From an uncultured Bacteroidota bacterium (GTDB lineage: Bacteria > Bacteroidota > Bacteroidia > Chitinophagales > Saprospiraceae): a DNA stretch of 35,283 nt. Below the pieces are notes generated by a model. It was not told where the DNA came from, searched no databases, and saw only the letters and a list, made by a program, of their open reading frames with translations. A program made the translations under genes and the position numbers. This document shows positions 1-35,283 of the stretch, piece by piece. Every line of letters begins with the position of its first letter. The stretch's first letter is position 1. The stretch is from NCBI GenBank assembly GCA_903933805.1, contig CAIZLM010000063.1, positions 1 through 35,283 on the forward strand, in the 5' to 3' direction.

Positions 1-183
1 GCTGGATAGTTACCGGTTGTCCATAGCTGATGACCATTAAATTAATATTCCTTCACTAACTTTAACCCAAAAAATTCCGGTAGTGCTTTGTTTTAGTGGT
101 TTTGAATCACCAAAATTCAGCCCGATAATCCTACGCGATATCCATGAAAAAGTAGCTCCAATAACTTATTCAACAATTGATCT

Positions 184-3100
184 ATGCGTTCATTAACACT
201 TTCATTGTTATTCTTTATCACATTCAGTGTCATTTCTTACAGCCAGGCGGTGGATACACTTTCCATTTCAAAGTACCTGGACAGCCTCAACTGGGTAAGC
301 CAAAACCTCTACAAACAACAGAATTTTGACAAAGCACTTGAAATCAATACTACTGCAGAAAAAATGGCACTTGAGACTTTTGGGCCGGTATCCAACAAAT
401 ACTCCAACTGTATTGAATTAAAAGGGACCATTTACGTCGTAAAAGGGGCGTACCCAGAAGCTGAAAAATGCTACTTGGAAGCCAAGTCCATCCGGGAAGC
501 TTTACAGGGTAAGCATCATCCGCGGTATCCGGCAAGCGTCAACAACTTGGCGGTTTGTTATTTAAAAATGGGCGCCAATGAAAAAGCAGAGCCTCTTTTC
601 GTCGAATCCCTGGAAATACAAGAGAAATCAGCCGGAAAAGACAACCCCAGCTACGCCAAAAGCCTGAATAACCTGGCAAACTTATACCGGATTATGCGGC
701 AATATGAGAAGGCGGAACCGCTGTACCTCCAGTCGAAAATGATTTTGGAAAAAACAGGCAACCAAGAAAATCAAGAATATGCGCGGTGCCTCAACAACCT
801 GGGAGAGCTTTACGATAAAATTTCCCTTTTTGAAAAGGCTGAGCCGCTCTTACTCCAAGCCAAAACCATTCGGGGTGCAACCATTGGAAAAGACAATGCA
901 GAATATTCTACGAGCCTGACCAGTCTGGCAGTGCTCTATGGGAAATTGGGCAATTATGAAAAAGCTATACCACTTTGCCAAGAAGCGCTGACCATTCGGG
1001 AAAAAAAACTCGGCAAAGAAAGTGTCCGCTACATCACAACCCTCAATACACTGGCCGTTTTATACACCCAAATGGGTAATAATGATGTGGCCGAGCAATT
1101 GTACCTCGAAGCCAAGGCGCTGCAGGAAAAGGTGCGGGGCAAAGTCAATTCTGAGAATGTTGTGGTGCTCAACAACTTGGCCAACTTATACCTCGACCTG
1201 AGAAGATTTGATAAAAGTGAGCTGCTCTATCAGGAAGCCTTGGCCATCTGGGAAAAAACACCCGATAAAGACCTGTCAAATTATGCCACAAGCCTCAATA
1301 ACCTAGCAGAATTTTACGCAAAAATGGGCCAGTATGAAAAAGCTAGTCCCTTTTACAGCGAAGCCATCGCCATGGAATTTAAAGCCGTTGGTAAAGAACA
1401 CACAAACTATCCCCTCATGCTCTTGGGAAAGGCCAATGTGTGTGAAAAACTATTCCAATACGATGCTGCTGCAGCGCTGATGTTGGAAATATCCGAATTG
1501 GAAAAAGCCCCTCTTCTGAAAGGAATATCTTACCTATCAGAAAATGAACTTGCCCTCTTTCGTGAAAAATACCAATCTAGTGGCAACCGATTTTCATCAT
1601 ACATGCTCAAACGCCTGGACAAAGGCGTCGATTTGGGCGTCCTCCCTGCCATCAACTACGACCACCAGCTATTCCAAAGAGGCTTTCTGCTCACGGCTGC
1701 AGGAAGATTAAATGTTCTGGCCTCCCTCACCCCTGAAACAAAAGAGCTGACCATCCGACTCAAGGGCTATCAGCGACAACTCGCTGCGGAATACTCAAAA
1801 GCAATTGCCGAACGGAACAACGTGAATGAACTGGAAGAAAAAGTGAATGAACTGGAAAAATATCTCAGCCGACTGGTGGCTGGGTACAATGACGCCATCC
1901 AACAAGTCAAGTGGCAAGAGGTTCAAGCTGCCCTGAAACCAACAGAAGCAGCCATTGAGTTCATCCATTTCAAAGCCGATTTCTTCAATAATTTAGACAG
2001 TACGGTATATGCCGCACTAATCCTGCGCCCCGGCGCTTCCCAACCTGCGTTCGTTCCGCTGTTTGAAGAAAAACAACTCGACTCCCTACTGTTTTACGTG
2101 GGTAAACGAAGTGATATCCACATCAAAAAACTCTATTCCGCAACCAATACGGCCGTCAACAAACAGCAAAAATCCCTGTATGACCTCATTTGGAGTCCCC
2201 TCGAAAAAAATCTTGCCGGGGTACAATCCATTTACTTTTCCCCATCAGGACTTCTGTACCGACTAAACTTGGCGGCAATTCCATGCGGAACCGATTCCGT
2301 TGTAGCCAATAAATACAAGTTGGTTGAACTGGGTAGTACCCGACAACTGGTGGTACCCGAGCAAGCAATAACCACCAATAAGGATGCTGTACTTTTCGGC
2401 GGTATCAAGTATGAAATGGCCAATTCGGTCGCCGATTCAACCGGCATCGGTGTGTTGGGGTCGATCTCAAGGGGATCCTTGGATTTTTCTCAAACAGACT
2501 CTACGCTGCGCATTGGTACTTGGGGTACACTCCCCTACTCAGAAAAAGAGATCGCAAGTATTGGCAATATTCTGAAAAAATCAGGCTTGAAACCGCTAGT
2601 TTTTGAGGGCAGTTCCGCCACAGAAGAAGCTTTTAAATCCCTGGGAATTGGCAACAAACCATCTCCCAGGGTGTTGCACATCGCAACCCACGGTTTTTTC
2701 TACCCCGACCCAAAAATAACCCAACAAAAAAACCAATTAGGCGACCCCGTTTTTCGAACCAGCGATCACCCCATGATTCGTTCCGGACTGCTGCTCGCCG
2801 GCGCCAACCAAGCTTGGAAAACAGGCAAACCACTGCGGGAGGGCATGGAAGATGGCATCCTCACGGCGTACGAAATCAGCCAAATGAACCTGTCAAACAC
2901 AGAACTGGTGGTGCTGTCTGCCTGCGAAACAGGACTGGGCGATATTCAAGGGAATGAAGGTGTCTATGGGCTCCAGCGGGCTTTTAAAATTGCCGGCGCT
3001 AAGTACCTGATCATGAGCTTATACAAAGTGCCCGACCGGGAAACAGCAGAATTTATGGCTGTTTTTTACAAAAAATGGCTGAAAGACAAGCTGCCAATCC

Positions 3101-3186
3101 CCGATGCATTCTGGGCCACTCAAAAAGAACTGCGAAAACGGTTCCCCAATCCCTACGCTTGGGCTGGCTTTGTTCTGTTGGAGTAA
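184..3186 (+). CDS. Secreted TPR-repeat CHAT-domain (caspase-like) protein
   Basis: The 1000-residue protein starts with a Sec signal peptide (about residues 1-22, ending near SYSQA). At least eight 42-residue tetratricopeptide repeats follow (about 60-430) with the recurring NNLA.LY...G.YEKAEPLY pattern. A helical linker (about 560-620, ELEEKVNELEKYL) leads to a C-terminal CHAT domain (about 680-1000). The CHAT His is in HIATHGFF (His836) and the Cys in VLSACETGLG (Cys914), so the caspase-like dyad is intact. CHAT proteins of this type are cysteine peptidases or their relatives; TPRs usually bind a partner. The signal peptide points to the periplasm or exterior. Substrate and partner are unknown. 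The stop codon lies inside the first base pairs of a palindromic element that follows directly. Confidence 0.9.
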   Translation: MRSLTLSLLFFITFSVISYSQAVDTLSISKYLDSLNWVSQNLYKQQNFDKALEINTTAEKMALETFGPVSNKYSNCIELKGTIYVVKGAYPEAEKCYLEAKSIREALQGKHHPRYPASVNNLAVCYLKMGANEKAEPLFVESLEIQEKSAGKDNPSYAKSLNNLANLYRIMRQYEKAEPLYLQSKMILEKTGNQENQEYARCLNNLGELYDKISLFEKAEPLLLQAKTIRGATIGKDNAEYSTSLTSLAVLYGKLGNYEKAIPLCQEALTIREKKLGKESVRYITTLNTLAVLYTQMGNNDVAEQLYLEAKALQEKVRGKVNSENVVVLNNLANLYLDLRRFDKSELLYQEALAIWEKTPDKDLSNYATSLNNLAEFYAKMGQYEKASPFYSEAIAMEFKAVGKEHTNYPLMLLGKANVCEKLFQYDAAAALMLEISELEKAPLLKGISYLSENELALFREKYQSSGNRFSSYMLKRLDKGVDLGVLPAINYDHQLFQRGFLLTAAGRLNVLASLTPETKELTIRLKGYQRQLAAEYSKAIAERNNVNELEEKVNELEKYLSRLVAGYNDAIQQVKWQEVQAALKPTEAAIEFIHFKADFFNNLDSTVYAALILRPGASQPAFVPLFEEKQLDSLLFYVGKRSDIHIKKLYSATNTAVNKQQKSLYDLIWSPLEKNLAGVQSIYFSPSGLLYRLNLAAIPCGTDSVVANKYKLVELGSTRQLVVPEQAITTNKDAVLFGGIKYEMANSVADSTGIGVLGSISRGSLDFSQTDSTLRIGTWGTLPYSEKEIASIGNILKKSGLKPLVFEGSSATEEAFKSLGIGNKPSPRVLHIATHGFFYPDPKITQQKNQLGDPVFRTSDHPMIRSGLLLAGANQAWKTGKPLREGMEDGILTAYEISQMNLSNTELVVLSACETGLGDIQGNEGVYGLQRAFKIAGAKYLIMSLYKVPDRETAEFMAVFYKKWLKDKLPIPDAFWATQKELRKRFPNPYAWAGFVLLE

Positions 3187-3261
3187 CTTGGTTAGCGTGG
3201 TCGCGTCTGGCCCAAAAAGGTCACTTTTTTTGTCTCAGACGCGACCACGATAACCAGTTAC
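3183..3261 (+). mobile_element. Palindromic GTAA-ended MITE-like element, copy 1
   Basis: A 79-bp element whose ends are near-perfect inverted repeats of about 26 bp (GTAACTTGGTTAGCGTGG on the left, the complement ending AACCAGTTAC on the right). The centre holds the GGCCC-AAAAA-GGTC hairpin and a run of seven T. The left end overlaps the stop codon of the CHAT gene, so the element can act as its 3' hairpin. No clear target duplication flanks this copy. Confidence 0.88.
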
Positions 3262-3272
3262 GTAAAATCATT

Positions 3273-3350
3273 GTAACTGGTTAGGTGGCACGCTGTCTGG
3301 CAAAAAATGGCCACTTTTTTGTCTCAGACGCGACCACACTAACCAGTTAC
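3273..3350 (+). mobile_element. Palindromic GTAA-ended MITE-like element, copy 2
   Basis: A 78-bp copy beginning GTAACTGGTTAGGTGGCACG and ending CTAACCAGTTAC. It lies 11 bp after copy 1. The 11-bp sequence GTAAAATCATT occurs immediately before (3262-3272) and immediately after (3351-3361) this copy. That could be a duplication formed with the element or a tandem duplication of element plus flank; it is longer than the 8-bp duplications of other copies. Confidence 0.9.
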
Positions 3351-3405
3351 GTAAAATCATTTAAATCAAATAAATCACTTTAATCATAGTTTAATTTGTG
3401 CGGCA

Positions 3406-4257
3406 TTGAAAAAAAATCGATTTTTGAGCCGACGTAATACAACAAAGATGGTAGCTGGATTAAAACGACTTTATTGGAAAATAATAAAATGGACGGAGGG
3501 CGACTTGGGTGTTCCAATACGATCTGACGTCCCGCTGGAACGTTTGGATTCGCCCTACGGTGGCTGGATCATTCCGAGAGGTCGTTTGAAAAGCAACGCT
3601 GTATGTTACTTGGTTGGAGCAGGTGAAGACATTTCTTTTGACCTTGCCGTATCCGACCAATATGGTTGCGCTGTGCATATTTTTGACCCTACCCCCCGCG
3701 CCGTTGAACATGTGCTAGCCACCAAGTCCAAGCTCAGCCAACGTCAACCGATGCCCTGCGCAACCAGCCCCTCCGGTTATTATCCGGAAGCCGACCCTGA
3801 TACGGCCTTGCTGATGCAGCTACATCCATTCGGTATTTGGTCTGAGGATAAAACGCTCCGTTTTTTTGCCCCCAAAGAGCAAGCGCACGTCTCCTACTCG
3901 CTTGTTAATTTACAAAAGTCAGACAACTTTATGGAGGTCCCTGTCAGGCGACTTTCTGGCGTTATGCGCGAATTGGGCCACCAACAAATAGATTTGTTAA
4001 AAATTGATACCGAGGGCGCGGAATATCAAATTCTGGAGGCCATGTTGCAAGATCAATTGGAAGTGAATATAATCTGCATTGAGTTCGATGAAACAGCTTC
4101 CAACCACATTGATCGACATTACCTGCGTCGAATCAAACAAACACTGACCGCGCTGATGCAAGCCGGTTACACGGTGGTGGCCAAGGAGCCTGACTGCCGA
4201 AACTACACATTGATGCACGCACGGTGCTTCTCCGCCGACCAAACGCCGCCGAAATGA
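3406..4257 (+). CDS. FkbM family methyltransferase
   Basis: A 283-residue SAM-dependent methyltransferase of the FkbM type. The SAM-binding start is seen in CYLVGAGEDISFDL (about residues 66-79) followed by the acidic HIFDPTPRA strand. The family signature DLLKIDTEGAEYQIL is at about 197-211. FkbM enzymes O-methylate sugars or polyketides; the neighbouring glycosyltransferase suggests a surface glycan substrate, which is inference. The start is uncertain: TTG at 3406 opens the longest frame, and ATG at 3448 is the first ATG. No convincing ribosome-binding site decides between them. The stop overlaps the next start (ATGA), so the two genes are probably translated together. Confidence 0.85.
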   Translation: MKKNRFLSRRNTTKMVAGLKRLYWKIIKWTEGDLGVPIRSDVPLERLDSPYGGWIIPRGRLKSNAVCYLVGAGEDISFDLAVSDQYGCAVHIFDPTPRAVEHVLATKSKLSQRQPMPCATSPSGYYPEADPDTALLMQLHPFGIWSEDKTLRFFAPKEQAHVSYSLVNLQKSDNFMEVPVRRLSGVMRELGHQQIDLLKIDTEGAEYQILEAMLQDQLEVNIICIEFDETASNHIDRHYLRRIKQTLTALMQAGYTVVAKEPDCRNYTLMHARCFSADQTPPK

Positions 4258-5474
4258 CTATATTACTGCTTACAACGTATCCGCATGGTGGCGCGGGTAT
4301 GGCATGCCGCAGGTTGCAAAAGGCATTGCAAGCTGAAAATGAGACGGTTGATCTACTCACTTCGAGTCAACTTGGCCACAAATGGCCTTTTTATGCCGAA
4401 AGGTTGTCTTTTTTACCCTTTGAGCGCAATAAATCCGTACGTTTTTCTTTTTCCCCAGCCAATTTTGGGCACAACCTGATACACCATCCTTTGGTGCAAC
4501 AAGCCGATGTATTACACTTGCATTGGGTAAACCAAGGCTTTTTATCCCTGGAGAACATCCGACAATTGGCCGCTTTGAACAAACCCATCATTTGGACGCT
4601 ACACGATATGTGGGCATTCACCGGAGGTTGTCATTACAGCGGTGAATGCCAACACTATCAACACAGTTGTGGGAATTGTCCCTTTTTGCGTCGGCCGGGG
4701 AAAGATGATTTTTCACACCGCATCTGGCAACGAAAAAAAGATACATTTCCGGACAATATCCAATTTGTCACCTGCAGCAATTGGCTGGCGGAACTGGCAA
4801 AAAGCAGCAGTTTATTGGGCGATTCCCCTATTTTATCCATTCCAAACCCCATTGATATCACTGTCTTTAAACCGCTAGCACACCGTGAACGGTTGTCGTT
4901 TCGAAAAAAACTAGGCATTGCCCCTGATTCCATCTTGCTGCTTTTTGTCGCCATGAAAATTGGAGACGCCCGAAAAGGCTTTCAATACCTCTTGGAAGCA
5001 CTGGTATTGTTACAGGATTCCCATCCGGCATTAAAGGTTGAAATACTGGTGATGGGCAAATCCAATCCTGCTGATTTAGCCGTACTACCCTACCCTTTTC
5101 ACAATCTGGGCATGGTACAAGATGCCCGGGAAATCGCCGCAATTTACGGTGTTGCAGACACCTTTGTAATTCCATCGCTGGAAGATAACCTGCCCAATAC
5201 GGTCATGGAATCCATTGCCTGTGGCACACCGGTTGCCGGATTTAGAACCGGCGGAATTCCTGAAATGGTTGAACACAAACGCGAGGGATACCTGGCCGCG
5301 CCATGCGACAGTACAGCACTTGCAGCAGGTATCTATTGGATGAACACGGACGAAACTCGGTATGAACAATTGCGCCATGCCGCCCGACAAAAAGCCCTAG
5401 AACACTATGCCAATCCCGTGGTGGCAGCCCAGTACCTCGCGTTGTACCGGCGCCTGCTGGACACGCAGCCCTGA
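4254..5474 (+). CDS. Glycosyltransferase family 4 protein
   Basis: A GT-B fold glycosyltransferase of about 406 residues. The start is taken at ATG 4254, which shares ATGA with the stop of the FkbM gene; the upstream extension has no support. The N-terminal nucleotide-fold half has TTYPHGGAGMACRRL and HLHWVN. A Cys-rich stretch (GGCHYSGECQHY, then CGNCP) is typical of a subgroup of GT4 enzymes. The C-terminal donor-binding half has PSLEDNLPNTVMESIACGTP with the EX7E-type glutamates. It most likely transfers a nucleotide-sugar residue in surface polysaccharide or glycolipid synthesis. Donor and acceptor cannot be read from sequence. Confidence 0.9.
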   Translation: MTILLLTTYPHGGAGMACRRLQKALQAENETVDLLTSSQLGHKWPFYAERLSFLPFERNKSVRFSFSPANFGHNLIHHPLVQQADVLHLHWVNQGFLSLENIRQLAALNKPIIWTLHDMWAFTGGCHYSGECQHYQHSCGNCPFLRRPGKDDFSHRIWQRKKDTFPDNIQFVTCSNWLAELAKSSSLLGDSPILSIPNPIDITVFKPLAHRERLSFRKKLGIAPDSILLLFVAMKIGDARKGFQYLLEALVLLQDSHPALKVEILVMGKSNPADLAVLPYPFHNLGMVQDAREIAAIYGVADTFVIPSLEDNLPNTVMESIACGTPVAGFRTGGIPEMVEHKREGYLAAPCDSTALAAGIYWMNTDETRYEQLRHAARQKALEHYANPVVAAQYLALYRRLLDTQP

Positions 5475-5506
5475 TGTGTTTCACAGCGGTGAATGGCGCT
5501 CAGATA

Positions 5507-5997
5507 TCAGTCAATGATCAACGACAGGTCATAATGATACTGCGGGGGTTGGGTATAGTCGAGGCTCAGTTGAATAACCGGGATAGTGGCAAGGGGATAC
5601 AGGTGTTTGACAACAGACCATGCGCCATGGTCTAGCCCCCACTGCTCATCCAATCCCACCGATGTTTTGGTGATGCAGTGTTGCGTCTCTTTTGCCCGTT
5701 GTGGACTTTCCGGAGCAGGATACCGCACTAGAACAACGCTTCCGGAAAACCTCCGAAATCATGGATTGTACGGGGGTATTCCATGGCCGTCACAAAAGTT
5801 CCTCGGGTTTCTCAATGGGCCGATACACACAAAATAACAAGGGGAGTGGGTATTTCTCCGCCAATTTTCCTAAACCCCGCCACGAATTCATTTTCCTCGA
5901 TGGCATTCATGGGACTCCCATGCCCCAAAAACAGGACAGGCATGGCAATCGTGTTGCCGAAGGTATCTGAAATTTGACTTAAACTATTCATTTTCAT
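5507..5997 (-). pseudogene. Decayed YgiD-like (4,5-DOPA dioxygenase family) extradiol dioxygenase
   Basis: Reading the minus strand from ATG at 5997 gives an N-terminus with MPVLFLGHGSPMNAIEEN and then VILCVSAH, the two early His motifs of class III extradiol dioxygenases of the YgiD group. Where the family has Trp after VSAH there is a TGA (5812-5814). Reading on in frame gives ETRGTFVTAMEYPRTIHDFG, then a second in-frame stop (5728-5730) and a frameshift into VRYPAPESPQRA through LDYTQPPQYHYDLSL, ending at 5507. The rest of the protein, with the later metal-binding His residues, is missing. With one nonsense change, one frameshift and a lost C-terminus, the gene is inactive. Confidence 0.88.
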
Positions 5998-6031
5998 AGC
6001 GTTGTGGAATTGTAAAAACTTGCGTCCTATT

Positions 6032-6108
6032 GTAACTGGCTTGGTGTCACGTGGTTTGTCCCAAAAAGGCCCATTTTGGGCTAGACAGAGTGACACTTCC
6101 GTCGTTAC
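6032..6108 (+). mobile_element. Divergent copy of the palindromic element, copy 3
   Basis: It begins GTAACTGGCTTGGTGTCACG and ends GTGACACTTCCGTCGTTAC, with the same CCCAAAAAGGCCCATTTT core as the other copies. The arms have drifted and no target duplication is left. The right end overlaps the stop codon (6105-6107) of the TrpF-like gene on the minus strand, as copy 1 does at the CHAT gene. Confidence 0.75.
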
Positions 6109-6758
6109 TTCCACACACTGTTAAAGAATTTTTCCAATTTATATGGATCAAGTTTTTTATCCGTTCTAACGCCACTGCACAAGTCAAGCCCAAAAGGTTG
6201 AACCTGCTCAATTGCCTGTCTCACATTATCGGCATTTAGTCCTCCTGCAAGAAAAACTGGCACATTGGATTGTTCTACGATTTTTCTACTCAGTGTCCAA
6301 TTATGAACCCTACCAGTACCACCAAGTTCTTTAATGGTCAGCGTTGGGTTGCCGCTGTCCAAAAGCAATGCATCAACCGAATGTGACATTTCAATGGCTT
6401 CATCCACTGATCGCTCGTCCATAACATGTATGACTTGTACGATTTTAATGCTTGGCAATGCTGTTCTAATGGCGTCATACGTACCTTGCTGGAGTGCATC
6501 AACCATTTGAATCGTGTTGGTCAATGTCTTTTTGTGGTGCTGTACAATATCGTCTGCCGAAGTCTCACTGGTCAGCATAAATGTTGCAATTGCCGGCGGG
6601 ACTGATTTCGCAATTGTCATGATTTCCTCGTCTGTTATGATGCCAGGACCACTTGGCATATTTGCGACAAGCCCCAAGGCCGCAGCCCCAAAATCAATGG
6701 CCAGTTTAGCTTCCTGAATCGAACTAATACAGCAGATTTTAACCCTTGTTATAGTCAT
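6105..6758 (-). CDS. trpF: Phosphoribosylanthranilate isomerase (TrpF) family protein
   Basis: A 217-residue (beta/alpha)8-barrel of the TrpF family, the usual family length. The catalytic Cys region reads RVKICCIS (Cys9) in place of the usual KICG. The general acid Asp is in LLLDSGNP (Asp134). GGTGRVHNW and FLAGGLNADNV are the phosphate-binding and late-strand motifs, and LDLCSGVR stands where TrpF has the SSGVE motif. TrpF isomerises phosphoribosylanthranilate in tryptophan synthesis. No other trp gene is nearby and the motifs are somewhat divergent, so it may be a paralogue with another substrate. The upstream 180 bp are shared with the divergent ccoI gene. Confidence 0.8.
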   Translation of the reverse strand: MTITRVKICCISSIQEAKLAIDFGAAALGLVANMPSGPGIITDEEIMTIAKSVPPAIATFMLTSETSADDIVQHHKKTLTNTIQMVDALQQGTYDAIRTALPSIKIVQVIHVMDERSVDEAIEMSHSVDALLLDSGNPTLTIKELGGTGRVHNWTLSRKIVEQSNVPVFLAGGLNADNVRQAIEQVQPFGLDLCSGVRTDKKLDPYKLEKFFNSVWK

Positions 6759-6874
6759 TGGAAAGTGGTTTTGATAAAGTAGTTGGTTTGAATTGTTTTC
6801 TGACAGTCAATGACATGTTTTTCGTTCAAAAAGTGGGCGCATTTGTATGGAGGCCTGCGATAATCACCATCTTG

Positions 6875-6890
6875 GGTGACGATCATCACC
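6875..6890. promoter_or_regulatory. FNR/CRP-type palindrome upstream of ccoI
   Basis: GGTGACGATCATCACC is a 16-bp palindrome with perfect GGTGA/TCACC half sites and a 6-bp spacer, the geometry of CRP/FNR-family sites. Its centre is about 41 bp upstream of the start predicted from the -7 box at 6913-6920, the position expected for an activator touching RNA polymerase. Confidence 0.6.
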
Positions 6891-6912
6891 TTTTCTAAGG
6901 CCACCGTCTCAA

Positions 6913-6920
6913 TACTTTTG
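6913..6920 (+). promoter_or_regulatory. Bacteroidota -7 box for ccoI
   Basis: TACTTTTG fits the TAnnTTTG -7 consensus of Bacteroidota. It would start a transcript near 6924, about 14 bases before the ccoI ATG. No clear -33 element is seen, which fits dependence on an activator at the palindrome upstream. Confidence 0.55.
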
Positions 6921-6937
6921 GGACAAAATTCACTGGT

Positions 6938-9409
6938 ATGGCCTCGTCAGTACTACTACAACCCCGACAAGAAACGAAGAACAAGGTGCTTTGTTATCAT
7001 TGTCATGAAGAATGCCTGGACGCTCCCCTTCAAATGGCAGACAAAATTTTTTGTTGTGAAGGGTGTAAAATGGTGTTTCAGATATTGAACGAGCATGGTC
7101 TCTGCAATTTTTACAACATAGAGGGTACCATTGGGATAAACCTAAAAAACGCGAAGAGCGCCACCGCATACGCCTATCTCGATGACTGGGAAGTTCAAGA
7201 AAAGCTGTTGGAATTTTGCAGCGCAGAGTCGAGCCAAGTGACCTTTTACCTACCACAAATGCACTGTGTAAGTTGTATATGGTTGTTGGAAAACCTGTAC
7301 AAACTGGATGCTGGCGTTTCGCATTCGAGGGTAAATTTCTTAAAAAAAACACTCACAATTGTTTTTAATCCGGCCGATACGACCCTGCGCAAACTTGCGT
7401 CTATGTTGAACTCGATCGGCTATGGCCCTGAAATCAACCTCGGTGATGTTGACAAAGTAGCAGCGCCCAAAATAAGCCGCACTTTGGCGTACCAACTTGG
7501 CTTAGCAGGTTTTGCATTTGGCAATATTATGCTGTTTAGTTTTCCGGAGTATGTGGGGATGGATGAAGACACCTTTCGCTGGTTTGCAGATATTTTTGGC
7601 TATCTGAGTATTGTATTAGCGATTCCTGTTTTGCTGTTCAGCGCGAAAGACTATTTCATAGCTGCGTGGCAAGGCCTTCGGACAAGGCAGTTAAACATCA
7701 ATATTCCACTGTGTCTGGCCCTTGCCTCGCTTTTTGGCCGGAGTATCTGGGAAATTACCACCCACACAGGCGCTGGTTATCTCGATTCATTTGCTGGTCT
7801 CACTTTTTTGCTGCTCATTGGGCGTTGGTTTCAACAGCATACTTGGCATCAGTTGTCATTCGAGCGGGATTACAAGTCGTATTTTCCAGTTGCTGCTACG
7901 GTAAAAAAAGGCGACTCGGAGCAGCCGGTTCCGATCCATCGACTTGTACCTGGCGACATCATTGTGGTGCGCAGTCAGGAACTTATTCCGGCCGATGGCA
8001 TATTGTTGAGAGGCCCTGCTTTGGTTGACTACAGTTTTGTGAGTGGAGAGGCCAATCCGGTGCGCGTAAACTCCGGTGAACGTATTTTTGCGGGAGGCAA
8101 GCAAGTTGGGCAGAGCATTGAGGTGTCGCTGACGCGTCGGGTATCACAAAGTGGTCTCACCCGTTTGTGGAATGACATGGCATTCAAAGAAGCCCCAAAA
8201 GGCACAACAACCAAGTTGGCAGATCAGGCCGGCAGAATATTTTCTTGGATCATACTAACTGTTGGCGGCGGCTCATTGCTGTACTGGGGTGTATGGGAAC
8301 ACAATGCCACCACTGCATTGAATGCATTTACCGCTGTAATGATTGTCGCATGCCCCTGTACCGTTGCGCTCTCGATTCCATTTACACTGGGCAACATCCT
8401 ACGGATACTTGGCAGACATCGTTTTTACCTGAAAAACATCACCGTTGTGGAAGCTTTTTCTTCCATTGATTCCGTGGTATTTGACAAAACCGGAACCATT
8501 ACCAACGTTGCGCAACAAGAATTTACATTTCAAGGCAAACCGCTGGGCTATGCTGAAAAAGTGGCCATTAGATCATTAACCAAGCATTCAGCGCATCCCC
8601 TGAGCAGGCGCATCTATGAATCGATGCCGCAAATACCGGTAGAAAAACCTGATTTTTTTGAAGAAATACCGGGCAAGGGCATCTTGGGGACGGTCCATGG
8701 CGTTGCCGTAAAAATAGGCTCTTCCGAGTATGTAACAAACCCACACGACAACCCTCAAGTCGCTGAAAAATCAGGCGTCTTTATCTCGATCAACGACCAA
8801 TACCTCGGATATTACGAGGTAATAAGCCGTTTCCGCGATGGGCTGTCAGAGGTACTCGCCTTTTTCCGGCAAGATACCAAGGCCGGCCAACAACCATCCA
8901 CGGTCAATACATGGCTACTTTCCGGTGATCACGCCCAAGATATCCGGAGCCTTTCGCCCTTTTTCCCTGAATCCGACACCATGTTGTTCAACCGTAATCC
9001 ACACGACAAACTACATTTCATCAAAAAGCTTCAAAACATGGGGCAAAAAGTGATGATGATCGGCGATGGGCTCAATGACTCCGGTGCGCTTCGCCAAAGT
9101 GATTTGGGTATCGTGGTGGCTGAAAACACCAACAACTTTACACCTGCCTGCGATGCCATCATACACGCAGAAGAGTTTAGCAACCTCCCAAAATTCGTTG
9201 CACTGGCCCAAGCCGGGGTGAAAATCGTGCGGTGGTCTTACGCCGTTGCCCTGACCTACAATATCATTGGGTTGAGTTTTGCCGTCAGCGGCCAGCTTTC
9301 ACCCCTAATTGCTGCTATTTTAATGCCTGTCAGTTCTATTTCCATCGTACTGTTTGGGGTTGGATTGGGCAACTTAAACGCTAGAAAGTTACGGCAACCA
9401 TCCTCTTGA
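6938..9409 (+). CDS. ccoI: Copper-transporting P1B-type ATPase for cbb3 oxidase assembly (CcoI/FixI)
   Basis: An 823-residue P1B ATPase. The N-terminus carries a Cys-rich domain typical of CcoI-type pumps (CYHCHEEC, then CCEGC; about residues 19-50). A heavy-metal-associated domain with MHCVSC follows (about 107-112). Membrane helices include the metal-site motif CPC (Cys472-Cys474). The phosphorylation motif DKTGTIT starts at Asp516, SAHPLS is the nucleotide-binding HP motif, and GDGLNDS is at about 709-715. CcoI exports copper from the cytoplasm for insertion into CcoN. The cbb3 genes lie about 17 kb away in this window, so ccoI has its own promoter here. A histidine kinase gene follows after 19 bp. 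Confidence 0.92.
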   Translation: MASSVLLQPRQETKNKVLCYHCHEECLDAPLQMADKIFCCEGCKMVFQILNEHGLCNFYNIEGTIGINLKNAKSATAYAYLDDWEVQEKLLEFCSAESSQVTFYLPQMHCVSCIWLLENLYKLDAGVSHSRVNFLKKTLTIVFNPADTTLRKLASMLNSIGYGPEINLGDVDKVAAPKISRTLAYQLGLAGFAFGNIMLFSFPEYVGMDEDTFRWFADIFGYLSIVLAIPVLLFSAKDYFIAAWQGLRTRQLNINIPLCLALASLFGRSIWEITTHTGAGYLDSFAGLTFLLLIGRWFQQHTWHQLSFERDYKSYFPVAATVKKGDSEQPVPIHRLVPGDIIVVRSQELIPADGILLRGPALVDYSFVSGEANPVRVNSGERIFAGGKQVGQSIEVSLTRRVSQSGLTRLWNDMAFKEAPKGTTTKLADQAGRIFSWIILTVGGGSLLYWGVWEHNATTALNAFTAVMIVACPCTVALSIPFTLGNILRILGRHRFYLKNITVVEAFSSIDSVVFDKTGTITNVAQQEFTFQGKPLGYAEKVAIRSLTKHSAHPLSRRIYESMPQIPVEKPDFFEEIPGKGILGTVHGVAVKIGSSEYVTNPHDNPQVAEKSGVFISINDQYLGYYEVISRFRDGLSEVLAFFRQDTKAGQQPSTVNTWLLSGDHAQDIRSLSPFFPESDTMLFNRNPHDKLHFIKKLQNMGQKVMMIGDGLNDSGALRQSDLGIVVAENTNNFTPACDAIIHAEEFSNLPKFVALAQAGVKIVRWSYAVALTYNIIGLSFAVSGQLSPLIAAILMPVSSISIVLFGVGLGNLNARKLRQPSS

Positions 9410-9416
9410 AATTGCA

Positions 9417-9424
9417 TACTTTCG
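9417..9424 (+). promoter_or_regulatory. Possible -7 box abutting the histidine kinase start
   Basis: TACTTTCG matches TAnnTTTG at all but one position and ends four bases before the ATG (TACTTTCGCACCATG). The transcript from it would be leaderless or nearly so. Rrf2 and CotH have the same arrangement. Confidence 0.4.
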
Positions 9425-9428
9425 CACC

Positions 9429-10961
9429 ATGATCGGCATCTCTTACAACACGCACATCTCCCGCCTAATCTGGCTGCTGACATCCCTGATATTTGTCGCA
9501 GATCTACTTTTGCCCCGTCACTATGACGTTGTATTTGCCTATTCTGTGGCCCATTTTATGGCGGTTTTTTTCAGAGAAAAGAACAATGTGATTTTGCTTG
9601 CAGTCGTTACGAGCTCCCTGACACTCATTGGTGTGGCATTCAAGCCGCACGATGCGCCCTACGAGGAAATGTTGTTGGAACGGGTATCGGCGCTGGTCGT
9701 TTTTTGGGCAGCAGCTTTTTTTGTGTTGCGTTTCATAATGCTCCGAGAGGAGGAAGAACGGCAGGAAAGCAGGTTTAAGGCGCTTTTTGAATATGCTACA
9801 AGCGGTATATTGATGACAAATCGCAAAGGCTCGATTGTACTGGCCAACCCGGCAGTAGAATCGCTTTTTGGGTATAATAGTGGCGAAATGTTGGGTATAA
9901 CCGTGGAGTCTCTTATTCCAACCCGTTTTTCGAGAACCCACGAATCAAATCGGCAACAATACCACAAAGATCCACAACCCAGAAATATGGGGAGCGGATT
10001 GAATCTGAAAGGCCTGAGAAAAGATGGCAGCGAATTCCCCGTTGAGGTGAGCCTGAGCCCTTTTCGAAACAAAGAGGGAGAGTTTGTCGTCGCTTTTTTG
10101 GTAGACAACACCTCCCGTAGAAACTACGAGCAGTCCATCCTAAAACAAAAACACGAACTCGCCACGCTTTCAGAGGCCTTACAGGAACTCAATGAGGGAC
10201 TGGAAAATAAGGTTGCAGACAGAACCCGGGAACTGGAAAAAGCAAAAAATGTGCTGTCCTCTGCGCTAGACAACGAACGCGAATTGGGCGAATTGAAAAG
10301 CCGGTTTCTAAGTATGGCATCCCACGAATTCAGAACACCTTTGACTTCCGTGCTTTCTTCAGCAGGACTGGTCCATCAATACGCGGAACGAAAAGACATT
10401 GACAATATTAAAAAACACGCGGAACGCATCAAGAACGCTGTAAATGGACTTAATTCCATACTCACCGAATTCCTCTCCCTTGGGCGATTGGAGGAAGGGC
10501 GTATCTCACTCAACCGCGAAGATGTTGTCGTTCAAACATGCATGGACGATATATTAGAGGGCCTCGAAGACTTGCTCAAGCCGGGACAAAAATTCGAACA
10601 TATTCACACAGGATCCGACAGCGCCTCCATAGACTGTACCCTCACCAAGAACATACTCATCAACCTTGTCTCCAATGCCATAAAATACTCCCCTGAAGGA
10701 GTACCCATCGTCATTGAGAGCCACCTCCAAGACCACAAAATTAAAATAAGCGTTCGCGATCAAGGCATTGGCATTCCTGCATCTGAGCAGAAACACATGT
10801 TTGACAGGTTTTTTAGGGCAAGCAATGCCTCCAATAGCACCCAAGGTACCGGACTCGGATTGTACATTGTTCAACGATATGTCGAAATGATGGGTGGCAC
10901 GGTCGGTTTTGAAAGTGCTGTAGAAGAAGGCAGTGTTTTTTGGGTGGAATTTGATGCCTGA
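9429..10961 (+). CDS. Membrane-bound PAS-domain sensor histidine kinase
   Basis: A 510-residue kinase. Two to four hydrophobic segments occupy about residues 10-105. A PAS domain follows (about 115-235, FEYATSGILMTNRKGSIV and SLFGYNSGEMLG). A coiled linker (about 240-285, ELNEGLENKVADRTRELEKA) leads to the HisKA dimerisation helix with the phosphoacceptor in SHEFRTPL (His299). The ATPase domain has the N box (LVSNAIKYSPEG), G1 (DQGIGIP) and G2 (GTGLGLYIV). No response regulator is encoded nearby, so it is an orphan kinase. The PAS domain shows no obvious haem or flavin signature. Its place 19 bp after ccoI suggests, but does not show, a link to redox or copper sensing. Confidence 0.92.
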   Translation: MIGISYNTHISRLIWLLTSLIFVADLLLPRHYDVVFAYSVAHFMAVFFREKNNVILLAVVTSSLTLIGVAFKPHDAPYEEMLLERVSALVVFWAAAFFVLRFIMLREEEERQESRFKALFEYATSGILMTNRKGSIVLANPAVESLFGYNSGEMLGITVESLIPTRFSRTHESNRQQYHKDPQPRNMGSGLNLKGLRKDGSEFPVEVSLSPFRNKEGEFVVAFLVDNTSRRNYEQSILKQKHELATLSEALQELNEGLENKVADRTRELEKAKNVLSSALDNERELGELKSRFLSMASHEFRTPLTSVLSSAGLVHQYAERKDIDNIKKHAERIKNAVNGLNSILTEFLSLGRLEEGRISLNREDVVVQTCMDDILEGLEDLLKPGQKFEHIHTGSDSASIDCTLTKNILINLVSNAIKYSPEGVPIVIESHLQDHKIKISVRDQGIGIPASEQKHMFDRFFRASNASNSTQGTGLGLYIVQRYVEMMGGTVGFESAVEEGSVFWVEFDA

Positions 10962-10979
10962 TGTCCATGAAAAATCATG

Positions 10980-11139
10980 GTAACGGGTTCGTTGGTCTCT
11001 CCCGAGACAAAAAGGTGGCTGTTTTTTAGCCAAAACAGTGGATTACTGTAGGCCTTATCAGCCCTACGGTCAATAAAATCAACGAAGTATGGTGGAATAT
11101 GAACCTTTTGTAGGCCTTACAGCGTACTATAAAGGTCGT
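10980..11139 (-). mobile_element. Decayed long-form palindromic element, copy 4
   Basis: In reverse orientation to most copies. It begins GTAACGGGTTCGTTGG, then has GAGACAAAAAGGTGGC, matching the right half of the standard element. It continues with GTAGGCCTTATCAGCC, CTACGGTCAATAAAATC and AACGAAGTATGGTGGAA. This middle part aligns end to end with the extra block inside the copy at 34229-34391. ACAGCGTACTAT near the end matches the opposite arm. The right boundary is approximate. Length (about 160 bp) agrees with the intact long copy. The gap 10962-11245 holds little else. Confidence 0.72.
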
Positions 11140-11245
11140 TTTGATTGATATTCTCCATGAGTATTTGATAACTGTGCGCTTTGATTGCTGTTCATGCCTT
11201 AGCATTACAGCACGTACGGTTTCAGTGTAATCCCCCCCCTTAAAC

Positions 11246-11914
11246 ATGTGCAAAAAAACCGCAGTTTGCTGCTTATTTATACTCCACTTGTCGTCGGGTT
11301 GCGTGCCTACTTTGTCCACCAACTTTGAAAGCGCACGGCTGCTCCAGCCCAAAACAATCGAAATGCAGGGCTATGGTTCTCGGTACTTCGGTGTGCTAAA
11401 CAACAGTATAAACGAAGAATGGGGCCCTAGAACCAACAACTACGGACTTTCATTGGCTTATGGATTAAGTTCTAAAATACGTTTGCGTGCAAGGATTGAA
11501 AGCATTGATCTGAAAGACCGCGCTGAATTTTTTTACGGTCCCATATTACCTTCGGGTTCCCGCGTACACTACGCTGAAATTGGGTTAAAATATGGCTGGA
11601 ACCAACACAAAAATATTCGAACAGCAATTTCTTTGCCCTTGGGCGTTTTTTCACACGGCGCAGATGCCCTAGGCTATATTATCCCGACTTTTTACGCTTC
11701 CTATTCCAAAAATGATACATTTGAAATTGGGATAAACGGCAAACTGCATTACTGGTTCAATGAATCAGTTTCAATACCCTGGTTCTCCACTGGGATGGTC
11801 GTTGGAGTCAGCAGCAATGTGAACAAATGGTGCCTACGTTCAGAAATCAACACGGATATCTACAACATCAGTGTAGGAGTCGGCTTTGCATATACCATCT
11901 CCCCGAGTAAATAG
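11246..11914 (+). CDS. Hypothetical lipoprotein, probably outer-membrane associated
   Basis: A 222-residue protein not recognised as a known family. It starts with a short lipoprotein signal (MCKKTAVCCLFILHLSSGC) with the lipid-accepting Cys in SSGC at about residue 19. The rest has alternating polar and aromatic or hydrophobic stretches (for example YGLSLAYGLSSKIRLRARIES and near the end YNISVGVGFAYTI), as in small outer-membrane beta barrels. No catalytic motif is visible. It stands alone between the kinase and fhs. The ATG follows a run of C and T bases and has no clear ribosome-binding site. Confidence 0.65.
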   Translation: MCKKTAVCCLFILHLSSGCVPTLSTNFESARLLQPKTIEMQGYGSRYFGVLNNSINEEWGPRTNNYGLSLAYGLSSKIRLRARIESIDLKDRAEFFYGPILPSGSRVHYAEIGLKYGWNQHKNIRTAISLPLGVFSHGADALGYIIPTFYASYSKNDTFEIGINGKLHYWFNESVSIPWFSTGMVVGVSSNVNKWCLRSEINTDIYNISVGVGFAYTISPSK

Positions 11915-12219
11915 CTCCCCAAAAAGGTTTTCCTTGCAACGACGTAGTGTTAGATGCCTTCTTTTCTCTTGGAAGCTATACACCCCTGAAATCACTCTTT
12001 GTGCAGTAGTGCCAAATTTCGACGTGGTGTTCTGAAAAAAATCAGGCGCTATAAAAGCCGTTTTTTTGGGGTATGTAGGTACACCATGCTGGATTATTTT
12101 TACAATATTTGTGGGGGAAAATGCAGCACACTATTTTACCTATCATGTGTTTCATTTACTCAATAAGAGCCTTATACACCACAATCACACTGTTTATTCA
12201 GCCTACTACCTGCCAAACA
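11915..12219. other. Non-coding gap upstream of fhs
   Basis: About 305 bp without a convincing gene. It contains AATATTTG (12104-12111), a weak -7-like box. It also has two similar short direct repeats, CGACGTAGTGTT near 11950 and CGACGTGGTGTT near 12019, of unknown meaning. An in-frame extension of fhs runs back to 12109, but it does not resemble the family N-terminus. Confidence 0.4.
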
Positions 12220-13893
12220 ATGTTTCCATCTGATCTAGAAATCGCGCAAAACGCCGCCATCAAACCAATCCAGTCTATTGCAGCCAACCTTGATATTGAT
12301 CCGGAACTACTGGAATTGTATGGAAAATACAAAGCCAAACTCCCCCTTTCACTCATCAACGAGGAAAAAATAGCAAAAAGCAACCTAATCCTTGTATCCG
12401 CGTTAAATCCAACCATGGCCGGAGAGGGCAAAACCATGACGAGTATTGGGCTTTCCGACGGGCTCAACCGCATTGGCAAAAAAGCTGCTGTAGCACTTCG
12501 GGAGCCATCTCTTGGCCCCGTTTTTGGTATGAAAGGCGGCGCTGCCGGTGGTGGCTACTGCCAGGTCATTCCGATGACGGACATTAATTTGCACTTTACC
12601 GGCGATTTTTCTGCCATTGAGAAAGCCAACAACCTATTGTCGGCACTCATTGACAACAATATCCAGAACCGCACGAACAACCTCAATATCGACCCACGGA
12701 CCGTCGTTTGGAAAAGGGTGATGGACATGAATGATCGTTCCCTTCGACACATTATTATTGGCGTCGGCGGCAGTAGCAACGGCATCCCAAGGGAAGAAGG
12801 GTTTAACATCACCCCAGCGTCTGAAGTGATGGCGATTCTTTGTCTGTCAAAAGGGTTTGAGGACCTAAAAAACCGGCTTGGCAATATTTTTATCGGGTTT
12901 ACTTTTGACAAAACACCCGTTTTCGCGCGCGATTTAAAAGCACAGGGCGCCATGGCCCTCCTGCTGAAAGATGCCATACTGCCCAATTTGGTGCAAACCC
13001 TCGAAGGAAACCCTGCCTTTTTACACGGCGGCCCCTTTGCCAACATTGCACAAGGCACCAACTCCATCCTGGCAACCAAAATGGCCCTGTCGTTGGTTGA
13101 TTACGTCGTCACCGAGGCTGGTTTTGGCGCTGACCTAGGCGCAGAAAAGTTTCTCGACATCAAATGCCCCTACGGCAATTTGAAACCTAAAGCGGTCGTG
13201 TTGGTTGCCACCATTCGCGCGCTTCGGCACCATGGCGGCGCTAAAAAAGAAGCGTACAACACGCCCAACCTGGACTTTGTGCAGCTAGGATTCGAAAACC
13301 TCGAAAAACACATTGAAAACTGTAAGAAATTTGGCCTCACACCTGTGGTCTCCATCAATTTTTTCCCCAATGATTCGGAGCAAGAAGTTGCCTGGGTACA
13401 ACAAAAATGCGCAGCAATGGGCGTTTCTGCGGTCGTTTCTTATGGATTCTCCAAAGGTAGCGATGGCAATATCGAATTGGCCAATACCGTAGTTGCGATG
13501 ATTGAAAGTGGCCAAAACAACTACAAACAACTGTATGATTGGGCACTGCCCATCGAAGAAAAAATCAAAACCATCGCAACGGAAATTTACGGCGCGGATG
13601 ATGTTGAATACAGCCCAAAAGCTAAAATACAACTGAAAACCATTAAAAGCCTAGGGTACGAACACCTTCCAGTCTGTATGGCAAAAACACAAAAGTCACT
13701 CTCCGACAACGAGAAGTTGATCGGACGCCCTCGAAATTTCTCCGTAACCGTGCGCGAATTTGAATTTGCTGCCGGCGCTGGCTTTATCGTACCCATTCTG
13801 GGTGATATCATGCGCATGCCGGGACTGCCAACCATACCGGCATCTGAAGGCATGGACATCGATGCCAATGGAAACATTACGGGTCTGTCGTAA
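12220..13893 (+). CDS. fhs: Formate-tetrahydrofolate ligase
   Basis: About 557 residues from ATG 12220 (MFPSDLEIAQNA), the normal family length; an upstream in-frame start at 12109 would add 37 residues unlike the family. The ATP-binding loop is NPTMAGEGKTMTSIGL. The highly conserved EPSLGPVFGMKGGAAGGGY and INLHFTGDF stretches follow. The C-terminus has the conserved IMRMPGLPTIPA. The enzyme makes 10-formyl-tetrahydrofolate from formate, ATP and tetrahydrofolate in the cytoplasm, feeding purine and formyl-Met synthesis. It stands alone and converges with nosY across a strong palindrome. Confidence 0.95.
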   Translation: MFPSDLEIAQNAAIKPIQSIAANLDIDPELLELYGKYKAKLPLSLINEEKIAKSNLILVSALNPTMAGEGKTMTSIGLSDGLNRIGKKAAVALREPSLGPVFGMKGGAAGGGYCQVIPMTDINLHFTGDFSAIEKANNLLSALIDNNIQNRTNNLNIDPRTVVWKRVMDMNDRSLRHIIIGVGGSSNGIPREEGFNITPASEVMAILCLSKGFEDLKNRLGNIFIGFTFDKTPVFARDLKAQGAMALLLKDAILPNLVQTLEGNPAFLHGGPFANIAQGTNSILATKMALSLVDYVVTEAGFGADLGAEKFLDIKCPYGNLKPKAVVLVATIRALRHHGGAKKEAYNTPNLDFVQLGFENLEKHIENCKKFGLTPVVSINFFPNDSEQEVAWVQQKCAAMGVSAVVSYGFSKGSDGNIELANTVVAMIESGQNNYKQLYDWALPIEEKIKTIATEIYGADDVEYSPKAKIQLKTIKSLGYEHLPVCMAKTQKSLSDNEKLIGRPRNFSVTVREFEFAAGAGFIVPILGDIMRMPGLPTIPASEGMDIDANGNITGLS

Positions 13894-13923
13894 TCAGGGT
13901 GCCCATAGAAAAGCCGTTCATCT

Positions 13924-13953
13924 GGGGCAAGGGTGCCATGGCACCCTTGCCCC
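13924..13953. terminator. Perfect 30-bp palindrome between convergent fhs and nosY
   Basis: GGGGCAAGGGTGCCA is followed directly by its exact reverse complement, giving a 30-bp perfect inverted repeat 31 bp after fhs and 17 bp before the nosY stop. A GC-rich 15-bp stem between convergent genes fits a bidirectional transcript end. There is no U-tract on either side, so it may be a 3' stabilising hairpin rather than a classical intrinsic terminator. Confidence 0.65.
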
Positions 13954-13970
13954 TGTGCTTGAGCCGATGG

Positions 13971-14747
13971 CTACAAATCCTTCCGATTAAAAACTCGCAC
14001 CGCCAGCAGCATCGGGACAATCGCCCAAACAGCCAGCACAAACAGGGCAAAAACGATCCCCCAATTGGTGCCCAAAAACTCCCGGAACAACGCACCCGTA
14101 TAACCCATAAGTGCTGCAATATCCATCTGGAGCAATACGACTACCCGAGCCAAATCAATCGGATTGAGGCAGACAAAACCCAACATGGCTTTTTCCAATG
14201 GATAATCCGCAAATGCAAACATGAGAAACAATACCAAAGCATCGTAAAGTAAGGCGAAAAGGAACCACAGCAACAAAACCACCCCTATTCCCTTGGCCTT
14301 GTCCCGCGTTAACACGGAGGCCAGTAACGCAATCGAAATGAAAACCACCGATAAACCAACTGCCACCAACACCAACGAAATTCCGGTGGCGTTGGCTGCA
14401 AAAACCACTACTGGAACACCAATACCCACCAAGGTGGCCAGGGTAAGGGCAATGGTAAGCCCCCAAAATTCACTCCAAACAATCAGGCTGCGACGAATAG
14501 GCTGCGCAGCCAGCAATTCAATAAATTCATAAGAATTGTAAAAGTGAATCGTTGAAAACACAATGCTCACCAGCGGTGTGACAATCAATACAATATTCAA
14601 CAGCCCAACCAAGCCCTTCGTGGAATCGCCACCGAGGTTGAATAAGCCAAAGGAAACAGCAAACAGAAACAGCGTATATCCAATGATGATGCGGTTCTGA
14701 AGGATATCCATCAAAACGTATTTGATGATGCGAAAAGAAGGCAGCAT
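13971..14747 (-). CDS. nosY: ABC transporter permease of the Nos system
   Basis: A 258-residue integral membrane protein with about six hydrophobic segments. It has the ABC-2-type start LPSFRIIKYVLMDILQNRI and the NSYEFIELLAAQPIRRS loop typical of NosY. With NosF and NosD it forms the NosDFY complex, which takes part in building the copper-sulfur site of NosZ. It starts one base after the nosF stop, so the two are translated as a unit. It is the last gene of the minus-strand nos operon. Confidence 0.9.
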   Translation of the reverse strand: MLPSFRIIKYVLMDILQNRIIIGYTLFLFAVSFGLFNLGGDSTKGLVGLLNIVLIVTPLVSIVFSTIHFYNSYEFIELLAAQPIRRSLIVWSEFWGLTIALTLATLVGIGVPVVVFAANATGISLVLVAVGLSVVFISIALLASVLTRDKAKGIGVVLLLWFLFALLYDALVLFLMFAFADYPLEKAMLGFVCLNPIDLARVVVLLQMDIAALMGYTGALFREFLGTNWGIVFALFVLAVWAIVPMLLAVRVFNRKDL

Positions 14748-14748
14748 A

Positions 14749-15474
14749 TTATTGTTTGGTCGTAACGGATTGGGTGGTCATAATTTTTGCCAGGGCGCGG
14801 TTCAGTTTCTGCTCCCCGGTTCGTGACTTTAAAGTATCTATGGGCTGATAAAAACGGACTTTCCCTTCCATGATATACATAACATCGGTGGTTAACTCTT
14901 CCAAATCACTGATAATATGGGATGTTACCAAGATCAATTTTCCTTTTGCTTTTTCCGCTAAAATTTTTTCCTTCAGAATTTCTGATGCCATTGGATCGAG
15001 ACCGGCAGTCGGCTCGTCCAAGATCAAAACCGCAGGATCAAACAGCAAGGCAAGACAGGCACTCACTTTTTGTCGCGTGCCTCCGGAAAGTGTCCGCATG
15101 GTTTTATGGGCAAATTCTGCGACTCCAAAAGCATGCATCAATTCCTCATCCAACTTTTCGAAAGTGCCACGGCGTATTTCCTGAATCATTTCAAACAATT
15201 GGCCCACGCGGATATGATCGGGATAACGACCAATCTGAGGCATATATCCCAATTGCCGTTTATAATCCCAACCACCCACAATTGACTTTCCCTGGAGGGT
15301 CATCGCACCTCCATCGGGCATAACCAAGCCCAACAGACACTTGAGAAAAGTAGTTTTACCCGATCCGTTTGGCCCAATCAAAGAAATAGCCTGTCCCGCA
15401 TGCATACGAACGCTGACATCATCCAATACCTTCAATTTTCCAAACGACTTTGTAAGATTGGTAACTTCTAGCAT
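14749..15474 (-). CDS. nosF: ABC transporter ATP-binding protein of the Nos system
   Basis: A 241-residue ABC ATPase. Walker A is GPNGSGKTT (about residues 34-42), the signature is LSGGTRQK (about 126-133), and Walker B is AVLILDEPTAGLDP with the switch His in TSHIISDLEEL. It powers NosY and NosD in NosZ maturation. Its stop is one base from the nosY start and it begins six bases after the FAS1 gene stop, so the three are surely co-transcribed. Confidence 0.93.
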   Translation of the reverse strand: MLEVTNLTKSFGKLKVLDDVSVRMHAGQAISLIGPNGSGKTTFLKCLLGLVMPDGGAMTLQGKSIVGGWDYKRQLGYMPQIGRYPDHIRVGQLFEMIQEIRRGTFEKLDEELMHAFGVAEFAHKTMRTLSGGTRQKVSACLALLFDPAVLILDEPTAGLDPMASEILKEKILAEKAKGKLILVTSHIISDLEELTTDVMYIMEGKVRFYQPIDTLKSRTGEQKLNRALAKIMTTQSVTTKQ

Positions 15475-15480
15475 GCCGTA

Positions 15481-16035
15481 TTATTTGGGAAGAAGTACAG
15501 CATCTATGATATGCACAATGCCGTTAGACGCAGGTACACTGGCCACAATATTGGCGCCATTGACGGTGATGTGCCCATCTTTAACACCAATGGTCACATT
15601 GCCACCATTCGCCATAGAAATCACTTGACCATCTTGTAGCATATCTGTTTTATACACAGCTACGGCCACATGGTACTGCAATATATCTTGAAGCGTTTCC
15701 TTTTTTTCAGGCTTCAGGAGCCCCTCTACAGTACCGGCAGGAAGTTTTGAGAAAGCAGCATTGGTTGGGGCGAACACCGTGAACGGCCCGGCATTGGAAA
15801 GCACGTCAACCAAGCCAGCTGCCTTTACAGCGGCCACGAGGGTAGAATGGTCCGCACTTCCGGCAGCAACCTTCAATACATCTTTTTGAGAATCATTGTC
15901 TTGTACGGAAGCTTGTCCACCATCTGCAGTTGCCGTTGGGGAGGCAGATGATGCTGGTGCGGGAGCCGTGTCGGAGCAACCCATGAGCCCGAACAAAAGC
16001 AGGGCACTAAACAAGAGCGCATGTAGATTTTTCAT
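15481..16035 (-). CDS. FAS1 (fasciclin) domain lipoprotein in the nos operon
   Basis: A 184-residue protein. The start is taken at ATG 16035, giving a lipoprotein signal (MKNLHALLFSALLLFGLMGC, Cys at residue 20); a longer frame runs back through the 10-bp repeats and lacks a signal. A low-complexity Ala/Ser/Thr linker follows, then one FAS1 domain with AGLVDVLSNAGPFTVFAPTN, AAFSKLPAG and the closing IVHIIDAVLLPK. FAS1 domains mediate adhesion or binding outside the cell; no enzymatic role is known. It sits between nosD and nosF, six bases before nosF. Its role in N2O respiration is not known; a scaffold or periplasmic binding role is a guess. Confidence 0.9.
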   Translation of the reverse strand: MKNLHALLFSALLLFGLMGCSDTAPAPASSASPTATADGGQASVQDNDSQKDVLKVAAGSADHSTLVAAVKAAGLVDVLSNAGPFTVFAPTNAAFSKLPAGTVEGLLKPEKKETLQDILQYHVAVAVYKTDMLQDGQVISMANGGNVTIGVKDGHITVNGANIVASVPASNGIVHIIDAVLLPK

Positions 16036-16060
16036 TTTTTTCCTTTTTATTGTGAATGAA

Positions 16061-16098
16061 CATTGTTGACCATTGTTGACCATTGTTGACCATTGTTA
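16061..16098. repeat. Four 10-bp direct repeats upstream of the FAS1 gene
   Basis: CATTGTTGAC occurs three times in a row (16061-16090), followed by a partial fourth copy CATTGTTAGAC. The 10-bp period is close to one DNA helical turn, so each copy faces the same side. It lies 26 bases upstream of the FAS1 start. It could be a repeated protein site or simple slippage. Confidence 0.85.
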
Positions 16099-16143
16099 GA
16101 CTGTGATTGAAGCGATTTTGATGACTTGATTGATTGGAAATTT

Positions 16144-16221
16144 GTAACTGGTTAGGTGGCACGCTGTCTGGCAAAAAATGGCCACTTTTTTGTCTCAGAC
16201 GCGACCACGCTAACCAGTTAC
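16144..16221 (+). mobile_element. Palindromic GTAA-ended MITE-like element, copy 5 (between nosD and FAS1)
   Basis: A 78-bp copy beginning GTAACTGGTTAGGTGGCACG and ending CTAACCAGTTAC. The flanking octamers are GGAAATTT (16136-16143) and GCAAATTT (16222-16229), a 7-of-8 target duplication. The T-run side of the inner hairpin faces the plus strand, opposite to nos transcription. Confidence 0.9.
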
Positions 16222-16259
16222 GCAAATTTTTGATTTTACACTTCATGCACAACCACGCT

Positions 16260-16275
16260 GTGTTGACATCAACAC
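16260..16275. promoter_or_regulatory. Palindrome GTGTTGA-CA-TCAACAC
   Basis: Two perfect 7-bp half sites separated by two bases, in the gap between nosD and the FAS1 gene. The TTGA/TCAA halves resemble FNR half sites, but the spacing is 2, not 4, so the usual FNR geometry is absent. It may be an operator for the FAS1-nosF-nosY part of the operon or a 3' hairpin of nosD. Confidence 0.35.
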
Positions 16276-16302
16276 TATCTGGCATAATTTCCCATCAAAT
16301 TT

Positions 16303-17544
16303 TCAAAGGGCCAGCGTCAGCGGAGACATCGATGGTTTTTCATCTAAAAGCAGTTCAGGGGTTAAGGCGGGAATTATTTTTTCGGCTTTGTCCATCAGAT
16401 AGACCATAAAACTTCGCATCAACATCAGACCATACGGCATCCGTTCAACCACCACCGCATACAGGCTCACCGGTCGGAAGGGGACATCCCCCACCCCATC
16501 TCGGTTGAGATCATATCCCTCATAGCGATCCCAATAATTGCTGTCAAAAGAATTAAGTACCAAAGAGCCATTGGTAGAAACATCGAAAGAGTTGCCAAAA
16601 AAGTTGTTCTGACGAATAACATTGGCATCACAACTGGCTTGAACGCGCAAGGCCCAACCATTTTCCCTGAAAACATTTTGCTCCAAGGTGATCCGACTGG
16701 CCCCCTCCATGTAAACTGCTGCTGAATTGTGTTCAAAAGTATTGCGCCAAATGTGGCTGTCAGAAATATCCTTCAGTAGGAGTCCATAAGCAGCGCTTCC
16801 CCAATTGTAGCCAAACTCATTTTCTGTCATTTGTACTTGTCGGGAATACATGACTGCTACCCCGGCCCCATTGTGGTGAAAACGGTTGTGGTGGTAGTGG
16901 TCATTGTGTGAAAACATGAAATGGAGGCCATAGCGGAGGTTGCGCTCGCTGTTGTTGTTCCTGATTTCAGAATCCGTCACAAATTCAAAATAGATGCCGT
17001 CGCGGTGCCCTGTGAGGTAGTTTTCTTCCACCATGATCCGGGCGCATTTCCACAGGTGAATCCCATTGCCACTGTTTTGCTCTTCCTTGATGATGCCTTG
17101 CACATCGTTACAACAAATGCGCGCATCATCGGTGTCTGACAGGTAGATACCAAAGTTACAGTCGCGCAGGCGGTTTTCCTCAATGTTTACATGGTTGGCT
17201 GAAAGCACCTTGATACCCGCAATATCCTTGGTACTGAGCTGCCCGCTGTTACAAATGGCAAAACCACGGATGGTGACGTAAGAAGCGGTAACGGTGATGA
17301 CCTCCGCGAGGTGTTGGCCGTCTAAAACCGGGTAGTTTACACCAAGAAGCGTCAATGGCCGATCAATGGCCAGATTTCCTTCTGCGTATGTGCCCTCATA
17401 AACAACAATGGTATCGCCTGAACGGGCATTGTTCAACGCTGCATGGATCGTCACATAAGGCCGACCAACGCCAACAAGGTGTTCAGTAGCCCACACGGGG
17501 CTCCACAGTACCAACAAGAGCAAAACAAAACGGTATCTCAACAT
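16303..17544 (-). CDS. nosD: Periplasmic copper-binding/maturation protein NosD
   Basis: About 413 residues from ATG 17544, which gives a clean signal peptide (MLRYRFVLLLLVLWSPVWA); the longer frame from 17598 adds an unlikely lead. The body is a right-handed beta-helix with repeated parallel-beta-helix turns such as NHVNIEENRLRDCNFGIYL and ENYLTGHRDGIYF, the carbohydrate-binding/sugar-hydrolase (CASH) fold. The conserved NosD turn NSFDSNYWDRYEGYDLNRDG is near residue 340. NosD works with NosF and NosY in the periplasm and is reported to pass copper to NosZ together with NosL. The gene is 67 bp downstream of the nosL fusion. Confidence 0.93.
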   Translation of the reverse strand: MLRYRFVLLLLVLWSPVWATEHLVGVGRPYVTIHAALNNARSGDTIVVYEGTYAEGNLAIDRPLTLLGVNYPVLDGQHLAEVITVTASYVTIRGFAICNSGQLSTKDIAGIKVLSANHVNIEENRLRDCNFGIYLSDTDDARICCNDVQGIIKEEQNSGNGIHLWKCARIMVEENYLTGHRDGIYFEFVTDSEIRNNNSERNLRYGLHFMFSHNDHYHHNRFHHNGAGVAVMYSRQVQMTENEFGYNWGSAAYGLLLKDISDSHIWRNTFEHNSAAVYMEGASRITLEQNVFRENGWALRVQASCDANVIRQNNFFGNSFDVSTNGSLVLNSFDSNYWDRYEGYDLNRDGVGDVPFRPVSLYAVVVERMPYGLMLMRSFMVYLMDKAEKIIPALTPELLLDEKPSMSPLTLAL

Positions 17545-17611
17545 TTTAATATTGACTGTGCCACAGCGTGTCCGCGGATGTAGCACCACGGCAGACACGC
17601 CACACCTTGTT

Positions 17612-18646
17612 TCAAAACGTATTTTTTACATTTTCCCAAACCATTTCTACCCCGCCACCGATTTGAATTTTCACGGCTTCAAGGTCTATTTTTGATGAAA
17701 AACAGGCAATATCACCGCGCATGGGACTTTTTAAGGCTGCGCTTTGAAGAAAAAATGCCTTCTCCGTCGCCACAAACGAGCCCGGGTTGTTAAAATCAAC
17801 CGAAACGATTTGCGATACCTCCTTTTCTGCTATCCCGCCTTTTTTAAGGTACTCAACCAGACAATTCAGGTCATCGAATTTGAAGACCTTCCCCTTCATG
17901 GTCACAATTTCAGCACCAAAACGCTTGTCGGTTAACGTCATTTTACAATTGGCACACGCATCATGGCCGTAACGAATTGGCTCCGTGGTGGCAGCACAAG
18001 CGCTGAAAAACAGCAGAAAAAACACCGGAGAAAGGCTCAGCATTTTCTGCATTACCAAGCCTCCTTTCAACAATTGCTTTTTATTTTGAAAAAACTCCCA
18101 CCACCACAACAGCGTCGCCATCAAACAAACAGTGATGATGACCCAAGCGCCAATATCCGGACCAGAATACGCGGTGAAATTGAGCAGGTTTTTGTACCCA
18201 ATCAAGGGTGGCTGGTACGACATATCCTGGACTTTGATCGCTGCGTTTGGGTCTAGGTTGTGGCCATATTCATAACCCCAGGACCAAAAATCCCAAAGTG
18301 CTGCTACCGCGTAAACATAAGACAACAACGTGAACACGAACAACATACGAGAGCGTCCCGATATGGCCGTCACCAACCCCACTGCCATCAATAAACCAAC
18401 CAGAATTCCGAGAAATTTGAACTCTGGGAACATCTCCACACTGATATGCTTCATACCGATATAGTGGTTCAGCCCATTGATGATGTCAATTTCACCGGCA
18501 ATTTTGTCAACCCATATTTTCATGGTCAATCCTTCCGGATACTGCGGCGCCCAAAGTAGAATTTGCCAAAGCGGCACAAAAAAAGTAATAACCAATAAGA
18601 TAGAGCCTATCGCAAGCGCGATTCGGGTTGTTTTGCGAAGTATCAT
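17612..18646 (-). CDS. nosL: Four-helix membrane domain fused to copper chaperone NosL
   Basis: About 344 residues from ATG 18646 (MILRKTTRIALAIGS); the longer frame to 18685 starts inside the mobile element and is not real. Residues 1-190 have four membrane segments (near 8-30, 72-92, 98-122, 165-186). NosL begins at about residue 199 (MQKMLSLSP) and still carries a lipoprotein-like signal ending FFSAC, then the copper site region YGHDACANCKM and FDDLNCLVEYL. NosL delivers Cu(I) for NosZ. No stop or frameshift separates the parts, so this is a true fusion or a start-overlap with an internal NosL start at 18052. The former lipobox would lie on the outer side after helix four. Confidence 0.85.
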   Translation of the reverse strand: MILRKTTRIALAIGSILLVITFFVPLWQILLWAPQYPEGLTMKIWVDKIAGEIDIINGLNHYIGMKHISVEMFPEFKFLGILVGLLMAVGLVTAISGRSRMLFVFTLLSYVYAVAALWDFWSWGYEYGHNLDPNAAIKVQDMSYQPPLIGYKNLLNFTAYSGPDIGAWVIITVCLMATLLWWWEFFQNKKQLLKGGLVMQKMLSLSPVFFLLFFSACAATTEPIRYGHDACANCKMTLTDKRFGAEIVTMKGKVFKFDDLNCLVEYLKKGGIAEKEVSQIVSVDFNNPGSFVATEKAFFLQSAALKSPMRGDIACFSSKIDLEAVKIQIGGGVEMVWENVKNTF

Positions 18647-18666
18647 TTTTTTGATATTATGCCGAG

Positions 18667-18744
18667 GTAACTGGTTAGGTGGCACGCCGTCTGGCCAAAA
18701 AAGGCCACTTTTTTGTCTCAGACGCGACCACGCTAACCAGTTCC
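18667..18744 (+). mobile_element. Palindromic GTAA-ended MITE-like element, copy 6 (between nosZ and nosL)
   Basis: A 78-bp copy starting GTAACTGGTTAGGTGGCACG and ending CTAACCAGTTCC (last bases changed from TTAC). It is flanked by an exact 8-bp duplication, ATGCCGAG, at 18659-18666 and 18745-18752. Removing the element and one octamer leaves only 24 bp between nosZ and nosL, a normal operon spacing, which shows the element was inserted into an existing operon. Confidence 0.95.
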
Positions 18745-18756
18745 ATGCCGAGTAAA

Positions 18757-20763
18757 TTACTTTGTCGTTCCAGTGGGTTCGACTTTATTGCCAGTACCGA
18801 AAGACAATGGCACTCCTGAGCCACGGGGTGAAACACGTACATACCCCTGCATTTCCTGGTGCAAGGCGGAACAGAAGTCGGTGCAATAGATCGGAAAAAC
18901 ACCAACCCGATCGGGCACCCATTTGAGGGTACAAGTTTCTCCGGGCATGATGAGAATTTCAGCATTGTTGGCCCCTTTCACAGCAAAACCATGGGGAACA
19001 TCCCAATCTTGCTCGAGGTTTGTTACGTGAAAATACACCTCGTCCCCCATTTTAATGCCTTCAATATTGTCCGGAACAAAGTGTGAGCGAATAGACGTCA
19101 TGTTTACGTGTACCTTATTTCCTTCCCGGAACACCTTGGCTTCCTTCTCGCCTTTGGATACGTAAGGGTGTTGGTTGTCTTCAATTTTGAAAAACTTTAC
19201 CGATTTTGGGGTAATTAGATTTGCCGGGATTGCCTCTGCATAGTGGGGCTCTCCGGTGGTAGGAAAGTCGAGCAAAAGTTTCATTTTGTCGCCGCTGATG
19301 TCATAAAGCTGCGCAGACTGGGTCAATTCAGGACCGGTGGGCAGGTAACGGTCTTTGGTGATTTTATTGTAAGCGATGACATACTTACCCCAAGGTTTAC
19401 GGGTTGGGCCGCCTGGAATACACAAGTGACCAATGGAATAGTATGTCGGAACGCGGTCTACGACCTCGAGTTTTTCGATGTTCCACTTGACAATTTCGGA
19501 AGAGACAAAGAAAGACGTGTAGGCGAAGCCTTTGCCATCAAATTCTGTGTGCAACGGTCCAAGGCCAGGCTTTTTCACTTCCCCGTGTAATACTGCGTCG
19601 TACTTCAACACCGGGATACCATCAAAATCGCCTTCGTAATTTTTTTCGGCGATGGCTTTTTGAATTTTGCTGAAAGAAAAAACCGGAATAACAGCCGCCA
19701 ATTTACCGGAACCACAAATGTATTCACCAGAAGGATCTACATCACAGCCGTGGGGCGATTTTGGGCAAGGCATAAAATACACGATATCTTTCAATTCTTT
19801 TGGATCTAGTACAATGGTTTCCGTTTCAATGGTACTGGTGGCGCTGTGCACCTTATCGTCGTACACATTGTGGGCATAACGAACTTTTGATTTTTTACCC
19901 ATCCCAGCTTTTGCATATTCCTCGCATTTTTTCCAGTTGACAGCCATGATAAAGTCTTTGTCTTTCTGAGAAGCGTTGACCTCCAGCAAGGTATTGGCTT
20001 GTTCGGTGTTGTAACAAGAGAAGAAAAACCAATCGTGTGATGGCCCTCGACCACCACGGCTGAGGTCGAAGTTTACGCCTGGCAGCATCACTTGGAAGCT
20101 AACACCCATGTGGCCAGTTTCAGGGTTTATACCAATAAAGGATACCGTTCCTTTGAAATTCTGTTTGTAGGTGCTGATGGACACATCCGGGTTGGAATTG
20201 TCATCGTCCATGGGATAACTGAAACGCGTACCAGCAACGGCATACTCAGTATTTTCAGTCAGGAACGGGGAAGAGTGATTGCCCGAACTATTGGGTATTT
20301 CAATAATTTCTTCGGTCCGGAATGTACTGAGATTGATGCGGGCGATACGGGGTGTATTGTTCCCATTGACAAAAGCCCAGCGACCGTCGTGTTCGCCATT
20401 GGTGGTAGAAAGCGCGATGTGGTGGGCATCGTCCCAAGGGACAAAGCCGTGGGAGGTATTGAGCATGGGTTTGGTTTCCTCGCTAAAACCCCACCCATTC
20501 TCGGGAAATTGAGAGAAAACAGGGATAATACGCAGCAAACGGCCAGAGGGAATACCATAAACACTCACTTGACCATTGAAACCACCGGAAACGATGTTGT
20601 AAAATTCATCGTACTTGCCGGGAGCAACATACACTTTTTGAGCAGCATCCCCCTCAACAGCAGAAACCGGGTTGTGGGGTTTACAACCAAAAACCAAGGT
20701 CATTATCATACTAAGCAATGAAATTGATGTCAAAGTGTAAAATAGAAAACGGGCATATTTCAT
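18757..20763 (-). CDS. nosZ: Nitrous oxide reductase, Sec-type (clade II)
   Basis: A 668-residue N2O reductase, which reduces N2O to N2 in the periplasm. The signal sequence lacks a twin-arginine motif and ends in a lipoprotein-like VFGC (about residue 27), as in clade II enzymes exported by Sec. The N-terminal seven-bladed propeller holds the CuZ ligands, including WDDAHHIAL and others such as GPSHDW and CPKSPHGCDV. The C-terminal cupredoxin domain binds CuA with VPHGFAV and CTDFCSALHQEM (Cys627, Cys631, His635, Met638). All key CuA residues are present. A haem c protein gene lies 56 bp upstream and is the likely electron donor. Confidence 0.97.
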   Translation of the reverse strand: MKYARFLFYTLTSISLLSMIMTLVFGCKPHNPVSAVEGDAAQKVYVAPGKYDEFYNIVSGGFNGQVSVYGIPSGRLLRIIPVFSQFPENGWGFSEETKPMLNTSHGFVPWDDAHHIALSTTNGEHDGRWAFVNGNNTPRIARINLSTFRTEEIIEIPNSSGNHSSPFLTENTEYAVAGTRFSYPMDDDNSNPDVSISTYKQNFKGTVSFIGINPETGHMGVSFQVMLPGVNFDLSRGGRGPSHDWFFFSCYNTEQANTLLEVNASQKDKDFIMAVNWKKCEEYAKAGMGKKSKVRYAHNVYDDKVHSATSTIETETIVLDPKELKDIVYFMPCPKSPHGCDVDPSGEYICGSGKLAAVIPVFSFSKIQKAIAEKNYEGDFDGIPVLKYDAVLHGEVKKPGLGPLHTEFDGKGFAYTSFFVSSEIVKWNIEKLEVVDRVPTYYSIGHLCIPGGPTRKPWGKYVIAYNKITKDRYLPTGPELTQSAQLYDISGDKMKLLLDFPTTGEPHYAEAIPANLITPKSVKFFKIEDNQHPYVSKGEKEAKVFREGNKVHVNMTSIRSHFVPDNIEGIKMGDEVYFHVTNLEQDWDVPHGFAVKGANNAEILIMPGETCTLKWVPDRVGVFPIYCTDFCSALHQEMQGYVRVSPRGSGVPLSFGTGNKVEPTGTTK

Positions 20764-20819
20764 AGTGTAATTGATTTTATAGGTAAAAACTAAAAGGGGG
20801 GAGTTAGTAGGTGGTGCTT

Positions 20820-21293
20820 TTATTTCACACCATCATTGGAGCGCATAAACTCAATGATTTTTCTAGCGTCTTCTTGGGTTAGGTTTTGATTGGGCATACG
20901 CACCAGACATTGCTCCAGTAATTTTTGCGCCTCGGGGTCTTTTTCAAGCATCATTTCCACATTGGTAATCATGTTCATGATCCACACAGGTTCGCGTCTT
21001 TTGGTGACACCGGCCCAACCGGGACCGACCAATTTTTCGTCTGTAAGTTTGTGGCACGCAAGACATTTTAAATCGTAAGCAGCTTTTCCTACCGTAACCC
21101 ACTCTTTGTTGAGCGGTGTAGAAAGTTCGATTGACTTTACCTCCATACCATGAACCTCGGGTTGGTTTGCCGCAATTTCAGATGGCGTGGGCGATTGCTT
21201 TGCAGCGTCTTCAGCTTCCTTTTTGGACGTACACGCACCCATATAAAGAGCCAGAATTGTAAGCAGGATTGTTGTTTTACTGAACATAGACAT
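20820..21293 (-). CDS. Lipoprotein monohaem cytochrome c, first gene of the nos operon
   Basis: A 157-residue protein with a lipoprotein signal (LALYMGAC, Cys21), a charged linker and one class I cytochrome c domain. The haem motif is CLACH (Cys77, Cys80, His81), and the likely axial Met is in VRMPNQNL (Met133). It is the promoter-proximal gene, 56 bp before nosZ, so it is the probable electron carrier to NosZ CuA. Small c-type cytochromes at this place are common in clade II nos clusters. A -7 box and an FNR-like palindrome lie upstream in the expected arrangement. Confidence 0.9.
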   Translation of the reverse strand: MSMFSKTTILLTILALYMGACTSKKEAEDAAKQSPTPSEIAANQPEVHGMEVKSIELSTPLNKEWVTVGKAAYDLKCLACHKLTDEKLVGPGWAGVTKRREPVWIMNMITNVEMMLEKDPEAQKLLEQCLVRMPNQNLTQEDARKIIEFMRSNDGVK

Positions 21294-21341
21294 GAGAAAG
21301 ACAGTTAAAAATAATAAAAGACCTTTATTTCTTTAATGTTG

Positions 21342-21349
21342 CAAATGTA
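21342..21349 (-). promoter_or_regulatory. -7 box of the nos operon
   Basis: On the minus strand it reads TACATTTG, an exact TAnnTTTG match. The start would be near 21339, about 45 bases before the cytochrome c ATG. The FNR-like palindrome centred at 21379.5 is then close to position -41. Confidence 0.65.
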
Positions 21350-21372
21350 TCGTGCTCTAAAACCCGCGATGA

Positions 21373-21386
21373 ATGACGTCCGTCAC
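21373..21386. promoter_or_regulatory. FNR/CRP-type palindrome between the nos operon and rrf2
   Basis: ATGACGTCCGTCAC has TGAC/GTCA half sites separated by 4 bp. It is about 41 bp upstream of the predicted nos start and about 65 bp upstream of the rrf2 start, so it could serve the nos operon as an activator site. Confidence 0.6.
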
Positions 21387-21432
21387 GTTGGGCGCTAATC
21401 TTAGACACCATTATTTATTTTGGGTAGATTAT

Positions 21433-21440
21433 TACCTTTG
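21433..21440 (+). promoter_or_regulatory. -7 box abutting the rrf2 start
   Basis: TACCTTTG is an exact TAnnTTTG match and ends four bases before the ATG (TACCTTTGCAGTATG). The transcript would begin at or next to the start codon, so translation would be leaderless. Confidence 0.55.
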
Positions 21441-21444
21441 CAGT

Positions 21445-21873
21445 ATGTTTTCTAAGACCTTTGGACACGCCATACGGGCCACAACATTCACCGCCATGCA
21501 CGGTATCAATGGCGCGAAGGTGTCTCTTTCCGATTTGTCAAAACAATTGGAAATTCCGCATCATTTTCTCGGTAAAATCATGCAAGACCTTGTGAGAAAC
21601 GGCATTTTAGACTCTACAAAAGGGCCCCACGGCGGTTTCTTCGCCAATAGCTCCACCATGAATACCAAATTGATTGATATATTAAAAATAACCGATGGAG
21701 TCCTGCTTTTTGAACAATGCGCCTTGGGTATGAAGCACTGCAATGCCAAAAGACCTTGTCTGCTACACCATGACTTCGCCCTGTGCAGAGACGGCATGTT
21801 GAAAATACTTGCCGTCAAAACCATACAAGAACTATCCAACCAAACGGAGGATTCCCAAATATTTCTGATTTAA
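21445..21873 (+). CDS. Rrf2-family transcription regulator with Fe-S-type cysteines
   Basis: About 142 residues from ATG 21445; the frame back to 21373 would cross the -7 box and is rejected. The N-terminal winged helix-turn-helix has SLSDLSKQLEIPHHFLGKI (about residues 27-45) and the wing GPHGGFFA. Three cysteines, Cys92, Cys99 and Cys105 (QCALGMKHCNAKRPC), match the cluster-ligand region of NsrR/IscR-type Rrf2 proteins. Such proteins sense NO, iron-sulfur status or redox. It is divergent from the nos operon across about 150 bp, so control of nosZ is a reasonable inference. NsrR-like NO sensing is likelier than IscR, as no isc or suf genes are near. Confidence 0.88.
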   Translation: MFSKTFGHAIRATTFTAMHGINGAKVSLSDLSKQLEIPHHFLGKIMQDLVRNGILDSTKGPHGGFFANSSTMNTKLIDILKITDGVLLFEQCALGMKHCNAKRPCLLHHDFALCRDGMLKILAVKTIQELSNQTEDSQIFLI

Positions 21874-21951
21874 TAAAAAATCGGGACACCAAGCGCCTGC
21901 CCAAAGAGCATTCGATGGCATCCCGACTATTCGTTGTACCGCTCCTACACG

Positions 21952-22224
21952 CTACTTCGATACTTTTCCAATGGCGCAACTCACATAAGATTTTGCTTTG
22001 GTGCTGAAGGTATTGTCTCTGCCAACCGGAGGGTAGCCGGCACGGGCAAGGGTATCCTCGTACTTCGTACGTTGGTCATCTGCTTCCGTATCGATGTGAA
22101 CAGTGGATTCCTCAAGATCAACCCTTACATCCGATATCTCGGGAAAAGCGCCCAATACTTGGGCAACACTCCTCACACAACCCTCACATTTTAGGTTTTG
22201 GACGGCGATAGTTTCCTCTTTCAT
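21952..22224 (-). CDS. Small HMA-domain copper-binding protein
   Basis: A 90-residue protein made of one heavy-metal-associated domain (beta-alpha-beta-beta-alpha-beta). The metal site is NLKCEGCVRSV (Cys13, Cys16), and DVRVDLEESTVHID and ARAGYPP are the later conserved parts. There is no signal peptide, so it is cytoplasmic. Such proteins carry Cu(I) to P-type ATPases such as CcoI. It has its own -7 box (TAATTTTG, minus strand). The C-terminal tail of about 20 residues carries an extra Cys (SYVSCAIG). Confidence 0.82.
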   Translation of the reverse strand: MKEETIAVQNLKCEGCVRSVAQVLGAFPEISDVRVDLEESTVHIDTEADDQRTKYEDTLARAGYPPVGRDNTFSTKAKSYVSCAIGKVSK

Positions 22225-22241
22225 CTGTTAAATCTTTTTAA

Positions 22242-22249
22242 CAAAATTA
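22242..22249 (-). promoter_or_regulatory. -7 box for the HMA protein gene
   Basis: TAATTTTG on the minus strand is an exact TAnnTTTG match, 17 bases before the ATG. The FNR-like palindrome centred at 22300.5 would be near -62, a classical upstream activator position. Confidence 0.5.
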
Positions 22250-22293
22250 GGAGATAACCTCTAGTAAATAAATGATACTTGTTTCCGGTCGTC

Positions 22294-22307
22294 ATGATGC
22301 TGATCAT
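22294..22307. promoter_or_regulatory. FNR/CRP-type palindrome between the HMA gene and 22388
   Basis: ATGATGCTGATCAT: perfect ATGAT/ATCAT half sites separated by 4 bp, the FNR layout. It is near -62 for the minus-strand HMA gene and near -41 for a weaker -7 box (CATTTTTG, 22331-22338) facing the plus-strand gene at 22388, so it may control either or both. Confidence 0.6.
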
Positions 22308-22330
22308 AAAAAAAGAAGGATAAATTGAAT

Positions 22331-22338
22331 CATTTTTG
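22331..22338 (+). promoter_or_regulatory. Weak -7 box for the gene at 22388
   Basis: CATTTTTG differs from TAnnTTTG at the first base. Its place about 34 bp after the centre of the FNR-like palindrome is what supports it. The leader would be about 46 bases. Confidence 0.35.
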
Positions 22339-22387
22339 GGTCTAATTCGTACCAAAAGAACATCCTTACCTAATAGCACCCCGCCCT

Positions 22388-23014
22388 ATGAACAATCTAT
22401 CTCCTTCTTTACGCTGCTGTGTTTTCTGCCTCCTCTTCGGTTATAGCAACCCATCTTTTGCTCAAAACAACCAGATCACCCCAAAAAAGCCACTGATTGT
22501 ATCGATATTCAACTTGGGTACACAGTTGCCTGGAAGTGGCTATTTAGGTGTTTTCACGGTTCCTGTTCACCCAGGCATATCGGTTGGTACGGAATTTCGC
22601 TACAACAACGATTTGAAAAACCAATTTTTTCAAACCGCGAAACTCGCCTTTTCTTACCACCAGTATGTTCAAACAGGTATTCAATTGTATTCAGAAGCTG
22701 GTTACCGACGCGGGATATGGCGCGGGATACAGGCAGAATGTCGGTTGGGAATCGGCTACCTGCACGCCATAGCAGCAACGGAGGTTTTTAAGGCAAAAAA
22801 CGGGGTGTATGACAAAAAATTGAACCTGGGGCGGCCACAATTCATGGCTTCATCTGCGTTGGGCTTGAGCTATCAAGTTCAACGGGGGCAAAATTCGCCA
22901 CGTTTTTTCTTGGATTACCAGTTTTTTCTTCAAATGCCTTTTGTAAAATCTTACGTACCACTGGCGCCCAATACTGTTTTTCACGTGGGTGTAGCAGTGC
23001 CCATCATCCCGTGA
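22388..23014 (+). CDS. Hypothetical secreted, probably outer-membrane beta-barrel protein
   Basis: A 208-residue protein of unrecognised family. Signal peptide about residues 1-25 (ending NPSFAQ). The mature part has amphipathic strands with aromatic residues (for example AKLAFSYHQYVQTGIQLYSE, ASSALGLSYQVQ) and ends VFHVGVAVPIIP, hydrophobic like a barrel C-terminus. No catalytic motif is visible. An FNR-like palindrome upstream hints at expression with the low-oxygen respiratory genes; a role in copper or porin function would be speculation. Confidence 0.65.
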   Translation: MNNLSPSLRCCVFCLLFGYSNPSFAQNNQITPKKPLIVSIFNLGTQLPGSGYLGVFTVPVHPGISVGTEFRYNNDLKNQFFQTAKLAFSYHQYVQTGIQLYSEAGYRRGIWRGIQAECRLGIGYLHAIAATEVFKAKNGVYDKKLNLGRPQFMASSALGLSYQVQRGQNSPRFFLDYQFFLQMPFVKSYVPLAPNTVFHVGVAVPIIP

Positions 23015-23066
23015 CACCGGACGCATCAAGCCCTTTTTTCACTTACATTCAAAATTAAAGCCCTCC

Positions 23067-24239
23067 ATGAAAAATATAAAATTCCAACTGACCTTTTTTG
23101 TCCTAGTGTTGTTCCAGTTTTCATGCCGGAAAGACGTAGGACATACGGGGACGTGTAGCGATGGCGCAAGCCCAGTACACCCGAAAGCGGCCATTTTTCA
23201 AGCTGTACTGGATGCCCACGTGGCGAAAGGACTACCCGGAATTTCGGCTTTGATCCGGGATAAAGATGGGGTTTGGGTTGGGGCCTCCGGCATGGCCGAT
23301 ATCTCCCAAAATGTGGCCATGCAACCTTGCGTCGTTTCAAAGGCCGCCAGTATCACCAAGACATTTATTGGTGCGCTGACGCTCAAATTGGTGGAAGAAG
23401 GCAAGTTTTCGTTGGATGACCCGTTGAGCAAATGGATTCCCGGCGACATCCTGCGCGAAGTAAAAAACGCCGGGGAGAGCACTGTTCGAATGTGTCTCAA
23501 CCACACCACCGGCATCGCAGATGTGATCGAAGACGATGCCTTTTACTTGGCCGTTCTCAATGATCCAGCGCGAAAATGGACCCCTAAAGCCCTCCTGAAA
23601 TATGTTTATGGCGATAAGCCCGAATACCCTGCCGGCACGGGTGAGTCCTATTCCAATACCAATTTTGTTTTTTTGGCGATGGTCATTGAATCGGCTACCG
23701 GGGAGGATCACGCCAAATTACTCCGTGAAAAAATAATAGAACCACTGGGCTTGTCAGACACCTATTATTATTGGCACGATCCTTTGCCGGGCTATACGGC
23801 CCAAGGTTATTTTGATTTGTACAACAACGGTACCATCCTCAATGTAACCAACTACAATACAGGCAGCGGAAACGGTTATGGGGGTGTTTATTCCAATGTG
23901 TACGACTTGCAGCGTTTCATTGAAGCCTTGGTGCGGGATAAAACACTGCTTCAGCCGGGCAGTCTCAGCCAAATGCTCACCTTCACCAACCCGGTTGACG
24001 GCGTAAACCGCGCCAATGGGTTGGGTATTTTTCGCGATTTCCTGGAGCGTGCACCCCATGAATATGCCTATGGCCACCGTGGTCGCGACCTTGGCTACAC
24101 CGCCGATATGTACTGGTTTCCGGAACAAGATATTACCATGACCTACTTCATCAACTACGGAACCGATGCGAAAAGCAGCATTAAACCGTATTTTTACGAA
24201 TTCCGAACAGCCTTGGTGGACGCTTTGATGGCGCCTTGA
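23067..24239 (+). CDS. Serine hydrolase of the class C beta-lactamase / D-Ala-D-Ala peptidase fold
   Basis: A 390-residue lipoprotein (FQFSC, Cys20). The catalytic SxxK is SITK (Ser95, Lys98), the YxN motif is YSN (Tyr195-Asn197), and the third motif is HRG (His337-Gly339). All three are in normal spacing for the beta-lactamase-related (PF00144-type) family. Such proteins act as peptidases or esterases in the periplasm or outside the cell; few are true beta-lactamases. It starts 52 bp after the preceding gene and may share its transcript. Substrate is unknown. Confidence 0.88.
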   Translation: MKNIKFQLTFFVLVLFQFSCRKDVGHTGTCSDGASPVHPKAAIFQAVLDAHVAKGLPGISALIRDKDGVWVGASGMADISQNVAMQPCVVSKAASITKTFIGALTLKLVEEGKFSLDDPLSKWIPGDILREVKNAGESTVRMCLNHTTGIADVIEDDAFYLAVLNDPARKWTPKALLKYVYGDKPEYPAGTGESYSNTNFVFLAMVIESATGEDHAKLLREKIIEPLGLSDTYYYWHDPLPGYTAQGYFDLYNNGTILNVTNYNTGSGNGYGGVYSNVYDLQRFIEALVRDKTLLQPGSLSQMLTFTNPVDGVNRANGLGIFRDFLERAPHEYAYGHRGRDLGYTADMYWFPEQDITMTYFINYGTDAKSSIKPYFYEFRTALVDALMAP

Positions 24240-24254
24240 ACAGAAATTAGTTTT

Positions 24255-25796
24255 CTAGGGCACAGATTTGACCACCAACCAGTTGCCTTGTTGTTGACTG
24301 GATTGTAGGTGAAGACAGTATGTACCCTCTGGAACGCCGGTTAACAACAGGGTGTAAGGCATCTGGGAAGGCTCCCAGTGCCATGTCAGCACACTTCTTC
24401 CGAGCAAGTCCCTGAGTTCACCTTGTATGACTTCTATAGAAGCGCTGTTTATTTCTGCGCGGATATAAATCCTATCAGAAGCTGGGTTGGGATACAGTGC
24501 TATTCCCTCGAGGGCTTCAGGATGGGATGTACTGCTTAGGAGGTGGGATATTTGATGACTGGTACTGTCGTGCCGAATTTCCAGAAAGGGTTTAATGCCA
24601 TAAGGCGTGTGACCATCAATGGTTTGTGTAAAACCATTGTGAAAATCGGAAGCGTCATACCCCCAATCCAACGCGCGATAGGTATCGGCCAGCGCAGCGG
24701 GTGTAATCAATTGGTGGTAATAGTCGATGGTGGGAAAAATGGAATCTGGGTGTACGATGAACTGTGTTATAGAATCAAGGTAGTGCACATACTGATCAAA
24801 AAACGCCGGCACTGCCAATAATTTAGTGGCCAATGGTCTTGGTTGTTGTGTTGGCAACCATTGCAGGCAGTTTCGTTTCGACCAATCTTTCCCAAGCCAA
24901 TCTACGCCGAAGGTATTGTCGGTATCAAAGGTTAGAAATTCGAAACGACCGGTAGCGGTGTTGTCGTAGAGATAGTAGTTGTTTTTGTTGTAAAAATAGT
25001 CGTCCCAATTACCCGTGGCCACGTCCAATGCCAATGCTTTGAGTACGCTTTGAACATGGAGAATGGCACTGATATTGGTGGCAAAATTGGCATCTACGGG
25101 CTGATTTAGTGCTGTAATCAATTCGACGAGTCGGGAATAATCATCTTCCGTCTCGTTGGTCGTCAAGTCGTAAGCACGCGTTGTCGGGTTGTTCAAGATT
25201 GTCTTATACGTTGCGGCGTCGTTGCCAAGATAAACCAGATCAGCGGGCCAGGTGCATTTGTACAGATTGCCATCGTTGTTACCATACGCCCTGGAGAGCC
25301 ACTGTTTGTCAATCTCTTCCATATTGGCATAGAGCCCCCTGTAAACATTGTTGATATAAAGTTTAACAAAACTACCCCGTCGAGGGGGTGCGCCAGCTTT
25401 TTCCCAGACATTGTAAAACAGTTTTTCCCGGATCATGGTCGGATCGTTGTGACTGCCGAGCAGGTTTAATTTCCGCACCTGTTGGTATTCGCGCCCTGAT
25501 TCGTACGCGTTAAAACTGATTTTGAATGATTTTTTCTTAGCCGAAAGGGACGTATTTCCCCGCAGCCGGAGCCCAATATTCTCCAGTGTATCCCGCACAA
25601 CCCCATCATCAAATACAAATTTTGCGTGGTAATAATAATCATTGACCAAATCATCGATCATTTCTTGGAGAGAATCAGCGGGCAATTCAATATAAATGTT
25701 GGATACGTGATTTTGGTCGAACAACGCTGTTGACTGCGTAAAAGCGCTGGGGAGCACACCTAATAGGAAGAATACGAGCAAAATTGGCTTTTTCAT
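24255..25796 (-). CDS. Secreted CotH-kinase-like protein with T9SS sorting domain
   Basis: About 513 residues from ATG 25796, which gives a signal peptide (MKKPILLVFFLLGVLPSAFT); the longer frame lacks one. The CotH domain spans about residues 35-400, with LRGNTSLSAKKKSFKISF, LLGSHNDPTMIREKL and the metal-binding FLTFDTDNTFG. The C-terminal 80 residues form a type A sorting domain (ALYPNPASDRIYIR through GTYCLHLQS), so the protein is exported by the type IX system. CotH proteins are atypical protein kinases or structural homologues. The gene converges with the hydrolase gene. Confidence 0.9.
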   Translation of the reverse strand: MKKPILLVFFLLGVLPSAFTQSTALFDQNHVSNIYIELPADSLQEMIDDLVNDYYYHAKFVFDDGVVRDTLENIGLRLRGNTSLSAKKKSFKISFNAYESGREYQQVRKLNLLGSHNDPTMIREKLFYNVWEKAGAPPRRGSFVKLYINNVYRGLYANMEEIDKQWLSRAYGNNDGNLYKCTWPADLVYLGNDAATYKTILNNPTTRAYDLTTNETEDDYSRLVELITALNQPVDANFATNISAILHVQSVLKALALDVATGNWDDYFYNKNNYYLYDNTATGRFEFLTFDTDNTFGVDWLGKDWSKRNCLQWLPTQQPRPLATKLLAVPAFFDQYVHYLDSITQFIVHPDSIFPTIDYYHQLITPAALADTYRALDWGYDASDFHNGFTQTIDGHTPYGIKPFLEIRHDSTSHQISHLLSSTSHPEALEGIALYPNPASDRIYIRAEINSASIEVIQGELRDLLGRSVLTWHWEPSQMPYTLLLTGVPEGTYCLHLQSSQQQGNWLVVKSVP

Positions 25797-25800
25797 ACTG

Positions 25801-25808
25801 CAATAGTA
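25801..25808 (-). promoter_or_regulatory. Possible -7 box abutting the CotH start
   Basis: TACTATTG on the minus strand differs from TAnnTTTG at one base and ends four bases before the ATG (TACTATTGCAGTATG). The layout is the same as for rrf2 and the histidine kinase. Confidence 0.4.
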
Positions 25809-25934
25809 ACAGGTTCTAGGAAGAGTATGTGCAGATAATTTAGCATTTGAGCTATTCCGCCAAAAAATATCCCCTACAAAACAACGCCTTGGAATTACCA
25901 CACAGTTGCGTGCATTTGAAGGTTGGCATAACAC

Positions 25935-25951
25935 GTAACTGGTTAGGGGAC
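25935..25951 (+). mobile_element. Fragment of one end of the palindromic element, copy 7
   Basis: Only GTAACTGGTTAGGGGAC is left of the element; no matching right end was found before the ccoS gene. It is the remnant of a deleted or rearranged copy upstream of the cbb3 operon. Confidence 0.65.
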
Positions 25952-25980
25952 AATCACACTTCATTTACAAGCACTATGTG

Positions 25981-25994
25981 TTGACGATGATCAG
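25981..25994. promoter_or_regulatory. FNR/CRP-type palindrome, distal site of the cbb3 operon
   Basis: TTGACGATGATCAG has TTGAC and ATCAG halves separated by 4 bp, close to the FNR consensus TTGAT-N4-ATCAA. It is 113 bp upstream of ccoS and 35 bp (centre to centre) from a second site. Confidence 0.55.
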
Positions 25995-26015
25995 CGGCCA
26001 ACATCACCCAACAGC

Positions 26016-26029
26016 CTGATGTAGATCAT
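26016..26029. promoter_or_regulatory. FNR/CRP-type palindrome, proximal site of the cbb3 operon
   Basis: CTGATGTAGATCAT has TGAT/ATCA halves with 4-bp spacing. About 33 bp downstream, GACCTTGC near 26053-26060 is a poor -7-like sequence; no exact TAnnTTTG box is seen before ccoS. Confidence 0.55.
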
Positions 26030-26093
26030 CTTTTGGTTTAATGGTGTAGGGCGACCTTGCACCAGTTTTAAAACAAACCCAATCACAGGTGCA

Positions 26094-26318
26094 ATGAAAA
26101 TCATGCTATTCCTCATTTTGGTCAGTTTAACCGTTGCGGTAGGCTTCCTGCTGGCGTACTTGTTTGCTGCCCGCGATGGACAGTTTGACGACGAGTACAC
26201 CCCTGCGATCCGGATGTTGTTTGACGACAATATTACAGAAGAACAAGAAAAACAAGACGAAGCATTAAACCCTTCTTTATGCGTAAAATTGAACAATTCC
26301 AGTACGACAACAAAATAG
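26094..26318 (+). CDS. ccoS: cbb3 oxidase assembly protein CcoS
   Basis: A 74-residue protein. One N-terminal membrane helix (about residues 3-24) is followed by the family motif AARDGQFDDEYTPAIRMLFD. CcoS (FixS) is needed for cofactor insertion into cbb3 oxidase, probably with CcoI. Its end overlaps the ccoN start by 40 bases in another frame, so translation is likely coupled. It is the first gene of the cbb3 operon. Confidence 0.9.
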   Translation: MKIMLFLILVSLTVAVGFLLAYLFAARDGQFDDEYTPAIRMLFDDNITEEQEKQDEALNPSLCVKLNNSSTTTK

Positions 26319-28399
26319 TGCGTGCCTTTGGGGTGGCATCTTTTGTGTTTGGCGTGGTTGGTATGCTGGTCGGGATTATCCTGGCATTTCAGCTCATCTA
26401 TCCAGCCCTAAATTTCGGGCCATGGCTCACCTTTGGACGTCTGCGTCCCTTGCACACCAACGCCGTGATCTTTGCATTTGTAGGCAATGGTCTCTTTATG
26501 GGCATTTATTACTCGCTGCAACGCCTGCTGAAGGCTCGGATGTGGAGCGATACGCTCTCTTGGATCCATTTTTGGGGCTGGCAGGTTGTCATCGTGTGTG
26601 CGGCCGTATCCCTTCCGTTGGGTTTTACGACGAGTGGTGAGTACTCCGAATTAATTTGGCCAATAGACATTCTCATTGCCGTTGTCTGGGTTATTTTTGG
26701 GGTAAACATGTTCGGCACCATCCTTACGCGCCGGGAAAACCACCTGTATGTGGCCATTTGGTTTTACATCGCCACTTGGGTGACGGTTGCCGTGTTGCAC
26801 ATTGTGCGGAGTTTCGAGCTTCCTGTAACATGGTCACAGAGTTATCCATTGTTTTCTGGCGTCCAGGAGGCTTTGGTACAGTGGTGGTACGGGCACAATG
26901 CGGTGGCGTTCTTTTTGACAACGCCTTATTTGGGCATGATGTACTATTTTCTGCCCAAGGCTGCCAACCGGCCTGTTTACTCGTACAAGCTTTCGATCAT
27001 CCACTTTTGGGCCTTGATATTCATCTATATCTGGGCTGGTCCGCACCACTTGTTGTATTCTGCTCTACCGGATTGGGTACAATCGCTGGGTACGGTATTC
27101 AGCATCATGTTGATTGCCCCGTCTTGGGGTGGCATGCTCAACGGCCTTTTAACCCTTCGGGGTGCTTGGGATCGCGTCAGCAACGAACCTGTCTTAAAAT
27201 TCATGGTGGTAGCCGTCATAGCATACGGTATGGCGACTTTTGAAGGGCCCCTGTTGTCCATCAAATCCGTCAATGCGATCAGCCACTTTACCGACTGGAC
27301 CATTGCGCACGTGCACGTAGGCGCTTTGGGCTGGAATGGTTTTCTTACCTTGGGTATCTTGTATTGGTTGTGGCCGCGCATGTACCGCACCACACTATAC
27401 TCGACCAAACTTGCCAATGTTCACTTTTGGCTGGGCACCTTGGGCATCATTTTCTATGCTGTACCGATGTATTGGGCTGGATGGACACAGGCACTGATGT
27501 GGAAAGAATTTACACCGGAGGGTACGCTTGCCTGGGGTAATTTCCTAGACACCGTCAAGCAGATTATCCCGATGTACACCATACGTGCTTTTGGAGGAAC
27601 ATTTTTCTTTTTGGGTGGTATTCTTGGTGTGTATAATTTGATAAAAACGGCACAACAGGGCAGCTTTATGGCCAATGAAGCTGCTGAATCACCCGCTCGT
27701 GAGCGCAAAGTGCACGCGCCGGGAGAGTACTGGCACAAATGGATTGAAGGGCGCCCCATGCAAATGCTGTTGTGGAGCACCATCCTGATTGCGATTGGTG
27801 GCATCGTACAAATCTTGCCAATGGTTTTCATTGAAAGCCAGGTGCCCAAAATTTCCACGGTTAAACCGTACACCCCCTTGGAACTTACCGGCCGTGACTT
27901 GTACATTCGGGAAGGTTGTGTGGGTTGCCACTCTCAAATGGTCCGTCCATTCCGGTCAGAAACTGAGCGATATGGCGAATACTCCAAGTCTGGAGAGTAC
28001 ATCTACGACAGGCCGTTCCTTTGGGGCAGCAAGCGCACCGGGCCAGACTTGTGGCGAGAAGGTGGCAAGTATCCCGACAGTTGGCACTTCAACCACATGA
28101 TAGACCCGACCAGCATGTCGCCAGGCTCCATAATGCCAGCCTATCCACACTTGGCCGATGACGCGCTCGACCTGTCTGATTTGCCTGCAAAAATTGCGGC
28201 TTTGCGCACACTCGGCACGCCCTATGCCCGTGATTTTGAGCAATACGCCATTGGCAATGCACAGGAACAGGCGCAAATTATTGCCAAAAACTTGACTGCC
28301 CAGGGTGTAAATGAGCCTGGATTGGAAGGTAAGGAAATCGTGGCCATTATTGCTTATCTGCAAAGACTGGGTACAGATATTAAAGTTCAACCAAAGTAA
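26279..28399 (+). CDS. ccoN: cbb3 cytochrome c oxidase, fused subunits I and II (CcoNO)
   Basis: A 706-residue fusion. Residues 1-470 are the CcoN catalytic subunit with about 12 membrane helices, starting QYDNKIVRAFGVASF and with RLRPLHTNAVIF and GHNAVAFFLT holding haem and CuB histidines. Residues about 505-700 are CcoO, with TPLELTGRDLYIREGC and the haem c site CVGCH (Cys547-His551), then GSIMPAYPHL with the axial Met. The fusion is common in Bacteroidota. The complex reduces O2 with high affinity and pumps protons. It starts inside ccoS and is followed by a hairpin and ccoQ. Confidence 0.96.
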   Translation: MRKIEQFQYDNKIVRAFGVASFVFGVVGMLVGIILAFQLIYPALNFGPWLTFGRLRPLHTNAVIFAFVGNGLFMGIYYSLQRLLKARMWSDTLSWIHFWGWQVVIVCAAVSLPLGFTTSGEYSELIWPIDILIAVVWVIFGVNMFGTILTRRENHLYVAIWFYIATWVTVAVLHIVRSFELPVTWSQSYPLFSGVQEALVQWWYGHNAVAFFLTTPYLGMMYYFLPKAANRPVYSYKLSIIHFWALIFIYIWAGPHHLLYSALPDWVQSLGTVFSIMLIAPSWGGMLNGLLTLRGAWDRVSNEPVLKFMVVAVIAYGMATFEGPLLSIKSVNAISHFTDWTIAHVHVGALGWNGFLTLGILYWLWPRMYRTTLYSTKLANVHFWLGTLGIIFYAVPMYWAGWTQALMWKEFTPEGTLAWGNFLDTVKQIIPMYTIRAFGGTFFFLGGILGVYNLIKTAQQGSFMANEAAESPARERKVHAPGEYWHKWIEGRPMQMLLWSTILIAIGGIVQILPMVFIESQVPKISTVKPYTPLELTGRDLYIREGCVGCHSQMVRPFRSETERYGEYSKSGEYIYDRPFLWGSKRTGPDLWREGGKYPDSWHFNHMIDPTSMSPGSIMPAYPHLADDALDLSDLPAKIAALRTLGTPYARDFEQYAIGNAQEQAQIIAKNLTAQGVNEPGLEGKEIVAIIAYLQRLGTDIKVQPK

Positions 28400-28407
28400 A
28401 ATACACG

Positions 28408-28445
28408 GGCGTGTTGTCGTACACTGTTGTTTACGGCAACACGCC
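28408..28445 (+). promoter_or_regulatory. Intercistronic hairpin between ccoNO and ccoQ
   Basis: GGCGTGTTG (28408-28416) pairs exactly with CAACACGCC (28437-28445); a G-U pair and CGT/ACG extend the stem to about 13 pairs around a 12-base loop. No U-run follows, so it is likelier to stabilise the ccoNO message or mark a processing site than to terminate. Confidence 0.6.
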
Positions 28446-28465
28446 TTCCATTCAATTTTCATACC

Positions 28466-28624
28466 ATGTATAAGTATCTACTTCAATCCGTAGAAGGTAT
28501 CCAGTGGTTTGGCATTGCCACCCTCATCCTTTTTTTCGGCACATTTTGCATCGCCGTTTTGCGCGCTTTTTTGACGAAAAAAAAGCAAACGCAATACATG
28601 GCCAACCTTCCACTGGAAGACTAA
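28466..28624 (+). CDS. ccoQ: cbb3 oxidase small subunit CcoQ
   Basis: A 52-residue protein from ATG 28466 (MYKYLLQSVEG). One membrane helix (about residues 13-35, FGIATLILFFGTFCIAVL) is followed by a basic segment TKKKQ and an acidic end. Size, topology and position between ccoNO and ccoP identify it as CcoQ/FixQ, which stabilises the complex. The sequence itself is poorly conserved. Confidence 0.78.
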   Translation: MYKYLLQSVEGIQWFGIATLILFFGTFCIAVLRAFLTKKKQTQYMANLPLED

Positions 28625-28651
28625 TTTTTGAATTGTAAAACAATAAAAAAT

Positions 28652-29605
28652 ATGAAAACGCGAAACCATAAACTCGTTTTCCTGATTCTCGCCGTACTCA
28701 GCCAGACTGGTTATGCGCAAGCCCCGGCAACAACAGGAGCAAGCAATACCGTAGCCCCTGCAGCAGCCACTGAAGTCGCTGACATCATGATGTGGGGAAT
28801 CGGAATAGTTGTAATGCTGATACTTGCCTTTGCCTTGTTCGCAATGGCTCGCTCTAACCGTTATTTGTCAAATCGTGTGTTGCAATTTGAAGCAGCCAAA
28901 AACGGTGTGATATTGCCCGGTGAAACAACAGAAATTGAGCCGGAAGGCGATGATTTCTGGACGCGTATGCGCAAAAAATACTGGGAAGACGCTGTGCCAA
29001 TTGAACGGGAAGGCGAAATAACCCTGAACCATGCTTATGATGGTATTCGGGAACTCGACAATCGACTGCCACCGTGGTGGATCAACATGTTTGCCATCAC
29101 GGTTGTTTGGGCGGTTGGCTATATGTATTTCTACCACTGGAGCGGCAACAATTGGTCTTCCGGGGATGAGTACAAAACAGAGATGGAAACTGCCAAAAAA
29201 GAAGTGGCCATGGCACTGGTTGGAAAAGCAAACAGTGTAGATGAATCCAACGCCACAGCGATGACCGATGCCACAGCGCTTGGAGAAGGTGAAATTATTT
29301 TCAAAAGTGTTTGTGCCGCCTGCCACGGCCAAAAAGGCGAAGGTTTGGTAGGACCTAATTTCACCGATGCCTACTGGATCCACGGCGGCGGCATCAAAAA
29401 TATTTTCAAGACCGTCAAATATGGTGTGCTGGATAAGGGAATGATCTCTTGGCAATCGCAACTGAAACCTGTTGAAATACAAAAGGTTTCGAGTTATATC
29501 TTGTCATTGAGTGGCACCAATCCTCCCAATCCAAAAGCGCCTCAGGGAACCATTTGGGCGGATTCGACAACCGTACAAAACGCTGCTGTTCCCGCTGTAA
29601 AGTAA
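28652..29605 (+). CDS. ccoP: cbb3 oxidase subunit III, single-haem CcoP
   Basis: About 317 residues from ATG 28652. A signal-like N-terminus is followed by membrane segments near 43-66 and 143-163. The CcoP signature HAYDGIRELDNRLPPWW is at about 126-142. Only one haem c site is present (CAACH, Cys221-His225), with GMISWQSQL as axial Met region; proteobacterial CcoP has two. The early periplasmic haem domain is missing, as in other Bacteroidota. It accepts electrons for CcoNO. It lies 27 bp after ccoQ. Confidence 0.93.
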   Translation: MKTRNHKLVFLILAVLSQTGYAQAPATTGASNTVAPAAATEVADIMMWGIGIVVMLILAFALFAMARSNRYLSNRVLQFEAAKNGVILPGETTEIEPEGDDFWTRMRKKYWEDAVPIEREGEITLNHAYDGIRELDNRLPPWWINMFAITVVWAVGYMYFYHWSGNNWSSGDEYKTEMETAKKEVAMALVGKANSVDESNATAMTDATALGEGEIIFKSVCAACHGQKGEGLVGPNFTDAYWIHGGGIKNIFKTVKYGVLDKGMISWQSQLKPVEIQKVSSYILSLSGTNPPNPKAPQGTIWADSTTVQNAAVPAVK

Positions 29606-29610
29606 TACAA

Positions 29611-29638
29611 TCAGGTTAAACAGCAACAACAAACCTGA
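29611..29638 (+). promoter_or_regulatory. Short hairpin between ccoP and ccoG
   Basis: TCAGGTT (29611-29617) and AACCTGA (29632-29638) form a 7-bp stem with a 14-base A/C-rich loop, five bases after ccoP. No U-run follows. Confidence 0.4.
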
Positions 29639-29654
29639 AAATCAGAAGATTGCT

Positions 29655-31187
29655 ATGAAAAATGAAGCTGGGGGAACAGACGTAAAAGATTCGGAAGATT
29701 ATCGCGACCATCTCGCAACGGTAGATCAGGCTGGCAATAGAATATGGCTGTACCCCAAGAAGCCCAAAGGGCGTTTTTACGATGCCCGCGGGGTGGTCAG
29801 CGCAATTTTTTTAGCCATATTTCTGTCCCTGCCATTCATCAAGGTTGATGGAGAGCCGTTGTTGCTGTTTAATGTGTTGGAACGGAAGTTTGTGCTGTTC
29901 GGGCTGTTGTTCACCCCACAAGACTTTCACCTGTTTGTGTTGGCCATGCTGACGTTCATTGTGTTCATTATTTTGTTCACCGTGGTGTTTGGGAGGCTAT
30001 TTTGCGGATGGGTTTGTCCACAGACGGTTTTTTTGGAGATGTTTTTCAGGAAAATTGAATACTGGATAGAGGGCGATGCGGGGGAACAACGCAAGTTGGA
30101 TCAAGGGCCTTGGACAAGGGATAAAATTCAAAAAAAGGCAATTAAACATGCTGTTTTTTTTACCATTTCCGTGGTAGTAGCCAACTATTTTTTGGCCTAT
30201 ATCATTGGTATGGACCAGGTGCTGCACATCATAAAGGAGCCAATGTCTATGCATACCGGAGGTTTCGGGGCTATGTTGATATTTTCTGGAGCATTTTATG
30301 GGGTGTTTTCACGATTGCGGGAGCAGGTGTGTACAACGATTTGTCCATACGGTCGTTTACAAGGCGTACTTTTGGTGAAAGATTCTATTGTTGTAGCGTA
30401 TGATCATGTACGCGGCGAACCTCGGGGCAAAAAGAAAAAAGGTGTCAACCTTGGTTCAGAGCCTGTCGTATCAGACGAAAAGCGAAAAGACCCTGTTCAG
30501 GCTATTCAAAAGGCTGTCACTGGCCAGTCTGCCGCATTTCACAAAGCTGCACCGACACAGGGTTTGGGCGATTGCATAGATTGTGGACTTTGTGTAAGGG
30601 TTTGTCCTACTGGCATAGATATTCGGAACGGCACCCAATTGGAGTGCACCAATTGTACTGCTTGCATTGATGCTTGTGACGAGATAATGGACAAAGTGGG
30701 TAGTCCGCGTGGATTGGTGCGGTACGACTCCATGACAGGCATTGAGTCCGGAAAGCGCAAGATATTTACTACCCGCGTATTTGCTTACACGGGCGTACTG
30801 GTTGCGCTCTTGGCACTTGATGTTTTTCTGATCGCCAATCGCGGTATTGTGGAAACCATCATACTCCGTTCACCGGGGCAATTGTACCAACACAAAGACG
30901 CAACGCACGAGACCAATTTATACACCTATGTATTGATCAATAAAACCACCAAAGAATTACCCGTGCAATTACACATAGTCACTGAGGGTGGTGTCATCCA
31001 AATCGTCGGCAAGGAACCAAGCAGTATCCCCAAAAGTAGCAAGATAGAGGGCGCCTTTTTTGTTGAAATGCCTGATTCACATCTTCATGGACGGAAAACG
31101 CCCATTACAATCGAGGTAATTTCAGAGGGGAAAGTGATAGATGAAATCACCACTAATTTTATGGGTCCATCCAGCGGTGAGCGTTGA
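29655..31187 (+). CDS. ccoG: Cytochrome c oxidase accessory protein CcoG
   Basis: A 510-residue membrane Fe-S protein. Membrane segments occur near 45-65, 85-115, 155-180 and about 370-395. A CGWVCP motif is near residue 117 and CTTICPYG near 223. Two 4Fe-4S binding runs follow: CIDCGLCVRVCP (Cys307, 310, 313, 317) and CTNCTACIDAC (Cys331, 334, 337, 341). A C-terminal Ig-like domain closes the protein. CcoG is reported to act as a Cu(II) reductase that helps supply copper to cbb3 oxidase. It ends 21 bp before a mobile element that separates it from ccoH. Confidence 0.93.
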   Translation: MKNEAGGTDVKDSEDYRDHLATVDQAGNRIWLYPKKPKGRFYDARGVVSAIFLAIFLSLPFIKVDGEPLLLFNVLERKFVLFGLLFTPQDFHLFVLAMLTFIVFIILFTVVFGRLFCGWVCPQTVFLEMFFRKIEYWIEGDAGEQRKLDQGPWTRDKIQKKAIKHAVFFTISVVVANYFLAYIIGMDQVLHIIKEPMSMHTGGFGAMLIFSGAFYGVFSRLREQVCTTICPYGRLQGVLLVKDSIVVAYDHVRGEPRGKKKKGVNLGSEPVVSDEKRKDPVQAIQKAVTGQSAAFHKAAPTQGLGDCIDCGLCVRVCPTGIDIRNGTQLECTNCTACIDACDEIMDKVGSPRGLVRYDSMTGIESGKRKIFTTRVFAYTGVLVALLALDVFLIANRGIVETIILRSPGQLYQHKDATHETNLYTYVLINKTTKELPVQLHIVTEGGVIQIVGKEPSSIPKSSKIEGAFFVEMPDSHLHGRKTPITIEVISEGKVIDEITTNFMGPSSGER

Positions 31188-31208
31188 TCCATTTGTTGTT
31201 AAAATGTA

Positions 31209-31285
31209 GTAACTGGTTAGGTGGTACGCTGTCAGGCCCAAAAAGCTCCATTTTTTGTATCAGACACGACCATTTAACCCGTTGC
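31209..31285 (+). mobile_element. Palindromic GTAA-ended MITE-like element, copy 8 (between ccoG and ccoH)
   Basis: A 77-bp copy beginning GTAACTGGTTAGGTGGTACG and ending TTTAACCCGTTGC. Both arms have point changes and the inner hairpin is broken (AGGCCC against GCTCCA). No target duplication is visible, so this is an older insertion. Confidence 0.85.
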
Positions 31286-31302
31286 CAAAAAAAATTAGAA
31301 GC

Positions 31303-31746
31303 ATGAAATTTAATTGGGGTACCGGAGTAGCGCTTGCATTTAGCATATTCGCTGTTGGTATGGTATTGCTTGTTGTCGCTACACGCCAACACGATCCAGG
31401 GTTGATGCAGGAAGATTATTATGCGTTGGACCTAAATTACCAAGATCGATTGGACCGCAGTCAAAATACCGCTTCGTTGGCAACGCAACTCCAATTGACC
31501 ATAAATTCCGTTGACAAATCGCTCTCCATCCAGTTCCCTTCGGGTATGGAGCGTAGCCTCGGCACTGCCAAATTTTACCGATCCACCACCATCAAAGACG
31601 ACTTTTTGGTCAAGTTTGACAATGGCCAACCACTTCAGGTTTCTACTTCAACCATGGCGCCAGGCCGTTGGCATGTAGAACTGGAGTGGACAGTTGTCGG
31701 CGAAAAGTATTTTTGGGAAACGGCATTTGTTGTGCCCGGAAAATAA
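31303..31746 (+). CDS. ccoH: cbb3 oxidase accessory protein CcoH (FixH)
   Basis: About 147 residues from ATG 31303 (MKFNWGTG); a longer frame runs back into the mobile element and is rejected. One membrane helix (about 6-26) is followed by the FixH motif LMQEDYYALDLNYQDRLDR and a periplasmic beta domain ending GRWHVELEWTVVGEKYFWE. CcoH helps assemble or stabilise cbb3 oxidase. Its place after ccoG agrees with the ccoGH order elsewhere. Confidence 0.9.
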   Translation: MKFNWGTGVALAFSIFAVGMVLLVVATRQHDPGLMQEDYYALDLNYQDRLDRSQNTASLATQLQLTINSVDKSLSIQFPSGMERSLGTAKFYRSTTIKDDFLVKFDNGQPLQVSTSTMAPGRWHVELEWTVVGEKYFWETAFVVPGK

Positions 31747-31754
31747 TATCCGGC

Positions 31755-31762
31755 TAAATTTG
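31755..31762 (+). promoter_or_regulatory. -7 box before the TauE/SafE-like gene
   Basis: TAAATTTG is an exact TAnnTTTG match nine bases after ccoH stops, giving a leader of about 24 bases. An internal promoter would allow this gene to be made without the cbb3 genes. Confidence 0.45.
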
Positions 31763-31790
31763 CCCTCTGAAACAACCAATTATCCCCATT

Positions 31791-32495
31791 ATGTCGGATC
31801 TCTCGAACGTTTGGGCGCCACTGATGCTCGGTTTTGCTGGCAGCCTCCATTGCGTGGGTATGTGTGGTCCATTGATATTGGCACTTCCACTTGCCGCAGC
31901 AGCAAGAATACAGGTGCTTCGACAGATGATGGTGTATCATGTTGGCAGAATCACTACCTACATGGCTTTGGGGGTTGTGTTTGGGATTTTGGGGAAAGGC
32001 ATGGTTATTGCCGGATTTCAACAAATCATTTCCATTGCCGCCGGGATATTAATGATCAGTATGGCATTTGTGACCTGGCGTTTTGAGCGTTTGCTCCTAG
32101 CGCTCCCCGGATTTGGCGTATTTACGAAAAAAGTACAAAAGAGTATCGGAGAACGCATGCGCGCTAATCCGGGTCGGGCCACGTTCTCCATGGGCCTACT
32201 CCATGGGTTACTGCCTTGCGGCATGGTTTATGCCGCCTTGGCTGGTGCTATTTCATCTGGGGGAACCGTTGGCGGCGCTGTTTTTATGGCAATATTCGGG
32301 ATGGCTACGCTCCCCTTGTTACTTTCTGTCAGCGTATTAGGACGCTCATTCAGCGTTGCTGTACGCACAAATATTAAGTTTGCCCAGCCAATTTTACTCA
32401 CCGTCGCTGGTCTGTTACTCCTGCAAAGAGGGCTGCACCTCGACCTTTCCCTCTTTGAATCGGCGGTGCCAAAAGCCGGCGTGGATTGCCATTGA
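31791..32495 (+). CDS. Sulfite exporter TauE/SafE-like (DsbD_2/UreH_2-type) membrane protein
   Basis: A 234-residue membrane protein with six predicted helices. The family repeats are visible as GFAGSLHCVGMCGPL (about residues 14-28) and GLLHGLLPCGMVYAAL (about 127-142); each has the Gly-rich helix with Cys, His or Met that could pass metal. Homologues are regular neighbours of ccoGHIS genes in many genomes and are linked to copper supply for cbb3 oxidase, though the direct function is little tested. It is the last gene of the cbb3 cluster. Confidence 0.85.
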   Translation: MSDLSNVWAPLMLGFAGSLHCVGMCGPLILALPLAAAARIQVLRQMMVYHVGRITTYMALGVVFGILGKGMVIAGFQQIISIAAGILMISMAFVTWRFERLLLALPGFGVFTKKVQKSIGERMRANPGRATFSMGLLHGLLPCGMVYAALAGAISSGGTVGGAVFMAIFGMATLPLLLSVSVLGRSFSVAVRTNIKFAQPILLTVAGLLLLQRGLHLDLSLFESAVPKAGVDCH

Positions 32496-32545
32496 GTATA
32501 GCGCAACTTAGCCAGACGGTTCGTGGATGTCTTACATACAATACA

Positions 32546-32592
32546 GTAACTTTGTCCGATACCATACAACAGCGTGCCAATTAACCAATTAC
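32546..32592. mobile_element. Remnant of an older palindromic element next to copy 9
   Basis: GCGTGCCAATTAACCAATTAC (32572-32592) is the inverted left arm of the family. GTAACTTTG at 32546 may be its other end, giving a 47-bp internally deleted copy. ACAATA flanks it on the left and, once copy 9 is subtracted, ACAATA also on the right. The arm is clear; the left boundary is tentative. TAACTTTG here also matches the -7 promoter consensus. Confidence 0.55.
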
Positions 32593-32597
32593 ACAAT

Positions 32598-32675
32598 GTA
32601 ACTGGTTAATTGGCACGCTGTCTGGCCCAAAAAGGTCCATTTTTTGTCTCAGACGCGACCACGCTAACCAGTTAC
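32598..32675 (+). mobile_element. Palindromic GTAA-ended MITE-like element, copy 9
   Basis: A 78-bp copy beginning GTAACTGGTTAATTGGCACG and ending CTAACCAGTTAC. It is flanked by an exact 8-bp duplication, TACACAAT, at 32590-32597 and 32676-32683. The left octamer includes the last bases of an older element, so this copy inserted beside or into it. It ends 11 bp before the next gene and would be in its 5' leader. Confidence 0.95.
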
Positions 32676-32686
32676 TACACAATAAT

Positions 32687-33496
32687 ATGGATACACAATC
32701 AAACAATGATTGGCGCAAACTAACCACTGTGATATATCGAAAACCACGGGATTCGAAAATTTTTGGTTCCGTAGAATTAGATGTGACAGCGGTAGAAGCC
32801 TTTGTGCGCGCCAAGCGACAAGAAGGCTTAAAGATTACCCTGACCCATATTTTTTTACTGGCGCTTGCCAGGGGTATTCAGGAAGAAGCACGGGAGATCA
32901 ACAGTTATGTTCGCCGGGGCAGGATCATTCAACGCAAGAGTGTGGATGTTTCCCTCACGGTGTTGCTCGGCGACGGCCAACAATTAACCTCGGTCAAAAT
33001 TGTGGGTGCGGAGCAGCTCAATCTTCAGGAACTCAGCGCTCAACTCCAGTCTCAGGTACAGAATGCCCGAAAAGGCCACGAAAGCAACCGCATAAAAGCA
33101 AAAAACTTGGTGGTTCGGATACCGTGGCCACTGCGACAATGGGTTGCTGATTTGATCAGATGGCTGACGATAGACTGGGGCATTCCCCTTCCTTTTTTGG
33201 GAGTTTCGCCGGAAAGTTTCGGATCCTTTGTGCTCTCCAACTTGGGCAGTGTTGGCTTGGATGTAGGATATCCTGCACTGGCGCCCTTTTCCAATGTTGC
33301 GATGGTGGTGAACCAAGGTGGTGTTTCACTCAAGCCCATCGTCGTTGACGGACAGATTGTTGCGCGTCGTATGATCACCATCAGTGCTGGTTTGGACCAC
33401 CGAGTCGTAGATGCCGCACAAATTGGGCGACTGTTCGGTTACCTGCGGCGTATCATGAAAAACCCGTCAATATTGGAGGAAAAACCAATGCTCTAG
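32687..33496 (+). CDS. Stand-alone 2-oxoacid dehydrogenase E2-type acyltransferase domain
   Basis: A 269-residue protein matching the catalytic domain of E2 acyltransferases (chloramphenicol-acetyltransferase fold). It has no lipoyl or peripheral subunit-binding domain. ITLTHIFLLALARG and SFGSFVLSNLGSVGLD are core parts. The active-site motif is LDHRVVDAAQIG, with the catalytic His and Asp in DHRVVD. Whether it acylates CoA-linked substrates is unknown; similar lone domains are found next to lipid or amino-acid genes. The element just upstream would put a hairpin in the mRNA leader and may hide the ribosome site. Confidence 0.85.
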   Translation: MDTQSNNDWRKLTTVIYRKPRDSKIFGSVELDVTAVEAFVRAKRQEGLKITLTHIFLLALARGIQEEAREINSYVRRGRIIQRKSVDVSLTVLLGDGQQLTSVKIVGAEQLNLQELSAQLQSQVQNARKGHESNRIKAKNLVVRIPWPLRQWVADLIRWLTIDWGIPLPFLGVSPESFGSFVLSNLGSVGLDVGYPALAPFSNVAMVVNQGGVSLKPIVVDGQIVARRMITISAGLDHRVVDAAQIGRLFGYLRRIMKNPSILEEKPML

Positions 33497-33521
33497 CATT
33501 GATAAGCCGCGGCAGAAGGCT

Positions 33522-34193
33522 TTATTCCAGCAATGACGCTCCGTTTAAATCCGTCGTCAGCACCGTACTCAAGTAGTTGAAAAAGGGACGCATCGCTTCG
33601 AAGGTCAGTTTCACGTCCAGCAGAAAATGATCACTGGTCACCGCATGGTCTGTCATATTACGCTGCACGATAAAACTCTTTTTGCGGATCAGATCCAAAG
33701 CAGGACTGTCCTTGTCATAGCCCCTGGGCGCCGTTTTTAATGTATCGCCTTGTATCGTTCCAAAATATTGCTGAAAGGTTGGATCGGCGATAATTTGGCG
33801 GATGGGCATTTCGTCTGCTGCAAATTCGTCGCGAATGCGCTTAAGGTCTGCCGGGTTCGGCTGCCAAAAGCCACCGCCTATAAAAGATGCGCCTGGTTCG
33901 ATGTGTAAATAATACCCGCCACGCAGTCGCTTGGTAGCCCTGGTGAAGCCCATCCCAAAGTTGTTTTTATATGGCAATTTGTCTTTGGAGAACCGCACAT
34001 CTCTATAAATTCGAAAAAGTGTAGCACCCTCCAAGTGGTCTTTTTCACCCAAAGCAGCTTCAACTGCTTTCAAAAACTGCTTCATGTTTTCTTGAGCAGC
34101 CTCATACCGACTTTTGTTGGCTTGAAACCAGTCCCGGTCGTTGTTGTTGGAAAGGTCTTCCAGGAATTGCAATGTAGCGGGTGAAATTTTCAT
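33522..34193 (-). CDS. DUF2461 (TIGR02453-type) family protein
   Basis: About 223 residues from ATG 34193 (MKISPATLQFLEDLSNN); the longer frame to 34271 begins in the mobile element and is not real. Family features are NNDRDWFQANKSRYEAA near the N-terminus, LFRIYRDVRFSKDKLPYK (about 60-78) and GGYYLHIEPGASFIGGGFW. No signal peptide. The molecular function of the family is not known. It converges with the acyltransferase gene 25 bp away. Confidence 0.88.
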   Translation of the reverse strand: MKISPATLQFLEDLSNNNDRDWFQANKSRYEAAQENMKQFLKAVEAALGEKDHLEGATLFRIYRDVRFSKDKLPYKNNFGMGFTRATKRLRGGYYLHIEPGASFIGGGFWQPNPADLKRIRDEFAADEMPIRQIIADPTFQQYFGTIQGDTLKTAPRGYDKDSPALDLIRKKSFIVQRNMTDHAVTSDHFLLDVKLTFEAMRPFFNYLSTVLTTDLNGASLLE

Positions 34194-34228
34194 GCGAATG
34201 GTCGGTTGAACAATGGTAATCAATGGAC

Positions 34229-34391
34229 GTAAATGGTTAGGTGGCACGCTGTCTGGCCCAAAAAGGCCCATTTTCCGCCATACTTCGCATATTTTTTTGA
34301 CCGTAGCGCTGCTACGGCCTACAAAAATCTGCTTCGTCTGACAAAAAATGGCCGCTTTTTTGCCTCAGACGCGACCAAGCTAACCAGTTAC
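34229..34391 (+). mobile_element. Long-form palindromic element with exact target duplication, copy 10
   Basis: A 163-bp element. Its left end, GTAAATGGTTAGGTGGCACG, and right end, CTAACCAGTTAC, are those of the 78-bp copies. An extra block (about 34275-34344) carries the hairpin CCGTAGC-GCT-GCTACGG (34301-34317) and CGCCATACTTCGCATATTT. An exact 8-bp duplication, CAATGGAC, flanks it (34221-34228 and 34392-34399). The intact ends and duplication show that this longer form moved as a unit. The rest of the gap to 34547 holds no visible feature. Confidence 0.93.
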
Positions 34392-34547
34392 CAATGGACA
34401 AATATAGCGCTTTGACTGTAAAAAAAGTCTGTGCTACCCATCAGGTGAAAAACAACCGAATTAGAGCGACCTGTTTTTTCGTAATCGATACAGCCGAAAG
34501 GGGGAATGTGAGGGCTATTGGCCGGCGATAGCGCTGAACAGGCCTGT

Positions 34548-35045
34548 TCAAAAGTGCTTAAAATACTCAAATGGCTCTTTACATACATTGCAAGAATACA
34601 ATGATTTACAGGCCGTTGCGCCAAATTGGCTTACCAAAGTGGTGGTTTCAGCGCCACAACGCGGGCAGGGAACCGGTGGTGGCATTTCAAATGGATCACT
34701 ATCTTCTGAGCACATCACCGGTGGTGCGATGCCGTATTGACGCAGCTTTTCTTTAGCTTCCGGGGTTAGCCAATCGGTGGTCCAGGCAGGCGCATAAACT
34801 GTACTGATTTCGAGGTTGTCAAAGCCTTGTTCGTGCATGGCTGCCTTGATTTCAGCGACGAAGAGGTGCATGGCCGGGCACCCAGTATAGGTGGGCGTGA
34901 TGGTAATTTTAAGTTTTTTTCCGTCCCACTGAACATCCCGGACCACACCCAATTCAACGATAGAAATCACTGGAATTTCAGGATCTGGAATCAATGCAAT
35001 GCGTTCCCAAATGAGTTCCTCTACAGCTGACCGACTGGTATCCAT
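34548..35045 (-). CDS. paaD: Phenylacetyl-CoA epoxidase subunit PaaD
   Basis: About 165 residues from ATG 35045 (MDTSRSAVEELIWERI); a GTG at 35102 overlapping the paaC stop is a possible alternative. The MIP18/DUF59-type domain has IPDPEIPVISIVELGVVRD and PTYTGCPAMHLF. The C-terminal zinc-ribbon-like part has CPRCG and CNVC. PaaD helps assemble or maintain the PaaABCE epoxidase, which opens phenylacetyl-CoA degradation. The order paaC-paaD on the minus strand fits a paa operon running in from the right edge. Confidence 0.93.
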   Translation of the reverse strand: MDTSRSAVEELIWERIALIPDPEIPVISIVELGVVRDVQWDGKKLKITITPTYTGCPAMHLFVAEIKAAMHEQGFDNLEISTVYAPAWTTDWLTPEAKEKLRQYGIAPPVMCSEDSDPFEMPPPVPCPRCGAETTTLVSQFGATACKSLYSCNVCKEPFEYFKHF

Positions 35046-35095
35046 GGTATTTTTTGGGTTTCGTTGATAACTGGGTGCGGCACGAGGGGCTATTA

Positions 35096-35283
35096 TTACC
35101 ACTTAGCGCTGGGATACGTTCTTTGTAAATACTGCATATCGGCCAACAAGTGGCTCAAGTGTTCCGTATGCGGCGCCAAGTCACCCATAACCGTATGCGT
35201 TGGGATGTGTAAGCCCGCTTTCCCCAGTACCCGCGACACCTGAATGGTCCATTCCATTTCTATGTCTTGAGGATTGGGGGCTA
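35096..35283 (-). CDS. paaC: Phenylacetyl-CoA epoxidase subunit PaaC, C-terminal part (cut by the window edge)
   Basis: The last 61 codons of a minus-strand gene that continues past the right edge. The sequence PHTEHLSHLLADMQYLQRTY and the end YPSAKW are the typical PaaC C-terminus. PaaC is the structural partner of the di-iron subunit PaaA. The stop is 51 bp before the preferred paaD start, or overlaps its GTG alternative. Confidence 0.88.
   Translation of the reverse strand, partial: APNPQDIEMEWTIQVSRVLGKAGLHIPTHTVMGDLAPHTEHLSHLLADMQYLQRTYPSAKW

Follow-up and report, generated by a model that had tools for sequence, protein, structure and literature searches.

Elements in the window

The window, i.e. 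the whole stretch of 35,283 nucleotides analysed here, carries at positions 34229-34391 (plus strand) the long form of a MITE, 163 bp in length and devoid of a transposase gene, whose left end reads GTAAATGGTTAG and whose right end reads, as complement, GTAACTGGTTAGC. Between the ends lies a conserved hairpin core (34255-34364, plus strand) with the apex CCGTAGC-GCT-GCTACGG, which scored 117.5 bits with covariance model R1 (see below). The unit is bordered by an exact 8-bp target duplication, CAATGGAC, at 34221-34228 and 34392-34399; the family ends, the hairpin middle and the exact duplication on both sides had all been noted before and were confirmed. Inverted-repeat ends, target duplication and a large number of copies are those of a MITE. 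The neighbouring protein belongs to family TIGR02453.

A second, decayed long copy is located at 10980-11139 in the opposite orientation (minus strand). Its identification as an older, full-length relative of the long form was supported by alignment and by the core model. The reverse complement of 10980-11149 shared 127 identities with the long consensus over 177 alignment columns (score 72.5), compared to -9.2 +/- 4.8 and a largest value of 6.5 in 200 mononucleotide shuffles. The copy was likewise detected with a covariance model restricted to the middle (11006-11115, minus strand, 49.5 bits, E 2.6e-7 in 439,539 bases).

The other relatives in the window are short and lie on the plus strand. 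Forms of 78 bp are found at 3273-3350, 16144-16221, 18667-18744 and 32598-32675, the latter being flanked by the 8-bp duplication TACACAAT and having a different deletion junction. The short form at 31209-31285 has a diverged right end, and the short copy at 6032-6108 is decayed. Another short copy (3183-3261) adjoins the one at 3273-3350, and within 3183-3361 the sequence GTAAAATCAT follows each of the two. The second is flanked by a repeat of at least 10 bp and not 8 bp, which suggests that the element was duplicated in tandem together with its flank. Nitrous oxide reductase genes, including those for a Sec-dependent NosZ and for NosD (NCBIfam), occupy 16303-20763; the copy at 16144-16221 lies nearby and that at 18667-18744 among the nos genes.

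Copy number and insertion in the source genome

The original prediction of a long family depended on further long copies in the genome from which the window derives (G000; 4.2 Mb, 336 contigs), and these were found. About 44 were recovered by a DNA similarity search, in most cases with 93-96% identity to the query, and the core covariance model detected at least 91 core-bearing copies. The end pattern, allowing one mismatch at most, occurred at 718 sites in this genome versus one for the reversed pattern. Forty-five long copies were extracted, 42 of them with readable flanks; the 8-bp duplication was perfect in 19 of these 42 and had one mismatch in 8 more, which bears out the claim that the long form moves as a unit.

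Elements were also counted in a sample of 434,626 bases consisting of the window and twenty 20-kb stretches, some of which were picked for containing known copies. Besides 68 single ends and 43 strand-best core matches above 80 bits, it held 63 paired elements, the majority measuring 75-80 or 159-165 bp. Perfect duplications were present at 16 of 37 long elements and at 5 of 24 elements shorter than 100 bp; judged by these flanks, long and short forms both appear to be mobile.

Spacers between neighbouring element ends had their mode at 8 bp (17 of 31 spacers of 0-40 bp, with some loci overlapping). Where the spacer measured 7-9 bp (15 distinct pairs), it was exactly 8 bp long in 13, and in 12 of those its sequence recurred, with no more than one mismatch, at the far flank of one of the two partners. 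This implies that the 8 bp abutting an existing end often served as target for a new copy. In individual cases, adjacent copies may have arisen via a tandem duplication made by recombination.

Origin of the short form

Two relationships between the forms had been considered, namely that the 78-bp form is an internal deletion of the long form or that the long form is a stable second subfamily. The former is better supported, as short copies fit the 163-bp consensus minus 85 bp. The long consensus contains two imperfect direct repeats (15 of 20 positions identical) spaced exactly 85 bp apart, and the core would be removed by deletion between them. Of 22 short copies in the sample, two (the one at 16144-16221 in the window, the other in L111) are identical to the consensus minus exactly 85 bp. 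Eleven fit this model at 95% or better and the remaining 11 at 62-91%; the copy at 3273-3350 is explained to 99%. In well-fitting copies the junctions fall at positions 22-29, 29-30, 31-36, 37 or 42-46, all inside the repeat pair. Such scattered junctions, together with the range of fits, are expected from repeated deletion between the repeats followed by decay. Short forms were also present in related genomes, with GACTTG ends and lengths of 59-60 bp and 80 bp (G007, G009 and G022) or with GTAAC ends and a length of 79 bp (G025).

Distribution of the core in related genomes

Model R1 covers 110 positions, excludes the ends and was built from 33 cores. At E <= 0.001, and with the source genome counted each time, it matched in 36 of 42 genomes of the genus, 25 of 198 of the order and 9 of 395 of the phylum, six of the latter being from one family of the same class. 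Outside the genus the distribution is patchy. As 386 phylum genomes gave no match, R1 does not simply pick up any hairpin. For the most distant cores, scoring 40-50 bits, partial convergence is conceivable. In a DNA search of 60 relatives, matches were obtained in 10, including the source genome, and often comprised the middle only. Going by these matches, the widely shared part of the element is the middle and not the ends.

Core matches were generally closed by inverted repeats lying outside R1. This was the case for 93 of 98 matches with enough flank (drawn from 101, with two elements entered twice) versus 4 of 490 shuffled right-flank controls. Total element length was 161-164 bp in 72 of the 93 closed elements. 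Among the matches listed, 32 of 40 exact AGAGC end pairs spanned exactly 163 bp and 27 of 37 exact GACTTG pairs exactly 164 bp. Some genomes contain tens to hundreds of copies. The one-contig genome G335, from the same class, harbours core elements of 161-162 bp (L324, L337, L341 and L345) with GAAGTGGTTTAAAC-type ends, three of them nearly identical; their 3-bp TAT/ATA duplications were read by eye.

End types and candidate transposases

The delimited relatives are whole hairpins of near-equal length with different ends, namely GTAAATACTTAGCCC, GTAACTATCCAG, TAGACTTGTTGCGG, TAAGTACC and AGAGCTTGTTCAGG. Several GTAA-ended elements outside the source genome (L114, L125, L128 and L131) have a perfect 8-bp duplication. 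A 3-bp TAA/TTA duplication flanks 19 of 25 GAG-type elements, a count in which L147 and L230 are the same element counted twice. At GACTTG elements, TA was found in 15 of 17 cases, the TA/TA pair being indistinguishable from part of the inverted repeat. Target duplications of 8, 3 and 2 bp combined with inverted repeats are products of DDE transposases.

These features bear on the idea that the element is of the REP/RAYT type, with a tyrosine (HUH) transposase recognising the hairpin. Like REPs, the element is palindromic and mostly intergenic, and it has GTAG in its apex stem. It differs in length, in its inverted-repeat ends and in its target duplications: REPs are described as sequences of 20-40 bp with GTAG at one end (PMC3733652), whereas the element has 163 bp and GTAA ends, and the superfamily has GTAA, GAG or GACTTG inverted repeats with duplications of 8, 3 or 2 bp. 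We regard a REP/RAYT origin as highly improbable.

With its GTAA ends and 8-bp duplication, the MITE carries what is expected of an IS66-derived MITE; we take both to be traits of the IS66 family. GTAA ends are shared by a resident 2419-bp IS66 (C216; L081 611-3029), which is flanked by a perfect 8-bp duplication, CACCGGGA, but beyond GTAA its ends are unlike those of the MITE. The comparison is with the single-ORF, ISBst12-like members of the family. In the sister genome G025, a 1050-bp unit with a match to PF03050 (IS66; 75.5 bits) has GTAACTGGTTAGCCT ends on both sides, which are identical to the right end of the MITE over 13 bases. Since the GTAA ends and the 8-bp duplication recur in the resident IS66 and the same ends occur on the G025 unit, the ends point to IS66. 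The MITE differs from an IS66 element in having no transposase inside, and other members of the superfamily lack IS66-type ends.

The G025 unit looks shortened and is probably defective, with a reading frame of 333 aa versus 453 aa in L011. Its 8-bp flanks agree at 6 of 8 bases. This degenerate unit was the only IS whose ends matched those of the MITE, and no intact transposase gene with GTAACTGGTTAG ends was found at the loci examined. PF03050 had no match in five of six GTAA-element-bearing genomes searched (G014, G012, G003, G205 and G069). The resident IS66 copies were rejected as partners: the ends, read in two of three, differ from the MITE in C216 and C180, and C186 is undelimited. A 1441-bp IS66-family copy of the source genome lacks a clear duplication; a core element of G012 agrees with it at 16 of 16 bases of the right end (GTAACTATCCAGCCGC) and at 15 of 16 of the left end.

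A second transposase family is tied to the GACTTG type, the ends of which (TAGACTTGTTGCGGTG) form both ends of a 982-bp IS in G064. Its two reading frames match HTH_Tnp_4 (below the cut-off) and DDE_Tnp_4 (above the cut-off), and we take this IS to be IS5-like. Among the loci searched, no partners were found for GAG, AAGTACC and GAAGTG ends; the transposase families tied to ends number two. Long units with various end types comprised 13 pairs, of which L011 and L201 were judged credible and the others were dismissed by eye. The best partner candidate, L352, was found apart from this search.

Disagreement between cores and ends

Kinship was compared separately for interiors and ends. L120 (G003) and L128 (G014) have interiors that are 0.89 identical and ends that are 0.67 identical, whereas the consensus of the source genome agrees with L128 at 0.83 in the ends and at 0.68 in the interior. 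The ends of L124 (G003) match L140 at 0.89; its interior is closer to the source consensus (0.70) than to L140 (0.59), a contrast that amounts by itself to about two standard errors only. By these identities, interior and ends disagree on kinship. In G009, moreover, a 173-bp insert (L202, 233-405) is nested in a GACTTG-ended element. It has GTAAAAACTTAG ends, and its 8-bp target duplication, CAATTCCC, is perfect; its position and flanks show two end types of the wider group active in one place.

A core tree of 101 rows and 110 columns, weakly resolved and with end labels assigned from patterns, requires a minimum of 17 changes among the five named end classes; this count leaves aside 14 rows labelled 'other', and with them it rises to 30. 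Both counts are rough, as L121, L122, L253 and L256 were binned as GTAA despite different outer ends and the GTAA-ended L116, L127 and L258 are in 'other'. Four of the five named classes cluster on the tree, the exception being GAAGTG.

This clustering would suit another explanation, in which each species has an ordinary MITE family derived from its own IS, the middles are alike through convergence of A/T-rich hairpins, and ends were never exchanged. Descent from one parental IS is common among MITEs and, all elements here being near-palindromes, any two of them will share some features. What such convergence does not lead one to expect is a conserved core sequence that largely retains its strand asymmetry whatever the end class, or a model that remains unmatched in 386 of 395 phylum genomes. 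In addition, the interiors of the source consensus and L124 are 0.70 identical versus 0.49 +/- 0.02 when shuffled, despite different ends and duplication type. We therefore consider independent ordinary MITE families quite unlikely.

Folding, covariation and gene context

The 163-bp unit folded, as single-stranded DNA, far better than shuffled sequences (-35.3 versus -19.0 +/- 2.9 kcal/mol; z -5.5), in agreement with the structured middle proposed originally. Paired substitutions were also looked for, with arm pairing taken either from the structure of the source consensus or from a structure-fitted alignment, which leans towards the structure. Pairing cells made up 72.6% of the first alignment, whose covariation score of 0.166 (0.086 in shuffles) was reached by none of 500 shuffles; two of five measures did not exceed shuffles, with values as high in 53 of 500 for pairs changed on both sides and in 314 of 500 for further pair types. 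Sliding this alignment by -1 gave more double-change cells (87 versus 76), while paired cells fell to 61.9% and the score decreased. RNAalifold recovered only four apex-stem pairs from a MAFFT alignment. The model-fitted alignment, with its bias towards the structure, has 77 rows from 60 genomes, one or two from each; in it 81.7% of cells pair versus 61.2% in shuffles and 58.7% in the best slid version, and 559 double-change cells contrast with 187 +/- 11 in shuffles. Runs of T and of A, together with the AGC/GCTA of the apex, are conserved in the core in this alignment; conservation was 0.56 in unpaired and 0.68 in paired columns.

The apex palindrome has arms of 7 bp in the consensus and is perfect with arms of 17-18 bp in 5 of 72 unique long copies (two of the five being near-copies of each other), and arms of 8-16 bp do not occur. 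In one long copy, the right end stands, inverted, in place of the left end as well. Both the long-arm apexes and the swapped end look, from their sequence, like one-step template switches between arms. Template switching within hairpins is a described mechanism (PMC8794818). Covariation is no proof of function here, since copying from one arm to the other can produce it in the absence of selection.

Gene context of 36 long copies in the sample, determined with crude longest-ORF gene calls (at least 110 aa), was nothing special compared to gaps generally: 20 copies were in tandem, 7 in divergent and 4 in convergent contexts, 3 inside ORFs and 2 at edges, and gaps in general comprised 181 tandem, 48 divergent and 59 convergent ones. 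No terminator-like site was found in 33900-34700, and Rfam covariance models gave no match up to E 1 in the same region, a scan covering this one copy. Given the ordinary context and the lack of a terminator-like site in that region, a terminator or insulator role was dropped.

These data also bear on whether the core is a functional RNA or single-stranded DNA structure of the host or of the element (a regulator, a processing site or a protein binding site) that is merely spread by MITE ends. The excess of compensatory changes in the structure-fitted alignment and the conserved T/A tracts and apex would be in keeping with such a function. However, arm-to-arm copying (PMC8794818) offers a source of covariation that needs no selection, paired columns are better conserved than unpaired ones, core-less short copies are common and also have target duplications, and neither gene context nor the region 33900-34700 revealed anything remarkable. 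A functional core of this kind seems unlikely, though less so than separate ordinary MITE families.

Proposed mobilisation and comparison with known elements

On balance, the unit is a MITE that probably represents one branch of a wider superfamily, in which the structured core is conserved and the ends are exchangeable, and that is probably mobilised by an IS66-family transposase acting in trans. What the sequences show is insertion as a unit with 8-bp duplications, a common core with differing ends and duplication lengths, insertion sequences whose ends match, junctions of internal deletions, and tracts apparently copied between arms; mobilisation in trans, the route of end exchange and the reason for retaining core and length are inferences. 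The transposase would recognise the GTAACTGGTTAG ends and would cut and join the MITE in trans, leaving the 8-bp target duplication. The hairpin core of about 110 bp, within an element of almost constant length (161-164 bp), would pass between ends that belong to two or more families of DDE transposases, IS66 and one with a DDE_Tnp_4 domain among them. As a possible route, template switching within the hairpin would copy changes from arm to arm and thereby keep both ends matched; the matched ends might then drift to, or be replaced by, the ends of another transposase. Core and length may have been kept because they are helpful to the mobility or survival of the element.

NEMIS and Correia are further bacterial MITEs. 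Common traits are that they are short and gene-free, have terminal inverted repeats, reach high copy numbers and are mostly intergenic. MITECca01 of Cardinium is tied to one parental IS982-family element (PMC9769881). Here, by contrast, the interior is common to different species and is joined to the ends of different transposase families. A MITE as such is a known kind of element. No description of a comparable core with exchangeable ends was found in the open-access literature searched.

The nearest analogy is with CORE-SINEs and V-SINEs, RNA-based eukaryotic retroposons in which interchangeable ends, through which various mobilising partners are recruited, are attached to a conserved central domain. 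The likeness is one of logic and implies no membership, as the element described here is DNA with DDE-type ends. More tentatively, and somewhat short of what we would call probable, the superfamily could be a patchily distributed counterpart of CORE-SINEs in Bacteroidota, with an old 110-bp core in an element of 161-164 bp, repeated end changes to exploit several DDE families, template switching, and a core kept for a function that the element needs.

MITEs are usually viewed as dead-end derivatives, each of one parental insertion sequence. If the core persists across bacterial families while the ends change, a DNA parasite without any gene can exchange the enzyme on which its movement depends, in the manner of some SINEs. 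This raises the question why a hairpin core and a length of about 163 bp are kept when core-less forms of 59-80 bp spread too. Genomes with tens to hundreds of copies offer a rich record of template switching in hairpins.

Finally, at 32569-32675 in the window, an inverted 24-bp copy of the left end is located 5 bp before the short copy 32598-32675. A private AATT variant is present in both, and the arrangement looks like an inverted duplication produced by a template switch.
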